Shown here: positions 1 to 64,000 of the stretch, piece by piece
Numbering within the stretch: the stretch's first letter is position 1
How the letters are laid out: the number at the start of each line of letters is the position of its first letter
Position numbers and translations under genes: made by a program
Notes under the pieces: model-generated
What the model was told of the DNA's origin: nothing
Database searches by the model: none
The model's input: the letters and a program-made list of their open reading frames with translations, nothing else
Assembly: GCA_903882935.1 (NCBI GenBank)
Contig: CAIRZB010000006.1
Coordinates: forward strand, 1 to 64,000
Direction of reading: 5' to 3'
DNA length: 64,000 bases
Source of the DNA: an uncultured Parafilimonas sp.
GTDB taxonomy: Bacteria > Bacteroidota > Bacteroidia > Chitinophagales > Chitinophagaceae

Positions 1-2
1 AC

Positions 3-125
3 GAATACCACTTCAGGTTCAACAGGAGAAATGCAATGGCGGGTACTTTTAATGCACTAATTGAACGTATGATGCAAGCCCCGCCTATACGTTTAGAAAA
101 TATTCAAAAACGAAGTGCGACCTAA
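3..125 (+). mobile_element. C-terminal end of an IS1595-family (ISXO2-like) transposase, cut by the window edge
   Basis: Frame 3 is open from the first base to a TAA at 123-125. It encodes about 40 residues that contain EYHFRFNRR followed by a basic helical tail. The [EF]xFRFNRR motif closes the DDE_Tnp_IS1595 domain in many ISXO2-like transposases (family knowledge). The catalytic part must lie to the left of the window. The next reading frame starts immediately after this stop, so the insertion-sequence end and its terminal inverted repeat must overlap or directly follow the transposase 3' end, roughly positions 100-140. The other end of the element is not visible, so no inverted repeat could be paired. 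Confidence 0.7.
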
Positions 126-347
126 GTGCTAATTCCTATTGGCAGTTTTAAAAACTGGATAAACCACCACCACCCTTTAAATAAAGAAGAATGGGTAAAA
201 CTTTTTAAAAAGCATTTTAAATTTACAGGCGGCGAAATTGTAAACGAGTTTTTAATGAGCAGCGGGTACCTACCGGGTGCGCATGATGAAAACTGTGCCG
301 TGTTTAAAAAAATAGTGCCCCTAAAACCTAAATGGATGGAGGGTTAA
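126..347 (+). pseudogene. 3' fragment of a DNA-3-methyladenine glycosylase I-like gene, apparently truncated by the IS element
   Basis: The 73-codon frame begins with a GTG directly after the transposase stop. From about residue 6 (GSFKNWI) it resembles the C-terminal third of Tag-type glycosylases: a GSF..W segment, a basic stretch ending FKFTGGEIVNEFLMS, then GYLPGAH..NC. Full-length family members have about 180-190 residues, so the catalytic N-terminal half is missing. The first few codons (126-140) may belong to the IS terminus rather than the gene. I infer that the gene was split by IS insertion. It could still be translated as a short peptide, but no glycosylase activity is expected. 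Family assignment is from remembered motif patterns and is moderately certain. Confidence 0.55.
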
Positions 348-418
348 TTACCGGCTTATTTGCAGTATATCGCCAATAATACCATACTCAACCATATAAT
401 TGCTAAACCAACTTTTAC

Positions 419-1678
419 ATGCGCTCAAGTAACATATATGTTTTATTGCTGGCGGTTAGCTTTATAGCTAATATTACAGCCAATTGCCAAACTAAAAAGC
501 CCTGCTTCTTGGTTATCTCTGACACCCATATTGACACTACCCTTGCCATTACCACTTACGGAAGTGAAACAGGCAAAGACCTATGGGCAGCCACTCTGCC
601 CAAATTAAAACAGGTTATCGCATCTGAAAAACCAAGTTTCATTATTTTGCTTGGCGACCTGCCTTGGCATGCCAAAAGAGACAGCCTGCCGCAGCTGGAA
701 AGTGCCAAAGCCAATACCGGCATTGTATTGCATGATCTGCGGGAACTTGCAGAAGCGGAAAAGATACCGCTGCTGTATACACCGGGCAACAACGATTCAC
801 AGGACGGCGACTATGCCTCTTTCACAGCCACCAATAAAAAAACACCGTTTTTTTTAGACAAGGGCCACGAGCAAGACTGGCCGATGATAGCCAACCGCAA
901 GGCCGCTATTGCCGACAGCTCAATAGTAGGCTTAGGCAGTTATTCGGCCTGGCCACTGGGCAAAAAAAGCAAATTGAGGGTAATAGTGCTTAACACTGTA
1001 ATATTCACCAAAAGTAAAAAGAACCAATATTCCTTGGAGCCCGGCAAGCAGCAGGCTGATGCGGCAGCCACAATGGCTTGGTTTGAGAAAGAGCTTGCGG
1101 CCTCTGCAGGAGAAGCCGTACTGGTAGCCATGCACGTACCCCCCGGGCAGGACAGTTACAACAACAGTGGCAACAATTTTTGGTCGCCTACGCTCACCTA
1201 TGGCACCAATACCATACTGGATACTTTTCTAAATCTTGTGGACACCTACAAGGCAAATATCATTGGCCTTTTGAGCAGCCATACCCATATGGATGCCATC
1301 AAGTTACTTACCAACCGCAGTAACCAATACACTAATTTCATCTTGTCGATACCCGCTATAACGCCCGACCACCAAAACAACCCCGCCATTAAGCTGGTAA
1401 ACTACAACCCCGACAATTTTACGTTGACAAATTTTACCACGCTGTACAACCCCATTAAAAACAATGGCATTACCGCGTGGGACAGCAGCTACACCTTTAA
1501 CAATGAGTTTCATTGCCCAGCGGGGCTAACATTACCTTATTATGTAAAAACGGAGTATGCGAAAGACACCAGCCTAAAGGTTTTTAAGCAATATGTACAG
1601 AACATTTATATGGTTAAAAGCCCACAACCGAATGTTAATAATATGACTATGGCAGTGAGGGTGCGGTACCAGAAGTAG
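419..1678 (+). CDS. Secreted calcineurin-like metallophosphoesterase (acid sphingomyelinase-like)
   Basis: The 419-residue protein starts with a hydrophobic signal peptide ending around AxC-Q (residues 1-24), so it is exported. The dinuclear metal-centre motifs appear in order: DTH (D35, H37), GD in LLGDLPWH, GNND (the GNHD block), H in AMHVPPG, and the closing HTH in SSHTHMD. This pattern and the length match the sphingomyelin phosphodiesterase-like branch of calcineurin-like phosphoesterases. Such enzymes hydrolyse phosphodiester or phosphomonoester bonds outside the cytoplasm; the substrate here cannot be told. It is monocistronic, with no same-strand neighbour close by. The ATG is the only sensible start because it gives the signal peptide. 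Confidence 0.85.
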   Translation: MRSSNIYVLLLAVSFIANITANCQTKKPCFLVISDTHIDTTLAITTYGSETGKDLWAATLPKLKQVIASEKPSFIILLGDLPWHAKRDSLPQLESAKANTGIVLHDLRELAEAEKIPLLYTPGNNDSQDGDYASFTATNKKTPFFLDKGHEQDWPMIANRKAAIADSSIVGLGSYSAWPLGKKSKLRVIVLNTVIFTKSKKNQYSLEPGKQQADAAATMAWFEKELAASAGEAVLVAMHVPPGQDSYNNSGNNFWSPTLTYGTNTILDTFLNLVDTYKANIIGLLSSHTHMDAIKLLTNRSNQYTNFILSIPAITPDHQNNPAIKLVNYNPDNFTLTNFTTLYNPIKNNGITAWDSSYTFNNEFHCPAGLTLPYYVKTEYAKDTSLKVFKQYVQNIYMVKSPQPNVNNMTMAVRVRYQK

Positions 1679-1712
1679 CGAGTAGAAGCGTACGTATCTA
1701 TGATTCTATCGT

Positions 1713-1954
1713 TCAATTTAATACCCGGCTTTCCAGGTACAATGTATCCGGGCCCATGTCCACATCATCATCCCAAACAACGGTACCCCAACATACATGG
1801 GCTTTTCTAAAAAAAAATCATCCCGCAATGCTTTAAAAACCCCCTTATCCAAATAAGGCTTCATATCAAATACCTTTTCTTCAGCATTAGTAAACCTTAT
1901 TACCAATTGATAGTCATTGGCCGGTGTTACTGTTTCTTCCCTTTGGTTTATCAT
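1713..1954 (-). pseudogene. DUF2442-like small protein, frameshifted in a G-run
   Basis: The frame from ATG 1954 gives residues like DYQLVIRFTNAEEKVFDMKPYLDKGVF, the start of a DUF2442 domain. After YVG the frame becomes non-family sequence and stops at 1718. The neighbouring frame carries the expected ending, GTVVWDDDVDMGPDTLYLES, and stops at 1713-1715. The switch falls at a run of four G (sense strand, near 1786-1790). One extra G would restore a continuous 80-residue protein. This is either a real one-base deletion or a sequencing error. DUF2442 genes are often paired with DUF4160 genes, and a DUF4160-like remnant lies just upstream here. Confidence 0.65.
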
Positions 1955-1960
1955 ACTACA

Positions 1961-2047
1961 TTATTTTAACGGCTCTAATCTAAATGGCTTTTCGCCACTT
2001 ACTGCTAATTTCCAGTTTTGCATTAAATCTCTTTGATATATTGCTAA
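1961..2047 (-). pseudogene. C-terminal remnant of a DUF4160-like protein
   Basis: About 28 codons on the minus strand end at TAA 1961-1963, seven bases before the DUF2442 start. They read LAIYQRDLMQNWKLAVSG then EKPFRLEPLK. The pattern h..(E)LmxNW.la..g..p...ePL is how DUF4160 proteins end (family knowledge). A stop codon immediately upstream (2048-2050) closes the frame and no start or N-terminal half is recognisable, so the gene is dead. Together with the frameshifted DUF2442 it looks like a decayed two-gene module. Confidence 0.5.
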
Positions 2048-2227
2048 TTAAAAAACAAATTTTAAAAAATGCACATACACGCCTCATAGTTTTCATCTAT
2101 CTCTTATAGAAAATCATAATCAATCTCTATTTCACAAACCCGCACCTTTGCACTGCATTCACACGGTTGCCATACTGCCATAATACGAAGCAAAATTTTA
2201 TTAACAGACTAAATAAAAAGTACATTT

Positions 2228-2797
2228 ATGAGCAACAGAGTATTATCAATCGGGAGCCCGTTCCCCGCGTTTAAGAAGAAAGCAGTAGTATCCATTGAAA
2301 AAGGTAAAGAGTTTACCGACATTACACTAGAAACCGCCACCGCGAAAGGCAAATGGACAGTGATGTTTTGGTGGCCAAAGGATTTTACCTTTGTTTGCCC
2401 CACAGAGATTGCCGAGTTTAACAAAAAGAGCAGTGATTTTGCCGACAGGGATGCAGTGTTGATTGGTGCTTCTACCGACAGCGAGTTTGTACACGCCGCC
2501 TGGAGAAGGGACCACGCCGATTTGCGCCACCTTAAGTTTCCTATGTTGGCCGATACTTCAAAAAGCCTGGCTGAAGAATTAGGCATTTTAGATGCCGAGG
2601 AGAAAATTGCTTACCGTGCTACTTTTATTGTTGACCCACAAGGTATTGTACGTTGGGTTAGCGTGTACGACCTTAGCGTAGGCCGTAGCGTGCAGGAAGT
2701 GATACGCGTATTGGACGCGTTACAAACCGACGAGCTTTGCCCTTGCAACTGGAGCAAAGGCGAGGAAACGTTAACCACACAGTTGAGCTTGAATTAA
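2228..2797 (+). CDS. ahpC: Peroxiredoxin, AhpC type
   Basis: The 189-residue protein is a typical 2-Cys peroxiredoxin. The peroxidatic cysteine is C57 in DFTFVCPTE, preceded by the WWPKDF strand. The resolving cysteine lies in ELCPCNW (C171/C173), a C-terminal motif seen in the mycobacterial-type AhpC that works with AhpD rather than AhpF. It reduces hydrogen peroxide, organic hydroperoxides and peroxynitrite in the cytoplasm. The next gene downstream is an AhpD homologue, which fits that electron route. Start ATG at 2228 follows an A-rich leader without a clear Shine-Dalgarno. I see no recognisable OxyR site in the upstream 250 bases. Confidence 0.92.
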   Translation: MSNRVLSIGSPFPAFKKKAVVSIEKGKEFTDITLETATAKGKWTVMFWWPKDFTFVCPTEIAEFNKKSSDFADRDAVLIGASTDSEFVHAAWRRDHADLRHLKFPMLADTSKSLAEELGILDAEEKIAYRATFIVDPQGIVRWVSVYDLSVGRSVQEVIRVLDALQTDELCPCNWSKGEETLTTQLSLN

Positions 2798-2843
2798 TTC
2801 ACACGCAAACACCGTTTTACAATTCGGATAAATTTTGGTAACC

Positions 2844-2881
2844 CTTCGCTGTTGTTGATGTTTTCACCAACAACGGCGAAG
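2844..2881 (+). promoter_or_regulatory. Stable hairpin between ahpC and ahpD
   Basis: Arms 2844-2857 (CTTCGCTGTTGTTG) and 2868-2881 (CAACAACGGCGAAG) pair over 14 positions with a single G-U/T pair, around a 10-nt loop. No T-run follows, so it is a poor intrinsic terminator. It may be a processing or stability element that sets the ahpC:ahpD ratio (inference). Confidence 0.5.
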
Positions 2882-2912
2882 CAAACCACAACGGTGTTTA
2901 AAAATTACTTTT

Positions 2913-3512
2913 ATGAGCACAGCTATTGTAATTGAAAATGAAACATTCAACAACCTACTAAGCGATTTGAAGCTGGAAGGATATACCCCTTCAGACAATG
3001 CGCAGGTACTCTTAAATAACGAAGCCAAGTACATTAAGGACCTTAAGATAAACACGGGCAATGTTTTAAACAACACCCAGTACCTTAACCGCAAAGAGGC
3101 GGTGCTGTTGGCTTTGGCCACCGCGGTTAACGAAAAGTACAAGCCGTTAACGGAATCCTTTACACAATTGGCAGCGGAAGCAGGTGCCACGCAGGCCGAA
3201 ATTGCAGAAATTGTGGCATTGGTATCGCTCATGAACACCAATAACGTGTTTTACCGTTTCCGCCATTTTATGCAGAAGGAGTTTTACAGCAACCAACCGG
3301 CGGGCATAAAAATGAGCATCATGGTAAACCCGGTGTTGGGCAAGGAGTTTTTTGAGTTGGCAAGCATTGTTGTTTCCGCATTAAACGGTTGCGAAATGTG
3401 CGTTACCAGCCATGAACAATCTGTACTTAACCATGGCGGCACCCAGCAAAAAATATTTGAAGCCGTTAAGCTTGGTGCTGTTATTAAAGGGCTTATCACC
3501 ATATTGGCATAA
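2913..3512 (+). CDS. ahpD: AhpD-like alkylhydroperoxidase / carboxymuconolactone decarboxylase family protein
   Basis: The 199-residue all-helical protein carries the AhpD redox motif near its C-terminus: C160-E-M-C163 followed by S-H167-E, i.e. the CxxC...H proton-relay signature. AhpD hands electrons from dihydrolipoyl carriers to AhpC, and has weak peroxidase activity itself. It lies 115 bp downstream of ahpC on the same strand with a hairpin between them, so the two probably form an operon. Two CMD-like halves are expected; only the second half has the cysteines, as in mycobacterial AhpD. The gene ends in front of a strong terminator. Confidence 0.88.
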   Translation: MSTAIVIENETFNNLLSDLKLEGYTPSDNAQVLLNNEAKYIKDLKINTGNVLNNTQYLNRKEAVLLALATAVNEKYKPLTESFTQLAAEAGATQAEIAEIVALVSLMNTNNVFYRFRHFMQKEFYSNQPAGIKMSIMVNPVLGKEFFELASIVVSALNGCEMCVTSHEQSVLNHGGTQQKIFEAVKLGAVIKGLITILA

Positions 3513-3538
3513 ACCCCCATTTCATCTGAGAGTCACAT

Positions 3539-3575
3539 GTAAAAAGCCTCCCGATTAATTTGGGAGGCTTTTTAC
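3539..3575. terminator. Bidirectional intrinsic terminator between ahpD and the YceI gene
   Basis: The sequence forms a 14-bp perfect stem, GTAAAAAGCCTCCC paired with GGGAGGCTTTTTAC, with a 9-nt AT-rich loop. A-tract and T-tract on the two sides allow it to stop transcription from both convergent genes. Confidence 0.9.
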
Positions 3576-3643
3576 ATTTTTCACGCAGCGGAACAACATA
3601 AATGCCACGCCGCAAAGCAATTGAAATGGACATTGAGGCAACG

Positions 3644-4195
3644 CTATTTTTTGGAAACAGGCACATTTAACGTAACGTCAAAATCATCCCCCACTAAAAA
3701 GCCCATCATATTGCCATTAATACCAAAGTCCTTGCGGTTTACTTTAAAACTGCCTGCAAAATTGGCTTTATTGGCCAGTTGACTGAAATTGAATGGTATT
3801 TGTATTTGCTTTTTAACCCCATGCAGCTCCAGCATACCTGTTACCATGTATAACGCCCCATTTTTGGCGAAAGCGGTAGAAGTAAATTTTATTTGCGGGT
3901 ATTTGGCTGCGTCAAACCAACTATCACCCTTGGCATGTTTATCTTTAGTGGTATTGCCGGTTTTTATGGTATTTACATCAACCACCACATCAATCTTCGC
4001 GTTTGCCAAATTATCCTTGTCAAATATAACGGTACCGGCCAGACCCGAAAAAGTGCCTTCGGCTTTTTTACCCGAAAACCGAATAGAATAATTGGGGTCT
4101 ACATTAAAGTTACCCTCTAGCACTGTAAATGCAAACAGTATGCATGCCGCAAAAGCGCAAATAATAATTTTAAATTTTCTGTTCATTTTCTTCAT
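3644..4195 (-). CDS. YceI-family periplasmic protein (lipocalin-like)
   Basis: About 183 residues from the ATG at 4195; an upstream TTG at 4240 is possible but gives extra residues before the signal peptide. Residues 1-25 form a hydrophobic signal segment. The rest is the YceI beta-barrel: YSIRFSGKKAEGTFSGL near the start, a VDVNTIKTGN strand, FDAAKYPQIKFTST, LELHGVKKQIQIPF, and FKVNRKDFGING. YceI proteins bind isoprenoid or lipid-like molecules in a hydrophobic pocket. The role here is unknown. It is a single gene, convergent with ahpD, sharing the terminator. Confidence 0.85.
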   Translation of the reverse strand: MKKMNRKFKIIICAFAACILFAFTVLEGNFNVDPNYSIRFSGKKAEGTFSGLAGTVIFDKDNLANAKIDVVVDVNTIKTGNTTKDKHAKGDSWFDAAKYPQIKFTSTAFAKNGALYMVTGMLELHGVKKQIQIPFNFSQLANKANFAGSFKVNRKDFGINGNMMGFLVGDDFDVTLNVPVSKK

Positions 4196-4240
4196 TTTAA
4201 TTTTCAACCGTTCAACAAAACCATTGCTGCAATAGATCAA

Positions 4241-4771
4241 TAACCCTTCATTACCCTGTTAATTACTCCTTACTGGGCCGTATTATTAAGCGCTGGGCTG
4301 GGTCGTTCGTCATAAAACTCAACAGCCAGTTAAAGCATAACTTGGCTTTGTTTCTAAAGCCTACTATTGGTATAATATGTGTTAACTATCACGTAAGCCA
4401 TGCCCAAAAAACCCTTTTAAAAGGCATTGTCAACATAGCACCTTAATAGCCAAAGTAAAAGGCGATAAATCTTATCAACCAATCAAACCACCACCCCGTT
4501 TTGCCAGCTAATGCCTTAGCAAGGTTAATACCAGCAAAGCCCCCGCCAAGTATTACTATTTTAATGCTAACAATGCCTACATGTACATTAAACCCGGCCT
4601 TTGCAGCAAAGCCCAACTGCACCAATGCCGCCGTACAACACAATAATCCATAACACAACAGTAACCAATGTAAGACAGCAATTGTTTACTATTCCACTGC
4701 CTGCAGCAAAGCCCGGGGAATACATTAACGGTTTGGTCAACACCAACGCTAGCCAAACACATCTACATGTT
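4241..4771. other. 530-bp gene-poor spacer upstream of YceI and downstream of the RND pump
   Basis: No complete gene is supported. It contains a probable NAD(P)/FAD-oxidoreductase N-terminal remnant (about 4443-4574, minus strand). It also holds two similar stretches with GCAGCAAAGCCC at about 4604 and 4700, the first part of an imperfect CTTTGC/GCAAAG palindrome. The short open frames across it have no recognisable domains. Confidence 0.5.
4443..4574 (-). pseudogene. N-terminal fragment of an NDH-2-like NAD(P)/FAD oxidoreductase
   Basis: The minus strand encodes SIKIVILGGGFAGINLAKAL followed by AGKTG. This is the beta-alpha-beta Rossmann start (GxGxxG as GGGFAG) that opens type II NADH dehydrogenases and related flavoproteins. 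The expected continuation (TLVDKxNYH...PLLYQV) is missing in this frame, although a neighbouring frame contains LVDKIY, which suggests a frameshift before decay. Only about 25 residues are convincing. No ATG precedes the match. The rest of a roughly 420-residue enzyme is absent, so this is a degraded fragment. Confidence 0.45.
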
Positions 4772-7700
4772 TTAAAGCACTGCTGATTGTTGTGGCACCA
4801 CGGGTTCCTTTTTGGGAAACCACTGCCTACATTTGTCGGCAATCCTATCCACGGTGTAGTATACCATGGGCACTACAAAAACGGTAAGGCAAAGGCTGGT
4901 GCTAAGGCCGCCTATAATTACCCAGGCAAGGCCGTTTTTCCATTCACTACCCGCTGCGGTTGAGGTGGCTATGGGCAGCATGCCTATCACCATGGCCATG
5001 GTGGTCATTAGTATGGGGCGCAACCTTTCCCTGCCGGCCTCAACCAAGGCCTGCCAGGTGGTATCGCCGTGTTCTTTGCGGTGGTTGGCAAAATCAACAA
5101 TCAAAATGGCATTTTTAGCCACAAGGCCCAACAGCATGATCATACCCAATATGGTGAAAATACTCATGGACGATTTGGTGAGTGCCAGAATAATGAAGAC
5201 ACCTATAAATGCTACAGGGATAGAAAACAATACTACAAGCGGATATATGAAATTGTTATACAGTGCCACCATTACCAAATACATTAATATGATAGCTGCT
5301 ACAATGGCCATGCCCATCGCGCCGAATGAATCGCCTTGGCGCTCAATGTCGCCGCTCCAACGCAGGTCAATACCGGCTGGCAACGGCTTTTCTACCAGCG
5401 ATTTTTTTATTTCATCGGCCACAACACCCGCTGTAATACCCAGCACATCACTTTTTACCGTAACGGAGGTGCGGCGGTCTTTGCGCTCCAGCACGCTGGG
5501 CCCGCTGCCTTGCACCACATCTGCAAACTGCGACAACTTTATTAACTGCCCACTTGGGTTTACAAAAGCTATGTTCTTAACGTCTTCTACGTTGTGCTTG
5601 TCAAAATCGTCGTACTTAACCCGTATGTCGTACTCGTTTGTACCCACCCGGTATTTTGCATCATCGTTGCCTGCGTAAGCATTTTGCAATACGGCCCCCA
5701 CCTGGTTTATGTTTAGCCCGAGCTGGCTCATCTTCTCGCGGTTAATATTTACTTCCACCTCAGGGTTGCCGTCTTCCACTGTTAGTTTTACGTTAATGGC
5801 ACCGGGTATAGCCTTAATGCGTTGTTTAAGCTCGTTGGCGGTTGCCATTAGCTGGGTGGCATTTTCGCCGTTCAACACTATTTGTATAGGCTCCCCGCTG
5901 TTTATCATGCTAACCATGGTAGGGCTTACTTTTACGCCGGCAAAGTGTTTGGCAACATCCTCGCTCTTTTGCAGCATTAGCTTTTCGGTGGGTAGGGTAC
6001 GTTCCTTTTTGTCAACAAGCGTAACGGTAAGCTCCGACTTGTAATCTGAGCCCACACCTGCTACCAGCGACGAGGTACTTGAACCTGACACGTTGCTAAA
6101 AATGGTGGTAACATCCGGCTGTTGGCGCAAATAGGCTTCAATTTCGTTGGTTCGTACATTATTTTGCTTAACGGTGGTTGTTTTATCATATTCAAGTGCC
6201 AGCCTAAACTGCCCTTTGTCACTTTGGGTAACAAACTCGTTGCCTATCACACCCATTTTTACTACCTGGCCGGTTAAAACAAATAACAGTATAACAAACC
6301 CAGTCATTATTAACTTGTGGCTAAGCACCCATTTAAGCGCGTTGGTGTACCAATTGGTTAACGCTGTTATCAGTTTTTCAAAAACAATCAGCGGTTTGTC
6401 CTGCAATTTTCTGGGGTTAAGTATGCTTACCTTGCCAAAGCGGGACGCCAGCCATGGTGTAAGCGTATAACAAACAAACAAGCTTAATAACGTAGCCACC
6501 ACAATAGTGGACGAGTAAGCACGCAGAATGGAGCCGATGCTATTTTGTATCAAGCACAGGGGGCCGAATACCACCACATCCACCATGGTGATGGCTACTG
6601 CTGAGAAGCCAATCTCCTTGCGGCCGTCAAGCGCGGCAGTACGTTTGTCTTTGCCCATAGCCAAGTGGCGGTGGATATTCTCCAGCACCACAATACTGTC
6701 ATCCACCAATATGCCAATCACCAACGATAGGCCAAGCAGAGTCATTAAATTAAGCGTGTAGCCGAACAAATACATGGCGATAAATGTGGAAATAAGCGAA
6801 GTGGGTATGGCCACCAACACAATCAGCGAGTCGCGGATACTATGCAGGAACAGCAACATGATTACAGCCACCAGTACCACCGCCAACATAAGGTCTTCCA
6901 CCACGCCGTTGGCTGCATCCAGTGTATAATCCGCCGTGTCATCGGCAATCACAAATTTCACGCCGTTAGCGGCATACCGCTTTTCAACTTGCGTAATTTT
7001 TTCTTTTATCTGTTTGCTTATGGCCACAGCGTTGGCATCCCCTTGTTTTTTTATCAATAAGCCTATGCCGTTTTGCCCGTTGTAGCGGAATACGCTGCTG
7101 GCATCTTTTGTAATATCGGCCACGCTCGCCACATCGCTGAGTCTTATGGGGCTACCCGCTGCAGGCAAACCAACAACCAAATTGTTCAATTCGGAAACAG
7201 AACTGTATTTGCCCGAAAGGCGGACCGTCATTTGGCCCATCGTTTCAGATTTAACCTTGCCTGCCGGGAATTCCTGGTTGCCATTGGCCACCGCAGTTGT
7301 AACGTTTAAAATGGAAAGACCGTAATAATCAAGCTTGTCTTTGTTAATGTTCACCTGTATCTCCCGCTCTTGGCCACCAATCAATGTAATTTCGCCCACA
7401 CCCGGCACCTGTTGGAACAATGGGTTTATTTGGTTTTTGATGATGTCATAAAAGGCGGCGTTATCCAACGATGAAGTGGCCATTAACTGCATAATCGGCT
7501 GGTCGCTGGGGGTTACCTTGGATATGTTGGGCGATTTAACATCTGTGGGAAAATCACCCATGATGTTGTTAATCTTCCGTTGTACGTCCTGCTGTTTTTG
7601 GTTTATGTCGCTGCCGGTGTTAAATTCCGCAGTAATAATCGATGTGCCCTCCAATGATTGGGATGTGATTGTTTTTATGGCATCTATCGAACTTAGTTGG

Positions 7701-7906
7701 TCCTCAATTTTTTTGGTTACCGTTCGTTCAACATTGGCGGGTGCCGCACCAGGGTAACGGGTTGTTACCACAAGCACGGGGTTAGATATATCGGGCAAAA
7801 GCTCGTAGCTTAATTGCTTGTAGCAAAAAAGGCCGCCACCAATCAATACGGTAAAGATGACAATGATGAGGGAAGGCCTTTTTATGGCTATTTCTGTTAG
7901 TGACAT
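4772..7906 (-). CDS. RND multidrug efflux pump permease (AcrB/MexB-like, HAE1 family)
   Basis: The 1044-residue length is that of AcrB-type pumps. The N-terminal TM1 (about residues 13-33) is followed by the porter-domain signature with YPGAAPANVE. A TM bundle at about 335-540 contains the DD proton-relay pair in GILVDDSIVVLENI (about residue 400). A second porter half follows, then the C-terminal TM bundle with the relay lysine in LVAKNAILIVDFA (about 933). It exports hydrophobic compounds across the envelope using the proton gradient, together with the adaptor and TolC-like genes immediately upstream. It is the last gene of a TetR-controlled operon; 37 bp separate it from the adaptor. Substrates cannot be predicted. 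Confidence 0.95.
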   Translation of the reverse strand: MSLTEIAIKRPSLIIVIFTVLIGGGLFCYKQLSYELLPDISNPVLVVTTRYPGAAPANVERTVTKKIEDQLSSIDAIKTITSQSLEGTSIITAEFNTGSDINQKQQDVQRKINNIMGDFPTDVKSPNISKVTPSDQPIMQLMATSSLDNAAFYDIIKNQINPLFQQVPGVGEITLIGGQEREIQVNINKDKLDYYGLSILNVTTAVANGNQEFPAGKVKSETMGQMTVRLSGKYSSVSELNNLVVGLPAAGSPIRLSDVASVADITKDASSVFRYNGQNGIGLLIKKQGDANAVAISKQIKEKITQVEKRYAANGVKFVIADDTADYTLDAANGVVEDLMLAVVLVAVIMLLFLHSIRDSLIVLVAIPTSLISTFIAMYLFGYTLNLMTLLGLSLVIGILVDDSIVVLENIHRHLAMGKDKRTAALDGRKEIGFSAVAITMVDVVVFGPLCLIQNSIGSILRAYSSTIVVATLLSLFVCYTLTPWLASRFGKVSILNPRKLQDKPLIVFEKLITALTNWYTNALKWVLSHKLIMTGFVILLFVLTGQVVKMGVIGNEFVTQSDKGQFRLALEYDKTTTVKQNNVRTNEIEAYLRQQPDVTTIFSNVSGSSTSSLVAGVGSDYKSELTVTLVDKKERTLPTEKLMLQKSEDVAKHFAGVKVSPTMVSMINSGEPIQIVLNGENATQLMATANELKQRIKAIPGAINVKLTVEDGNPEVEVNINREKMSQLGLNINQVGAVLQNAYAGNDDAKYRVGTNEYDIRVKYDDFDKHNVEDVKNIAFVNPSGQLIKLSQFADVVQGSGPSVLERKDRRTSVTVKSDVLGITAGVVADEIKKSLVEKPLPAGIDLRWSGDIERQGDSFGAMGMAIVAAIILMYLVMVALYNNFIYPLVVLFSIPVAFIGVFIILALTKSSMSIFTILGMIMLLGLVAKNAILIVDFANHRKEHGDTTWQALVEAGRERLRPILMTTMAMVIGMLPIATSTAAGSEWKNGLAWVIIGGLSTSLCLTVFVVPMVYYTVDRIADKCRQWFPKKEPVVPQQSAVL

Positions 7907-7943
7907 GGTAATGAATTTTATTGTTTACAATAGGTACTGCCTT

Positions 7944-8999
7944 TTACTTAATGGTAACTTTAGTGCCGTCGGTAAGGTTAACCAAGCCGCCAGTGGCTAT
8001 TACTTCGCCTGCTTGTAGGCCCTTTATTACTTGTACACTGGTTGCGTTGCCACCCCCAGTTTCAATATCCCTTATCTTAACCGCGCCGTTTTCCACCACA
8101 TACACCTCGGGTTTTTGCGCTGAACCTATGAGTGCCGACCGTGGAATGCTTATCGCCTTTGCAGACGCTAGATTGCCCAATGTTACGTTGCCATACATGC
8201 CTGCTTTTAATGGGTTTTTCGTGTTGTTACCCACCAACACTTTTATGGTGTAATTATGCGATGCATCGGCTTTGCTTGCCACCATGTCAACTGTACCTAC
8301 AAAGGCCACACTTGGGTACACATCAGTGCTTACCTGCATTGCCATTCCGTATTTAAACAGCGGCACATATTTTTCGGGCACACTTACCTCTAGTTTTAGT
8401 TGGCTTATGTCGGTAAGTGTTGCCAGTGGGCTGCCGGGCGAAACCACCGCCCCAAGGTCAAAATTGCGGGTGGTTACGATGCCTCCGAAAGGCGCGGTTA
8501 TGGTATATTGGCCAATTTGTTTTTTCAGTTGTTCAATTTGTGCCTGTGTGGTTAGTATTTGGGTGCGGGCATTGTCCATTTGCAACTGGGTAACACCGTT
8601 GGGTGCTTGCTCGTATCTTTTTAATGTGCTGGTGGCATTGTCGTAATTGGCGGTGGCGGAGTGCAGTTGGGCCTGCAAAACGCCGTCGTCTAATTTAGCC
8701 ACCAAGCTGCCAGTGCTAACGTAGCTGCCCTCCTGCACACCAACGGTTATTACCTTGCCGCTGGTTTCTGAGGCAATGGCAACTTCCCTATTGGGCGTAA
8801 AGGAACCCAAAAACTGGGTTGCCTCCGTAAACGGGCCCTCGGCAATGGTATCGGCCTGTATGGTTGCCGTAAGGTTTACATTGGGGTGGTACACCTTCCC
8901 TTCTACCTCCTTTTTATTGGCGGTAAGTTTAAATGCCACTAACGCTACTATAGCGGCCACAACGGCTAAAACGACTGTGTATTTAAGTATCTTTTTCAT
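7944..8999 (-). CDS. RND efflux periplasmic adaptor (membrane fusion protein)
   Basis: The 351-residue protein has an N-terminal membrane anchor or signal (residues 1-25) without a lipobox. Then come a split lipoyl/barrel-sandwich domain (VAIASETSGKVITVGVQEGSYV and the later YTITAPFGGIVTTRNFDLG), a short alpha-hairpin coiled coil between them (about 110-160), a beta-barrel (LKLEVSVPEKYVPLF), and a membrane-proximal domain with IPRSALIG. It bridges the pump (next gene) and the outer-membrane channel (previous gene). Gaps of 48 bp and 37 bp put all three in one operon. Confidence 0.93.
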   Translation of the reverse strand: MKKILKYTVVLAVVAAIVALVAFKLTANKKEVEGKVYHPNVNLTATIQADTIAEGPFTEATQFLGSFTPNREVAIASETSGKVITVGVQEGSYVSTGSLVAKLDDGVLQAQLHSATANYDNATSTLKRYEQAPNGVTQLQMDNARTQILTTQAQIEQLKKQIGQYTITAPFGGIVTTRNFDLGAVVSPGSPLATLTDISQLKLEVSVPEKYVPLFKYGMAMQVSTDVYPSVAFVGTVDMVASKADASHNYTIKVLVGNNTKNPLKAGMYGNVTLGNLASAKAISIPRSALIGSAQKPEVYVVENGAVKIRDIETGGGNATSVQVIKGLQAGEVIATGGLVNLTDGTKVTIK

Positions 9000-9047
9000 C
9001 TTGTTACTGGTTTATGTATTGGTTATGTTTACTTTGTTATGGGTATG

Positions 9048-10382
9048 TTATTGTTGAATAAGGTTGCCTTTTGCTTTTTTAAGGTTAAGTTCGGCCTGCT
9101 TAATGTTAATTAAGGCTGTTATGTAGTAATTTTGCGCCGTTTGCAATTCGTTCTGTGCATTTATTGCGTCTGTAAGTTTTACCAAGCCACTTTTATACTG
9201 GGTATTAATATCGTCAAGCACTTTTTGGGCTAACAAAAGGTTGCGCTGCTGGTTTTGCAGGGTTATATGGTTGCTTTTAAGGTCTGCATAGGCGTCGGCC
9301 ACGTCTTTACTGTTTTGCTGCAATGTTTGCGCTGCCTGTACATCAAATTTTTGTATGTCGGCTTCCTTTTGCTTAACCTGGTATTTTTTGTTGAAGCCGT
9401 CAAAAATGGGCACGTTTAGCTTTAGGCTCACATACGAAGATGGGTACCACGTGCTGTTTAGGTTGGTAAATGGGTTGGCATTGTTGTTAAAGCCAGAGAT
9501 GCCATAGTTTGCACCAAGTGCCAATGTAGGCAAGTAGCCGGCTTTTATATTTTGGCGTTGCAAATCGGCTACCCGCTTGTTCTCCAACACTTGTAAATAA
9601 TTGGTTTTTCTGGCCGGGTCAAAATCGCCTGTCGGTTGGTTTGCCAACACTGCCGCGTCATTATATGCATCCTGCATCACAACAATATTGCTTTCTAAAG
9701 GTATGTTCATCAATACCTTAAGCATATTGTATTGCTTTTCTAAACTATTTAGGTTGCTTTGCAACGTGGCTTTTGTGTTATCACGGGTTACTGTAAGCCT
9801 GTCCACATCTGTTTGCGTTGCCAGGCCCGCTTTAAACTGGTCGCTGGTTACCCCCAAAAGCGATTCATCAATGGCAAGGTTGCTTTGTGTAAGCTCCTGT
9901 TGTTTTAAAATAGACTGTATGTTGTAATAGGTGGCACTTACGTTATACACCAAATCCTCTTTACTGCTTTGTATTTGCAACTGGTTAATGTTAACCGCCA
10001 CTTTTGCAGCCTTTAAGGCAATTAGGGAAGATGCATTAAACAACGTTTGGTTAAGCTGCAACGCAACTGATTTGCTTTGCGGTGTGCTTAATGAGGCGGC
10101 TTGGTACTTGCCCGCTGGCCCGCCAAAAACCGAAGTGGGTATCAGCTGCTCCTGTACCTTAAAATAATACTGGTAACTGGCGCTGCCATCTAATGTGGGC
10201 AGCAAGCTGCTGTAGGCTTGGCCTATGCTGGCTTGCGTTTTTGCCAGGTCGTAGCGGTCGCTTTTTAACTGCAGGCTTTTTTGCAATGCGGTGTCTATGC
10301 ACTGTTTTAGCGTATAGGGTGTTTGTGCCTGCCCGTATAAAACCAAGCAAAAAGCTGCTATGATTAAAACTGACTTTTTCAT
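9048..10382 (-). CDS. TolC-family outer-membrane efflux protein
   Basis: The 444-residue protein begins with a signal peptide ending GQAQ (about residue 20). It has the two OEP repeats typical of TolC-like channels: long helical stretches rich in Q, N, A and L, with YNVSATYYNIQSILKQQELT in the first and ADAYADLKSNHITLQNQQ in the second. It forms a trimeric outer-membrane channel for the RND pump encoded downstream. It is the first gene of the efflux operon. A copy of the TetR-type operator (10415-10436) lies 33-54 bases upstream of its start codon. Confidence 0.93.
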   Translation of the reverse strand: MKKSVLIIAAFCLVLYGQAQTPYTLKQCIDTALQKSLQLKSDRYDLAKTQASIGQAYSSLLPTLDGSASYQYYFKVQEQLIPTSVFGGPAGKYQAASLSTPQSKSVALQLNQTLFNASSLIALKAAKVAVNINQLQIQSSKEDLVYNVSATYYNIQSILKQQELTQSNLAIDESLLGVTSDQFKAGLATQTDVDRLTVTRDNTKATLQSNLNSLEKQYNMLKVLMNIPLESNIVVMQDAYNDAAVLANQPTGDFDPARKTNYLQVLENKRVADLQRQNIKAGYLPTLALGANYGISGFNNNANPFTNLNSTWYPSSYVSLKLNVPIFDGFNKKYQVKQKEADIQKFDVQAAQTLQQNSKDVADAYADLKSNHITLQNQQRNLLLAQKVLDDINTQYKSGLVKLTDAINAQNELQTAQNYYITALINIKQAELNLKKAKGNLIQQ

Positions 10383-10414
10383 CTTGTTTGTTTTATTTAT
10401 TTGTTATATGTTAT

Positions 10415-10436
10415 TGTTTAACTTTTTTGTTGAATT
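10415..10436. promoter_or_regulatory. TetR-type operator copy upstream of the TolC-like gene
   Basis: The sequence is TGTTTAAC-TTTTTT-GTTGAATT. The left half and spacer are identical to the perfect dyad at 11131-11152, and the right half matches it at 5 of 8 positions. Its place between the regulator and the first efflux gene supports direct repression of the efflux operon. Confidence 0.65.
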
Positions 10437-10457
10437 TATTGCAAAAAAATACCGCTT

Positions 10458-11063
10458 TTACCGGTCTAAAAAAAGCAACTTTAAAATAACCTCTTTTCTT
10501 TCCTGCAAAAATTGCGCATAGCCATCATCGTTTAGGTTGGTCGCTTTTTGTATCATCGGCTTCCCTAAAAAAGGGAATGCACACAGCGACATCATGTTTG
10601 CAATAAAATGCTCTGGTTCAATCGGCTTCATGGTGCCAGCAGCAACCTCAGCCTCAACGGCCAACTGTATCATCTTTTTGCGTTCCTCAGTTTCCTCTGG
10701 GCTTAAAATAGCGAATGACAGATTGGGGTCTGTATTCATTTCAGTAATTAAAAAAAGCTCCAGATATGGGTGTTCCACCGACTTCTTTAAAAACGCATCA
10801 ATTACCCCTTCTATTAATTGCCTAAAAGGTAGGTTTTGTGAAATAACACCTGCCATTTTTACATGCATTTCTTCGGTAGCCTCGGCAAATACCTTGTCAA
10901 AAAGTAGCTTGCGGCTGCGGTAATAATAGTGTATGGATGCCCTGTTGATGCCAGCGGCATCTGCAATATCCTGTGTGGTGGCATGTAATTTACCATCCTT
11001 AAAAAACACCTTTTTTGCGGTATCTTTAATCAGTTGCTCGGTATCGGTTGATAAAACTTCCAT
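10458..11063 (-). CDS. TetR/AcrR-family repressor of the efflux operon
   Basis: From ATG 11063 the protein has 201 residues, normal for TetR regulators. I prefer this start because a longer frame would run through the operators and promoter. The HTH is at about residues 25-50: TTQDIADAAGINRASIHYYY, with the YYY.SR.LLF boundary to helix 4. The C-terminal part is the variable ligand-binding and dimerisation domain. It lies directly upstream of, and in line with, the tolC-adaptor-pump genes and so may be cotranscribed. Two copies of the same dyad flank its own promoter and one lies between it and tolC. It very probably represses itself and the pump. Confidence 0.88.
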   Translation of the reverse strand: MEVLSTDTEQLIKDTAKKVFFKDGKLHATTQDIADAAGINRASIHYYYRSRKLLFDKVFAEATEEMHVKMAGVISQNLPFRQLIEGVIDAFLKKSVEHPYLELFLITEMNTDPNLSFAILSPEETEERKKMIQLAVEAEVAAGTMKPIEPEHFIANMMSLCAFPFLGKPMIQKATNLNDDGYAQFLQERKEVILKLLFLDR

Positions 11064-11073
11064 GGCTGGTACG

Positions 11074-11095
11074 TGTTTAACAATTTTGTTCAACA
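11074..11095. promoter_or_regulatory. TetR-type operator copy abutting the -7 element of the regulator gene
   Basis: TGTTTAAC-AATTTT-GTTCAACA has the same 8-6-8 layout as the other two copies, with one mismatch between the arms. It starts directly downstream of the -7 box (11096-11103), so it covers the expected transcription start. Confidence 0.75.
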
Positions 11096-11125
11096 CAAAA
11101 GTACAACAGTTTTTATTTCTGCCAA
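11096..11125 (-). promoter_or_regulatory. Bacteroidota-type promoter of the TetR regulator gene
   Basis: On the minus strand: TTG (11123-11125), 19 bases, then TACTTTTG (11096-11103). This matches the phylum consensus TTG-N19-21-TAnnTTTG. It fits between two operator copies. Confidence 0.7.
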
Positions 11126-11130
11126 ATATT

Positions 11131-11152
11131 TGTTTAACTTTTTTGTTAAACA
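11131..11152. promoter_or_regulatory. Perfect TetR-type operator upstream of the -33 element
   Basis: TGTTTAAC-TTTTTT-GTTAAACA is a perfect 8-6-8 inverted repeat lying five bases upstream of the -33 TTG of the regulator promoter. Confidence 0.8.
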
Positions 11153-11243
11153 TTATTTTTAAAGCCATTTTACCCCGCCTCAGCTGAAATTTTGGGCGGC
11201 CTAACCTAATCTGATTACTTTAGCCTGCTAAAAATACCAAGCC

Positions 11244-11639
11244 ATGCATAGGATAGAACACGTGGCCATTTGGGTGGATGATTTGGAAAAGATGCAAGCT
11301 TTTTACGTTAAATACTTTAATGCTGAACGAAACCAAAAATACACCAACCCCAAAAAGCAGTTTGAATCGTATTTTATTTCGTTAGGCGGGGGCGGTGCAA
11401 GATTTGAGCTAATGCGCAAACCCGGTATAGCCCCCAATAACAGCCTTAACAACCAAACCATCGGGTTGGCCCATATTGCGATTACTGTGGGGGATGAAGC
11501 GGCAGTAAACGCATTAACTGAACGCCTACGGGCTGATGGTTACTCCATTGCAGGCGAACCAAGGCATACCGGCGACGGCTACTACGAAAGCGTGGTGCTT
11601 GACCCGGAGGGTAACTATTTAGAACTGACTGCCGAATAA
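11244..11639 (+). CDS. VOC-family (glyoxalase/bleomycin-resistance-like) protein
   Basis: The 131-residue single-domain protein has the paired beta-alpha-beta-beta-beta modules of the vicinal oxygen chelate fold: MHRIEHVAIWVDDLEKMQAFY at the start and LAHIAITVGDEAAVNALTERL in the second module, ending DPEGNYLELT. Candidate metal ligands are H6 (first strand), H in LAHIAI and the last E. The substrate is unknown; members include lactoylglutathione lyase-like and antibiotic-resistance proteins. It is followed 52 bp later by a HAD hydrolase on the same strand. Confidence 0.85.
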   Translation: MHRIEHVAIWVDDLEKMQAFYVKYFNAERNQKYTNPKKQFESYFISLGGGGARFELMRKPGIAPNNSLNNQTIGLAHIAITVGDEAAVNALTERLRADGYSIAGEPRHTGDGYYESVVLDPEGNYLELTAE

Positions 11640-11690
11640 AAAACTGTAAGGTTAACACCGGCCAATAACAAATTCCGTAAACTTTGCGGC

Positions 11691-12293
11691 ATGAAAAAAA
11701 CAATCATTTTCGATTTTGGCGGTGTGCTCATCAATTGGGACCCCCGTAACCTATACAGGAAACTTTTTGCCGATGAAGCAGAAATGGAGTGGTTTCTTGC
11801 CAACGTTTGCACGATGGACTGGAACCTTCGCCAGGATGAGGGCAGGCCTTTTGCCGAGGCGGTGCAACTGCTGCAAAAAGAACACGAAAACTACGCCGCC
11901 CATATTGAAGCCTACCATACACGGTGGCCCGAAATGCTGGACGGCGAAATTACCGGAAGCGTGCAAATTTTAAACGAGCTGCTGGCAAAAGACTACACCA
12001 TATACGGCCTTACCAATTGGAGCAACGAAACATTTCCCCTTGCGTTTGACCAGTTTGTTTTTTTGCAAACGCTGCATGGCATTGTGGTATCCGGCGTGGA
12101 AAAGCTCATCAAGCCTAACCCGGCCATCTTCCACCTGCTGCTGGACCGCTACAACTTACAGGCGCCAGACTGTGTTTTTATTGACGACAATGCCCTTAAT
12201 ATTGAAAGTGCGCAACAGCTGGGGCTGCACGCTATCCATTTTAAAAGTCCGGAGTTGTTGAGGAGTGAACTGGAAACCCTGGGGATATTGTAA
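11691..12293 (+). CDS. HAD-superfamily (subfamily IA) hydrolase
   Basis: The 200-residue protein has motif I FDFGGVLINWDP (nucleophile D8), motif II in YGLTNWS, the motif III lysine in KPNPAIF, and motif IV FIDDNALNIESAQQLG. The DFGGV form, with G where phosphatases usually have the second D, is common in YihX-like and haloacid dehalogenase-like members, so either sugar-phosphatase or another hydrolase activity is possible. The gene is followed 12 bp later by an LRR gene, suggesting cotranscription. Confidence 0.85.
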   Translation: MKKTIIFDFGGVLINWDPRNLYRKLFADEAEMEWFLANVCTMDWNLRQDEGRPFAEAVQLLQKEHENYAAHIEAYHTRWPEMLDGEITGSVQILNELLAKDYTIYGLTNWSNETFPLAFDQFVFLQTLHGIVVSGVEKLIKPNPAIFHLLLDRYNLQAPDCVFIDDNALNIESAQQLGLHAIHFKSPELLRSELETLGIL

Positions 12294-12305
12294 AAACACC
12301 GAAAA

Positions 12306-13166
12306 ATGGCCACAACGAGACTAAACTACAATAACCGGCAGCTTCGGGCACTGCCCGAAAACATACAATTTGAGCGGGGGTTAGAAGAACTTACCCTGTT
12401 TAAAAACGAGCTTACCGAACTGCCGAACTGGCTTTGGGATTTAGATAATCTGCGTTTTTCGAATCTCGGCGAAAACAACCTGCGGATGATACCAGAAACC
12501 ATTGACAGGCTGCAAAACCTACATACGCTAGACCTTGGCCACAATGTGTTGGATGTGCTACCCGACGCAATAGGTCACTTAAAAAACCTGCAGTATTTTT
12601 TATACCTAAGCAACAATAAACTGCGGCAACTGCCGGCCAGCATTACCCAGCTTACCAAGCTGCGGTATTTGAATATTACCGACAATTTGCTCACCGAATT
12701 ACCAGAAGATTTGGGTAACATGCTGGCCCTTATTGAACTTAGGGTGTACAACAACCGGCTAACGGCCCTGCCCCATTCAACAGGGCAATTGGCAAACCTT
12801 AGGGAACTGCACGCCATGCACAACAGCCTGCAAAGTTTGCCGGCATCCATTACTTTGCTAACCAACCTGCGCGAACTGCGTTTGAGCAATAACAATTTAA
12901 CGGCACTGCCCGATGGTATCGGCCACCTTGAAAACCTGCACACGTTGGATTTGCGAAACAATGGGCTGTCAAGTTTACCAGAGGGTATTGCCCAGCTGAA
13001 AAAGCTACGCTTTTTAGACCTGCGGGGTAATAATTTAACCACGGTACCTGCGGGCATTGCGGAATTGCCATTGTTGGAGAAACTGGATATGCGTTGGAAT
13101 AATATTGATTTACCAGGTAACTTTATACGCATTTTGGAAGAAAAAGGATGCGTGGTATATATATGA
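12306..13166 (+). CDS. Leucine-rich-repeat protein, cytoplasmic type
   Basis: The 286-residue protein has no signal peptide. It consists almost entirely of about eleven LRRs of 23 residues with the bacterial pattern LPxxIxxLxxLxxLxLxxN. These run from about residue 20 to 270, including an irregular repeat around residues 95-105. Such proteins are protein-binding scaffolds; no catalytic domain is attached. It lies 12 bp after the HAD gene. No partner is suggested by the context. Confidence 0.85.
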   Translation: MATTRLNYNNRQLRALPENIQFERGLEELTLFKNELTELPNWLWDLDNLRFSNLGENNLRMIPETIDRLQNLHTLDLGHNVLDVLPDAIGHLKNLQYFLYLSNNKLRQLPASITQLTKLRYLNITDNLLTELPEDLGNMLALIELRVYNNRLTALPHSTGQLANLRELHAMHNSLQSLPASITLLTNLRELRLSNNNLTALPDGIGHLENLHTLDLRNNGLSSLPEGIAQLKKLRFLDLRGNNLTTVPAGIAELPLLEKLDMRWNNIDLPGNFIRILEEKGCVVYI

Positions 13167-13251
13167 TATGTGATATGGGGCAACCAAAACCATGAAAGAG
13201 TAGGCTGGCTGCGTAATTACAACCTACAGCGACTTTTTTTTGTTACGGCCA

Positions 13252-13752
13252 TTATTGTATATAAGCCCCAATAACCTTGCCGCCAACCACTTCCACCTCA
13301 ATAAAATCCTGGGAGGTGGTGGCGATGGATGAACCAACATAATCTGGCTTTACGGGAAATGATTTGTGCATCCTTTCCACCAGCACAAGCGTTTGTATGT
13401 GTTTGGGTAAAAAATCCAACAGGGGTTTTAAAGCATACATCAGTGTTTTGCCGCTGTTGCTTACATCGTCGGCAACTATGATGTTTTTGCCGTTCAGGTC
13501 AATATCCTCACTCAGGGTAACTTCAACTGGGTTGTGTTTGTCAAGAGCCACAGAAATAACGCTTATTGGGTTGGGCAGGTATTGCCGGGCATAGCCTGCA
13601 ATTATTTCGGCAATGGCGGTGCCGCTGTTGCGTACGCCCACTAAAATTATGGGTGCATCATCACCGCTAAGGTTTTCAGCAATTTCCAAAGCCATGCGGT
13701 GCAGTTTTTGGTCTGCTATTTCGGCATCTAAAACGTATTTTCTACCCTCCAT
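13252..13752 (-). CDS. PyrR-like phosphoribosyltransferase
   Basis: The 166-residue protein has the type I PRTase fold. It has the N-terminal ILVGVRNSG loop (residues 36-44) and a PRPP-binding motif IIVADDVSNSGKTL (91-104), where the usual DDVxxTGRT has become DDVSNSGKT. Similarity is greatest to the PyrR/uracil PRTase group (KYVLDAEIADQKLHRMALEI at the start). No pyr genes are next to it, so an attenuator role is unsupported; base specificity is unknown. Confidence 0.8.
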   Translation of the reverse strand: MEGRKYVLDAEIADQKLHRMALEIAENLSGDDAPIILVGVRNSGTAIAEIIAGYARQYLPNPISVISVALDKHNPVEVTLSEDIDLNGKNIIVADDVSNSGKTLMYALKPLLDFLPKHIQTLVLVERMHKSFPVKPDYVGSSIATTSQDFIEVEVVGGKVIGAYIQ

Positions 13753-13912
13753 CCTGTTGTTTTATACCGCAAAATAAACTGATTTGTTGATTGTGTGCCA
13801 AATAAAGTTGCCACTGGCCCAATTGGCCGGATAGCCCGATTAGGCAGAAATGGCGGATTGTTATACCTTAGTTGGGTAATTGCAGGCCAGCGAACATTTC
13901 AATCGTTAACAG

Positions 13913-15232
13913 ATGAACATACTTGCCCAAATCGTATTCACGGCCTTGTTGGCTGCAGCAGTTTGGCTTTTCAGTAAAAAAATCCAATCAATACGGCGCA
14001 ATATAATGCTCGGGCAGGATGAAGATTTTAGCGGTAACAGGCCGCAACGCTTCCGCAACCTGCTGCTGCTGGCCCTCGGGCAAAAAAAGATGTTCCGCAA
14101 CCCATTGGTGGCGGTGATGCACCTGGTTATTTATGCAGGGTTCATCATCATTAATGCAGAGGTATTGGAAATTATATTGGATGGTGTTTTGGGCACCCAC
14201 CGTTTGTTCCACGCCGTGCTTTTTGATGTTTACAATTGGCTGATAGATGCATTTGAATTTTTGGCCGTTGGGGTAATTACGGTTTGTGTTATATTTTTAA
14301 TACGGAGAAATATATTAAAGCTTAAACGTTTTATCAGCAAAGACCTTAATGGCTGGCCCCGCAGCGATGCCAACTGTATTTTGGTAACTGAGATAATATT
14401 GATGGGCCTTTTTTTAACCATGAATGCGGCCGACTCTTTATCGCAAAAAGCGGTTCTGAGAGAATGGCCGATAGGCAATTTTTCTATATCCCAGTTTATA
14501 CAGCCACTTTTATCTGGCCTTAGCCATAACGGGCTTATTGCCGTTGAGCGCACCTGCTGGTGGCTGCATATAACAGGCATTTTGGCATTTTTAAATTACC
14601 TGCCATGGTCAAAGCACCTCCACATAATACTGGCCTTCCCCAATGCCTACTACGCCAGGCTGGCACCAATAGGCCAAATGGAAAACATGCCCGATATTCA
14701 AAAAGAGGTGCTCTATGCAATGCAACCCGAACTGGCACCCACCGGTGAAACAGCAGCCAGCCATAAAAAATTTGGCGCAAAAGACGTGTTTGATCTTAGC
14801 TGGCGAAATCTGTTAGATGCCTACAGTTGCACGGAATGTGGCCGCTGCACCGCCGCCTGCCCCGCCAACATAACCGGCAAAGCGTTAAGCCCAAGGTTAA
14901 TTATGATGAAAACAAGGGACCGGTTGGAGGAAGTGGGCAAAAACATCGCCACCAACAAGCAATTTAAAGACGATGGCAAAAGCCTGCTGCATGATTATAT
15001 TACCGAAGAAGAATTAAGGGCCTGCACCACCTGCAACGCCTGTGTGCAAGAATGCCCGGTAAGCATATCGCCACTGGACATTATTTTGCAAAGCCGGCGG
15101 TTTTTAATTATGGAAGAAAGCAACGCCCCGCAGGAGTGGAACGGCATGTTCAGCAATATGGAAAACAACTTTGCCCCTTGGAAGTTTGCGCCCGACGACC
15201 GCGACAAATGGGCAGAACCCGCAAGCCAATAA
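13913..15232 (+). CDS. Membrane-anchored 4Fe-4S dicluster protein (HdrC/NarI-like fusion)
   Basis: The 439-residue protein has five or so TM segments in the first 250 residues (ILAQIVFTALLAAAVWLF, LVAVMHLVIYAGFIIINAEV, FLAVGVITVCVIFLI, ILMGLFLTMNAA, LHITGILAFLNYLPW) with histidines that could bind haem, as in NarI-like subunits. The cytoplasmic C-terminal part has two ferredoxin motifs, CTECGRCTAACPA (about 305-317) and CTTCNACVQECPV (about 372-384). In Bacteroidota such proteins usually partner with a CCG-domain Fe-S protein. The only such protein here is at 20017-20793, 4.8 kb away. A quinone-linked electron-transfer role is inferred; the substrate is unknown. Confidence 0.83.
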   Translation: MNILAQIVFTALLAAAVWLFSKKIQSIRRNIMLGQDEDFSGNRPQRFRNLLLLALGQKKMFRNPLVAVMHLVIYAGFIIINAEVLEIILDGVLGTHRLFHAVLFDVYNWLIDAFEFLAVGVITVCVIFLIRRNILKLKRFISKDLNGWPRSDANCILVTEIILMGLFLTMNAADSLSQKAVLREWPIGNFSISQFIQPLLSGLSHNGLIAVERTCWWLHITGILAFLNYLPWSKHLHIILAFPNAYYARLAPIGQMENMPDIQKEVLYAMQPELAPTGETAASHKKFGAKDVFDLSWRNLLDAYSCTECGRCTAACPANITGKALSPRLIMMKTRDRLEEVGKNIATNKQFKDDGKSLLHDYITEEELRACTTCNACVQECPVSISPLDIILQSRRFLIMEESNAPQEWNGMFSNMENNFAPWKFAPDDRDKWAEPASQ

Positions 15233-15329
15233 ATGGGATTCTATTAATTTTTGCTGGGCTATTTTACATTTTATATTCGTTCGTTAACATATTCAAAACG
15301 AGGTAGCACCTACCAGCCGTTGCATTTGG

Positions 15330-15337
15330 TAACTTTG
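15330..15337 (+). promoter_or_regulatory. -7 promoter element upstream of the DUF2520 gene
   Basis: TAACTTTG fits TAnnTTTG and ends 19 bases before the ATG at 15357. No TTG is seen at the ideal 19-21 base spacing, so the assignment is tentative. Confidence 0.4.
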
Positions 15338-15356
15338 CCAGTTTAACAACCATATT

Positions 15357-16160
15357 ATGCATATAGCCATTATTGGCGCGGGCAACGTTGCTACTGTGTT
15401 GGCCAGGCTGCTGAAGCAAAACGGCCATATCTTGGCAGGCATTTACAATGCTTCTGTTGCCAGTGCCCAAACGCTGGCGGGCGAAGTATCAGCTTTGCAC
15501 TACGGCAATATCGCCAGCATCACCCCACACGCCGAACTATACATCATCACGGTAACCGACACTGCCATTGCCGAAATTAGCAACGCAATAAAACTGCCCG
15601 GTAAAATAGTGGTCCACACCTCGGGCGCAACACCCAAAAGCATCTTAAGCAATATATCCGCCTACCACGGCGTGCTTTACCCGTTGCAAAGCCTTAGGAA
15701 AGAGGCCAGCCACCAGCCAGTGATACCCTTTTTAATTGACGGAAGCGACAATATTGTGCGTGAGGAAATAAGGGCTGTGGCTGAAAGCATATCATTTTCA
15801 GTGCATAATGCCGACGATGGCCAGCGCTTACGGCTACATTTGGCGGCCGTAATGGTATCTAACTTTACTAATTATTTATACACTCTTGCTAATGATTATT
15901 GTAACCAGCAACAAATACCTTTTACCGCTTTGGTACCATTAATAGAAGAGGTTGCGGCAAGAACCGCACTGTACAACCCGGCCACCATGCAAACAGGCCC
16001 TGCCGTACGGGGCGACCTGGCAACCGTTGAAAAGCACTTGGCATTGCTGGCCGAATACCCTTTGCAGCAACAAGTTTACAAGCAATTAACGGAGAGTATT
16101 ATGGCATTTTACAATACCGTGGGAACAAAAAAATCCCCGCCAGAGAACAGGCAGGGATAG
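15357..16160 (+). CDS. Rossmann-fold and DUF2520 domain protein (putative NAD(P)-dependent oxidoreductase)
   Basis: The 267-residue protein opens with a dinucleotide-binding fold (MHIAIIGAGNVATVLARLL, GxGxxG), followed by a ProC-like region (ITVTDTAIAEI, VVHTSGATPKSIL). The DUF2520 helical domain starts at about residue 125 (FLIDGSDNIVREEIRAVAES, LHLAAVMVSNFTNYLYTLA). It resembles pyrroline-5-carboxylate reductase and 6-phosphogluconate dehydrogenase-like enzymes, but the substrate is unknown. It precedes kdsC, UbiA and maf on the same strand, an arrangement I recall as common in Bacteroidota. The last nine codons form a hairpin. Confidence 0.8.
   Translation: MHIAIIGAGNVATVLARLLKQNGHILAGIYNASVASAQTLAGEVSALHYGNIASITPHAELYIITVTDTAIAEISNAIKLPGKIVVHTSGATPKSILSNISAYHGVLYPLQSLRKEASHQPVIPFLIDGSDNIVREEIRAVAESISFSVHNADDGQRLRLHLAAVMVSNFTNYLYTLANDYCNQQQIPFTALVPLIEEVAARTALYNPATMQTGPAVRGDLATVEKHLALLAEYPLQQQVYKQLTESIMAFYNTVGTKKSPPENRQG
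16133..16158 (+). terminator. Hairpin overlapping the 3' end of the DUF2520 gene
   Basis: ATCCCCGCC (16133-16141) pairs with GGCAGGGAT (16150-16158) with one mismatch and an 8-nt loop, reaching into the stop codon. A preceding A-run but no T-run makes forward termination weak; it may be a weak terminator or a stability element. Confidence 0.4.
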
Positions 16161-16415
16161 TTATGAGCAAGCAACCGAAAAAAATAAAAACCTAAAAATC
16201 AATCCTACCAAATTTATTGCCGCCCGTTGCCGAACGCCAATAATATTATGATGTTTTAATTGTTTTAACGAAAATACAAGTTTCGGCTAAAACAAACAAC
16301 TGTTTGTTATTTTTTTATATTTTACAGAACCTAATGACAAAGTTTAAAATCTTTTAGGCCGGTTAAACATAACATCTGTTATTTTGCAGGCTATTACAAT
16401 AAGCCCGCAGCAAAC

Positions 16416-16421
16416 AAGGAG
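16416..16421 (+). promoter_or_regulatory. Shine-Dalgarno-like AAGGAG upstream of kdsC
   Basis: AAGGAG lies 12 bases before the ATG at 16434, separated by a T-run. Strong Shine-Dalgarno sequences are rare in this window, and this one supports the chosen start. Confidence 0.5.
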
Positions 16422-16433
16422 AATTTTTTTTGT

Positions 16434-16955
16434 ATGAATGTATTGGAACTTTTTAAAAAAATAACAGCCTTTGTTTTTGACGTGGACGGTGTGCTAACCG
16501 ATGGCAGCCTTATATTAATGCCCGGCGGTGCCATGGTTAGGAAAATGAATATAAAAGATGGCTATGCACTGCAGTTGGCCATTAAAAAAAATTACCGTGT
16601 GGTGGTAATATCCGGCGGCAATTCGCCAGAAACGGAAGAAAGGTTGCGAAAACTGGGGGTGGCAGATATATACATGCAATGCGAAAATAAGAAAGCCAGC
16701 CTTCAGCATGTGATGGCCCAATACTGTTTAAAACAAGAGGAAGTGCTTTTTATGGGTGACGACATACCCGACTATGAAGTAATGCAGCTGGCAGGGCTAC
16801 CCTGCTGCCCGGCTGACGCGGCTGTTGAAATTAAAGAGGTTTCAAAATACATATCCCCCATCAAAGGCGGGGAGGGCTGCGTTAGGGATGTTATAGAACG
16901 GGTGCTTAAACTGCGCGGTAACTGGGCAATTGATGCTTTAATAAAAGCACAATAA
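16434..16955 (+). CDS. kdsC: 3-deoxy-D-manno-octulosonate 8-phosphate phosphatase (HAD family, KdsC-like)
   Basis: The 173-residue protein is a capless HAD phosphatase. The nucleophile motif is FDVDGVLTDG (D16, D18), and it has VVISGGNSPETEERLRKLG, K in CENKKASL, and MGDDIPDYEVM. Length and motifs match KdsC, which removes phosphate from KDO-8-P in lipopolysaccharide core synthesis. It has GG...RDVIE near the C-terminus (SPIKGGEGCVRDVIERVL), the tail that folds over the active site in KdsC tetramers. It lies upstream of the UbiA and maf genes. No other KDO gene is nearby. Confidence 0.9.
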   Translation: MNVLELFKKITAFVFDVDGVLTDGSLILMPGGAMVRKMNIKDGYALQLAIKKNYRVVVISGGNSPETEERLRKLGVADIYMQCENKKASLQHVMAQYCLKQEEVLFMGDDIPDYEVMQLAGLPCCPADAAVEIKEVSKYISPIKGGEGCVRDVIERVLKLRGNWAIDALIKAQ

Positions 16956-17012
16956 TCAACTTGACATTTTAAACTTACTTTTACTTTATTAAACAATAAA
17001 ACCGACCTGTTT

Positions 17013-17948
17013 CTGAAACTTATCACAGCATTTATACGCTTGGTACGCTGGCCTAACCTGCTATTTATTGCGCTTACGCAGTTTTTGTTTGTGTACTGCA
17101 TCATAATGCCGGTTTACACCACCTACGCCATCAAGCCCGAAATTTATGGGTTTAATTTTGTGCTGCTTTGCCTGTCTTCCATATTTATCGCAGCAGCGGG
17201 GTACATCATAAACGATTATTTTGATTTGAATATTGACATGGTTAACAAACCCGACAAAATGGTGGTGGATAAAATTATACACCGCCGCTGGACGATTGCC
17301 TGGCACCAAATACTAAGCATCACCGGCATTGCCATCGGTTTCTATCTTGACTATCATAACAAGATCTTTCTTTTGGGGTTGTCACATATTGTTTGCGTAA
17401 CACTGCTGTTCATCTATTCAATATCACTAAAAAAGAAATTCCTTATCGGCAACATCATCATTTCATTGCTCACCGCGTGGGTTATATTGGTGGTAACATG
17501 GTGCGAAAATTATAATATCATCTACAGCACCAACAGCCTGGGCATTAATAAAATATTGCGCGAAACCTTTTTATTCGCGGGTTTTGCCTTTATTATTTCC
17601 CTTATTCGGGAAGTGGTAAAGGATATGGAGGACATTGAAGGCGACAGGCGTTACGGCTGTAAAACCATGCCCATTATTTGGGGCATAAATGCCACCAAGG
17701 TGTTTGTTGCCGTATGGCTAATAGTGTTGATTGCCGTGCTGGTTATAGCACAGGCATATGCGGTGCACCTGCATTGGTGGCTAAGCATAGGGTATTGCAC
17801 ACTGTTGATTATCATACCATTGCTGGTTATTTTCCGCAGGTTGTTTACAGCAAAAACTGCAGAAGATTTCCATTCGCTCAGTTCACTTATAAAACTGGTA
17901 ATGCTGACAGGTATCCTGTCAATGTTCTTTTTCAGGTATTACGCATAA
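17013..17948 (+). CDS. UbiA-family prenyltransferase (geranylgeranylglycerol-phosphate geranylgeranyltransferase-like)
   Basis: The protein has about 302-311 residues and eight or nine TM segments. The first prenyl-diphosphate motif is NDYFDLNIDMVNKPDK (NDxxDxxxD) and the second is DMEDIEGDRRYGCKTMP. Similarity and position between kdsC and maf fit the Bacteroidota proteins annotated as GGGP geranylgeranyltransferase; menaquinone-type enzymes are an alternative. The start is odd. No ATG precedes RWPNLLFIAL. A TTG at 17040 gives a shortened N-terminus, while the frame extends upstream through KLITAFIRLV, which family members normally have. I chose the CTG at 17013, but the true initiator is uncertain. 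Confidence 0.8.
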   Translation: MKLITAFIRLVRWPNLLFIALTQFLFVYCIIMPVYTTYAIKPEIYGFNFVLLCLSSIFIAAAGYIINDYFDLNIDMVNKPDKMVVDKIIHRRWTIAWHQILSITGIAIGFYLDYHNKIFLLGLSHIVCVTLLFIYSISLKKKFLIGNIIISLLTAWVILVVTWCENYNIIYSTNSLGINKILRETFLFAGFAFIISLIREVVKDMEDIEGDRRYGCKTMPIIWGINATKVFVAVWLIVLIAVLVIAQAYAVHLHWWLSIGYCTLLIIIPLLVIFRRLFTAKTAEDFHSLSSLIKLVMLTGILSMFFFRYYA

Positions 17949-18004
17949 TGCAGGCCATGTGTTGGCAACCAAGCCACCAACAAAAAAGTACAAGTTAATA
18001 TTAC

Positions 18005-18583
18005 ATGCAAAAAATTATACTGGCATCGCAATCACCCCGCAGAAAGCAGTTACTTGAATGGGCAGAAATACCTTTTGATGTGTTGGTAAAAAACACGGAT
18101 GAAAACTTCCCCAACACTATGGCCGTGGAAGAGGTGCCGGTGTACATTGCCCGCAACAAAGCACTTGCCATTGCAGATTTAATTAAAAATGACAGCGCTG
18201 CAACAAAACCCGTTATATTGGCTGCCGATACGGTGGTAGTGCTAGGCGACATGATAATTGGCAAACCAAAAGACCGTGAGGATGCAGTAAACATATTACT
18301 TGCGTTATCTGGCAAAACCCACCGTGTTATTACCGGGGTGGTGTTGCTACACACCACCGGGGAAACAGCATTTGCCGATATTACCGAGGTTAGCTTTAAC
18401 CCGCTAAGTAGGCAACAAATTGAATTTTACGTTGACAAATACCAGCCTTTTGACAAAGCAGGTGCCTACGCAATACAAGAATGGATTGGCGTAATTGGCA
18501 TTAAGCATATTAACGGCGATTTTTACAATGTTATGGGGTTGCCGGTTAACCGCGTAGTACAAGCATTGGCTGCAATGCAATAA
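18005..18583 (+). CDS. maf: Maf-family nucleoside triphosphate pyrophosphatase
   Basis: The 192-residue protein has the Maf signature ILASQSPRRKQLLEWAEIPF at its N-terminus, the catalytic AADTVVVLGD and IGKPKDREDA, and the late DKAGAYAIQ plus NVMGLP motifs. Maf proteins hydrolyse non-canonical or excess NTPs (dTTP/UTP type in the YhdE branch, which carries DKAGAY) to NMP and pyrophosphate. It follows the UbiA gene by 56 bp on the same strand. The ATG start is unambiguous. Confidence 0.92.
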   Translation: MQKIILASQSPRRKQLLEWAEIPFDVLVKNTDENFPNTMAVEEVPVYIARNKALAIADLIKNDSAATKPVILAADTVVVLGDMIIGKPKDREDAVNILLALSGKTHRVITGVVLLHTTGETAFADITEVSFNPLSRQQIEFYVDKYQPFDKAGAYAIQEWIGVIGIKHINGDFYNVMGLPVNRVVQALAAMQ

Positions 18584-18601
18584 AAATAATAATTTGTAAA
18601 C

Positions 18602-18643
18602 ATGCCAATTGGCATATACTGCACATAACCGGTGGTACATTTG
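18602..18643 (+). promoter_or_regulatory. 14-bp palindrome and -7 element upstream of the DinB gene
   Basis: ATGCCAATTGGCAT (18602-18615) is a perfect palindrome. TACATTTG at 18636-18643 fits the TAnnTTTG -7 box. The -7 position argues that translation starts at the GTG 18663 rather than at the TTG inside the palindrome. Confidence 0.4.
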
Positions 18644-18662
18644 GGTATTAAAACCAAACGCC

Positions 18663-19145
18663 GTGAATAAAGAAGATTTGTTTGTAAAAATGGTATTGCA
18701 CGCCTGGGATTTGAATAACAAAAGAGTTACAAAAACATTTGACGGGTTGAGCGATGAGCAGCTTTTTGCTGAAATAGCCCCGGGAAAAAACAGGGTTGTC
18801 TACTTGCTTGGCCATCTGGTAGCAGTACACGACATGATGTTGCCGTTGTTAGGGCTGGGTGAAAGGCATTACACGCAGCTTGATGAGGCCTTTGTTGATA
18901 ACCCTGACCGTGAAATTGCTGATTTACCCACGGTGGCCCAACTGCGTGCCCACTGGGTAAATATAAACGACATACTTGCCAAACAGTTTGCCAGCTTAAC
19001 GGCTGCCGATTGGCTTACAAGGCACAGCATGGTTTCGGAGGAAGATTTTGCCAAAGAGCCGCACCGCAACAAGCTAAGCATTATAATCAGCCGTACCAAC
19101 CATGCATCGTACCATTTAGGCCAAATAGTTTTGGTAAAAAACTAA
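18663..19145 (+). CDS. DinB-family metal-binding helical-bundle protein
   Basis: From GTG 18663 the product has about 160 residues, typical for DinB/YfiT-like four-helix bundles. A longer frame to a TTG at 18609 is open, but the -7 promoter element lies inside it. The metal-binding histidines are visible as LLGHLVAVHD (first H) and, near the C-terminus, NHASYHLGQI (third H). Family members include thiol S-transferases and DNA-damage-induced proteins; the reaction is unknown. It is followed by an intrinsic terminator. Confidence 0.8.
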   Translation: MNKEDLFVKMVLHAWDLNNKRVTKTFDGLSDEQLFAEIAPGKNRVVYLLGHLVAVHDMMLPLLGLGERHYTQLDEAFVDNPDREIADLPTVAQLRAHWVNINDILAKQFASLTAADWLTRHSMVSEEDFAKEPHRNKLSIIISRTNHASYHLGQIVLVKN

Positions 19146-19206
19146 TCTAGAGCGATTTACCAAGGACCAAAAAAATCCGTTACCACCAATATAAAATTTA
19201 CCAACT

Positions 19207-19238
19207 GGGCCTAACTATTTGTTTAGGCCCTATTTTTA
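19207..19238 (+). terminator. Intrinsic terminator after the DinB gene
   Basis: GGGCCTAA pairs with TTAGGCCC around an 8-nt loop, followed by a T-rich stretch (TATTTTTA). Confidence 0.75.
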
Positions 19239-19245
19239 CCCACCG

Positions 19246-19893
19246 CTACGCCAATGCCTCGTGTACAAACAATACCCTGTATAACTGCGCTAAAGCAGCA
19301 ATAATAAATATACCCCCCATAATAAGGTTAAGCACCTTGGTGCCAGCCTTCATTTTGGTAATAACCAAGTTACCGCCGTACATATAGGCTGCAAGCCCAG
19401 CTATAGTACCAAGCCCGCACCCTGCACTAAAAATATCAAACTCCAACGATGTTGGGTGCAACAGATGCAAGCTCATTAAATACGAACTCCAAATAAACCA
19501 AAAAGGTATCTGCGCCGGGTTTAGCCCACTCATTGTAACACCCAGTAAAAACCGGTCAATTTTATTGTTGAGCAACACTGGTTTTTTATCGCCCTGTTGC
19601 CTCAAAGCAACAATAATGGTTACAACACCCAACGTTAAAAACAGCACCACCGTTAGCCAATTGGCTATTTCAAAAAAAAGCCTATGCCCCATAATCCAAC
19701 CAACGCCAGATAATGTAAGCCTAACATACACCAGCTCAACAAGCGTAACACCAATGGCATATTTCCAAGCATTGGTAAAGCCTTCGGCAACCGTAATCTG
19801 CGTGGCAGTTATGCTCATGGTACCCAGCGGTAATTGGCCAAGAAAGCTTACCAGCCAACCCAAGCCTAAAACAATCAACAACGTCATGTACAT
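19246..19893 (-). CDS. LysE-family transporter
   Basis: The 215-residue protein has six predicted TM segments. It shows the LysE/RhtB features of a first TM ending in PLGTMSIT, an acidic or aromatic loop, and a central GLNPAQIPFW segment in TM4. These are exporters of amino acids or related small molecules. Two ATGs (19893 and 19887) are equally possible. It is monocistronic and convergent with the DinB gene. Confidence 0.8.
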   Translation of the reverse strand: MYMTLLIVLGLGWLVSFLGQLPLGTMSITATQITVAEGFTNAWKYAIGVTLVELVYVRLTLSGVGWIMGHRLFFEIANWLTVVLFLTLGVVTIIVALRQQGDKKPVLLNNKIDRFLLGVTMSGLNPAQIPFWFIWSSYLMSLHLLHPTSLEFDIFSAGCGLGTIAGLAAYMYGGNLVITKMKAGTKVLNLIMGGIFIIAALAQLYRVLFVHEALA

Positions 19894-20016
19894 TTTTTTA
19901 AAAAGTATCTAATGCAAGGCTCCGCCAGCCCACCGCCAAAAACACGCAAACTACAAACTGTGCAGTATAAACGCACAACTGTTTTTTGCCTTACATTTGA
20001 ACCAAATTGTTTGGCT

Positions 20017-20793
20017 ATGAAAGTTGCGGTAATGGCCGAAATGGCGGCAGGCGGAGAAAGCCCCGAAATACTTTTTTGGGTAGGGTGTGCGGGCAGTTTT
20101 GACCAGCGGGCACAAAAAATAACCAAGGCTTTCGCATACATACTGGATAAAACAGGCATAAAGTATGCCATTTTGGGAAAAGAAGAGGCATGCACCGGTG
20201 ACCCTGCGAGAAGGGCAGGCAACGAGTTCCTCTTCCAAATGATGGCTTACAACAATATTCAGGTGCTTAACAACTACGGCATAAAAAAAATTGTTACCGC
20301 CTGTCCCCACTGTTTTAATACCCTTAAAAACGAATACCCTGCGCTTGGCGGAAATTATGAAGTAATACACCACACCAGTTTTTTACAGCAGCTGATTGAC
20401 GAAGGCAAAATTGTATTAAAAGAAGGCGGCAGTTTTAAGGGAAAACGCATTACCTACCACGACAGTTGTTATTTGGGCCGTGCCAATAACATTTACGAGG
20501 CCCCCCGAAAAGTGCTGGAAATATTGGATGCGGAATTGGTGGAAATGAAACGCTGCCGCAGCAATGGCCTGTGTTGCGGTGCAGGCGGCGCACAAATGTT
20601 TAAGGAAGATGAACCCGGCACCAAACGCATTAACATTGAGCGCACAGATGAGGCACTTGCAATACAGCCCAATATAATTGCATCTGCCTGCCCGTTTTGC
20701 AATACCATGCTTACAGACGGCGTAAAAAACCGGGAGAAAGAAACCGACGTACAAGTGCTGGATGTGGCAGAGCTGATTGCGGCAAGTATGTAA
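20017..20793 (+). CDS. CCG-domain Fe-S protein (HdrB/LutA-like)
   Basis: From the ATG at 20017 it has 258 residues; this start fits the family better than an upstream in-frame ATG at 19912. Two cysteine-rich CCG blocks are seen: TACPHCFNTLKNEY...HHTSFL, and HDSCYLGRANN...RCRSNGLCCGAGGAQMF...ASACPFCNTML. These bind unusual Fe-S clusters in heterodisulfide-reductase B and lactate-oxidase LutA-type subunits. Its natural partner is probably the membrane Fe-S protein at 13913-15232, which is normally adjacent in related genomes but is separated by six genes here. Confidence 0.85.
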   Translation: MKVAVMAEMAAGGESPEILFWVGCAGSFDQRAQKITKAFAYILDKTGIKYAILGKEEACTGDPARRAGNEFLFQMMAYNNIQVLNNYGIKKIVTACPHCFNTLKNEYPALGGNYEVIHHTSFLQQLIDEGKIVLKEGGSFKGKRITYHDSCYLGRANNIYEAPRKVLEILDAELVEMKRCRSNGLCCGAGGAQMFKEDEPGTKRINIERTDEALAIQPNIIASACPFCNTMLTDGVKNREKETDVQVLDVAELIAASM

Positions 20794-21035
20794 TGGCCAA
20801 GAAAATAAAAAGGGCGAGTTTAAAATACTCCATGGCAAAAACCGACCACGGCCCACTTTAAAAACTATCCCGGTCCGGCATTTTAATAGTACTTTCTAGT
20901 AGGTTTTAAATAGGAATGCACCAAAACCTGCTTTTGTAGCAATACAGCATGACGATTTTTTATTGGGTAAAACGCAATGACCAAAATCAACCTTGACTGA
21001 AAATTAATTTGCCGCCACTGCCCTACCTTTGTGCC

Positions 21036-21551
21036 ATGAACTTAGATTTTACAGAACACATACCAGCAGATTTTCACCCATCGTCAAGGGTTTGGATATA
21101 CCAAAGCAGCAGGCTTTTTACCATCAGCGAGGCTTTAAACATTGAGCCTTTGCTAAACCAGTTTGCCGCCAGTTGGCAAAGCCATGGCATGCCTGTAAAA
21201 GGGTACGCGAATTTATTATTTGGCCAGTTTATTATTTTAATGGCAGACGAGACCTCCGCAGGCGTTAGCGGTTGCAGTACAGACAGCTCGGTTAGGTTAA
21301 TAAAGCAAATAGAAGAAATGTGCAAGGTTGACCTGTTCAACAGGCAGATGCTGGCCTTTTACGTGAAAGAAAAAATACAGTTGCTACCCTTGGGCCAATT
21401 GAACTATGCGCTGGAAAACGGCTTTATAACGCCGGAAACATTGTATTTTAACAACCTTGCGGCCACTAAGCAAGACCTACTTGGCAACTGGATAATACCG
21501 GTTAACAAAAGTTGGCTGGCTAAAAAAATAAAGGCTACACAACCGGCGTAA
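21036..21551 (+). CDS. Conserved Bacteroidota protein of unknown function
   Basis: The 171-residue protein starts at ATG 21036. A TAnnTTTG-like TACCTTTG lies at 21024-21031, only five bases upstream, which would imply an almost leaderless message if real. I recognise the sequence type (DFTEHIPADFHPSSRVWIYQ) as a conserved family sometimes labelled ABC transporter ATPase. I see no Walker A, Walker B or signature motif, so that label is not supported. It follows the CCG Fe-S gene, as I recall for related genomes. No membrane segment is present. Confidence 0.6.
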   Translation: MNLDFTEHIPADFHPSSRVWIYQSSRLFTISEALNIEPLLNQFAASWQSHGMPVKGYANLLFGQFIILMADETSAGVSGCSTDSSVRLIKQIEEMCKVDLFNRQMLAFYVKEKIQLLPLGQLNYALENGFITPETLYFNNLAATKQDLLGNWIIPVNKSWLAKKIKATQPA

Positions 21552-21758
21552 GATTAAGGCCGCCGGGTAGGGTAACCCGTTGTACTTCCGCACCCATCTG
21601 GCTGTAATGCGCTTGTTCTCTAGCAACAGTGAAAATAGTTGGCGTATTATTTACGGGTATATTAACACTACCCTTCGTACTGGTATCGGTTATCAGCTAA
21701 CCATTGGCAAGTGCATTGTTGTTAAGGCACTTGCTTACCCGCATTAAGAATAGTGCAA

Positions 21759-23072
21759 TCAGCGTGGGCTCGTGCCTTCTGTTATGGGCTTGCCGGGTGG
21801 CTTTATTTTCATTTTGGGTGCGTACCAAAATAAAAACACACCTGCCAACACCAAGAAGCTAGAAATAAGTTCGGCCTGCGTTGGATGCAGCCCAAAAATG
21901 GAATATTTAGTGTTCACCCGTATTTTTTCAATCAAAAAACGCTCCAAGCCATTAAAAATAAGGTACACGGCAAATAGCCTCCCAGGTATTTTTATCTTTT
22001 TACGTATTGACCATAAAAAGGCAAATATCAACAAAGCCATTACAATCTCGTACAATGGGGTAGGGAAAACAGGTAACGGCAGGTGGTTGCAATAGTCATC
22101 AAAATTGCAGTTCTCTGTATGTATGCCCATTTTGTTTACGTTGTGGGGGTAGCTGTATGCAAACAGCCAGTCAGGCAAACCGCCAAAAGCTTTTAGTGCC
22201 TTATGCTCCGGCGGAAAACTTTGGCCTGTTTCAAGGTACATGTTACCGTACATACCCAAAGCTGTGTCTAGCTTTTGGGGTGTTACATTCGTAGCCAAGG
22301 CGCCGCTCGGGTACGATAGGTAGGCACTGTTAATAATCCCCCAATCGCCATCACCAGAAACCTGGCAGCCGATGCGGCCCAAGCCATATGCCAGCATTAA
22401 TGAGGGTGCCGAGGCATCGCAAATATTAATAAAGCTAATCTTCTGTTTGTTATAATAATACCACAAAGCAAGTGTAGCAACAATAAGGCCGCCATAAAAA
22501 GTAAGTCCGCTGGCTGAAAAAAGGTTGCCAATGGGGTCTTGTATAAACCTGTCCCAATTCTCTAGGTTATCAAATATTTTAGCACCAGCAAAACCGGCGA
22601 TGGCTGCAATAATGGTCATATCCCCCACCCTATCGCTGGGCCAAATCCTAATTGTTCTTTCCTCCGGCTTGGCCAGCTTTACTTTATTTTTTTCCCACCA
22701 TTTAAGCCCGGTAAAAAACAAACCCACTAATACACCGGCAACAAAATGCCCGTTGGAGGAGAAGATAAACTTTTGCGGGTCAACAAGCGCATCTTTCACC
22801 AAAAAAACGCCCAACAGCTTAAAGCCGATAATAAACCCGAGGATAAAATTAATGGCCAATTCCGGAAAATCGGCAGGCTTGCCAACAACCAACGTGGTTT
22901 CAGTATACGTGAATATTCCTGCGGCTTGCTTGCGCCGAAGCTCCCTCACCAACAGCCAAGCAGCCACCAAAAACGACATGGCCACAAAAAAACCGAAGGT
23001 GTTAACAATTTTTAAAAAGGGCAGGCTTATGCCAAACAAATCTTTAAAAAGGTAATATAAATTAGGATACAT
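21759..23072 (-). CDS. lgt: Prolipoprotein diacylglyceryl transferase
   Basis: The 437-residue integral membrane protein is longer than E. coli Lgt (about 290) because of extra loops and TM material typical of Bacteroidota. Conserved Lgt blocks: DRVGDMTIIAAIAGFAGAKI, SGLTFYGGLI (Y where E. coli has the HGG histidine), LAYGLGRIGCQVSGDGDWG (the phosphatidylglycerol-binding arginine region), PTPLYEIVMALLIF, and GLERFLIEKIR...TQAELIS. It transfers diacylglycerol to the lipobox cysteine of prolipoproteins. It is monocistronic. Confidence 0.92.
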   Translation of the reverse strand: MYPNLYYLFKDLFGISLPFLKIVNTFGFFVAMSFLVAAWLLVRELRRKQAAGIFTYTETTLVVGKPADFPELAINFILGFIIGFKLLGVFLVKDALVDPQKFIFSSNGHFVAGVLVGLFFTGLKWWEKNKVKLAKPEERTIRIWPSDRVGDMTIIAAIAGFAGAKIFDNLENWDRFIQDPIGNLFSASGLTFYGGLIVATLALWYYYNKQKISFINICDASAPSLMLAYGLGRIGCQVSGDGDWGIINSAYLSYPSGALATNVTPQKLDTALGMYGNMYLETGQSFPPEHKALKAFGGLPDWLFAYSYPHNVNKMGIHTENCNFDDYCNHLPLPVFPTPLYEIVMALLIFAFLWSIRKKIKIPGRLFAVYLIFNGLERFLIEKIRVNTKYSIFGLHPTQAELISSFLVLAGVFLFWYAPKMKIKPPGKPITEGTSPR

Positions 23073-23215
23073 CGAAATATTTGTTGTGGTGCAATGTTAG
23101 GTAAAATGTTGCACATAGGGTAATGTAAATGGTGGGTGGTGCCTGCGGCAACTACTTATCTGATGCTGGCATACCCTATAAAGCGTTCATTTTCGGCCAA
23201 AATAAACCTCGCATG

Positions 23216-24034
23216 CTATTTATTGTGGTAATCAACTGCTTTTTTAACACTGCCGTGCTGCAGCAACAGCTGTTTAGCCACTTCGTAATCTGCCATTTGC
23301 AGTTGCTCCATCACCATTTGTGTGCCGCGCTGCACCAACTTTTCGTTACTAAGTTGCATGTTCACCATCCGGTTATCCTCCACCCTGCCAAGTTGTATCA
23401 TGGCAGCAGTAGAAACCATGTTCAACACCATTTTTTGTGCGGTTCCGCTTTTCATACGGGTGCTGCCGGTTACAAACTCAGGCCCTACCGGCACCTCCAC
23501 AGCATAATCAGCAACCTTTGACAAGGGGCTGCCTGCATTACATGCAATGCTACCCGTTGCAATAGTGTGCTGCCTGCATTGCTGCAAAGCATGCATCACA
23601 TACGGCGTGGTACCGCTGGCGGCAATACCTATCACAAAGTCTCTATCCGTCACGGCACATGCTTGTAAATCAGCCCACCCTTGCAAAACGCTGTCTTCTG
23701 CCTTTTCTACGGCACCGGTAACTGCTGCTTCGCCGCCTGCAATAATGCCTTGCACAAGCCCATATGGCACGCCAAAAGTTGGCGGGCATTCGCTGGCATC
23801 CAATATGCCCAGCCGCCCGCTGGTACCGGCACCTAAATAAAACAGCCTGCCACCTGCCAGCATCTTGTCGCTTACAGCCTCTATCAATGCAGCTATTTGT
23901 GGTAAAGCCTTTTCCACGGCAAAGGCCACCGTTTTATCCTCATTGTTAATAGCAGTAACAATTTCCGCCACGCTCATTTTTTCCAAATGCCGGTAGTGCG
24001 AGGGCTGCTCCGTAGTTCTAATAAATCCGCTCAT
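23216..24034 (-). CDS. murQ: N-acetylmuramic acid 6-phosphate etherase
   Basis: The 272-residue protein has the SIS fold with the MurQ motifs YLGAGTSGRLGILDASECPPTFG (catalytic Glu at about residue 82), IGIAASGTTPYV, GPEFVTGSTRMKSGTAQKMVLN and the C-terminal NRMVNMQ. It cleaves MurNAc-6-P to GlcNAc-6-P and D-lactate during cell-wall recycling. An amino-sugar kinase gene lies 121 bp upstream on the same strand and could provide its substrate. Confidence 0.94.
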   Translation of the reverse strand: MSGFIRTTEQPSHYRHLEKMSVAEIVTAINNEDKTVAFAVEKALPQIAALIEAVSDKMLAGGRLFYLGAGTSGRLGILDASECPPTFGVPYGLVQGIIAGGEAAVTGAVEKAEDSVLQGWADLQACAVTDRDFVIGIAASGTTPYVMHALQQCRQHTIATGSIACNAGSPLSKVADYAVEVPVGPEFVTGSTRMKSGTAQKMVLNMVSTAAMIQLGRVEDNRMVNMQLSNEKLVQRGTQMVMEQLQMADYEVAKQLLLQHGSVKKAVDYHNK

Positions 24035-24155
24035 GGTATAATGGTCAATAATAATAAGTCAGTCGTTGAATCCTATCCAAAAAAATGCCATTGTTGTTTA
24101 CATTTCATTTTGGCTATCGGGCCAAGGCAATGCCTGTAATGGTTTCAACTAAACG

Positions 24156-25004
24156 CTATTCGGCACTTTTATGAAATTTTTCCAAACCATCCATTGGCTG
24201 TTTCAAAATGGCACCCAATTCCAATTCGTACGAACCGCAAATATCCTTCAACACATCCCTGAACCCGTAGGCCACGCTGCCCGCAAAACTGATGGGGTAT
24301 AACCAGCTTTCCCTGTATTTGTATAAGTGGTTAAAGAAAAAATCGTTAATCCCGTCCTCAATAATGTTTTCAATCATGTAATGCCCCCTGTTTTCGGCCA
24401 AAAACACGGTGAATGAGGCCAAGTAGCGGTTGGGCTGTGGGGCACGGTAAACGTTCTCCAGTATTTCGTGGTGGGTGGTTACAAATTTTGCATCAAACCT
24501 GGCACGCAGGTCCTCATCAAACGTGTTATACAAGTAGTGCTGCAGCACCTTTTTGCCCAAGTAAGCACCACTGCCTTCATCGCCCAACACATAGCCAAGC
24601 CCGGGGCTGTTTTTTATAATTTTTTTACCATTGTAAAAACACGAGTTTGAGCCGGTGCCAAGTATGCAGGCAACACCTTTTTCACTGCCGCAAAGTGCCC
24701 GTGCCGCGGCAAGCAAATCGGTATTGGCCTCAATGTCTGCGGTCGGAAAAACCTTTTTCAACGCAGCTTTAAGCAATTTTACATTGGCTACGTTACCCAA
24801 GCCAGTGCCATAATAATGCACTTCGTTTATGGTAGTTGTTGTAAGCTTTGGCAATAGCTCTGCAACCAATAAGCTTATAATTTGTTCCCTATTTAAAAAA
24901 TAGGGGCTTATGCCTGCAGTGAATATGGTTTTTGGCTTACCGCTGCCCAATACACGCCATTCACATTTGGTGGCACCGCAGTCTGCAATTAATTTAATAG
25001 GCAT
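24156..25004 (-). CDS. BadF/BadG-family N-acetylhexosamine kinase
   Basis: The 282-residue ASKHA-fold kinase has the phosphate-1 motif IADCGATKCEW, the central GTGSNSCFYNG, and GDEGSGAYLGK. This is the NagK/MurK-like group with BadF/BadG/BcrA/BcrD ATPase homology. Next to murQ, it most likely phosphorylates MurNAc and/or GlcNAc from recycled peptidoglycan, replacing a PTS (inference from context). The two genes are probably cotranscribed. Confidence 0.85.
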   Translation of the reverse strand: MPIKLIADCGATKCEWRVLGSGKPKTIFTAGISPYFLNREQIISLLVAELLPKLTTTTINEVHYYGTGLGNVANVKLLKAALKKVFPTADIEANTDLLAAARALCGSEKGVACILGTGSNSCFYNGKKIIKNSPGLGYVLGDEGSGAYLGKKVLQHYLYNTFDEDLRARFDAKFVTTHHEILENVYRAPQPNRYLASFTVFLAENRGHYMIENIIEDGINDFFFNHLYKYRESWLYPISFAGSVAYGFRDVLKDICGSYELELGAILKQPMDGLEKFHKSAE

Positions 25005-25196
25005 AATGTATAATTTTTACCATTCAGCAATTCATAACTGTCTCAATTCAACTTTAATGCAGATATTCGCGCCCTACCGGCCGCCCTGCTTTACCTGCCG
25101 CCCTTTGGCTTGGCTTGTACAACAGCAAGGTTAGTTTTTTCAGGCACAGTAGGGTAAATACCTTTTTGATTACTTATACAAAGAAGCAACTTTTTT

Positions 25197-26786
25197 ATGG
25201 GAAGTAAAAAATTACAGGTTTGGTTGCCGTTAATTTTTGCGATAGTGTTGGTGTTGGGCATGTACTTAGGGTTTACGTTGCGCGCCTCAACTGCAGGCTC
25301 GGCGGGCTTTTTACGAAACAACGGCAACAGCCCTGTGCAAGAAGTTACTGACCTGATTAAAAATAAATATGTTGATAATATAAAACCCGACAGCCTGAAT
25401 GACCAAGTGATTGACAATGTATTGTCGCACTTAGACCCGCATTCGGTTTTTATACCCGCCAAGGACCTGCAATATGTGAACGAGGATTTGGAAGGGCATT
25501 TTCAAGGCATTGGGGTGGAGTTTCAAGTTTTTAAGGACACCGTAAACATTATTAGCGTAATACCAGGCGGGCCAAGCGACAAAGCGGGTGTGCAGGTTGG
25601 TGACAAATTAATTAAGGTTAACGATACTACCAACATTGCAGGTACCCATATAAACAATACTAACATACGAAAGTATTTGCGCGGGCCTGCGGGATCAACA
25701 GTATTGGTAACAGTGTTAAGGGGCGGCCAATTAAAAAAACTGACCATTGAACGCGGCATGATAGCCCTGCCCTCCGTGGATGCCTTTTATATGATAGCCC
25801 CACAAACAGGCTATTTGCGTATAAATAAGTTTGCAGAAACCACCTACCCAGAGTTTATGGAAGCTATGGGCAAACTGCAAAAACAAGGCATGCAAAAATT
25901 AATATTGGACCTGCGCGGCAACGGTGGCGGGCTGGTTGACCAAGCTACCAATATTGCAGACGAGTTTTTAGATGGCGACAAAATGATTGTATATACCCAA
26001 GGTGCAAAAACCCCACGGACAGATTACAGGAGCAATAAAGAAGGGATATTTGAAAAAGGAAAACTTACTGTGCTGGTGGATGAATCCACCGCATCGGCCA
26101 GTGAAATATTGAGCGGTGCTTTGCAGGATTGGGACAGAGCCACCATTATTGGCCGCAGAACATTTGGCAAGGGCCTTGTTCAACAACAGTTTAATTTAAC
26201 CGGGGGCGCGGCGGTTCGTTTAACCATCGCCCGCTATTATACGCCCCTCGGCCGCAATATTCAAAAACCTTACAATAAGGGCAGGGAACAATATGAGGAA
26301 GAACTGATGCAGCGCTTTCATGATGGGGAGGTGGTACATGGCGACACGGCAAAACCCACTGGGCCTGCCTTTAAAACCCAGAGCGGCCGTATTGTTTACG
26401 GCGGAGGCGGCATTACGCCTGATATATTTGTACCGTTTGACACTACCACACAATCAAAACTGCTTACACAAATGTACATACGAAGTACGTTGAGCAATTT
26501 TGTGTACAATTACTATATGGAGCATAAAGCCGGTTTGCAGACATTTAAAACACCGGCAGATTTATACAAAGGTTTTAAACCCAGCGATACCGAATGGAAA
26601 CAACTGGCTGAATACGCGCAAAAAGACAGTGTGGATATACAATCGGCATCTGCCAAAACCAAGGCCGACATATTAAATATTTTACCCGCACTGCTGGCCA
26701 GGCAAATTTGGCGCACCGAAGGCTATTTTGAAGTAAGCAACCAAAACGACCCGGTGGTTAAGAAAGCGTTGGAAACGTTGAAATGA
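25197..26786 (+). CDS. ctpA: S41-family C-terminal processing peptidase (CtpA/Prc-like)
   Basis: The 529-residue protein has an N-terminal membrane anchor (LPLIFAIVLVLGMYLGFTL), a PDZ domain at about 95-190 (GIGVEFQVF...VISVIPGGPSDKAGVQVGDKLIKVND) and the S41 protease core. The catalytic dyad is S300 in STASASEI and K325 in GRRTFGKGLVQ, 25 residues apart as in Tsp. It trims C-termini of envelope proteins. The gene is followed within six bases by a 13-unit heptad repeat array. Confidence 0.93.
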   Translation: MGSKKLQVWLPLIFAIVLVLGMYLGFTLRASTAGSAGFLRNNGNSPVQEVTDLIKNKYVDNIKPDSLNDQVIDNVLSHLDPHSVFIPAKDLQYVNEDLEGHFQGIGVEFQVFKDTVNIISVIPGGPSDKAGVQVGDKLIKVNDTTNIAGTHINNTNIRKYLRGPAGSTVLVTVLRGGQLKKLTIERGMIALPSVDAFYMIAPQTGYLRINKFAETTYPEFMEAMGKLQKQGMQKLILDLRGNGGGLVDQATNIADEFLDGDKMIVYTQGAKTPRTDYRSNKEGIFEKGKLTVLVDESTASASEILSGALQDWDRATIIGRRTFGKGLVQQQFNLTGGAAVRLTIARYYTPLGRNIQKPYNKGREQYEEELMQRFHDGEVVHGDTAKPTGPAFKTQSGRIVYGGGGITPDIFVPFDTTTQSKLLTQMYIRSTLSNFVYNYYMEHKAGLQTFKTPADLYKGFKPSDTEWKQLAEYAQKDSVDIQSASAKTKADILNILPALLARQIWRTEGYFEVSNQNDPVVKKALETLK

Positions 26787-26791
26787 TGATC

Positions 26792-26882
26792 GGGAGACGT
26801 GAATCGGGAATCGTGAATCGGCAATCGTGAATCGGCAATCGTGAATCGGCAATCGTGAATCGGGAATTGTGAGACGTGAAAG
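26792..26882 (+). repeat. Heptanucleotide array A: 13 units downstream of ctpA
   Basis: Thirteen consecutive 7-bp units, with no slip in register, follow the pattern NNGAATC, for example GTGAATC, GGGAATC, GGCAATC and GTGAGAC. The core alternates GTGAATC and GGCAATC. The first unit starts six bases after the ctpA stop and the array is on the sense strand of ctpA. Confidence 0.9.
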
Positions 26883-27047
26883 TGCCAGTCTTGTCGTTTC
26901 TATTTAGCACTACTATACTTTATGAAAGCCTTGTATTTGACAAGGACGTTATCGATATACACGCAATTACCAAAGCACAAATTGACCAATTGGACATGTC
27001 TCCGTGGTCATTATTGGTCGTTCCAACACAACAAAAAATGCAATGCA

Positions 27048-28088
27048 TTAGCGGTAAGCCGCTATTTTGCCATTGGCCCCGGCCAGAAAAACAGCGTTGC
27101 CCTTTTTGGCTTTTTGGCAAACATGAAAGCTTTGGCTGGAAATTAACTGCCAGTTAATACCGCCATCGTTACTAATGTCAACGCCGCTGGTGCCGCAGGT
27201 GATTAATGCGTTTTTTGAAAGGTATTTAACACAGCTGCGGTAGCCGTGGGGTGGTACTTTAGGCATATAATATCCACCTTTATCAGCCTGTAGTACAAGG
27301 CAATTTCTGTATGTAACGGTGTCGTGTGCAAAATCGCCGCCCACCACCACGAGGTTTTTCTTATCAAAAACGTCTATTGAGTTGGCCCCTTGTGATGCGC
27401 TGCCTTGTAATAATGGCAGGCCGCCGTATTCGTCACCCACTACCAGCCCCGCATGGCTGCCGCCGGTAACCATGTAAACGTTGGGAACATGTGCAATACT
27501 ATCCCAAAGAATTTTAATATTGCTACCGCTGGAGGCAAAAAACGCCTCATCCTTTTTAAGGGCAATCTTCTTTTGCAACAGGTGGCCGTTTTTATACGCC
27601 CAATCGCCTTTCCAGGTTTCGCCCCCATCAGTAGTAAAAGCAACAAAGGCATTGCTGTTAATGGGGTCACCCACAACCGCGCCATACTTACCATGAAAAT
27701 CCATGGCATCTAAAAACATACCTTTAGTGGTATCCCTAAAAACTTCTTTCCAAGTTTTGCCGCCGTCATACGTTTTTAGTATCACAGCGGGCAAATCCAC
27801 AGCCATAATAAGTGCCGTGTCTGCGCCGAATGCTTCCACATCGCGAAAGTCGCGGGCTTCGTACCCCTTAACAGTTAGCCATTCAAAGTTTTTACCTCCG
27901 TTAATGCTTCGGGCCACGGTTCCGTTGCTGCCACTTGCCCAAACAGTATTGTCGTCTACCACGCACAAACCACGCAGGCTTGCCTTGCGGCCACTGTCTA
28001 ACAAAACAATTTTCGGCTGTGCAAGAGCGGTTTGGGCAGCAAATTGAACGCTAATAGCAAGTATTGAACAAAAAATGAGCCTTTTCAT
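27048..28088 (-). CDS. Secreted BNR/Ycf48-like beta-propeller protein
   Basis: From ATG 28088 the product has 346 residues, with a signal peptide (MKRLIFCSILAISVQFAAQTALAQ). The rest shows repeated Asp-box-like strands such as SINGGKNFEWL, TYDGGKTWKEVF and TTDGGETWKGDW, with a late DISNDGGINWQL. This is the WD40/YVTN/BNR-like propeller related to Ycf48 and to putative glycoside hydrolases. I see no catalytic residues of sialidases. The role is unknown. A longer frame from 28148 exists but lacks a signal peptide at its start. Confidence 0.8.
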   Translation of the reverse strand: MKRLIFCSILAISVQFAAQTALAQPKIVLLDSGRKASLRGLCVVDDNTVWASGSNGTVARSINGGKNFEWLTVKGYEARDFRDVEAFGADTALIMAVDLPAVILKTYDGGKTWKEVFRDTTKGMFLDAMDFHGKYGAVVGDPINSNAFVAFTTDGGETWKGDWAYKNGHLLQKKIALKKDEAFFASSGSNIKILWDSIAHVPNVYMVTGGSHAGLVVGDEYGGLPLLQGSASQGANSIDVFDKKNLVVVGGDFAHDTVTYRNCLVLQADKGGYYMPKVPPHGYRSCVKYLSKNALITCGTSGVDISNDGGINWQLISSQSFHVCQKAKKGNAVFLAGANGKIAAYR

Positions 28089-28156
28089 GTTGGGGTATTT
28101 ATGTGTCACAAAAAAGTATTCATAAACAAATAAACGGCTAAATGGCAAGTTTCTTA

Positions 28157-28714
28157 TCAGCTGTTTGTTTGCGCAGCCTTAAAACCCGTTTCAATTTTTA
28201 GGTGTTCCACCACGTTATAAATAATGGGGCAGCGGCCATAATGCATAAAAGTGGCAAAAAGCCGCTCCGTAAAATTACCGCGGTGCAAGGCGGGAAAGTC
28301 GCGGCACTCCGTAAAACGGTGTTCGTAAATACTGCAGCTGGTACCCTTTAAAAAATGGCAGGGTATGGTGTTTAACACCATCATGCTACCCTGTTGGCTG
28401 GTTTCAATGTATTTTTCTTTCAAGTCGCCAACCTCCATTTTTAAGTATACCGCCAGCCGCTCAGCCTCTGGCTGGGTAATATTCACCATCAGCGATTTGC
28501 AGCAGTTACCACAAGCCGTGCAATCAATGGCCGGGGCAATTATATCGTTCAATCTGTTCACTCGCGCATCTATCTCCTCCCCGTCCCTTTTTTCAAGAAA
28601 CGTTTTAAAATAATAGTTTTCTTCCTGCCTGTCAAGCTCCGCCTGCGCCAGCACTTGCAGGTCGGTCGTAATTTGTAAATCGCCAATCGGCAAAGGTGAA
28701 GACAGGGTATCCAT
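28157..28714 (-). CDS. YkgJ-family cysteine-cluster protein
   Basis: The product from ATG 28714 has 185 residues; the frame extends to a TTG at 28735. The cysteine cluster reads CTACGNCC near the middle, followed by PCHFLKGTSCSIYEHRFTECRDFP and GRCPI, the CxxCxxCC...C...C...C layout of the YkgJ family, probably binding zinc or an Fe-S cluster. The function is unknown. Heptad array B lies about 130 bp upstream, between this gene and fabD. Confidence 0.82.
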   Translation of the reverse strand: MDTLSSPLPIGDLQITTDLQVLAQAELDRQEENYYFKTFLEKRDGEEIDARVNRLNDIIAPAIDCTACGNCCKSLMVNITQPEAERLAVYLKMEVGDLKEKYIETSQQGSMMVLNTIPCHFLKGTSCSIYEHRFTECRDFPALHRGNFTERLFATFMHYGRCPIIYNVVEHLKIETGFKAAQTNS

Positions 28715-28848
28715 ACAATCAGTGTTTAATATCAAACGTCAATCATGCTGCTGTACCGTGAAGGCAACGCCATGAAAATGCGATCAACAGTTCTCAATAT
28801 TTTTCATTACATAAAAATAGAAAAACGGCCAAGGTGAATGCCACCCCC

Positions 28849-29016
28849 GTTTCACAATTCAAGTTTCAGGATTCTCGTTTCACGTCCCACGCTTCCCGTT
28901 TCCCATTTCACGTCCCACAATTCCCGTTTCACGATTCACGATTCACGTCTCTCGATTCACGTTTCTCGCTTCACGTTTCTCGATTCCCGTCTCACGATTC
29001 ACGATTCCCGTCCCTC
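28849..29016 (-). repeat. Heptanucleotide array B: 24 units downstream of fabD
   Basis: Exactly 24 contiguous 7-bp units (168 bp) with no register slip. On the minus strand they read NNGAATC or NNGAAAC, e.g. GTGAATC, GAGAAAC, GGGAATC and GTGAGAC. The array begins three bases after the fabD stop codon and has the same orientation relative to its upstream gene as array A. It accidentally keeps open frames on the plus strand that encode low-complexity HDSRF-like peptides. Confidence 0.92.
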
Positions 29017-29019
29017 GCC

Positions 29020-29913
29020 CTAACCAATGCCATTCACCACAGTATCCTTTACAATCTTACCCACCAGCCCTTGCAATACCTTGCCCGGGCCTGCTTCTGT
29101 AAAATGCGTGGCACCGTCTGCGGCCATGGCCTGCACACTCTGTGTCCAACGCACGGCACCGGTAAGTTGCGCAATCAAATTATTTTTTATATCAGCGGGG
29201 TTGGTAACCGCTTTTGCAACCACATTTTGGTAAACCGGGCAGCTGGGGTGGCTGAACGTGGTAGCCTCAATGGCTGCGGCCAGCTCTTCCCTCGCAGGCT
29301 CCATCAATGGGGAATGGAAAGCCCCTCCCACGGGCAGCACCAAGGCCCTTTTGGCCCCTGCGGCCTTCATTCTTTCGCAGGCTATTTCAATGCCCTTAAT
29401 ACTGCCGCTTATAACCAACTGCCCGGGGCAGTTATAATTGGCAGCCACTACTACCTCGCCCGTTTCTGTCTGCACCGCCGCGCAAATTTCCTCCACCTTT
29501 TCATCAGGCAAGGCCAATACGGCCGCCATTGACGATGGGTTGGTTTCGCAGGCCTTCTGCATTGCATTGGCACGCAGGCTAACCAATTTAAGCGCATCGG
29601 TAAAATGCAAGGTACCGTTAACCACCAATGCGCTGAATTCGCCTAAAGAATGACCGGCTACCATGTCGGGCACCAAATGGTTAAGCGTTTTATACGCAAT
29701 TACCGAATGCAGAAATATGGCCGGCTGGGTAATATTGGTTTGTTTCAACTGTTCGTCGGTGCCGCCAAACATGGTATCGCTTATGCGGAAGCCGATAGTA
29801 TCGTTGGCTTGCTCAAACAGTTCCTTCGCTAGGTCGTTTGTATCATACAAAATCTTCCCCATGCCACTAAACTGCGAGCCCTGGCCGGGGAATATAAAAG
29901 CATGTTTGCCCAT
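29020..29913 (-). CDS. fabD: Malonyl-CoA:ACP transacylase
   Basis: The 297-residue protein has the N-terminal FIFPGQGSQFSGMG, the nucleophile elbow AGHSLGEFSAL (S89), NCPGQLVISG, and the catalytic His in GGAFHSPLM. It loads malonate onto acyl carrier protein for fatty-acid synthesis. Length and motifs are normal. It stands apart from other fab genes. The stop is followed after three bases by heptad array B. Confidence 0.95.
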   Translation of the reverse strand: MGKHAFIFPGQGSQFSGMGKILYDTNDLAKELFEQANDTIGFRISDTMFGGTDEQLKQTNITQPAIFLHSVIAYKTLNHLVPDMVAGHSLGEFSALVVNGTLHFTDALKLVSLRANAMQKACETNPSSMAAVLALPDEKVEEICAAVQTETGEVVVAANYNCPGQLVISGSIKGIEIACERMKAAGAKRALVLPVGGAFHSPLMEPAREELAAAIEATTFSHPSCPVYQNVVAKAVTNPADIKNNLIAQLTGAVRWTQSVQAMAADGATHFTEAGPGKVLQGLVGKIVKDTVVNGIG

Positions 29914-30182
29914 ATAAATTTGTTAAGGGGGCAAAAATAGGTTTGTTTATGAAAGTATATAGGGGATTTTTATGCCCCTATCGGGCTTATCTGGCATAAA
30001 ACTGCATTACATCCGCCTGTATGTGCAATATTACCGCCAAATGTTTTGCCCCCATATGCCCACACGGCTTAAAACATGCCATATGTTTTTAGCGGGCCAC
30101 GAAACTACTGCCCCTCATTGCCCAGCAAATTAGGCAATCCGCCAAACGCTTACTATTTTAGCAGCCGCAACAACCAACCAAC

Positions 30183-31148
30183 ATGCACACATTTGAAGAA
30201 CTGTCGCTGGAGTTTAAAAAGAAATTTGAGATTAGGCATTTTCCACAGGAACCCGCCTCGCTTTACGAACCGGGCGAATATTTTTTGGGCTTGGGTGGCA
30301 AAAGGGTGCGGCCGGTAATTTGCTTGATGGGCAACGAACTGTTTTACGAAATAGGCAACGATGCGTATAATGTTGCCACCGCTATTGAGCTGTTCCATAA
30401 TTTTACGTTGGTACATGATGACATTATGGACGCGGCACCCCTGCGCAGGGGCATGCCCACCGTGCATACCAAGTACAACCCCAGCACGGCCCTGCTTACG
30501 GGCGACGTGATGATGATAGTGGCCTACGACTACCTTAATAAAATAAACACTGCCTACCTGCACCGCATACTGCATTTATTTAACCGTACAGCGAAGGAAG
30601 TGTGCGAGGGCCAGCAGATGGATATGGACTTTGAAAAATTGGAAGCCGTTTCCCCTGAGGATTACATCCGCATGATTGAGCTTAAAACATCGGTACTGCT
30701 GGCAGCCAGCGTACAAATGGGCGCGATACTGGGCGGTGCTAGCGAGCATAATTGCGGCCACCTGTACGAGTTTGGGCGAAATTTGGGTATTGCTTTCCAG
30801 ATACAGGACGACTATCTCGATGCTTTTGGCGACCCAGCCAAATTTGGTAAAGACGCGGGCGGCGACATACGCCAAAACAAAAAAACATTTTTGTTGATAC
30901 ATGCACTTGAAACAGCCGATGCAGCCCAAAAAGCCGAACTGCTGCAATTGATGCGGGATAACCCCGACGATAAAGTTGCCAAAGTGTTGGATATTTTTAA
31001 GGCCTGCAATGTAGACGAATGGGCCAAGCAGCTAAAACAACAATATTTGGACAAAGCACTTTTTCACTTGGATGAGGTAGCTGTTACCGCCGTGCGCAAA
31101 AAACCGCTTATGCAACTTGCCGCATTTTTAATACAACGCGAGTATTAA
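30183..31148 (+). CDS. Polyprenyl diphosphate synthase
   Basis: The 321-residue trans-isoprenyl diphosphate synthase has GKRVRP near residue 40, the first aspartate-rich motif VHDDIMDAAPLRRG (D79-D83) and the second QDDYLDAFGD. The residues before the first motif (TLVH) do not have the bulky aromatic pair that limits chain length to C15, so a medium or long chain product is plausible. It makes prenyl chains for menaquinone or related lipids. Confidence 0.9.
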   Translation: MHTFEELSLEFKKKFEIRHFPQEPASLYEPGEYFLGLGGKRVRPVICLMGNELFYEIGNDAYNVATAIELFHNFTLVHDDIMDAAPLRRGMPTVHTKYNPSTALLTGDVMMIVAYDYLNKINTAYLHRILHLFNRTAKEVCEGQQMDMDFEKLEAVSPEDYIRMIELKTSVLLAASVQMGAILGGASEHNCGHLYEFGRNLGIAFQIQDDYLDAFGDPAKFGKDAGGDIRQNKKTFLLIHALETADAAQKAELLQLMRDNPDDKVAKVLDIFKACNVDEWAKQLKQQYLDKALFHLDEVAVTAVRKKPLMQLAAFLIQREY

Positions 31149-31188
31149 TAAATAATCTTGTATAAGTTAAACCCGAAAATGTACCTTG

Positions 31189-32136
31189 ATGCGACTAACA
31201 CTAATCGTTACTCTTTCTTGGAGTGTGTTTTTTGCCAATGCCCAAAAAATTGAGAAGTTTTTTGACTACCGATGGAATTTGTGCGCACCCGATGCCGCTA
31301 GGTTTTACGGACTTATAAACAAAACAGACTCTGGCTGGCACCGGCAGGATTATTTTATACACGATGTTACCCTGCAAATGGATGGCACTTATGAGGACAG
31401 TGCTTGCAAAATACCCAACGGCATGTTTTACTACTTTTATGCGGATAAGCGCCCCAGCAGCGTGGGCCGTTACGTGCATGGCAAACGGCAGGGGGTGTGG
31501 GTTAGCTTTAACGCGAACGGGATTATGAGCGATTCTGCTTTTTTTGAAGACGACAACCCTGTTGGTGTAAGGTTAGGATGGCACCCGAATGGCAATCCAT
31601 CCGACTCGGCATTTTGGCAAAAAGACGGAAGCGGAACTGTTATAACCTGGTTTGACAATGGTAACCCGTCATCAGCCGGCCGTTATATTAACTGGGATAG
31701 GCCGCATGGCAAATGGCAGTTTTTTCATGACAACGGAAAATTGAGTGCCGTGGAAACGTATATTAACGGACAACTGACCGACAAGCAGTATTTTGACGAA
31801 GACGGAAACACCAAAGACACCGCCAACCATGACCACTGGGCAGAATTTCCCGGCGGTGCCAATGGATGGCAGAATTATTTGTATAAGCGTTTATACTTTC
31901 CGCCAGGTTATAAGATTGTAAACTCCGACAAGGCTGTTTCAGTTATTGCTTTTACGATTGATGAAAATGGGAAGGTGCAGGATGTGTACGTAAAAACACC
32001 GTTTTACCCCCAATTTGACAAAATAGCGGTGGATGTTATCAAACGGTCCCCCGCTTGGAAACCTGCCATAAGCCATAACCGCCGGGTAAAAACCCACCAG
32101 CAGCAGGCTGTTACGTTTAGCCAAGAGGAGCAGTAG
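31189..32136 (+). CDS. YwqK-like repeat protein with TonB-type C-terminal domain
   Basis: From ATG 31189 there are 315 residues. A signal peptide (residues 1-19, ending NAQ) is followed by YwqK/MORN-like repeats (SVGRYVHGKRQGVWVSFNANG, RLGWHPNGNPSDSAFWQKDG, WPHGKWQFFHDNGKLSAVET-like). From about residue 225 there is a TonB C-terminal fold: VIAFTIDENGKVQDVYVKTP and VIKRSPAWKPA. No TM anchor is present besides the signal, so it is probably periplasmic rather than a true energy transducer. The combination is seen in Bacteroidota. It is convergent with the histidine kinase gene. Confidence 0.75.
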   Translation: MRLTLIVTLSWSVFFANAQKIEKFFDYRWNLCAPDAARFYGLINKTDSGWHRQDYFIHDVTLQMDGTYEDSACKIPNGMFYYFYADKRPSSVGRYVHGKRQGVWVSFNANGIMSDSAFFEDDNPVGVRLGWHPNGNPSDSAFWQKDGSGTVITWFDNGNPSSAGRYINWDRPHGKWQFFHDNGKLSAVETYINGQLTDKQYFDEDGNTKDTANHDHWAEFPGGANGWQNYLYKRLYFPPGYKIVNSDKAVSVIAFTIDENGKVQDVYVKTPFYPQFDKIAVDVIKRSPAWKPAISHNRRVKTHQQQAVTFSQEEQ

Positions 32137-32152
32137 CAGCGTATTGTAACAA

Positions 32153-34216
32153 TTATGCACCAGTTAAAGGCAGCTTTACATAAAAAACCGCCCCGCCCGT
32201 TGCTGGGCTTTCAAACCAAATTTTTCCACCGTGGGCTTCCACTATTTGCCGGGATATAAAGAGGCCTAACCCAAACGAGGTTTCGTTGGCCGTGCCTTTG
32301 CGTTTTATGTTTTCGTTCAGGTCAAACATCTTTTCCTGCATCCATGTGGGTATGCCTATACCTTGGTCGGCAATGGCCACCACCACATCATTGTTTTCTT
32401 TGTTCATTTTTACAGTAATAGCGGCACCAAGCGGACTAAATTTTATGGCATTGGTAATAATATTACTAAACACCCGCCACAGTTTTTCCCGGTCTGCAAT
32501 TATTGCAATGTTTTTGGGGTAAAATATAACCGCCTGTTTTTTCTCTAAGGCTTTGGGCTGCAACTGGCCAACACAATATTGCAAAATAGCGTCCAATTCA
32601 ATATTTTCTTTCACCATCTCGTCCGTGCCGGCATTGCTTTCAAGTAGTTCCTCAATTAGGTTTAACGCATCAGCACTGCTCTTTCTTAGCAATGCCAGCA
32701 TCTTGTGTCGTCGTTCACCTTCAACAGGGTTATTCATCTGCATTTCAGTAAACGTAAGCATCGCGCCCACCGGATTCCTCAGGTCGTGGGCAATCAATTT
32801 CATCATCCTAGTATTTTCCTGCTGGCTTTTTTCCAAAGCCCCAAGCGCCGTGTGCATTTGGGTATTTTTTAGCCGCACCTGGTTATTTAGATCCATCAGA
32901 CGGTGTACATTTTTGCGCGACTGCCTGAAGTTGCGCAAAATGAGCAAAATAATTACCACCGACATAAAAAAACCGGCAATAAAAACCAAGGCAATTAATT
33001 TTTGCTTATCTGCCTCTGCACGCGACAGAGTCAGTTGCTTGGTGCGTTCCATAAAATCCAACTGCTTTTGAATATTTTCCGATGCGCCAGGTTTTTGTAG
33101 TGCGTCTAAGGAGTCGTCGATAGCCAAATACTTATTTATATTTTTAAACGCATCTTCAAAGCCGCCCCGTTGCCCTTCCTCAGCAGCCTGTAAACGGTAG
33201 TAGGCACTGGTATGGGTACCAATTTTATTGTTAGCCACCCAAGTTTTTATTTCTTGCAAAACACGTTGGGCGTCACCAGTTCTGCCGTTCTTTAAATATA
33301 AGCGCGCAAGTTTTTCCCGCGTATACTCGGCATCTTCCGGTGCGTAGGTGGGTCGGCTGTTAATCCTTATGCCCTCTTTCATATAACGTTCTGCTGCACT
33401 GTCGTTGCCCATTTGCGTTAGTGCCTTTGCCATATTACCATAGATAACACCGGTGGCAACTTCCATAAACAAACGCTCGTTCTTAAAGGCATTGCCTTCC
33501 CGATTAATATAATCAAGTGCGCGGTTGTAATAAAACAATGCACTGTCATTCATCCCCAGTCTGTTATAACACAAACCAATATCATCCAGATGCATTTGTG
33601 TGTAAACAAAACGGGTAAACGGTCGTTTTTCAGCTGATAGGTATTCTATGGTAAGCTTATAATTTTTTATGGCTTCCGGGTAATTCCGCTGCTTAAAAAG
33701 GCCGTACGAAAGCCTGTCAAAATATCCTGAAACCTGAATGCTGTCCGCCATTTTTTGCGCAATTAAGTTTCTAGCCTCAAAAAATAACGTAAACGCAGCA
33801 TCATAACGCTCCAGCTCCAAAAGGGCATCGCCTTTAAACAACAAGGCATTTACGTATTCAAGGTTATAAGCCCCGGCGGCAAACCCCGGCTGCACTGTTA
33901 AAAGCATGCTGTCGGCATACACAATCGCAGAATCATAATTATGCCTGGTGGTATGGTAAAAATTTCTGATAGCGTCAAACTTCCTAAAAACATCTCCCGG
34001 GCCCGGGCTAAATGTTTGGTAAGCACTGTCCAAATAAAATGTGGGATTTTCATTTGGTGCGGCTTTTACACGGCCATCAATTAATGAGTCAACTCTTGCG
34101 GCATGGTCTCCCAGGGGTTTATAGCTGCTGGAACAACCGCCACATAAAATGCTTACGGCATACAACAAAGCGGCCAGCAATCTACTAAACCCAAGTTTTT
34201 TGCAAGCAACACGCAT
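32153..34216 (-). CDS. TPR-containing sensor histidine kinase
   Basis: The 687-residue protein has an N-terminal hydrophobic segment with a CGGC motif that might be a lipoprotein or signal anchor, then six or so TPR repeats (about 120-380). These are followed by a TM helix (about 405-427, LIALVFIAGFFMSVVIILLIL), a coiled coil, the HisKA box LIAHDLRNPVGAML (H at about 473), and a HATPase domain with NIITNAIKFSP, DQGIGIP and FGLGLFISRQIVEAHGG. No response regulator is adjacent, so the partner is unknown. It is monocistronic. Confidence 0.88.
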   Translation of the reverse strand: MRVACKKLGFSRLLAALLYAVSILCGGCSSSYKPLGDHAARVDSLIDGRVKAAPNENPTFYLDSAYQTFSPGPGDVFRKFDAIRNFYHTTRHNYDSAIVYADSMLLTVQPGFAAGAYNLEYVNALLFKGDALLELERYDAAFTLFFEARNLIAQKMADSIQVSGYFDRLSYGLFKQRNYPEAIKNYKLTIEYLSAEKRPFTRFVYTQMHLDDIGLCYNRLGMNDSALFYYNRALDYINREGNAFKNERLFMEVATGVIYGNMAKALTQMGNDSAAERYMKEGIRINSRPTYAPEDAEYTREKLARLYLKNGRTGDAQRVLQEIKTWVANNKIGTHTSAYYRLQAAEEGQRGGFEDAFKNINKYLAIDDSLDALQKPGASENIQKQLDFMERTKQLTLSRAEADKQKLIALVFIAGFFMSVVIILLILRNFRQSRKNVHRLMDLNNQVRLKNTQMHTALGALEKSQQENTRMMKLIAHDLRNPVGAMLTFTEMQMNNPVEGERRHKMLALLRKSSADALNLIEELLESNAGTDEMVKENIELDAILQYCVGQLQPKALEKKQAVIFYPKNIAIIADREKLWRVFSNIITNAIKFSPLGAAITVKMNKENNDVVVAIADQGIGIPTWMQEKMFDLNENIKRKGTANETSFGLGLFISRQIVEAHGGKIWFESPATGGAVFYVKLPLTGA

Positions 34217-34437
34217 CGTTTATACAGAATTTTGGTTTCGCAGGAAAAATATTGTATTTTGTTCATATGCATCTAAAAAGTAAACATTAAAATAAATATT
34301 ATTTAACTATATTCTTCTAAATCGGCAAAAAGGGTGGCACAAACAATTAAACGAGACCTACAACGCATACCCAACCGTTAATGCGGATATTATGTATCTT
34401 TAACCCCGGAGAAAAAGCTTACACCAAAAAAACGTTC

Positions 34438-35217
34438 ATGTTAAAAGTATTTTCTTTCCAGTTAGCCGATACCATAGACCTCAAATCATTCAAGGCTGCT
34501 TTTACTGCCGAAATACACCATGGCGACGCCGACGAGTTGTTTTACAGCATTGGCAACCAGAAATATATTTACGTGTTTAAGTACGGCATCGTGTGCTTTT
34601 TAAACCATAACGAGGTAGAGATGTCGGCCTTCATCCAATTGATTTCACCTTTTTGCAGAAACCCGCTAACAGAAAGACTGAATGATGAATTTGATATTGA
34701 AACAGACACGCACCGCACCAATTTTGGCTTTAACAAAGTAGAGATAGTGCGTGCCGATATTGAAGACCTAAGGTTGGTTATGCTAAACGTATCACAATCG
34801 GTGGCTTTAGACCATTATTCGCAGCAAACCAATATATTGTTGGAGGAAACAAATTACCATACCCAAATATTGGAAAAGAAGGGAAAGCTTGACCTAGCGG
34901 GTATGGACCTGAAAAAATACATAGGCCGCACGCTGAACCTAAAAAACAGGATTGCCGAAAACTTATACATATTTGACTCCCCCGAAGAAACGTGGGAAGA
35001 CGAGTACCTGAACAAGTTGGATATTGGCCTGAAAAAAACGTTCGATTTGCAGGCCCGTTTCCGCACCATTCAGGAGGGTTTGCAAATTGTGAAAGAAAAC
35101 CTGGAGCTGTTTAAAGACCTGCTGCAATACAGAAACAGCGTAGTGTTGGAATGGATCATTATTATCCTGATATTGGTGGAAGTGATCAATCTGTTTGTTG
35201 AAAAATTACACCACTAA
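34438..35217 (+). CDS. RMD1/DUF155-family protein
   Basis: The 259-residue protein starts at ATG 34438; an upstream in-frame ATG at 34381 exists but adds non-family sequence. The DUF155 domain occupies most of the chain: FSFQLADTIDLKSF, YVFKYGIVCFLNHNE, QSVALDHYSQQTNILLEET, IGRTLNLKNRIAENLYIFD and WEDEYLNKLDIGLKKTFDLQ. It ends in a single C-terminal TM segment (VVLEWIIIILILVEVINLF). This is the bacterial relative of yeast Rmd1 and mitochondrial RMND1, whose biochemical role is not settled. Confidence 0.85.
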   Translation: MLKVFSFQLADTIDLKSFKAAFTAEIHHGDADELFYSIGNQKYIYVFKYGIVCFLNHNEVEMSAFIQLISPFCRNPLTERLNDEFDIETDTHRTNFGFNKVEIVRADIEDLRLVMLNVSQSVALDHYSQQTNILLEETNYHTQILEKKGKLDLAGMDLKKYIGRTLNLKNRIAENLYIFDSPEETWEDEYLNKLDIGLKKTFDLQARFRTIQEGLQIVKENLELFKDLLQYRNSVVLEWIIIILILVEVINLFVEKLHH

Positions 35218-35267
35218 GTAACCTGATGATCAACAAAATAAAGTTTTGGGGTTGTTACCCCAAAAAC

Positions 35268-35642
35268 TCACAGCTCAAAAAATAATTGTTCTTCCCGGGC
35301 TTCCACATTTATCTTACGTATAAAATTATCGTAGCCACCTCCGTCTTCGTGGTTGCAATATACCCCGTAGCTGTCAATGCTATAGCCAATTAGGCCATCG
35401 TTGGCCTCTATTATATATAAAATAGAGGAGTCGCTAGGGTTTGAGTCGCCTTCAAACCTAAATGTTTTAATAATGGCCAAGTCCTCCGCATTGTATGTTT
35501 TACCTTTACCTGCGGTAAACTGCCCAGCCTCCCATCTAAATTCGTTGTCCAGTTTTTTCACCCGTAATTTTTCCATTATTTGGCTTAACGTAGCCATTTT
35601 GTCATTTGTTTCGGTAACGGTGTTTTCCATTGTTGTTTGCAT
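35268..35642 (-). CDS. Small conserved Bacteroidota protein of unknown function
   Basis: The product from ATG 35642 has 124 residues; a TTG at 35669 extends the frame and an ATG at 35630 shortens it. The core ATLSQIMEKLRVKKLDNEF ... YRFEG-like FRFEGDSNPSDSSILYIIE resembles a small family often mislabelled phosphoribosylpyrophosphate synthetase in this phylum. No PRPP-synthetase motif is present. It is acidic, without signal or membrane segment, and divergent from the GH20 gene. Confidence 0.6.
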   Translation of the reverse strand: MQTTMENTVTETNDKMATLSQIMEKLRVKKLDNEFRWEAGQFTAGKGKTYNAEDLAIIKTFRFEGDSNPSDSSILYIIEANDGLIGYSIDSYGVYCNHEDGGGYDNFIRKINVEAREEQLFFEL

Positions 35643-35804
35643 ATTATAGGTTTTGTGTAAGCAAGTCAAAAGCTGTACCGGGCATTGAAAATAGTGTTAG
35701 AGAATTGCCAATAAACCAAAAACACGTTTTTTCAAGGTGCATTTTAAACACGATAATCCTATTACCTTTACCGCGATTTACCCAAAACAAAACGCAAACT
35801 TTGC

Positions 35805-37385
35805 ATGAAAAAATTATTGGTTCTTGCCTTTGCAGCACTGTGTACCAGTGCCTTTGCGCAAACACTTAATGTTGTGCCCGCGCCATACAAGGCCGAAGTA
35901 AAACCAGGCACATTTACTATTACACCAGCCACAAAAATTGTAGTGGCTACCCCATACGGTGATAAAAGTGCCGCCTTTTTAAACAAATACCTGAAGGATT
36001 ATTATGGGTTTAGCCTGGCCGTGGTGCAAGGCAAACAAAATGAAGAAGTGAAAAACGCCGTGATGCTGAACTACGACAGGATGGACCTTGGCAAGCCCGG
36101 TGGCTACGACTTGGAGATTGACAATGAAAAAGCTTATATAGGCAGCGACAACGGCCCCGGCACTTTTTATGGTGTGCAAACGCTTATTCAATTACTGCCC
36201 ACGGAGAAATCAACTAACCTGCCCGTGCAGCAATGCAGTGTGGAAGACTCCGCCCGGTTTGCATACCGCGGTTTAATGCTTGACTGTGGCCGGCATTTTT
36301 TCTCTGTAGACTTTATTAAACAATACATTGATTTTTTAGCCTCGTATAAATTAAACACCTTTCATTGGCACCTTACCGAAGACCAAGGCTGGCGCATTGA
36401 AATAAAAAAATACCCCGGGTTAACTGCGCTAGGCAGTTGCCGCAACGGCACGGCTATTGGCCACAACCAAGGCAACGATAGCGTTAAATACTGCGGTTAT
36501 TACACACAGGCGCAAATTAAAGAAGTGGTTAAATATGCCGCCGACAGGTTTGTTACCGTGGTGCCTGAAATTGAAATGCCCGGCCACAGCGTGGCAGCTT
36601 TAACAGCTTACCCCTACCTTGGCTGCACTAAAGGCCCTTACCAAGTAGGTATGAAATGGGGTGTGGAAAGTGACGTGTTTTGCGCAGGCAACGACAGCAC
36701 CTACAAATTTATACAAGACGTGTTGGAAGAGGTGTTGGCGTTGTTCCCCTCGAAACTGATACACATAGGCGGCGACGAATGCCCTAAAGTGCGCTGGAAA
36801 ACCTGCCCTGTTTGCCAAAAAAGAATAAAAGACCTGGGCCTGAAAGATGAACATGCTTTGCAAAGCTATTTTGTACAACGTATTGAAAAATACCTGAACA
36901 GCAAGGGCAGGCAGATAATTGGCTGGGATGAGATATTGGAAGGTGGCTTGGCCCCCAATGCCAGCGTGATGAGCTGGCGCGGCGAAGAAGGTGGCATTGA
37001 GGCTGCCAAACAACACCATACCGTTGTGATGACCCCTGGTACCTACGTATATTTTGACCATAGCCAAAACAAACCTGAGGATTCGTTGACCATTGGCGGT
37101 TACCTGCCGTTGCAGGTGGTGTATAACTACGAGCCAGTGCCAGCCGCACTTACCGAAGCCGAAGCCAAATATGTGTTAGGCGCACAAGCCAATGTTTGGA
37201 CTGAATACATGACCAACCCCGGCAAAATTGAGTACATGCTCTTTCCGCGTTTGGCGGCTTTGAGCGAGGTGTTGTGGAGTCAAAAAGGCACTAAAAACTG
37301 GGACGGCTTTTTGGCGCGCATGCCCACACAGTACAAACGCTACCAATTGTGGCAGGTTAAGTACAATTTGAAAGGCGTAAACTAA
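35805..37385 (+). CDS. GH20 beta-N-acetylhexosaminidase, secreted
   Basis: The 526-residue protein has a signal peptide (residues 1-19, ending AFAQ), a GH20b N-terminal domain (about 20-150), and the TIM-barrel catalytic domain. The catalytic D324-E325 pair lies in HIGGDECPK. HWHLTEDQGWRIEI and PEIEMPGHS are also typical. It removes terminal GlcNAc or GalNAc from chitin fragments, glycans or cell-wall material in the periplasm or outside the cell. An intrinsic terminator follows. Confidence 0.94.
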   Translation: MKKLLVLAFAALCTSAFAQTLNVVPAPYKAEVKPGTFTITPATKIVVATPYGDKSAAFLNKYLKDYYGFSLAVVQGKQNEEVKNAVMLNYDRMDLGKPGGYDLEIDNEKAYIGSDNGPGTFYGVQTLIQLLPTEKSTNLPVQQCSVEDSARFAYRGLMLDCGRHFFSVDFIKQYIDFLASYKLNTFHWHLTEDQGWRIEIKKYPGLTALGSCRNGTAIGHNQGNDSVKYCGYYTQAQIKEVVKYAADRFVTVVPEIEMPGHSVAALTAYPYLGCTKGPYQVGMKWGVESDVFCAGNDSTYKFIQDVLEEVLALFPSKLIHIGGDECPKVRWKTCPVCQKRIKDLGLKDEHALQSYFVQRIEKYLNSKGRQIIGWDEILEGGLAPNASVMSWRGEEGGIEAAKQHHTVVMTPGTYVYFDHSQNKPEDSLTIGGYLPLQVVYNYEPVPAALTEAEAKYVLGAQANVWTEYMTNPGKIEYMLFPRLAALSEVLWSQKGTKNWDGFLARMPTQYKRYQLWQVKYNLKGVN

Positions 37386-37413
37386 AAAGAACAGTTTAAT
37401 TATAATCGATTTA

Positions 37414-37460
37414 AACCCTTTTCTGGCGTGTAAAAAACCAGAAAAGGGTTATTTTACTTT
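37414..37460 (+). terminator. Intrinsic terminator after the GH20 gene
   Basis: AACCCTTTTCTGG pairs perfectly with CCAGAAAAGGGTT around an 11-nt loop, followed by a T-rich tail. Confidence 0.85.
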
Positions 37461-37474
37461 TTAAAAACTAATTT

Positions 37475-37984
37475 GTGGATACTTCCCTTATCGTGCTATT
37501 GGCTGTAGTAGCAATGGGCGCCATCGCCATTACCTACATAGTAACAGCTAAAAACAAACCCGCTGACAGCAAAAAAAATGCTGCGGATACAAGCAGCCCC
37601 TCTATTCAAATGCAGTTGCAGGCACATGAGCGGCTTATTTTGCTGGTTGACCGTATAGCCCTGCCCAACCTAATTAGCCGGGTGGGTAAAACAGCCATGA
37701 GTGCCAGGGAAATGCAACATTTGCTTACACAAAACATTCGTGACGAGTTTGAATACAACATTACCCAGCAGATATATGTGAGCGCAGATGCTTGGTCGGC
37801 CGTGAAAAACCTGAAGGAACAAAACATGCTGATTGTTAACCAGTTGGCCAACCTACTGCCACCCAATGCCACCGGCCTTGACTTGAACAAACTGCTGCTG
37901 GAGTTTTTAATGAACGATAAAAAAGGCACCCTACACGAACTGGTAAGTGAAGTGCTTAGTTACGAAGCCAAGAAGTTGATGTAG
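37475..37984 (+). CDS. DUF7935-like conserved membrane-anchored protein
   Basis: The 169-residue protein starts at GTG 37475. It has one N-terminal TM helix (about 6-24), a charged linker, and a helical domain (ERLILLVDRIALPNLISRV; MQHLLTQNIRDEFEYNITQQ; ADAWSAVKNLKEQNMLIVNQ). I recall this family lying upstream of methylmalonyl-CoA mutase genes in Bacteroidota, as here (38 bp gap). The function is unknown. Confidence 0.6.
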   Translation: MDTSLIVLLAVVAMGAIAITYIVTAKNKPADSKKNAADTSSPSIQMQLQAHERLILLVDRIALPNLISRVGKTAMSAREMQHLLTQNIRDEFEYNITQQIYVSADAWSAVKNLKEQNMLIVNQLANLLPPNATGLDLNKLLLEFLMNDKKGTLHELVSEVLSYEAKKLM

Positions 37985-37993
37985 AAACCCCCA

Positions 37994-38007
37994 CCCCCTA
38001 AAGGGGG
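37994..38007 (+). repeat. Short GC-rich hairpin between the DUF7935 and mutase genes
   Basis: CCCCC-TAAA-GGGGG forms a tight 5-bp stem and is followed by an A-run, so it is not an obvious forward terminator. Similar C/G hairpins are common in intergenic DNA of this phylum (recollection). Confidence 0.45.
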
Positions 38008-38022
38008 CAAAAAAATACAAAT

Positions 38023-39633
38023 ATGCCAGAAGGTAAAAAGTATACGGATAGTGGAATTGAGATAAAGGAAGTATACACTTCTGCGGAGGTAAATTTTACG
38101 CGCGACAAACATTCTATACAAGAAACTGGAACCCCGAAACTAGAAATTGGAAACTTGAATCCCGGCTCCTATCCTTTTACCCGTGGCATACAGGCCGACA
38201 TGTACCGTGGCAGGCTTTGGACCATGCGGCAATATGCGGGTTTTTCCACTGCGGAGGAAAGCAACAAACGCTACCATTATTTATTGTCGCAAGGGGTAAT
38301 GGGCCTAAGCGTGGCCTTTGATTTACCCACCCAAATAGGCTACGACAGCGACCACCCGCTATCTGAAGGCGAAGTGGGTAAAACCGGGGTTGCCATTGAC
38401 AGTATTGAGGATATGGAGCTACTGTTTGCCGGCATTGATTTGGAGAAAGTCTCCACCTCGATGACCATTAATGCAACAGGCTTTATACTGCTCGCATTAT
38501 ATGTTGCGTTGGCAAAAAAACAAGGGGCAGACCTAAACAAAATAACCGGCACCATACAAAACGACATTTTAAAGGAATATGCGGCCCGTGGCACGTACAT
38601 ATACCCGCCAAAGCCAAGCATGCGCATCATCACCGATATTTTTGAATGGTGCGCCCAATACCTGCCCAAATGGAACACCATCTCTATAAGCGGCTACCAT
38701 ATTCGCGAAGCGGGCAGCACGGCGGTGCAGGAAATTGCGTTCACCCTCAGCAATGGCAAAGCCTATGTACAAGCAGCCTTGCAAAAAGGGATGGATATTA
38801 ATGTGTTTGGCAAACGCCTCTCCTTCTTTTTTAATGCACATAATAATTTGTTTGAGGAAGTAGCCAAGTTTCGTGCTGCCCGGCGCATGTGGGCAAACAT
38901 GATGAAACAGCTTGGTGCTACGGATGAAAAAGCGATGATGCTCCGCTTCCACACCCAAACGGGCGGCAGCACACTAACTGCACAACAGCCCCTCAACAAC
39001 ATTGCCCGGGTAACCATACAAACGTTGGCGGCCGTGCTGGGCGGTACCCAAAGCCTGCATACCAACGGCTACGATGAGGCTTTGAGCCTGCCCACGGAGG
39101 AAGCTGCACGTGTTGCCCTGCGCACCCAACAGGTGGTGGCGTTTGAAAGTGGTGCCCCCGACACCGCGGACCCACTCGGCGGAAGTTATTTTATAGAAAG
39201 CCTTACCGACGAAGTGGAGAAAAATGCCCTGCAACTAATAGAAAAAATTGATGCCATGGGTGGGAGTGTAAGCGCCATTGAGCAAGGATTTATACAAAAC
39301 GAAATTGCCCGCAGCGCGTACGAATACCAACAAAAAATAGAAACTGGGGAAAAAGTTATCGTGGGCGTAAACAAGTTTGCCGTTGTTGAAAAGAACACCG
39401 TGCCCGGCTTTAAAATTGACGATAGCATAAGGCAAATTCAGGTTAACAAATTAGCTTCGTTAAGAAACAGGCGTGATACCACCAAAGCAGCCAATTGCCT
39501 AACCGCCATAACCGCCGCTGCAAACACCGGCAGTAACCTAATGCCTTTTGTAATTGAGGCAGTGGAAAATTACTGTACGCTGGGCGAAATTGCCGATGCA
39601 TTGCGGGATGTTTGGGGGGAATACAGGCAATAA
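38023..39633 (+). CDS. Methylmalonyl-CoA mutase-family large subunit (substrate-binding TIM barrel only)
   Basis: The 536-residue protein is a clear acyl-CoA mutase barrel: [88 protein letters not shown] and [18 protein letters not shown]. It ends before the cobalamin-binding domain (no DxHxxG), so it needs a separate small subunit, not in this window. It interconverts methylmalonyl-CoA and succinyl-CoA, or a related acyl-CoA pair. Codons at 38122-38163 (residues about 34-47) consist of a six-unit heptad repeat and look like an in-frame insertion before PGSYPFTRG. Confidence 0.9.
38122..38163 (+). repeat. Heptanucleotide array C: six units inside the mutase coding region
   Basis: GAAACTG, GAACCCC, GAAACTA, GAAATTG, GAAACTT and GAATCCC are six contiguous 7-bp units (42 bp, 14 codons). 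Re-phased, they fit NNGAA[A/T]C, the same consensus as arrays A and B, and on the same (sense) strand. The encoded residues ([14 protein letters not shown]) fall just before the conserved YPFTRG motif. Confidence 0.75.
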
Positions 39634-39685
39634 AAAAATCATCCCCCGCATGAGTCATTAAAATAAATGATCCCATTTGAAATAT

Positions 39686-39707
39686 TATTTAGACATTTGT
39701 CTAAATA
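39686..39707. promoter_or_regulatory. SdpR/ArsR-type operator
   Basis: T-ATTTAGAC-ATTT-GTCTAAAT-A is a perfect 9-4-9 inverted repeat. It ends nine bases before the TTG start of the ArsR-type gene, so it almost certainly mediates autorepression. Confidence 0.85.
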
Positions 39708-39716
39708 TCTACACAA

Positions 39717-39980
39717 TTGAACCTTTTGTTTAAAGCATTGAACGACCCCACGCGCAGGGAAATATTGGAACTGCTGAAAGACAAGGACATGTCAGCCGGG
39801 GAAATAGCGGCCCAGTTTAATATGACAAGGCCGAGCATTTCCCATCATTTAGACTTGCTGAAGCAGGCCGGCCTTGTAGTATCGGTAAAAGAGGGGCAAT
39901 TTCAATATTATTCCATCAATACCACCGTGATGGATGAAATGCTTAAATGGCTGTTGCAGTTCACCCATAAAAACACATAA
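39717..39980 (+). CDS. sdpR: ArsR-family autorepressor, SdpR type
   Basis: The 87-residue winged-helix protein starts at TTG 39717, giving the conserved N-terminus MNLLFKALNDPTRREILELL. The recognition region is MSAGEIAAQFNMTRPSISHHLDLLKQAGLV and the wing is VSVKEGQFQYYSIN. There are no metal-binding cysteines, which fits the SdpR rather than the metal-sensing ArsR branch. The next gene is an SdpI-like membrane protein 19 bp downstream, as in the Bacillus sdpRI operon. A dyad operator overlaps the leader. Confidence 0.88.
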   Translation: MNLLFKALNDPTRREILELLKDKDMSAGEIAAQFNMTRPSISHHLDLLKQAGLVVSVKEGQFQYYSINTTVMDEMLKWLLQFTHKNT

Positions 39981-39999
39981 TCACTTAAAAAATATACCG

Positions 40000-40671
40000 A
40001 TGAAACCTAGGCTACATATCATAGATTTGGCAATTGTTGCAATAACAGTATTGCCATTCATCTACCTATTAACCATCTATAACCAACTACCCGACCAGGT
40101 AGCCACCCATTTTGGCAGCGATGGCAAAGCCGATACCATCAGCAACAAATCTACGCTTTGGCTCGGCATGTCAGTCACCGGCGGCATGGGCATTTTTACG
40201 TACTTATTGCTTCGCTTACTGCCGAGGATTGACCCGAAAAAAACAGCCAAATATTCCGCAGGCGTTTTTAACAAAATAGCCATCGCAGTGGCACTGCTAT
40301 TGGTATGTATTAATTTTTTCATCATTAACGCGGCCCAAACCGGCGAGTTTAAGTTTATAAAAACCATGCCCGTGTTATTGGGTGTTTTCTTCATATTTAT
40401 GGGCAACTTGCTGCACAGTATAAAACCGAACTATTTTGCAGGCATTCGCACCCCTTGGACCTTAGAGAGTGAGGAAACTTGGCGAAAAACACATCAACTG
40501 GGGGGCAAAATTTGGTTTGCCGGGGGCTTTATTATCGTTATCACGGGTTTGGCAATACCCTCACCCATCAATACTTATGTTATGGTGGGGCTGCTGTTCA
40601 TTATGGCAATCATCCCCATTGTTTATTCATACGTGTATTACCAGTCTATCCAAAAAAACGAAAATTCATAA
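40000..40671 (+). CDS. sdpI: SdpI-family membrane protein (DUF1648 + SdpI)
   Basis: The 223-residue protein starts at ATG 40000. It has six predicted TM segments, with the DUF1648 signature YNQLPDQVATHFGSDGKAD in the first loop and the SdpI motif GNLLHSIKPNYFAGIRTPWTLESEETWRKTHQLGGKIWFAGG in the C-terminal half. In Bacillus, SdpI gives immunity to the SdpC toxin and relays its signal to SdpR. No SdpC-like toxin gene is visible here, so the stimulus is unknown. Confidence 0.88.
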   Translation: MKPRLHIIDLAIVAITVLPFIYLLTIYNQLPDQVATHFGSDGKADTISNKSTLWLGMSVTGGMGIFTYLLLRLLPRIDPKKTAKYSAGVFNKIAIAVALLLVCINFFIINAAQTGEFKFIKTMPVLLGVFFIFMGNLLHSIKPNYFAGIRTPWTLESEETWRKTHQLGGKIWFAGGFIIVITGLAIPSPINTYVMVGLLFIMAIIPIVYSYVYYQSIQKNENS

Positions 40672-40673
40672 CC

Positions 40674-42110
40674 ATGCACCGTAAATTATATTTTTTACCG
40701 GTACTTATATTGTGTGTTGTATGCCAAGCCCAGCCTAAAAAAATTGCTGGCATTTGGGAGGGTGCGCTAAATGCGGGTGTTCAAATACACTTGGTGTTTA
40801 CCCTTGCGCAAACAGCATCGGATAGCCTTTCGGGTACTTTGGACAGCCCAGACCAGCATGTAAAAGGCATTGTGCTAAACAAGGTTATGTTACAGGGCGA
40901 CAGCCTTACTGTTGAGATTACGCCCGCCCACGCTGCTTACAAAGCTGTTTTAACCAACGACACAACGCTAACCGGCACCTGGCAGCAGGGTGGTGCTTCA
41001 CTACCCTTGGTTGTTAAGCATGTACAGCACGCGACGGCCGTTACACCCGTTACTCGGCCACAAACACCTTTGCCTCCGTTTGGTTACAATAGTGAGGACG
41101 TAGGCTATGACAATGCCGATAAATCCATCCATTTTGGGGCAACCTTCACTTACCCAAAAACGGGTGGGCCCTTTGTTACTATGATTTTAATAACAGGCAG
41201 CGGTGCGCAGGACAGGGATGAAACCATCTTGGGCCACAAACCGTTTGCCGTGTTGGCAGATTACCTTAGTAAAAAAGGCTATGCCGTGCTAAGGGTAGAT
41301 GACCGCGGCGTTGGCAAAACAACCGGCAGTATGGCCAACGCCACCAGTGCCGATTTTGCAGAGGACGTAGCAGCCGGCATCGCTTATTTAAAAACCCGCA
41401 ACGAGGTAAATGTGCATAAAATAGGGCTGGTGGGCCACAGTGAGGGTGGTGTAATTGCACCCATGGTAGCTGCGGCCGACCCAAGCATTGGCTTTATTGT
41501 GCTTTGGGGTGCACCCATGGCCGGAGGCTTGGCAATAAATACTGAGCAAAATGCGGCAGCCTTGCAAAAAGCCGGTATAAGCAGCGATGCTGTAACCGCC
41601 TTTAAACAGCTGCATAAAAAGGCTTTAGGGCTTTTTGGGGCTGCAAAAAACACCGCCGAACTTAACAACCGATTGCAGCACGTTTTTACCAATTGGCGCA
41701 ATCAGCAAACCCCTGCGGTGTTAACGGCCCTGGCAGTAACTGACAGCACCATCATTGGCAGAACAGTTAGCACGCTGTATGACGGTTTGTATAACCTGCC
41801 TTGGATGCGCTTTTTTATCGCCCATAATTTTGCGGCTGACCTGGCCAAAGCACATTGCCCAGTATTAGCCATAAACGGCGAATTGGACACACAGGTTGAC
41901 GCACAAACCAACCTGGCAATAATAGCAGCTGTTTTAAAAAAGAACAATAACAAATCGTACAAGGTAGTGCCGTTAAAAGGCCTGAACCACTTATTGCAAA
42001 CTGCTGTTAACGGTGAGGTTAACGAGTATGGCAATCTTAAGGAAACCATAGCCACTCAGGCACTTGACACCATTGGCCAATGGTTGGATGCCAATGTGAA
42101 AGCGCATTGA
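40674..42110 (+). CDS. Secreted alpha/beta hydrolase
   Basis: The 478-residue protein starts at ATG 40674, two bases after the sdpI stop, so it belongs to the sdpRI operon. It has a signal peptide (residues 1-20, ending CQAQ), an N-terminal domain (about 25-130) that looks like the usual lipocalin-like prefix of such hydrolases, and a serine-hydrolase domain with ITGSGAQDRDE, VDDRGVGKTTG, the nucleophile elbow GHSEGG (S256), and INGELDTQVD plus a late LNHLLQ histidine. Peptidase or esterase activity is plausible; the substrate is unknown. Confidence 0.85.
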   Translation: MHRKLYFLPVLILCVVCQAQPKKIAGIWEGALNAGVQIHLVFTLAQTASDSLSGTLDSPDQHVKGIVLNKVMLQGDSLTVEITPAHAAYKAVLTNDTTLTGTWQQGGASLPLVVKHVQHATAVTPVTRPQTPLPPFGYNSEDVGYDNADKSIHFGATFTYPKTGGPFVTMILITGSGAQDRDETILGHKPFAVLADYLSKKGYAVLRVDDRGVGKTTGSMANATSADFAEDVAAGIAYLKTRNEVNVHKIGLVGHSEGGVIAPMVAAADPSIGFIVLWGAPMAGGLAINTEQNAAALQKAGISSDAVTAFKQLHKKALGLFGAAKNTAELNNRLQHVFTNWRNQQTPAVLTALAVTDSTIIGRTVSTLYDGLYNLPWMRFFIAHNFAADLAKAHCPVLAINGELDTQVDAQTNLAIIAAVLKKNNNKSYKVVPLKGLNHLLQTAVNGEVNEYGNLKETIATQALDTIGQWLDANVKAH

Positions 42111-42218
42111 GCCGCCGTATTGGATTGTGTACGGCATTTTTAGGAGTTGTTAAAATATTAAATTAATGGCTTTGGCATAAAAAGCCCAATACTAATTTAT
42201 TCAGGCACGCCGTTTGGA

Positions 42219-42233
42219 TTAGATACAATCTAA
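42219..42233. promoter_or_regulatory. Inverted repeat upstream of the DUF3606 gene
   Basis: TTAGAT-ACA-ATCTAA lies 12 bases before the ATG at 42246. It could be an operator; no binding protein is suggested. Confidence 0.35.
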
Positions 42234-42245
42234 AACTATTTGGTT

Positions 42246-42440
42246 ATGTCTAGAATACCTACAAAAGAAAAACTCAACAGCAACGTGCAGGTTAATTTTA
42301 ACGGCTCGAGAGAGATAGCCTATTGGTCAAAAAAATACAACATCAGCCAAAACGTACTACAACAGATATTCCAGGATAATGGTTTCTCTATTTCAAAAAC
42401 CATCCATTATTGCATGGAGCATGCCCAGCAGAGGGCGTAG
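42246..42440 (+). CDS. DUF3606-like small protein
   Basis: The 64-residue protein starts at ATG 42246 and contains the segment EIAYWSKKYNISQNVLQQIFQDNGFSISKTI, which resembles DUF3606 (YW.kk.gvs...L...v...G). DUF3606 proteins are small, basic and of unknown function. Flanking sequence shows no operon partner. Confidence 0.6.
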   Translation: MSRIPTKEKLNSNVQVNFNGSREIAYWSKKYNISQNVLQQIFQDNGFSISKTIHYCMEHAQQRA

Positions 42441-42764
42441 AAGAAAGACTGGTATTGGAGAAGTATTGTAACCACTATTTAGTTTAGGCCCCTACGCCAT
42501 TTTCAACCCCATCATCTGGTTATTGGGACACCTGTCCGAAAGATTTGCCGGGCGGGGAATATAGTAAGTTTGCCTCGGTTTGTGCCTTTACAAATCCAAC
42601 ACATGGCATTAGCCTAAGCTTAAAACAACTTGCGGACAGCTACAAACTATTTAATGGTAGCGATGCCATTTTATAAAATAACCTGCGGCAAAAAAACTTG
42701 TATTTAAAACAAGTAAGCCACACCCGAACGGGTATGGCTTACTAAGATTAACAGGATATTGAAT
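42441..42764. other. Intergenic region with terminator of the giant T9SS gene
   Basis: Apart from the hairpin at 42712-42743 I see no gene or repeat in these 324 bases. Confidence 0.5.
42712..42743 (-). terminator. Intrinsic terminator after the giant T9SS gene
   Basis: AGTAAGCCA(C)ACCCG pairs with CGGGT(A)TGGCTTACT with one internal mismatch and a 2-nt loop. On the minus strand it is followed by a T-rich run. Confidence 0.75.
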
Positions 42765-45700
42765 TTACTTTACTAAAATCTTTTGGGTTTGAACACCTTT
42801 TGCGGTAGCTACCTTTAGGAAGTAAATGCCAGCAGGCAAGTTAACCAAAGGAATATCTAGCTTTTGGCCACTAATGGTTGTTGACAGCTGGTTACGGTAT
42901 ACAACGTTGCCTGCCGCAGCTACCAGTTGCACATCCATTTTGCCAAGGTTGGTGTTTATATGCAAACTGGTACTGTTGTGTGCCGGGTTAGGGTACACCT
43001 GCCACAACGCCGCACTGCCGGAAATACTCATGGTAACCACTTTTGAATAAGTATAGCGGCCATCCTTGTCTACCTGCTTAAGCCTGTAGTAGTTAATGCC
43101 TGCAACAGGGCTTGCATCGGTATACGTGTATGCGCCGGCAATACCACTGTGGTTATCAGCATTGACTATGCCTAGCGGTGCAAAATAGAGGCCGTCGGCG
43201 CTCCTTTGTACTTCGAAAAATTTATTTTTTGCGTCGTAGGAGGTAGCCCAATCAAGCATAATTGAACTATTGTTACCCTTTTGTGCGGTAAAGTTCAGCC
43301 ACTGTACCGGTAATGCCGCGTTGGTGGTTAGTATGGTGCCTGTTACGGCATACTGGTTATCAATAACGTAATCACCGCTTGGGCTAAGGCTCACAACCAC
43401 TTTTTTGTTCTCGCTTGCAGCGGGGTTGTTCAGCGGCCTAATAAACAAGGTTACCGATGTGCTGTCTTGCGGCAGTATAATGGCACCCTGTGCCCCGCTA
43501 ATGCCGGTGGTGGTGTTTGGCACAAACGTATTGGTTTTGTTAGTTGGGTCATACACCGTTAAATGATACTGCGCCGGGCTGTAGCCATCTTTATAGTCAA
43601 CGGCATAACTACCGCTGCCTGCCAGGTTGTAATAAATAATTTGCGGTGCCGTTGCAGGCGTGTTTTGTTTAAAATGCACATCAATGGCGCGGCTGTCGTT
43701 TTGGTACACGCTGTCTGTGCCTATCGTAACGCTTATAATATTGGGGTTGGTGCCAATAAACTGCAACCGGGAGTCTGCGGCAATATTGTTTCCACTCACC
43801 ACAAAATAGGCGGTATCAGGCGTCGTTTTTTGGTTACCGTTTAAGTCGGTGATGCCTTTAACAATCACCATCATTTTATCGCCTGCAAAGTTCAATAGGT
43901 TGGTGGACGGCGTAATAACGAGTGTATTGCTGAAACTGTTAAACGTGCAAGGTATGCCCACGCCCCTGGTTTGGTCTTTGATTATTACGTTAACCGCGTT
44001 TAGTGTAAGCTGGTTGATTATTTTGGTATAACTGAAAGAAATTGGCGAGCCGGTTACATAAATGCCAGTGGTAGGTTCTGGAGCGCCATACAATGCCGGA
44101 GCCACCCTGTCAATATAACCTGATACCACCTCCGAATAAGTAAAGGCCTTGGTATTGTTGCTATAATCTTTTTCAACCACCAGCCGCAGCTTGTATGCGC
44201 CGTCTAGCAAATTCTTAATATCCCAATTGTAGTTTGTACTGTTTGCGTTTAAATTGGCGGCCGTAAAGGTATTCAAGGTTTTCCAGTGGTATCCACTGGC
44301 AGTGTCGTATTGCAGGGATATGGACGTAATATTGTTTTTATAATACCCGTTAAACATCACAGGCACCGTATTAGCAGATGCGATATTCGCCAGCCAGCTG
44401 TTAGCCGGTGCCACAAAGCTTACACCGCTAACGGGAGAGGCGAAATCAGCTGAAATGGTAGTGGTTTTTGAAACATCCTCACAACCATCGGTTAGGGTAA
44501 ACTTAAGGTTATCATAATTGTATACCCCAAGTGATGAATTTCTGATAACCCTTACGTTAACGGGTGTTATGGCATTTTGTGGAATAGACAATGCAAAGCC
44601 ATCGTTTATCTTAGTGCCCGCAGGTAACCCGCCTATGTCAATGGTTGCCCCGTCTGGGTTACTTTCGCCATTCAGGTACAACGTATAGGTTTTGGGGTTA
44701 GGGTCAATGCTGAAGTTGCCCGCATTAAATGTAAAGTTGGCTGTGTCTTTTAGGATGTTTGACAACACCGGCACGGTGGCCGCCAAGTAAGGGCTATCCA
44801 GCGCAATGGTGCCATCTTCGTGTGGGCAATAGGATTCCCCCGCCACGGTTGAAAACATGGGCGTTCCATAAACAGGGTCCTTCAGCACATTTACCGAAAA
44901 TAAGTCGCCATACCTGCTGCCGCCGGTGCCAGTGTTATTGTCAGCCAATGTGTAGTCGGTGGTTGTTTCCACCGTGTTTGTTTGTTCGGTGGTACCACCC
45001 GTGGTAAGCTGGCATTTTACGGTAACCCCACCCGATACACCAGTGCCTGAGGCTTCTACCCCAACCTCGGCCGCAATAGTTTGGTCAATCTCAACATTAA
45101 ACTGAAAAGTATTGGTTTTGGTATTGCTTGTAGTAGTCGAATTCTTGATGTAAGTTCCTCCGCTAAAGCTGAGGTTTTTATCCAATTTGGCGGTTTGCTG
45201 GTTTTTGGCGTTGTTAGCCAACAGCTGCTCCCAAACTTTTATTTGGTTGGCAAAAAACTGTGCCGACAAGCTGTTCTGGGCCGAGGCTTGGGCCTGCCTC
45301 AATTTTGGTATCTCCCGATCCCTTATTTCTGAAAGAGTGAAAATATAATCGGTACTGATGCCAGTTGGCTGAAAAATCATCACAGGCTTTGATATGAAGA
45401 TACATTTCGTGCTGTCCCAATCAATTTCATTGCCAACTGAGTATACAAGATTCAGTGCCCCGCCATAAAACACATCGGCATCCGAACCAATAATGCCGGT
45501 AGACTGCGATGTTTGGAGGGTGGTGCTGTTAGTTGTTGAAATAACGGCCTGGTCTGTATTGTTGCATGACCCGGTTACATTCAAGGAGCTTTTAATTTGT
45601 CCCCAAGCTTTCACCTCAACCACATCGCCAAGCCCTACAAAATTGTCTATACCTACCTTTACTTTCGTCCAAGCAGTGGTTGACGCCGATGCACCTAACT

Positions 45701-48323
45701 GAAAACTCATTGTTTGCCGACTGGTTGTAGTACGCGACCATTCTGAGTAGCTGCCGGTGCCTGGGGGGTCGTGTAATACCAGCATGGGTATTTGCGGCGT
45801 GGTTGTAACAAACGTGGCTGCTTTGGGATCAACGGAAGTACCCGTAACAACAATAGTAGGCAGTGGCTGTTCAATGTGGCTTGGTGCGTTGGCATCCGTT
45901 GTTATGTACCTGCCAAACTGGTCAGTAAAGCTGGCATACAAGTATTTGGGGTATGCACCAGTTTTGGTGTCTTGAAGCGTATTGGGCGGGCCAGCGGTAA
46001 AACGCAGCACTGTAGTATCGTTCGTTAGCTTTAGTGTGTCCTCATCAAATTTGCCTTGCAATTGGCGAATATCGGTTTTGTAGGTAATCGCCCCCATATC
46101 TAAGCCACAGCCTTTTGATACGGGCCCTTGGTAGGTGATAAATTTCACATCCCTTTTGGTGGCTTGGGGCCAAATGGCATAATTGGTAAGTGCAGGGCAC
46201 TTGATAAGTGTATTGCTGTCTATCAGGCCCGTTATCTGCATTTGGGGTGCCCGTTGGTACACCAAATTTAGGGTTGTGTCGGCAGTGGTGATATTCCTGT
46301 ACCGCTTGCTGACAGGTAAAGTGTCAAAAAACGCTATCAATTGGCTACTGTTGGTATTGGCAGCCTTGTCCACGCTGCTGGTTACCGTACAGCTTACCAC
46401 ACGTACTTTATATTGCCGTGCCGGAAGCCTTACGGAATAGTACCCGCTGTCATCAGTTTTTACTTGTTTCCTAAATATGGAAGGCTGTGGCTTGCCATCG
46501 TAGCCGATGGGCAGGGAATCATCAAACTCCAACACCGCCGTACCCAGCGCGTCGTTACAGCCTGCACTAAAACGCCCTGAAATAACGTGTGTGCTGGTGT
46601 CGTTAAAGTTTACGTTGCCCACATTGTTAAACAAAGACACCACTTTTTTGGTGGGTACAAATAGATTATTTTTTAGAACAGGCGTAACAGTATAATTGTC
46701 TGCTGTTTGAAAATTAAGCGCATAATTGCCGTACTGGCCCGGAGGATTTAGGTACCCTGTGAAAGTAGAATCAGTTTCACTATTGTTAAGGGTTCTATGT
46801 TGGCCCACTGCTGTAACACGCACAATGTCCAGTGCTGCGGCAACCGTGCCGGTATCGCTAAAATTACTTGAGCCGTTTACTAGGCAACCGTTACACACTT
46901 GGTACACCTGGCCGGTTAGGGCAAACACGGTTGTATCATGAAAGGGGGCGCTAACCAGATCTAAGTACTGCGGGTTAGATGAACTTAGGCTAACCGTTGC
47001 AGTAGGAGGATCGTATAGATGCGCACCTACTGTATCTGGGTACACCAAAAAACTAACGTTCGCAGGGTCGCCGGTTGTTTTGTCCCCGTAATATACACTG
47101 TCTACTAAAAACACCCCTTGCGCATCGGTCATAGCGCTGTCTAAATAAGCAGCTGACCGCCCTTTTAGGGTTGTTGTACTTTGCACATAAACCTTTCGGT
47201 TTTGTATGCTTACGCCACTGCGCGTTACAACTTTTCCTTTGATTTTACCATTTCGCCCGTTGTTGGAATTGAGTACCTTAATTTGCACGATGTTAGACCA
47301 TGCAGAACTATTAAGTACCGGGCAAGCTTTGACAGCACGGCGAAAATACGTGGTTGTTCCCAAGCTATCTTGGTCAAAACGATAGCCTGCCGAATTACTC
47401 TTTGCGGTCTTTGTAGCTACCCAGCTTGCGGGCTTGGTAGTATCAGTGGTTTGTTGCCAGACATAAGAAAATTCGTTGCGAACGCCTGAAGGAGGCGGAG
47501 GGTTACTAATGCTGATTATACTGTCTGGCACCAACTCGGGCGGAAATGTAATACTGTGGTTGCTGCCTATGGTGCCTGCAAAAGGGGCTGCATTGCAGGT
47601 ATATATAATTAACACCTCACCATTGCCGCCAGATCCGGTTAAGCTTGCACCACCACCACCGGGGAAACCAGCATCGTCTTGCCCCCCGGTTGCACCAGAA
47701 CCACCACCCAAGGTACCCGCCCCACCTTGGCCATTGGCAGTAGTTGAAAATATACCGACCACTACATTACCACCATTGGCACCATTTACACCGGCACCTG
47801 CAGCTGCCCCGCCCCCGCCAAAAAAAGCTGGCGCGGCACTTGTCCAAGCCCCCCCATTACCCCCAGCAAACGCTTGGGCTACCCAACTAGTGGTTGTAGT
47901 GCCACCTACCCAACCTTGGGCACCATTTGCTGTGACGGTTTTTGTTTGAAATATGTCAGAATAACTAAAGCTGCTGTTACCACCTATTGAATCGCCACCA
48001 GCTGCACCCTTACCAACCGTTATGGAGCAAGTTTGCCCCCCCGTAACTGTAAGCGATGTACTTTTTACCCAAGCACCGCCCCCGCCCGAGGCTGAATATT
48101 TTGTAACTTTAATCTGGTGCCCTAAGAAGTTTGTGTTATAGGACTCGTCTACAAGGTTACCGCCGGCACCCCAAAGTTGCACAGTAACGCTTGTAACACC
48201 CGCGGGTACCACCCATTGAAAACTACCCGGCGTGGTAAACTTGGCAGTGTCTACCTGGGCCAACAAGCTGCCGCTTAAACATGTTAAAAGAACTACATAC
48301 AAAAGCTTGGTAAAGTTTTTCAT
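42765..48323 (-). CDS. Giant glycine-rich T9SS-secreted surface protein (1852 aa)
   Basis: A signal peptide (residues 1-22, ending LLAQ) precedes a glycine-rich domain (about 25-245) with many GGGGA, GGNGG and GGAG runs between VTSVTVQLWGAGG and GEVLIIYTC. This is a family seen in Bacteroidota adhesin-like proteins. An Ig-like segment (about 255-350) and a CarboxypepD-reg-like domain (GKIKGKVVTRSG..., about 355-440) follow, then a long middle region. A Big_5/SbsA-type Ig domain (about 1400-1500) and further beta-rich repeats lead to the C-terminal T9SS type A sorting domain (from about 1772: WQVYPNPAHNS ... GIYFLKV...QKILVK). It is secreted and probably tethered to the cell surface. Its long upstream region carries three copies of an 18-bp dyad also found upstream of the adjacent response regulator gene. 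Confidence 0.9.
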   Translation of the reverse strand: MKNFTKLLYVVLLTCLSGSLLAQVDTAKFTTPGSFQWVVPAGVTSVTVQLWGAGGNLVDESYNTNFLGHQIKVTKYSASGGGGAWVKSTSLTVTGGQTCSITVGKGAAGGDSIGGNSSFSYSDIFQTKTVTANGAQGWVGGTTTTSWVAQAFAGGNGGAWTSAAPAFFGGGGAAAGAGVNGANGGNVVVGIFSTTANGQGGAGTLGGGSGATGGQDDAGFPGGGGASLTGSGGNGEVLIIYTCNAAPFAGTIGSNHSITFPPELVPDSIISISNPPPPSGVRNEFSYVWQQTTDTTKPASWVATKTAKSNSAGYRFDQDSLGTTTYFRRAVKACPVLNSSAWSNIVQIKVLNSNNGRNGKIKGKVVTRSGVSIQNRKVYVQSTTTLKGRSAAYLDSAMTDAQGVFLVDSVYYGDKTTGDPANVSFLVYPDTVGAHLYDPPTATVSLSSSNPQYLDLVSAPFHDTTVFALTGQVYQVCNGCLVNGSSNFSDTGTVAAALDIVRVTAVGQHRTLNNSETDSTFTGYLNPPGQYGNYALNFQTADNYTVTPVLKNNLFVPTKKVVSLFNNVGNVNFNDTSTHVISGRFSAGCNDALGTAVLEFDDSLPIGYDGKPQPSIFRKQVKTDDSGYYSVRLPARQYKVRVVSCTVTSSVDKAANTNSSQLIAFFDTLPVSKRYRNITTADTTLNLVYQRAPQMQITGLIDSNTLIKCPALTNYAIWPQATKRDVKFITYQGPVSKGCGLDMGAITYKTDIRQLQGKFDEDTLKLTNDTTVLRFTAGPPNTLQDTKTGAYPKYLYASFTDQFGRYITTDANAPSHIEQPLPTIVVTGTSVDPKAATFVTTTPQIPMLVLHDPPGTGSYSEWSRTTTSRQTMSFQLGASASTTAWTKVKVGIDNFVGLGDVVEVKAWGQIKSSLNVTGSCNNTDQAVISTTNSTTLQTSQSTGIIGSDADVFYGGALNLVYSVGNEIDWDSTKCIFISKPVMIFQPTGISTDYIFTLSEIRDREIPKLRQAQASAQNSLSAQFFANQIKVWEQLLANNAKNQQTAKLDKNLSFSGGTYIKNSTTTSNTKTNTFQFNVEIDQTIAAEVGVEASGTGVSGGVTVKCQLTTGGTTEQTNTVETTTDYTLADNNTGTGGSRYGDLFSVNVLKDPVYGTPMFSTVAGESYCPHEDGTIALDSPYLAATVPVLSNILKDTANFTFNAGNFSIDPNPKTYTLYLNGESNPDGATIDIGGLPAGTKINDGFALSIPQNAITPVNVRVIRNSSLGVYNYDNLKFTLTDGCEDVSKTTTISADFASPVSGVSFVAPANSWLANIASANTVPVMFNGYYKNNITSISLQYDTASGYHWKTLNTFTAANLNANSTNYNWDIKNLLDGAYKLRLVVEKDYSNNTKAFTYSEVVSGYIDRVAPALYGAPEPTTGIYVTGSPISFSYTKIINQLTLNAVNVIIKDQTRGVGIPCTFNSFSNTLVITPSTNLLNFAGDKMMVIVKGITDLNGNQKTTPDTAYFVVSGNNIAADSRLQFIGTNPNIISVTIGTDSVYQNDSRAIDVHFKQNTPATAPQIIYYNLAGSGSYAVDYKDGYSPAQYHLTVYDPTNKTNTFVPNTTTGISGAQGAIILPQDSTSVTLFIRPLNNPAASENKKVVVSLSPSGDYVIDNQYAVTGTILTTNAALPVQWLNFTAQKGNNSSIMLDWATSYDAKNKFFEVQRSADGLYFAPLGIVNADNHSGIAGAYTYTDASPVAGINYYRLKQVDKDGRYTYSKVVTMSISGSAALWQVYPNPAHNSTSLHINTNLGKMDVQLVAAAGNVVYRNQLSTTISGQKLDIPLVNLPAGIYFLKVATAKGVQTQKILVK

Positions 48324-48521
48324 GACAATAGCTTTATTTTAAAAATTTATAACACATGGCAAAAGGACAATAATGCAAACAACCACCCGATAAAACAGTT
48401 ACGTAAGCGCTTTTTACAACGTTTGAATCTCGCTTGTAGAGGCTGCCAACGCGAAAAAAACACTTTCCAGCAAACCCAGTTTTTAACTAACCAAAAGTGC
48501 GTATTGGTGCCTTAAAAAACA

Positions 48522-48539
48522 ATCGTTGGTACCAATGAC
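48522..48539. promoter_or_regulatory. Dyad site d (degenerate)
   Basis: ATCGTTG-GTAC-CAATGAC has the same 7-4-7 layout as the better copies with two mismatches between arms; its central TTGGTACCAA is a perfect palindrome. Confidence 0.45.
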
Positions 48540-48564
48540 TTTTAGGCCTAACCATACCCGCCTT

Positions 48565-48582
48565 ATCATTAGTTTCAATGAT
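48565..48582. promoter_or_regulatory. Dyad site a
   Basis: ATCATTA-GTTT-CAATGAT, a 7-4-7 inverted repeat with one mismatch, lies about 245 bases upstream of the T9SS gene start. Confidence 0.6.
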
Positions 48583-48804
48583 ATTGGCACAAAAAGGCTA
48601 TTAACCCATTGCCAAAAGGCCAATTGCCAGGTAGGTGCATACACAGTACAGCTACTTTTTTTACTTTAATTAAATACTTAAAAGGGGTAATAAATACCGA
48701 GATGGGACCGGCGAAGGAGTTTTGTTGCGTGCCATATATAATAGCCGACCCTGTTGTGGGAAAAATGCTTTACCCTATAATTTTTGTGTGCGGGCAAGCG
48801 GCAA

Positions 48805-48826
48805 AAATCATTGGAATCAATGATTT
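48805..48826. promoter_or_regulatory. Dyad site b (perfect)
   Basis: AAATCATTG-GAAT-CAATGATTT is a perfect 9-4-9 inverted repeat about 480 bases upstream of the T9SS gene. Confidence 0.7.
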
Positions 48827-49064
48827 GTGGCAGAAAAAATGGCTATATTTTTACCACTCGTAACAAAGGCCGTTGACTAAACCTATGTATGCTGCAAAAC
48901 GCCAAAAGTTTTGCCAAGCAACAAAGACAACAACCTGTTAGTGCCCATGATGTTGGAGCGCCATAACTAGTACACATTTTTTAGGGGGATTATATGCAAG
49001 TGCTGCCCTGCCTCACAGGGCTGGCACTATGTTGCCTATTTCGGCAAAACAGATGGCAAAGCTG

Positions 49065-49709
49065 TTATCGCACAATTTTTTCTTGTATAGCCTTGGCAAC
49101 GGCCTCTGTACCGCTTTGCACGTGCAGTTTTTCGTAAATATGGCTTATGTGGGTGTTAACTGTGGCATATGACACGCTACATTTTTCCGCTATCATTTTA
49201 TAGCTAAAGCCGTTCACCAACAGCCCCAATATTTCCAATTCCCTTTCGGTAAGGTCAAAATTGTTCTTCGGTATTTTTTGGTGCCTGTTATTAAACAGCA
49301 ACAATACTTGGCGCGCAACCGTAGGTGTCATGGGTGCGCCGCCCGCCATTACCTCCTGCACAGCCTCCAGTAATTTGGATGGCGGTGTTTTTTTCAAAAT
49401 ATACCCATCTGCACCGGCCAATATGCTGTCAAAAATCTTATCCTCCTGCTCAAATACTGTTTGCATCAGTACCTTAATCTCGGGGTATTGGCTGCGTATG
49501 GCGGTAAGGGTTTCTATTCCGTTAATATTGGGCATGTCAATATCCATCAACACAACATGCGGCATATTGCCTGCGATGTGCTTTAAGGCATCCCGGCCAT
49601 CGGGGTATGCCCCACAGCATGTTATGCCGTCGGTGGAATTCATCAACATTTCCAAAAGTTCCCGCCGGGGCTTGTTATCCTCAAACACTGCCACTTTAAT
49701 TAATTGCAT
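49065..49709 (-). CDS. NarL/LuxR-family response regulator
   Basis: The 214-residue protein has a receiver domain with phospho-acceptor D56 in VVLMDIDMPN, acidic D11 and a lysine in ILKKTPP. It has a LuxR-type HTH at about 148-205 (LTERELEILGLLVNGFSYKMIAEKCSVSYATVNTHISHIYEKL). It is encoded just downstream of a HisKA_3 sensor kinase, its probable partner. A perfect 7-4-7 dyad lies 35 bases upstream of its start. Confidence 0.93.
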   Translation of the reverse strand: MQLIKVAVFEDNKPRRELLEMLMNSTDGITCCGAYPDGRDALKHIAGNMPHVVLMDIDMPNINGIETLTAIRSQYPEIKVLMQTVFEQEDKIFDSILAGADGYILKKTPPSKLLEAVQEVMAGGAPMTPTVARQVLLLFNNRHQKIPKNNFDLTERELEILGLLVNGFSYKMIAEKCSVSYATVNTHISHIYEKLHVQSGTEAVAKAIQEKIVR

Positions 49710-49743
49710 GGACGCAAATTAACACATTGAATATTAATTGAAT

Positions 49744-49761
49744 ATCATTGAAACCAATGAT
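49744..49761. promoter_or_regulatory. Dyad site c (perfect) upstream of the response regulator
   Basis: ATCATTG-AAAC-CAATGAT is a perfect 7-4-7 inverted repeat between the kinase stop and the response regulator start. Its length suits binding by a LuxR-type HTH dimer. Confidence 0.7.
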
Positions 49762-49819
49762 TTAAGTATTGCTTATTAAAGAAATGCCTCTTGGGTGGCC
49801 AAAGTAATGGCAAATGTTA

Positions 49820-52800
49820 TTACACAAAAAACTCTAAACAAAGGGTTGTACCCTGCCCCATAGCCGAATGGATGGCCAGCGAGCCATTCAGCTCGTCTGC
49901 TCGTTTTTGCATGTTGGCCAAACCATTCCCCATAGAGGTTGCTGCAAAATATTTTTTGTCTTTTTGCTCTATGGTAAACCCGGCACCGTCATCCTTAATA
50001 ACCATTACCATTTTTTTGCCTGCCACGGCAATATCAATCCATACATTTTTGCATTTGGCATATTTTGCTGCGTTGTTTACCGCCTCCTTAAAAACCAAAT
50101 AGAGGTTTTTGCGCTGCTGCATATTCAATTTTACATGTTCGGCATTAGCATCAACCTTTAAATGACATAAACAGTTTTGGGGTTCAAGAATGCCTGTGGC
50201 AAAAACACGCATCCGCGTGGCAATATTATCAAAACGGTCGTTCCTCGTATTGATGCTCCACACAATATCGCCCATTGCCTCCATCATGTTATCGGCATTT
50301 ACACTCAATTGGTCAAGCAGGGCTTTTACTTCATCCGGGGTACCCTCCAATTTGTTTTGGATTACAGCACTGGACAATGATATACTGCTGAGCGTGCTGC
50401 CAATCTCGTCGTGCAGGTCGCTCGCAATGCGGTTGCGCATTTTTTGCACCTTAAGCGCCTGTTTCAAACGGTATAGGTATACCAAATACAATATTGTGGC
50501 AAAGGCAAGGATAGCCACGGTTTTAAACCACCAGGTGAGCCAAAAAGGCGGCTTGATGATGATGGTTAACATTTGCTCTTGGGTGTTCCAAGCACCATCA
50601 CGCCCTGCAGATTTCACATGAAAGGTATATGTTCCGGGGTCAAGGTTTGTAAAAGTGGCTTCATTTTTTGCCCCATTGTCTATCCAGTCATGGTCAAAGC
50701 CCTCCAGCCAATATTTATATTTCTTTTTCTCGGGCGAGGAATATTCCAGCTCGGCAAAACTGACTGTGAACATGTTTTTGGCAAAAGGCAAACTGATAGT
50801 GCTTGCGTACTCAATAGGCTGCGCCACGATGGTGCTGTCAGTTTCATAACTCACAGGCTTGTTGAAAATTGACAGCCCGGTGAAAACCAATTGGGGTGGG
50901 GCATCTTTTTTCAATACATCGGCGGGGTTAAACCATGTAATGCCGTTTACACCGCCAAAAACAAGGGTGCCATCTGCTGTTTTTACCGCCGAGTACCTGT
51001 TAAATTCATCATCTTGTATGCCATCTTGTTTAGTAAAATTTATAAAACTGCTACCCCCCTCCATGTTATGTAGCCCGGGCGGGGTAAAACATGATAGACC
51101 GTGGTTTGTGCTAAGCCAAAGGTTGCCAAGGGCATCGCTGAGCATACCATATACCACACTGTTCAACAAGCCGTCTTTTTCGTTAAAGCGCCTGCACTTT
51201 CCCGTGCTAAGTTCAAAACGGCAAAAGCCAGCACCCTCGGTGCCCACCCACAAGTACTTTTGGGGGCTTTCGGGGTCTGGGCAAAGCGAGAATATTTTAT
51301 CGGAAGGAAGGCTAGCGGAATCGATGGGGTTGTTCTTAAACTGCTTCCATTCCATCGTTTTTTCATTAAACCTAAACAATCCGAACCGGCGTGTGCCGAA
51401 CCAAAAAACGCCCGCATTATCCTGCCACCATGCAGAAATAAAGGGGTAATTGTCTATGCCTTTGTCAACCGGAAATTTCCATTTGCCTGCCACACAGTCT
51501 TTTTCCCGATTGTATTTAATAATTACCCGGTCTTCGTTACTGTCATTCCCAAATATCCATATTTCGTCGTTGTTGTCTTTTATAATGGCTTTATACCGGT
51601 ATCCTAAAAACTTCGGGCCTGTAAGGTGCAGGGTTACCGTTTTGTTGGCCGGGCTGTACTTAAGCAGGCTGATGGGCGTTTTGCCAGGCGGGGCATTATT
51701 GTCAGTTGAAACAACCATCCAATAGTCGCCCTGCTTGTCGTTAACGATGTTTGTTACATCACCGATTGACCATTGGGGCCTAACCAATGTTGGCGGTAAA
51801 AGGTTTTTATAATTGATGGCATGCTGAAGGTCAAAATACGCCGGTGCCATCTTGTGCCCAGGCGGAAAATAGTTTAGGCGGCCCGCATTGTCAACGTCTA
51901 AATAATAAATGCTGCCTAGGTTAAATTTTTTAAACCTCGTTAAATGGCTGTCAAATTTAATCATGCCGTAAGCCCCAGTGCCAAGCCATACGATACCGTT
52001 TTTGTCTACACAAAACGAAATTATGTTTCTTAAAAGCCTGCTTATTTCGGCATCTGTTGAAGCAAGCTTTGCAACGGTTTTCCCTACGGTTGAATACTGG
52101 TAAATTACGCTGTCGAGCACCCATATTTTTCCGGCAGAGTCCTTAAAGGCTGGTAATGCAGGCATTTGCCCAAACCCGGTATTGCTGGGAAATATTACTT
52201 GGTAGTTATTGTTGCCATAGGCCGACATTATGTAATACCGCCCCCTTGCACTGTCTACAACCAGCCCGTCGGGCAAGGCACCAGCCCCACTGGGGTTTTT
52301 AAGGCTGTATTTTTTTGTCACCGAATAACCGCTACCTTCTTTTTCATGCAAAACAAAACAAGAATCGTGGGATATAACTAACAGGTTGTTGTTGCTAAGC
52401 AACAAAAAATTGAGCGGCTCATCTGTGTTAACCTTCTTAATATCGTCTGTGCTAAATATGTCTCTCGCGTACTGCTTGATACGCGCATACATGCCAGGCC
52501 TAACATTTTTTACATCAATCACTTCTATGGCAGGGCCAATGCGTACAATAAGCTGGCCGCCTTTATATTCCATGCGGCCAATATCTTCGTAAAACCCATT
52601 ATGGCTTTTATGGCTGATGCTTACATGGTAAAATCTGCCTGTTTCGCGGTCAAAAACACACAGCCCCTTGGTACCTGTACCCACCCAAAGGTTACCATTT
52701 GGGTCTTCCAATAAAGCACTTACCTGGTTATCGGGTAATGAGAAGGGGTCCTTGGGGTCATTTCTATACACAACAACCTTATAGCCATCGTACCTGTTTA

Positions 52801-53062
52801 GGCCATCCTTTGTTGCAAACCACATAAAGCCTTTTTTATCCTGTATTATCCCACGCACCATGCCTTGAGATAAACCGTTGTCAACGGTGAACCTTTCAAA
52901 AGGCAATGTTACAATAGGCATATTGCTTTCGGAATTGCTGGCGTTCTGCGCCTTAACCAACAAAGCAGCTGATACAAAGCCAATGGCTAAACAATGGCGA
53001 AAAAAACGTATCCGGAATAATTTGGCAATTTTTAGAGAAACAATACAACAACACGATGGCAT
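49820..53062 (-). CDS. Reg_prop/Y_Y_Y two-component sensor histidine kinase (HisKA_3 type)
   Basis: From ATG 53062 the protein has 1080 residues; the frame extends to a TTG at 53128. A signal peptide (ending VKAQ, about residue 39) is followed by two seven-bladed Reg_prop propellers (about 60-720; e.g. GLSQGMVRGIIQDKKGFMWF, LWVGTGTKGLCVFD). A Y_Y_Y domain (about 724-824), a TM helix (839-861), the dimerisation box SDLHDEIGSTLSS with the phospho-histidine at about 887, and a HATPase (ending MGQGTTLCLEFFV) complete it. Unlike hybrid sensors of polysaccharide loci, it has no receiver or AraC domain; the separate NarL-type regulator gene follows. Confidence 0.92.
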   Translation of the reverse strand: MPSCCCIVSLKIAKLFRIRFFRHCLAIGFVSAALLVKAQNASNSESNMPIVTLPFERFTVDNGLSQGMVRGIIQDKKGFMWFATKDGLNRYDGYKVVVYRNDPKDPFSLPDNQVSALLEDPNGNLWVGTGTKGLCVFDRETGRFYHVSISHKSHNGFYEDIGRMEYKGGQLIVRIGPAIEVIDVKNVRPGMYARIKQYARDIFSTDDIKKVNTDEPLNFLLLSNNNLLVISHDSCFVLHEKEGSGYSVTKKYSLKNPSGAGALPDGLVVDSARGRYYIMSAYGNNNYQVIFPSNTGFGQMPALPAFKDSAGKIWVLDSVIYQYSTVGKTVAKLASTDAEISRLLRNIISFCVDKNGIVWLGTGAYGMIKFDSHLTRFKKFNLGSIYYLDVDNAGRLNYFPPGHKMAPAYFDLQHAINYKNLLPPTLVRPQWSIGDVTNIVNDKQGDYWMVVSTDNNAPPGKTPISLLKYSPANKTVTLHLTGPKFLGYRYKAIIKDNNDEIWIFGNDSNEDRVIIKYNREKDCVAGKWKFPVDKGIDNYPFISAWWQDNAGVFWFGTRRFGLFRFNEKTMEWKQFKNNPIDSASLPSDKIFSLCPDPESPQKYLWVGTEGAGFCRFELSTGKCRRFNEKDGLLNSVVYGMLSDALGNLWLSTNHGLSCFTPPGLHNMEGGSSFINFTKQDGIQDDEFNRYSAVKTADGTLVFGGVNGITWFNPADVLKKDAPPQLVFTGLSIFNKPVSYETDSTIVAQPIEYASTISLPFAKNMFTVSFAELEYSSPEKKKYKYWLEGFDHDWIDNGAKNEATFTNLDPGTYTFHVKSAGRDGAWNTQEQMLTIIIKPPFWLTWWFKTVAILAFATILYLVYLYRLKQALKVQKMRNRIASDLHDEIGSTLSSISLSSAVIQNKLEGTPDEVKALLDQLSVNADNMMEAMGDIVWSINTRNDRFDNIATRMRVFATGILEPQNCLCHLKVDANAEHVKLNMQQRKNLYLVFKEAVNNAAKYAKCKNVWIDIAVAGKKMVMVIKDDGAGFTIEQKDKKYFAATSMGNGLANMQKRADELNGSLAIHSAMGQGTTLCLEFFV

Positions 53063-53220
53063 AAAAAGGGGTGTGATTATGTAGTAAATATCCGTTTTTT
53101 TCCGGCATGAATACTTTAGCCAAAACAAATGGCCCTTTATAGCAGGCTATTTTTCAAAAAATAATGCCCAGGCAAATTTTCACAACCTAAAAGCCTGCGT
53201 AAAATATGTTTGATTTTTCG

Positions 53221-56200
53221 CTATGCATTAACCAGCGGCAAAGACACATAAAAAGTAGAGCCTTTACCGTTTTCTGTTTCAAACCAAATATCCCCGTTGG
53301 CTTTTTCAACTATCCCGTGGCAAATGGCCAGCCCTAGCCCCGTGCCAGACGATTTGGTGGTGAAATTGGGCATGAATATTTTTTGCCGCATCTCCACCGG
53401 TATGCCAGAGCCCTTGTCGGCAATGGACACCACCACGTTATCTTCTTTTACATATTGGTGTAAACGCACCTGTATCGGACCCTCTTGGGCGGTTGCCTCA
53501 ATGGCATTTTTAATTAGGTTTGTAAACAACCTGTTTATCTGCACTTTGTCAGCTTTTATTAGGCAAGGGGTTTCTGGGCGCACCCATTCCAACTGCAGGT
53601 TGCTGTCTGCGCTGTACAAATTAATCAGCGAGGCAATAACCTCACTAATATCAAAGTCTTCTATTGATACGTTGCTGATATTGGCAAACTGCGAAAAATC
53701 GCCCGCTATTTTTGAAAGTTGCTCGATTTGCTCTATCAGTGTGTTGGCCACCTGTTGAGACAGTTCCTTTACATTGGGTGCATTGTTGTTAACCGCCCGT
53801 TGCAAATACTGTATACTAAGCTTCATAGGCGTAAGCGGGTTTTTAATTTCGTGGGCAACCTGCTTGGCCATTTCACGCCAGGCACCTTCCCGCTCACTTC
53901 GGGCCAAAGCCTGCGCGCTTTGCTCAAGCTTTCTAACCATCCTATTGTATTCGCTTACCAATGCCCCAATTTCATCCCTGCCTTTCCATACCACCTCTTC
54001 GTTTATACGGCCAAGGCTTACTTCTTTCATTTTACTGCCAATGAGCGTAAATGAAGATGTTATGCGGCTGGTTACCAATATGGCAATACCCCCGGCGAAA
54101 ATAAAAATGAGCGCATTAATATTGATGAGCGTAACCAAAAAGTTATTGATCTCCTGCTTAAGTTCGTTTTGCGAATTAAGCGAAGGTATATTTAGGTAGG
54201 CTATCACATTGCCTTTAACGTCTCTAAGCACTACGTAAATGCTTAAATAGGATATGGTGCCAATTTGCTCAGTTTGTATATGCAAAGTGCTGTGGTTATA
54301 GTGCAATGCCTGGTAAGCCTCAGGCTGCATTTTACCGCTCAATATCTGGTTATCAAAAATAAACCGTTGCGATGTAACGGTGAGGTTGCCCTTGGGGTCG
54401 TACACGTTAACATCCGCATTTTGCAGGGCCGCAATTTCCTTCACCCTTTCCGTTAGCTTAGTACTAAAGCCGTTTGCAATATCGGGGGGGCCATTTTCGT
54501 TGTAATCAGGGTTCCTTTCGGCCTCTTCTATCTCGGCTTTCACTACGTTGGCAGTATGCGTTAACTTGTCTACGGAGTCTTTATTAAAACTCACAATAAA
54601 AAACGAAATGGTAATGATACCTATGACGATAAACGAAAAAATACTCACGGAAATTAACGTAGTTTGAATTTGGGTGCGGATGTTGAAATAAAAAACCTGT
54701 TGCATAACACCCCACCTAAAACCCGTTTTAAACAGCAGGTTGCTGTAATATAAAAAAATAACCAAGGCAATAAAAAGACAAAACAGGTATGAAAAAATAG
54801 TGAATGAAGTAAGCAGCCCGTCACTCTTTTTTACAACTACAATTATTTTATTACCCCCTGCCGTGTACCAATACTGGCTGTAGCCATTTTTTGAAATAAG
54901 TGTGTCACCAAATTTAGGGGTTTGGCTTTGGTATATGGTATCGGGAAAATCAAACTCATTGTTAGATGTTTTTACTAGTCGCTGTTTCTCATAAAATGCA
55001 ATGGAATAGTTGGTATTATCGTCGGTAGACAAATTCTTTACCAACCTAAACAATGGAGAAAACAACGCATCCCTGTCGTACCGTTTTGGCTTTACAACAA
55101 TAAACAAGGAGCCTTGCAATATTCCATTGTCATGGTAAACTTCTTTGTTGTAAATATAACTGAACACATCCTGCGCATTTTCATAAAAAAACAGCCCGTT
55201 TGTAGTACTTTTTTGGGGTTGCTCCTGTATGCTTGATTTGATGATGTTGTACGGCGTGGAATCATCGTTAAACAATGCACCGTGTTTATCATCATAGGTA
55301 TAAATATGGGTGCTATATTTATCTTGGATATCCTGAAAGCTGCTGTTTATAATACTGTCTTTTAGGTATTTGTTGGTAAATGGGTTCGCAAAACGGTTAA
55401 ACCCATTGTTGAGCGAAGCCAAATCGAGGCTGTTTACCGAAATATTTATCAACTTTAATATATCGCTGTTGGTTTTTAACGCGTAGCTCTCTGCAATATT
55501 TTTTCGTTGTCCAAGTTCAATTTGCCTAACCTGATAAGTAATTAGCAGGGTAGCGGAAAGCGTGAAAAATATTGCCCAGAAAAGAAAAAAAGGCGACTCA
55601 ATAATATTGGTTGCCGCATCGCTTTTTCTGCGCTCAAGTATCAGTATATAAGCAATAAACCAAACCAACACTAGTAAGCTAACACCCGCTGGCTTGGTAA
55701 AAGCCCTTACGGAAACAAAAACAAGGCCGATGGCCACCATGATGAGCAACTTGTATTTGAAGGATAACTGGGACCTAAACAGCGGCTTGACAAACAAATG
55801 TGATAAGTAAAAAAAAGACAGGAACAGCAAACATATAATGATGAAGCTTACAATAATGGAAACATCCAAGGTAAAAAAGTTTGTTACTTCAAACTTAACC
55901 TTTGAATTTTCAACCAGCCTACTAATGGTATCCTCAAAAAAATAAAGGATAAATTGCAAGAACGTTAAAGAGAGTACGGCAAAAAATACCATGATGCGCG
56001 TATCGGGTTCCACGCCTCCTTTAAAAACCCTGGGCCTGTTAAATTTAATAAACGATGTCATCCAATATAACAATACCGAGTTAATCAACAAATCGCCAAG
56101 CGACTGGTTTAGCTTGCTGTTGTATGTGGTAGACTCAAACAATTTTAGTTGCCTAAAATTAAAAGGCACTGGAAAATAATAAGTGAGGTAACGCAATAAA

Positions 56201-56970
56201 AAAACAAGCCCGGCCAGCAAAAAAAAGGTTTTAAAAAAGCCTATGTCCCCTACTATATCGGTGGCGATGCTATTAATAAACACAATAAGCAATATTACCG
56301 CCAACACCCGCAACAAGGTTGAAAAAGCACCAGGCCGGTCGTTATTAATGGTGTGCCTGCTTTTTACCCTAAACAGTATTTTTTGGTTTGGGGCTATTAC
56401 GGCCGCACCCGAATCGTTGCGGCTTATCTCGTACTCGCCCGCTAGCTCAGGGTAATTTTGAAACCAAGGCTCTTTATATTTCTCATTATAAAAATAATTC
56501 CATAACACAGGTATCAAGCCTGCAACAATATACTGTTTGTGCTTATACGCAACGGTTTTTTTAATATAATAGAACGACCCGTTGAGATAAGTATTAAAGT
56601 AATACCCATCGGGCCTAAAAATATCGGCTAGGCCGGGCTCCATGGTGTTGTTGTTCCAAAATACCTCCAATGGGCGGCCTTGCTCACTTAACCGGTAGGC
56701 ATACACGCCAAAGAAATTATTGAGCAGTGCTTTTTTTTCAGCTGAGGGGCCTTCGTTAAGCATAATGCCCAGCGACGAAGTGTCGCTCACCAAATCAGTA
56801 AACCGAAGCTCTTGCTTCCGAAGATACCCAGTTAAAACCTTGCTTACTTTTTCGGGGGATGAGCTGTAGGAGAAATAGTTTGTAAATAAAAATGATATGG
56901 TGTACAGCCAGGCCGCCGCAATAAAAATATACCCGTGCTTATAAACAGCTTTTTTTATTACCTGTATCAA
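53221..56970 (-). CDS. NtrY-like sensor histidine kinase (1249 aa)
   Basis: The product begins at TTG 56970; no ATG lies near the N-terminus. The sequence has an N-terminal TM, an extracytoplasmic segment, and a cluster of TM helices in the first 520 residues. A second extracytoplasmic region, further TM helices (about 730-750 and 775-800), another sensor region, and a HAMP domain (about 970-1013) follow. Then come HisKA with AKQVAHEIKNPLTPMKLS (H at about 1040), and a HATPase with NLIKNAIEATAQEG, DKGSGIP and GTGLGLAICHGIV. The HEIKNPLTP form is typical of NtrY/NtrB-like kinases. No response regulator is adjacent. Confidence 0.88.
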   Translation of the reverse strand: MIQVIKKAVYKHGYIFIAAAWLYTISFLFTNYFSYSSSPEKVSKVLTGYLRKQELRFTDLVSDTSSLGIMLNEGPSAEKKALLNNFFGVYAYRLSEQGRPLEVFWNNNTMEPGLADIFRPDGYYFNTYLNGSFYYIKKTVAYKHKQYIVAGLIPVLWNYFYNEKYKEPWFQNYPELAGEYEISRNDSGAAVIAPNQKILFRVKSRHTINNDRPGAFSTLLRVLAVILLIVFINSIATDIVGDIGFFKTFFLLAGLVFLLRYLTYYFPVPFNFRQLKLFESTTYNSKLNQSLGDLLINSVLLYWMTSFIKFNRPRVFKGGVEPDTRIMVFFAVLSLTFLQFILYFFEDTISRLVENSKVKFEVTNFFTLDVSIIVSFIIICLLFLSFFYLSHLFVKPLFRSQLSFKYKLLIMVAIGLVFVSVRAFTKPAGVSLLVLVWFIAYILILERRKSDAATNIIESPFFLFWAIFFTLSATLLITYQVRQIELGQRKNIAESYALKTNSDILKLINISVNSLDLASLNNGFNRFANPFTNKYLKDSIINSSFQDIQDKYSTHIYTYDDKHGALFNDDSTPYNIIKSSIQEQPQKSTTNGLFFYENAQDVFSYIYNKEVYHDNGILQGSLFIVVKPKRYDRDALFSPLFRLVKNLSTDDNTNYSIAFYEKQRLVKTSNNEFDFPDTIYQSQTPKFGDTLISKNGYSQYWYTAGGNKIIVVVKKSDGLLTSFTIFSYLFCLFIALVIFLYYSNLLFKTGFRWGVMQQVFYFNIRTQIQTTLISVSIFSFIVIGIITISFFIVSFNKDSVDKLTHTANVVKAEIEEAERNPDYNENGPPDIANGFSTKLTERVKEIAALQNADVNVYDPKGNLTVTSQRFIFDNQILSGKMQPEAYQALHYNHSTLHIQTEQIGTISYLSIYVVLRDVKGNVIAYLNIPSLNSQNELKQEINNFLVTLININALIFIFAGGIAILVTSRITSSFTLIGSKMKEVSLGRINEEVVWKGRDEIGALVSEYNRMVRKLEQSAQALARSEREGAWREMAKQVAHEIKNPLTPMKLSIQYLQRAVNNNAPNVKELSQQVANTLIEQIEQLSKIAGDFSQFANISNVSIEDFDISEVIASLINLYSADSNLQLEWVRPETPCLIKADKVQINRLFTNLIKNAIEATAQEGPIQVRLHQYVKEDNVVVSIADKGSGIPVEMRQKIFMPNFTTKSSGTGLGLAICHGIVEKANGDIWFETENGKGSTFYVSLPLVNA

Positions 56971-56991
56971 GGAGGATGTGAAATTTTTTTG

Positions 56992-57162
56992 TAATTAACA
57001 ATTAGTAATTGAAAACCCGTGTTTTACTATCCTTTAGGTGCCGAATAAAAATGCTATTTGTTGCTTACATGCACTGATGTATTGTCTACGCCAAAAAATG
57101 TCATTTATTACTTAGTAGACATCCCAATCAACCGTAAAAAGGTTAAATTGTTAATTACTAAT
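56992..57162. repeat. Inverted copies of an AT-rich element flanking the kinase-mazG spacer
   Basis: TAATTAACAATT (56992-57003) recurs inverted as AATTGTTAATTA (57146-57157), and ATTAGTAATT (57001-57010) recurs inverted as AATTACTAAT (57153-57162). The right copy overlaps the mazG stop codon. The spacer between them (about 130 bp) shows no gene. Confidence 0.5.
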
Positions 57163-57931
57163 GATTTTCCCCTTTTACGCGGTTCCAAATCGCATCCATT
57201 TCCCCAAGGGTCATGTCTTGCAATGCTTTGCCTTGCGCCTTGGCCTCTTCTTCTATACGCCTAAACCGGTGCATAAACTTTCTATTGGTTAGTTCTAAGG
57301 CACCCTCTGCATCAACCTTCAAAAATCGTGCGTAATTTATCAAACTAAATAAAACATCCCCAAATTCGGCCTCTACCTCGTTCTGGTGGCCATCCTGCAT
57401 GGCCTGTTGCAGTTCGCCAATCTCCTCCTCCACCTTTTTCCATACATCTTCCTTGTTTTCCCATTCAAAGCCAACCTGTTTGGCTTTTTCCTGTATCCTA
57501 GCAGCTTTTACCATGGCTGGCAAGGCAGTAGGCACGCCGCTTAAAACCGATGTTTTGCCCTCCTTTATCTTTATCTGCTCCCAGTTTCTTTTTACATCTT
57601 CTTCGTTGTTAACGGTTACATCGCCGTAAATATGTGGGTGCCGTACAATTAACTTTTCGCAAATACCTTCAATTACCTGCTGTAGGGTAAACTGGTTTTG
57701 CTCAGTGCCTATTTTGGCATAAAACAAAATATGCAGCAACAAATCGCCCAACTCTTCCTTTAAATTCTGCCAGTCTTTGTTGGTAATAGCGTCGGCCAAC
57801 TCATACGTCTCCTCAATGGTCATTGGGCGCAAGGTTTCAATAGTTTGCTTTCTATCCCAAGGGCATTTTTCACGCAAGTCATCCATTATTTGCACTAATT
57901 TTTCAAAAGATACCGCAACAGTATTATCCAT
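57158..57931 (-). CDS. mazG: Nucleoside triphosphate pyrophosphohydrolase MazG
   Basis: The 257-residue protein has two MazG domains. The first contains CPWDRKQTIETLRPMTIEETYELADAI and EELGDLLLHILFYA (ExxE...ExxD). The second contains EEIGELQQAM and VEAEFGDVLFSLINYARFL. It hydrolyses NTPs to NMP and pyrophosphate. The start codon directly abuts the stop codon of the DUF3667 gene (no gap), so the two are cotranscribed. Confidence 0.93.
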   Translation of the reverse strand: MDNTVAVSFEKLVQIMDDLREKCPWDRKQTIETLRPMTIEETYELADAITNKDWQNLKEELGDLLLHILFYAKIGTEQNQFTLQQVIEGICEKLIVRHPHIYGDVTVNNEEDVKRNWEQIKIKEGKTSVLSGVPTALPAMVKAARIQEKAKQVGFEWENKEDVWKKVEEEIGELQQAMQDGHQNEVEAEFGDVLFSLINYARFLKVDAEGALELTNRKFMHRFRRIEEEAKAQGKALQDMTLGEMDAIWNRVKGENH

Positions 57932-59077
57932 TTAAACTGACATTAAGGAGGTGAAAAAGAAAATTGATACCAACAATACCGACAAAAAAAGGCAGATAAA
58001 AAGCAATAAAAAGTATTTAAAAAAGCTTTTTACATAGCCCTGTTTGTAAAAATTATGCATGGCAAGTAAGCCATATATAAAAATGTAAATGGTAACCACT
58101 GTGTTTAACCAATCGAAGGGCGCAAATTTGGTAGCATGCGATAATGCAGCAAGGCCAAAATAAACTAGCATTGACACAAAAGTGGTTATGTACAGGTAAA
58201 TGATGAATATTACGTGGTTAACATAAAAATACTGTTTACGCCTGCGTATGTACAGCAACTGCAATATCAGGGCTACAAATGGCAGTGAAACAAACATCAT
58301 TTGTGGTATAGTGTGCAAAAACTTTTCGGTAAAGCTTTTGCCAAAAGCCGCATCATCGCCATGGTATTTTTCCTGTATTTTAATTGACCGTTTTTTCACC
58401 AAGCGCTTAAACACGCCATCCCGCAGGGAGTCTGGCAAGCTTTTTTGTATGGAATCGTATTCTGGTACCGTACGCGGCAGTGCGTCTTTATATAACCTAA
58501 AATTCCAGCCTTTTTCTTTAGCCTTTAGGGTGTCAGGCTTATCTGTTGCCTTTTTATTGGGCCATACCTTGGGATTGCCCCCGGTGGAATCCCCATCTTC
58601 TTTTGTCGCCGAAATATTTTCAATGGCACTGTATGCATCTATAAACCCGCTTCGCTTCACCGAATCCTTTGCCAACCTTATGGAGTCCTGTAGGGCAACT
58701 TTGGCCTCCTTAAACGTGTTGCGCCCCTGTTCGGCCACTACCTCCCCCACTTCCTCCGGCTTAACAATGAAACTAAAAAACACCACAAAAAATATGGCCG
58801 ACGCAAACACATACATCCTTATCGGGTGCAAATAGCTGGCCCGCCTGCCACGCAAGTATTCTGTGGCCAAAAAACCTGGCCTAAAAAGCAAATATTTAAG
58901 GGTGCTAAAAAACTTTCCGTCAAAATGGGTTACATCATATACAAAATGGGTTAACAGGTGCCAAAAACTCTCTTTTGGCGGCAAGTTCTCCTGTCCGCAA
59001 ACATGGCAATACCGCCCAAATATTTCTGCGTTGCAGTTAAGGCATATTTTTTCTTCCCTTTCCTCCAAATGAGACAT
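57932..59077 (-). CDS. DUF3667 zinc-ribbon membrane protein
   Basis: The 381-residue protein starts with a zinc ribbon, CLNC...RYCHVCGQEN, followed by the DUF3667 segment SFWHLLTHFVYDVTHFDGKFFSTLKYLLFRPGFLATEYLRGRRASYLHP. Then come a TM helix, a charged cytoplasmic or periplasmic stretch (about 120-260), and three more TM helices. The function is unknown. It is translationally adjacent to mazG. Confidence 0.85.
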   Translation of the reverse strand: MSHLEEREEKICLNCNAEIFGRYCHVCGQENLPPKESFWHLLTHFVYDVTHFDGKFFSTLKYLLFRPGFLATEYLRGRRASYLHPIRMYVFASAIFFVVFFSFIVKPEEVGEVVAEQGRNTFKEAKVALQDSIRLAKDSVKRSGFIDAYSAIENISATKEDGDSTGGNPKVWPNKKATDKPDTLKAKEKGWNFRLYKDALPRTVPEYDSIQKSLPDSLRDGVFKRLVKKRSIKIQEKYHGDDAAFGKSFTEKFLHTIPQMMFVSLPFVALILQLLYIRRRKQYFYVNHVIFIIYLYITTFVSMLVYFGLAALSHATKFAPFDWLNTVVTIYIFIYGLLAMHNFYKQGYVKSFFKYFLLLFICLFLSVLLVSIFFFTSLMSV

Positions 59078-59281
59078 GTGTAAGAATTTGCCGAAAATTA
59101 CATAAAAAACAGCTTTTTGCCACCCTTTTTAAAAGTCTCCATTAGGGCTAACCATTTTGCGGGCCTGTTTAAGCAAACCAACTGACACCCAACAATTTAC
59201 AAAATCAGGCCAGCCGTATGCGCCAATACCACCTATACCCAACAAAACGCTAAAACCAGGCCGAAAATAACTGCTTTGCAG

Positions 59282-59289
59282 TATTTTTG
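59282..59289 (+). promoter_or_regulatory. -7 element upstream of the YD-like secreted protein
   Basis: TATTTTTG fits TAnnTTTG and lies 16 bases before ATG 59306, arguing against an earlier start at 59276. No TTG is seen at the expected spacing. Confidence 0.45.
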
Positions 59290-59305
59290 CCACATTATGC
59301 ATAGT

Positions 59306-60133
59306 ATGAGGCTGCTTTTGTTAGTAATGGGTATAAGTGTTTACAGTATTGGTTTTAGCCAGTATTATTATAACGACTTGGTTGTATTGCGCCAAACTAA
59401 CAGCCAATACCAGGCACTGATGGCGAACCATATATTGTTGGTGAACGCCAAAAGTTTTGAAAGCGATGGCACCCCCGTGGCAAACTTTGTGCTGCAGCAG
59501 CAATTGGTTAACAACGGGGCTGAGGTGATTACGACCTCAAAAGACCCGTCGGCGGGCAGCAGCGTTTCTGATGCTTTTTACGAAAATGGCCTACTCAAGA
59601 AATCAATAGACACCGGCGGCAGTTATGTTACCAACACCGTTTTATACGACTATGATGCGTTGGGCAATGTTACCATGCTAACCACATTAACCAGCGACAC
59701 CTTTATGAACAGCCACTCAAAAGAGGTACACCAATGGTTTTACAACAACGGCAGCCCTTTGCGAATGCTGCGCATTAAAGATGATAAAGACACAGCCGTG
59801 GTGGATTTTGTCAAAGACGAGCAGGGCAATGTGGCTGAAGAACACCTTACCAAAAATGGGCGCGGCGTTGAAACCTATTTTTATTACTACAACCAACAGC
59901 ACCAACTTACGGATGTTGTGCGATACAACAGGGCTACAAAAAAATTGTTACCCGATTTTTTGTTTGATTATGATAGCAACGGCAGACTGGCAGAATACAA
60001 CCAAGTGCTGCACGCCGCAAGCACCCACCTTACTTGGCATTATGAATACAGTGCCAACGGGCTAAAGCAAGCCGAGACTTGTTACGACAAAAACAAGCAA
60101 CTGGTGGGTAAAATTTTATACACCTACAACTAA
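59306..60133 (+). CDS. Secreted protein with YD/RHS-like strands, function unknown
   Basis: The 275-residue protein has a signal peptide (MRLLLLVMGISVYSIGFSQ). The remainder has repeated strand patterns such as LYDYDALGNVTML, WFYNNGSPLRMLRIKD, FVKDEQGNVAEEHL, YYYNQQHQLTDVVRYN and FDYDSNGRLAEYNQ, reminiscent of YD repeats. No catalytic motif is recognised. It may be an envelope structural or carbohydrate-binding protein. Confidence 0.65.
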   Translation: MRLLLLVMGISVYSIGFSQYYYNDLVVLRQTNSQYQALMANHILLVNAKSFESDGTPVANFVLQQQLVNNGAEVITTSKDPSAGSSVSDAFYENGLLKKSIDTGGSYVTNTVLYDYDALGNVTMLTTLTSDTFMNSHSKEVHQWFYNNGSPLRMLRIKDDKDTAVVDFVKDEQGNVAEEHLTKNGRGVETYFYYYNQQHQLTDVVRYNRATKKLLPDFLFDYDSNGRLAEYNQVLHAASTHLTWHYEYSANGLKQAETCYDKNKQLVGKILYTYN

Positions 60134-60221
60134 CCACTGGTAAATAGCCCTGCTTTTGTTGGCTAAAAAACCATTTTGCCGCCAATTTTATTTTTATGTG
60201 AATTTTAAAACAAAAAAATTA

Positions 60222-60261
60222 ATTAAACGTTTGTTTAATATTGGGTAATTATTTATTTTTG
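60222..60261 (+). promoter_or_regulatory. Promoter with overlapping operator of the second TetR gene
   Basis: TTG (60231-60233), 20 bases, then TATTTTTG (60254-60261) matches the Bacteroidota promoter consensus. The inverted repeat ATTAAAC-GTTT-GTTTAAT (60222-60239) covers the -33 element, so the regulator very probably represses its own promoter. Confidence 0.75.
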
Positions 60262-60283
60262 TTCGAGCATTGTAAATGTACCC

Positions 60284-60907
60284 ATGGATAAAAAGGAACA
60301 AATAATAGAGGCTGCCATTGATCTTTTTGCGCAAAAAGGATTCGAGGGTACGTCCATACGCGACTTGGCATCCAAAGCAGATGTTAATGTGGCTATGGTA
60401 AATTATTATTTCGGCTCAAAAGACAAATTATTTGAAGCGTTGGTTGAACTGAAGGCTGCATCGGGCAGGGTTACGCTGGAAGGTTTGTTAAGGGATAAAA
60501 ACTTAGGCTCGATAGAGAAAATTGACAAGATCATTGAATCTTACATAGAACGGCTTTTTTTAAACAGAAAGTTTCACAGGGTACTACACCAAGAGATGAT
60601 TATGAACCAGCGGGAAAGCCTGCAAGACAGCATAACTACACTGCTTTTGCCCAATTCACTGGCCATTAAAGCCATTATAACAGAGGGTATTGAGCGGGGG
60701 GAATTTAAACAGGTGGATGTTACGCTAACAATGGTATCGCTTATAGGTACAATTAACCAGTTGCTTCTGTCAAAAAAATATTGCCTGAAGCTGCTGAATA
60801 AACAAGATGACTATGTGCCCTACGACGACCCGGAATTTAGGGAGCGGGTAAGCGTGCATCTAAAGGGGTTAATGCGGGCACATTTGCTGATGCACCCCGG
60901 GGCTTGA
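60284..60907 (+). CDS. TetR/AcrR-family transcriptional regulator
   Basis: The 207-residue protein has the HTH at about 22-48 (FEGTSIRDLASKADVNVAMVNYYFGSKDKLFEALV). The C-terminal part is helical, with a TetR_C-type ligand domain. No transporter or enzyme gene is next to it, so its target beyond itself is unknown. A dyad overlaps its promoter. It is followed by an intrinsic terminator. Confidence 0.9.
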   Translation: MDKKEQIIEAAIDLFAQKGFEGTSIRDLASKADVNVAMVNYYFGSKDKLFEALVELKAASGRVTLEGLLRDKNLGSIEKIDKIIESYIERLFLNRKFHRVLHQEMIMNQRESLQDSITTLLLPNSLAIKAIITEGIERGEFKQVDVTLTMVSLIGTINQLLLSKKYCLKLLNKQDDYVPYDDPEFRERVSVHLKGLMRAHLLMHPGA

Positions 60908-60961
60908 CAATTAGCAGCAAAAATATTCTATAAGTTTTTTATAGTTGGTTTTGGTGAATAA

Positions 60962-60991
60962 GGGTGCGTCAGTCTTGGCGCGCCCTTTTTT
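60962..60991 (+). terminator. Intrinsic terminator after the TetR gene
   Basis: GGGTGCG pairs with CGCGCCC (one G-T pair), with a 10-nt loop and a run of six T. Confidence 0.75.
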
Positions 60992-61132
60992 AATTTACCA
61001 AAGCAACATGCATTGCTATAGCACATGCCAAAAAAAATCTCAACCCATTACATTCATTGGCCCCTAAAGATTACTTGAAAAGGCACTAACTATAAAAAAA
61101 CGAACAACAAGTTGTCACTTTTTTACGGCTTT

Positions 61133-61222
61133 TCTTGGCGGCTTGGCGGCTTTGCGTTACAAGAAAGGCTCCACCTCCGGTGGAGGCAAAAATATTCACG
61201 CAAATACGCCATGGCGCAAAGC
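61133..61222. repeat. GGCGG/GCAAAG-type intergenic repeat with internal hairpin
   Basis: The segment reads like a decayed palindromic element: CTTGGCGGCTTGGCGGCTTT on the left, a CTCCACC/GGTGGAG hairpin in the centre, and CGCCATGGCGCAAAGC on the right. Left and right ends share an inverted GCTTTGCG core. Confidence 0.45.
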
Positions 61223-61300
61223 TAAAACGAGGAATGGGTTTGGTAATATTTACGAAACTCCCATGGAGGCTTATTTCCCGTTTGGGAAATAGTTAGAATA

Positions 61301-61696
61301 TTAGGCGGTGAGATCTTTTATTTTATCGTGGAACCAAACCGGTGTTTTATCATCGGGCGAAGCATTGTAGTTAATACATAGCTCCTCCCCTTTTTTAATA
61401 CGTTTCACGGTTTTTATCGTCATAAAATTGTTGTCAAAATCCATCTCATAATCGCAGTTAGAGGAGTAGTCGTGATTGTACAGGCTAACATAGCCCAAGG
61501 CAATGCAGGCCATTCTCTGCCTGGCACCCCACGCAAAAATATAATCGAACAGCTTAGTTTTTTCAATATCCTTGCGCTCCTTTGCGCTAAATACCAGCAC
61601 TGGAGAAACTTCAATTACAGTGCCTGCGGGTATGCTTTTGGTGGTAAAAACTCCTTTGCCGCTCTTAGGGGAGGGCGCTACGGTTAAATAGGGCAT
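61301..61696 (-). CDS. SET-domain protein
   Basis: The product from ATG 61696 has 131 residues; ATG 61702 and a GTG at 61777 are alternatives. SET motifs: GKGVFTTKSIPAGTVIE at the start, and the pseudoknot region YVSLYNHDYSSNCDYEMD and IKKGEELCINYN (the GEEL.INY signature). SET domains are S-adenosylmethionine-dependent lysine methyltransferases; the substrate is unknown. It is divergent from mgtE, whose start is 84 bases away. Confidence 0.85.
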   Translation of the reverse strand: MPYLTVAPSPKSGKGVFTTKSIPAGTVIEVSPVLVFSAKERKDIEKTKLFDYIFAWGARQRMACIALGYVSLYNHDYSSNCDYEMDFDNNFMTIKTVKRIKKGEELCINYNASPDDKTPVWFHDKIKDLTA

Positions 61697-61779
61697 TATC
61701 ATTTTGTGAATATAAAAACTAAAAATCAAAAATCGGATATATCCTTTTATTTTGCAAGCCACGCCAAAACCATACACGC

Positions 61780-63183
61780 ATGAGTGTTGAAGAAACAGAG
61801 GGATTATCAGCCGAAGAACAGTTTGAAAACCTGATTACCGCCACCGACAAAGAGCCATTGCAGGAATTTTTAAACGACCAGAACATAAGCTTTGTAGCCG
61901 ACCTAATTTATACCCATACCGATTTTGAGGCTGAGATCATCAGCAACATGGCCATACACCGCGCAGTAAGCGTGTTTAAAATACTTGACACCACCACCCA
62001 AAAACAAATTGTAAAGGAACTGCCCAGCTTTAAAACAGCTGAGTTGCTAAATGAGTTACCTGCAGATGACCGTACCGACTTTTTGGAAGAACTGCCCAAG
62101 GAGGCGATACGGGAGTTGATAAAACTACTTACCTCGGAGGAGCGGAAAATAACCCTTTCGCTATTGGGCTGGCCAGAAGACAGCGTGGGTAGGCTAATGA
62201 CACCCGATTATGTGTACGTGTATGAGCATAATACCGTAGAGGAGGTGTTTACCACTATACGCAGGGTAGCCAAAAACAGCGAGACCATTGACGTAATTTA
62301 TATTATTAACGAAAAGGGCGAACTGATAGATGACATAAGGATACGCGATGTTATACTTGCAGCACCCAATACGCGCATTGATGACCTTTTGGACGGCCGC
62401 GTGGTGGCCCTAAACGTACACGACGACCAAGAGCATGCCAACGAAGTGTTTAAAATGAACAACCGCGTGGCATTGCCCGTGGTAGATGACAATAACATTT
62501 TGTTGGGCATTGTAACCATTGATGATATTTTGTGGGTTGCCACCGAAGAATTTGGGGAAGACATGCAGAAAATGGGTGGTAGCGAAGCGTTGGGGGAACC
62601 CTACTTGGACATATCGCTGTTGAAGTTGATTAAGAAGCGGGTGGGATGGTTGATAGCCCTTTTCCTCAGTGAAATGCTTACCGCGTCAGCGATGCAACAT
62701 TACCAAGAAACCGGTATTTTTAAAAGCTTTATCGACTTGGTAATATTTATACCGCTTATTACCTCCAGCGGCGGCAACAGCGGCTCACAAGCATCATCGT
62801 TAATCATACAAGCCATGGCCTTGGGCGAAGTTACCATTGCCGACTGGTGGCGTGTTATGCGCAGGGAAATTGTAACGGGTTTATCGCTCGGGTTCATTCT
62901 GGGCATCATAGGTTTTATACGCGTTTGTGCTTGGCAGTTTTTGCATGTGTACGACTACGGCCCGCATTGGCTGGCCATGGCAACCATTATATTTTTCGCC
63001 TTATTGGGCATATTAATGTGGGGCAGCCTTATCGGCTCCATGTTGCCCATCGTGTTAAAAAGCCTCAAGCAAGACCCCGCCACCTCATCGGCCCCGTTTG
63101 TGGCAACACTGGTTGATGTTACCGGCATTATCATTTATTGCTCGGTTGCCAGCGTTATTTTGCATAATATTTTGGTGGCCTAG
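61780..63183 (+). CDS. mgtE: MgtE-family magnesium transporter
   Basis: The 467-residue protein has the MgtE N-domain (about 20-130, with LLNELPADDRTDFLEELP), two CBS domains (about 140-260, with GRLMTPDYVYV and ALPVVDDNNILLGIVTIDDIL), a connecting helix, and a five-helix TM domain (about 290-467) with FIPLITSSGGNSGSQASSLIIQAMALGE. It is a Mg2+-gated channel; the CBS/N domain senses cytoplasmic Mg2+. Confidence 0.95.
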   Translation: MSVEETEGLSAEEQFENLITATDKEPLQEFLNDQNISFVADLIYTHTDFEAEIISNMAIHRAVSVFKILDTTTQKQIVKELPSFKTAELLNELPADDRTDFLEELPKEAIRELIKLLTSEERKITLSLLGWPEDSVGRLMTPDYVYVYEHNTVEEVFTTIRRVAKNSETIDVIYIINEKGELIDDIRIRDVILAAPNTRIDDLLDGRVVALNVHDDQEHANEVFKMNNRVALPVVDDNNILLGIVTIDDILWVATEEFGEDMQKMGGSEALGEPYLDISLLKLIKKRVGWLIALFLSEMLTASAMQHYQETGIFKSFIDLVIFIPLITSSGGNSGSQASSLIIQAMALGEVTIADWWRVMRREIVTGLSLGFILGIIGFIRVCAWQFLHVYDYGPHWLAMATIIFFALLGILMWGSLIGSMLPIVLKSLKQDPATSSAPFVATLVDVTGIIIYCSVASVILHNILVA

Positions 63184-63471
63184 CCGCAGTAGTTTGCATT
63201 AGATTACCCTGCTTCGACTTATAAATAGGTAATGCCAGACAATGTTTGCAACCGCACTGCTTGGCAACCAAAATAGCTGGGCAAAATGAATCCGCAAGAA
63301 ATTTATGGCAGCCGCTTGGGGTTAATTGTTTTTTGTAAAACCAACCGTCCAACTATCATAAAAATGCCGCGTCAAACAACATTCCAAACATCGCTTTTGC
63401 GCTTTGCACATAACACAAAATTCACAGGCTCTATACTACTAACGTAGTTAAAAAGCCTTACCTTGTAACCC

Positions 63472-63732
63472 ATGAGCAAAGAATTAATTACCGTTATCGG
63501 CCTTATTGCGGCATTTTGTACAACCGCATCATTTTTACCACAGGCCCTGCAGACCATTAAAACAAAAAACACCGCAGGCATCTCCTTGGCCATGTACTCG
63601 CTGTTTGCTTTCGGCACTTTGTTTTGGTTTATATTCGGCCTATTGAGCAATAGCCTTCCGGTTAGCATAGCAAACGGAATAACGCTGGTATTTGCCTGCA
63701 TTATTTTAGTGTACAAAATAAGATATAAATAA
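63472..63732 (+). CDS. SemiSWEET-family sugar transporter
   Basis: The 86-residue protein has three TM helices and the PQ-loop signature in TTASFLPQALQTIKTK, followed by the conserved TAGISLAMYSLFAFG and IANGITLVFACIILVYKI. SemiSWEETs dimerise to form sugar uniporters. It is monocistronic. Confidence 0.9.
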   Translation: MSKELITVIGLIAAFCTTASFLPQALQTIKTKNTAGISLAMYSLFAFGTLFWFIFGLLSNSLPVSIANGITLVFACIILVYKIRYK

Positions 63733-63908
63733 AGCAGCAAGCATTGAAATTAAAAGCCAAACCACACTAAAATGGTAACGTTCGGCAACGCGACTGGGGC
63801 TAACTCGCAACTTGGCATAATAAATCCAACTACAGAAAGCTTGCAATTGCATCATCAGACACACTACATAAATTAACGGTAGAAAAATTATAGTTAACAC
63901 ACCATTCC

Positions 63909-63960
63909 ATAAAACTACAAACACCGCAAAACGTTTGATTTGCGGTGTTTGTAGTTTTAT
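63909..63960. terminator. Long perfect hairpin, probable bidirectional terminator
   Basis: A 22-bp perfect stem (arms 63909-63930 and 63939-63960, ATAAAACTAC... paired with ...GTAGTTTTAT) surrounds an 8-nt loop. It lies between the SemiSWEET gene and a possible minus-strand gene end at 63973. Confidence 0.7.
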
Positions 63961-63972
63961 AGAATAACACGT

Positions 63973-64000
63973 TTATTCGTGGTGCCTACGGTCGTTACCG
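63973..64000 (-). CDS. Possible C-terminal end of a minus-strand gene cut by the right edge
   Basis: The last bases can be read on the minus strand as GNDRRHHE followed by TAA (63973-63975), with the strong hairpin starting 12 bases downstream. The arrangement (stop, then terminator) fits a gene end, but eight residues cannot identify it. Confidence 0.3.

Follow-up and report, generated by a model that had tools for sequence, protein, structure and literature searches.

Heptad arrays at gene boundaries in Chitinophagaceae: the array behind fabD as a possible overgrown arm of a palindrome

Both heptamer repeats close to gene ends and palindromic sequences within open reading frames are already known. 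Heptamers are reported to be over-represented among bacterial simple repeats, and two studies offer no settled function or cause for them (PMC4692102 section 16, PMC4679880). In Xanthomonas and Nostoc, heptameric repeats of the types GGGAATC and GGGGA(C/T)T have been described (Rehm et al. 2015, PMC4692102); they occur at many loci, beside stop codons when on the coding strand and beside start codons when on the non-coding strand, and are nearer to their 5' than to their 3' neighbour. The heptads described here share the 7-nt unit, the many loci and this placement, and one of their variants, CGGGAAT, is a rotation of GGGAATC. The Rehm-type repeats, however, occur preferentially as four units and fold into G-quadruplexes in vitro. 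Here the main units, CGTGAAW, lack a G tract, and arrays can be 24-42 units long; arms are often mirrored, the unit differs from species to species, and certain copies lie in frame inside enzymes. The TAACTGA heptamers of Beggiatoaceae and some Cyanobacteria and Bacteroidetes (MacGregor 2015, PMC4679880) are likewise intergenic and, in some Bacteroidetes, form long arrays beside other heptamers; but in the genome chiefly described they lie mostly just upstream of starts, have one fixed unit, and include a single reported indirect repeat. The excerpted text of PMC4060949 holds nothing on heptamers in Bacteroidota, the phylum of the heptad host.

Palindromic elements offer a second comparison. 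REPs (GTAG/CGTC) are placed, in PMC3733652, within 20 bp of 3' ends in convergent and co-directional gaps; some supply the stop codon, and copies occur inside ORFs, including those of tRNA synthetases. The heptads resemble them in these respects, and in one relative, G022, palindromes near 3' ends were found in both kinds of gap. In contrast, REPs are 20-40 bp long, with tagged ends and a RAYT transposase, none of which was found to characterise the heptads. Rickettsia palindromic elements, as summarised in PMC10969869, also place palindromic DNA in frame in unrelated genes, but they form families of about 150 bp, whereas the heptad arms have free length; a conserved element sequence of about 150 bp was not found here, and unit order between loci was not above shuffles. 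The combination of a kept step, a changing word, mirrored purine-first arms and a recurrent protein stretch was not found in the open-licence literature searched.

Heptad palindromes appear to be a class of repetitive DNA in Chitinophagaceae in which a purine-led arm, built of units of 7 or at times 8 nt, sets out from a gene boundary, runs inward and is often faced by a mirrored pyrimidine arm. We regard it as an evenly balanced proposition that the array behind fabD is one overgrown arm of such a palindrome, growing in place until halted at gene boundaries.

The array behind fabD and its unit family

The window, by which we mean the whole 64,000-nt stretch of DNA analysed, comes from a 5.54 Mb genome (G000, here the own genome) and holds two arrays of one heptad family. 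Array B (28849..29016, minus strand) comprises 168 bp and 24 heptads of the form CG[T/G/A]G[A/G][A/G][A/T/G] without indels, and its purine-led strand reads away from fabD. That gene (29020..29913, minus strand; TAG stop at 29022-29020) encodes a member of the malonyl-CoA ACP transacylase family (Pfam PF00698, 1.1e-37), and the named FabD relatives nearest to it are from Chitinophagaceae. In the CGNGRRD register (28850-29017), 19 of the 24 units are exact and 5 carry one mismatch, while 2000 composition shuffles of the array gave at most 3 exact units; the initial annotation's reading of 24 uninterrupted heptads just after the fabD stop is thus confirmed. The gap from stop to array is 3 nt in that annotation's register and 2 nt in the CG register. 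TRF also reports periods of 14, 21 and 63 bp in array B, and a further degenerate unit, CGGGGGT, at its inner end (rest of the unit at 28843..28848, minus strand) extends it to 28843. Array A (26791..26881, plus strand) has 13 heptads of the same unit family and begins 4 nt after the stop of a ctpA-like S41 peptidase gene recognised by domain match (25197..26786, plus strand), on the sense strand; the shared consensus, position and polarity first noticed for the two arrays hold.

Beyond the inner end of array B lies ATTCACC (28833..28839, minus strand), the reverse complement of GGTGAAT and the complement of the inner unit type RGTGAAT. Together with the inner end of the array it can form a small fold-back, GGTGGCATTCACC. 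We infer that ATTCACC is a single unit left over from a facing pyrimidine arm of array B. A terminator-like stem-loop with a T5 tail, GGGGTGGCATTCACCTT followed by GGCCGTTTTT, is weakly indicated at 28821..28847 (minus strand), with 3 sites of this kind in the stretch against 3.6 expected in shuffles. As RNA, array B shows no excess of structure over shuffles (z +0.97), and it does not provide the stable hairpin and T tract after the stop that would mark an intrinsic terminator, so that a hairpin-terminator role for array B itself, one of the functions first proposed for it, is not favoured. GGG, the tract that a Rehm-type G-quadruplex would need four times, occurs in 8 of its 24 units, with one borderline cluster; the commonest units in the genome, CGTGAAT and CGTGAAA, lack GGG.

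A 232-aa open frame (28834-29532, plus strand) lies antisense to array B and fabD. Because the complement strand of CGTGAA arrays is stop-free in every frame, this frame is likely a spurious gene call; open antisense frames of heptad arrays can mislead gene finders.

Across the own genome, three tandem CGNGRRD units occur at 265 overlapping places and the reversed pattern at 0, and the unit family is present at at least 48 loci, arrays A and B included, a lower bound because arrays that end in a differently broken unit escape the list. Among 59 genomes, the own one included, 17 contain the pattern, at 1 to 513 places each, and 4 contain the reversed control, at no more than 3 places (G004, 3; G007, 2; G048, 1; G055, 1); in the relatives G014, G024 and G025 the pattern catches other words too. 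Arrays lie near contig ends in L045 (C32), L048 (C40) and L046 (C34), and assemblies may break there, undercounting arrays.

Position at gene boundaries and mirrored arms

The position test took in 64 array clusters of the own genome. Of these, 17 lie in ORFs: 16 within nine genes that homology supports, and 1 in an unidentified ORF of L067. The other 47 are intergenic, and 44 of them have a called gene on both sides. Genes in the own genome and in G022 were called with a simple codon model made for this analysis, and their starts are uncertain. With the unit strand taken as direction, the 5' neighbour is the nearer gene for 37 of the 44 (p 5e-6). A gap of at most 20 nt, counting overlaps, separates 28 of the 44 from that neighbour, and 1 from the neighbour on the 3' side. 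Counting all intergenic clusters, 24 start on the sense strand within 20 nt of a stop codon or overlap it, 6 start on the antisense strand 9-18 nt upstream of a start codon, and 8 of the 47 overlap a called stop codon. Intergenic arrays have their start at the edge of a gene and extend away from it, in both directions, in agreement with the rule given for the Xanthomonas and Nostoc heptamers in section 13 of PMC4692102. The gene caller missed one four-helix gene in L066, an omission that lowers the support for this boundary rule rather than raising it. This gene is a PF05635 four-helix-bundle gene (about 4555-4892, G000:C98) flanked on both sides by heptad arrays, one of which starts directly at its stop codon.

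The initial annotation had seen both arrays abut stop codons on the sense strand of the gene upstream, and had named random scatter as an observation that would count against its proposals. The 24 sense-strand clusters at stops are not random scatter. Placement at 3' ends describes those 24 clusters but not the 6 antisense ones before starts or the 16 in frame in nine genes, and with these antisense and in-frame copies the polarity does not follow transcription. Since arrays leave stops on the sense strand and starts on the antisense strand, the polarity is geometric rather than transcriptional, and departure from genes in both directions speaks against a purely transcriptional role.

Many arrays of G022 are paired. 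In the own genome only 32 of 61 period-7 clusters belong to an inverted pair by a lenient test and 15 by a strict one, counts that tell against the palindrome explanation. G022 has 513 CGNGRRD places on 3 contigs and was sampled evenly on contig C1, in two sets that together comprise 80 segments of 20 kb. These sets hold 77 and 120 arrays of period 7, the next period, 14, having 5 and 9. Inverted pairs account for 55 of 64 clusters of set 1 by the lenient test and 36 by the strict one, and set 2 yields 53 strict hairpins. The purine arm comes first in 31 strict hairpins of set 1 and 50 of set 2, together 81 of 89. Unit order is mirrored between arms beyond unit shuffles (p<=0.05) in 20 of 31 pairs from G022 (first sample set), 5 of 10 from the own genome and 4 of 6 from fabD loci.

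Such palindromes after stop codons could be selected transcription terminators or insulators, an RNA hairpin after the stop halting polymerase from one or both sides. Their distribution in G022 fits this: relative to intergenic regions longer than 60 nt, strict hairpins occupy 27 of 102 convergent, 53 of 471 co-directional and 8 of 171 divergent ones; the gap is 20 nt or less on the stop side in 82 of 107 cases and on the start side in 7 of 69; and among the 27 convergent hairpins, 17 leave no more than 25 nt to the stop on either side. By eye, moreover, an ordinary T-tailed hairpin occupies the same place after fabD in several relatives (for example L079, L083, L138, L147 and L152). We nevertheless consider the terminator reading unlikely. 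The orientation bias may be mere promoter avoidance, array B is unstructured as RNA, and copies lie in frame in AroA, ValRS, HisRS and TilS. At L298 of G022 (16060-16267), an ordinary T-tailed terminator-like hairpin sits in the loop between two heptad arms. Ordinary hairpins after stops also lack the purine-first bias (102 purine-first, 79 pyrimidine-first and 20 ties in G022; 24, 32 and 5 in the own genome), and we therefore rejected purine-first order as a general property of terminators. Nor do the arm mismatches favour pairing as RNA: on the sense strand, G.U and A.C mismatches number 79:50 in G022 set 1, 74:106 in set 2 and 26:25 in the own genome. With the G.U excess reversed between the G022 sets, the RNA-pairing signal is not replicated, and RNA-level compensation, apparent in set 1 (p 0.013) and reversed in set 2 (p 0.021), was rejected.

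Copies within proteins and changing words in relatives

The 16 in-frame clusters of the own genome lie in nine genes recognised by homology, encoding AroA, ValRS, an amidohydrolase, IspG, GcvP, HisRS, TilS, a DUF7033 protein and a 2-oxoacid dehydrogenase E1 alpha-beta fusion, in which the array is in the linker. Inverted pairs are present among them in ValS, E1, GcvP and the amidohydrolase. Three sense-strand CGTGAA units in a row place a TGA in each reading frame. The sense arms of IspG and AroA, the two examined unit by unit, have variants such as CGTCAA, CGGCAA or CGGGAA for the units that fall in the TGA phase. The arms encode NVNRETG-like and FTIHDSR-like peptides. The copies that lie in frame in aminoacyl-tRNA synthetases and further core enzymes indicate how much extra peptide these proteins can accommodate. 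In G022, in-gene strict hairpins are rare, with 1 of 89 in a called gene.

The AroA and GcvP inserts fall in a length-variable stretch, shorter in most homologues and probably a loop. For GcvP, 8 of 12 loci were compared as protein and 6 as DNA, with L227, L229, L230 and L231 (other strand) left out. The same GcvP stretch carries CGTGAAW and its complement in the own genome, CGTGAAT and CAATCGC in G001, AGTTAAA/AGTGAAG in G002 and CAATCAG in G006; it holds no array in G007 and G008 and is short at two more loci. At this one site the unit differs between species of one genus. Among 10 AroA loci of 14 fetched, the corresponding stretch has an eight-base repeat in G006 and an unrelated palindrome in G001, and is short in seven others. 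The G001 palindrome (aroA of L257) reads CTCCCCTAAAGGGGGAG where the own genome has heptads. The AroA stretch may serve as a site where repeats of various kinds tend to land.

The initial annotation had suggested comparing the fabD loci of related species. After removal of 4 duplicates from 109 such loci, 105 remained (598 kb), selected without regard to repeats. Their tandem arrays with periods of 2-15 number 24 for period 7, 11 for period 8, 2 for period 11, 4 for period 14, 1 for period 15 and 0 for the rest, and the shuffled control gave 0. A period-7 array lies within 400 nt downstream of fabD in 14 of 110 loci, which represent 12 distinct genomes, the own included, since two genomes are counted twice (L080/L130 and L085/L140). 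The units there are, for example, TTGAAAA, TTATTAG and AATTAAA. Relatives keep the step (7, sometimes 8 nt) and not the unit. In L080/L130 the TTATTAG array seems to enter the fabD C-terminus. At 45 of the 110 loci the fabD 3' end was read by eye; the hairpins downstream of fabD in L108, L111, L113 and L124 seem, by eye, to be eight-base rather than seven-base periodic.

A binding array with 7-bp spacing had also been proposed, whose ligand could be a nucleoid or RNA-binding protein. The fixed spacing and the strong unit consensus within a genome are what such an array would show, but binding needs a conserved unit. The change of unit at one site within a genus, the coexistence of several unrelated unit words in G022 and the copies inside enzymes make a binding array highly improbable. 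What the relatives do offer is a gene end or protein stretch that can be traced from species to species as its word is replaced and its step persists; the step is thereby separable from the sequence, and its cause becomes testable.

Growth in place and other origins

Within arrays of the own genome, unit order is repeated more than in unit shuffles (2.03 vs 1.55, sd 0.065), while between loci it shows no excess (1.53 vs 1.55, sd 0.03). This contrast suggests that the arrays grew where they stand, and copying of array segments between loci, for which unit order would have to exceed unit shuffles, was rejected. The initial annotation had held its proposals to be undone if the arrays were simple slippage products without a consensus conserved between loci. 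Half of this describes the arrays, whose unit order recurs within arrays and not between loci; the consensus is nevertheless common across the genome.

On the proposed explanation, arms would lengthen in place through slippage or duplication of 7 nt, and quasipalindrome template switching from arm to arm would copy the growth onto the other arm. Template switching between inverted-repeat arms is a published cause of arm homogenisation and hairpin creation (PMC8604942, PMC8794818), and mirrored arms are its expected product. Growth would replace intergenic DNA until a stop codon or start region is met, where purifying selection would halt it; growth at the outer end that replaces flanking DNA would explain why arms meet, and sometimes overlap, stop codons. 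At array B, one arm may have reached 24-25 units while the other came down to about one unit beside the small T5-tailed hairpin. The arrays would then be mainly a product of mutation and of selection at gene boundaries, with termination or insulation a by-product at some loci.

The direction of growth can be read in part from the order of words. In G022, CGTGAG[A/G/T] lies outside and RGTGAAT inside in 36 of the 39 arms that hold both, and switches from RGATGAC to GG(T/A)CC-type units run 9 to 0. In the own genome, which is of a different genus, 19 RGTGAAT units are likewise shifted inward (mean relative position 0.83 vs 0.47, p 6e-7). Degeneracy there is higher in the inner half of arrays (in 17 arrays, vs 5 of 31; p 0.017), a gradient to which the way of calling array ends may contribute. 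GGATGTT and RGATGAC, on the other hand, are not layered in G022: of 51 arms, 29 have GGATGTT outside (p 0.40), and switches run 49 to 34. Arm mismatch in 51 hairpins there does not rise towards the loop (0.198 outer vs 0.227 inner, p 0.26), on which ground an age gradient between arms in G022 was rejected. Outward growth is therefore partly supported, by one layered word pair and by degeneracy in the own genome. Purine-first polarity and layering are quantitative signatures that any mechanism must reproduce.

Two features lie beyond local growth. Neither slippage nor template switching predicts the purine-first bias, and one unit at 48 loci needs some spread in trans, for which growth in place is insufficient. 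Neither unit order shared between loci nor minimal one-unit hairpins gave support to such spread; these minimal hairpins, the possible seeds, occur at 4 places against 4 in the reversed-pattern control. A trans-acting process might fix one heptad word genome-wide and write its purine strand first into tolerated DNA ends or coding gaps, the word being replaced between species so that older words lie inside and newer ones outside. We think this very unlikely, and to our knowledge no bacterial enzyme writes heptad words into DNA ends. If true, such writing of words would be neither transposition nor simple slippage.

A telomerase-like, RNA-templated enzyme that adds purine units to 3' ends at double-strand breaks, followed by joining, would give purine-arm-first pairs and a genome-wide unit, as seen in the order of arms in G022 and in the one unit family at unlinked loci without shared order. 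It is scarcely credible all the same, given that arms are often mirrored rather than independent, which also led us to reject independent addition to both ends of a break, and that G022 holds several words at once. Matches to the reverse transcriptase family RVT_1 number 0 in the array-bearing genomes G000, G022, G017 and G029; the array-poor G015 and G019 have none either, and G008 and G016 have RVT_1 without an array match.

An alternative to growth from within is that a mobile palindromic element, like a REP, a MITE or a Rickettsia palindromic element, was inserted whole and that its arms later diverged by slippage. The intergenic positions recall those of REPs, which section 15 of PMC3733652 places less than 20 bp from the 3' ends of convergent genes, and the in-frame copies in unrelated genes recall the Rickettsia palindromic elements as presented in PMC10969869. 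The AroA stretch, with a heptad array in one genome and an unrelated palindrome in another, could be read in the same way. Several observations make insertion of a whole element quite improbable. The GTAG/CGTC tags are missing: the first four bases of 82 arrays are CGTC once and GTAG never, and near the outer ends of 89 G022 hairpins CGTC occurs once and GTAG 6 times. Minimal hairpins are not in excess, and numbers of PF05635 genes do not track array numbers (14 genes and 1 place in G006, 4 genes and 513 places in G022), whereby the PF05635 four-helix/IVP gene was rejected as a carrier. RAYT transposases gained no support as carriers from PF01797 numbers, which do not track array numbers in 35 genomes (G022 not among them), or from 20 Y1 transposase loci read by eye in G000, G001, G002, G003, G006, G009 and G017 (G022 not included). 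A period-7 run occurs anywhere in the stretch at 4 of these 20 loci (L237, L239, L246, L250), and the CGTGAA-type runs at 2 of the 20 (L239, L250) are at least 370 nt from the transposase gene. Other short palindromes adjoin many of the Y1 genes by eye, such as GCTCCGCTGGAGC or GCTCCTACGGAGC at L237, L242, L247, L251, L253 and others, and these apparently represent several REP-like families.
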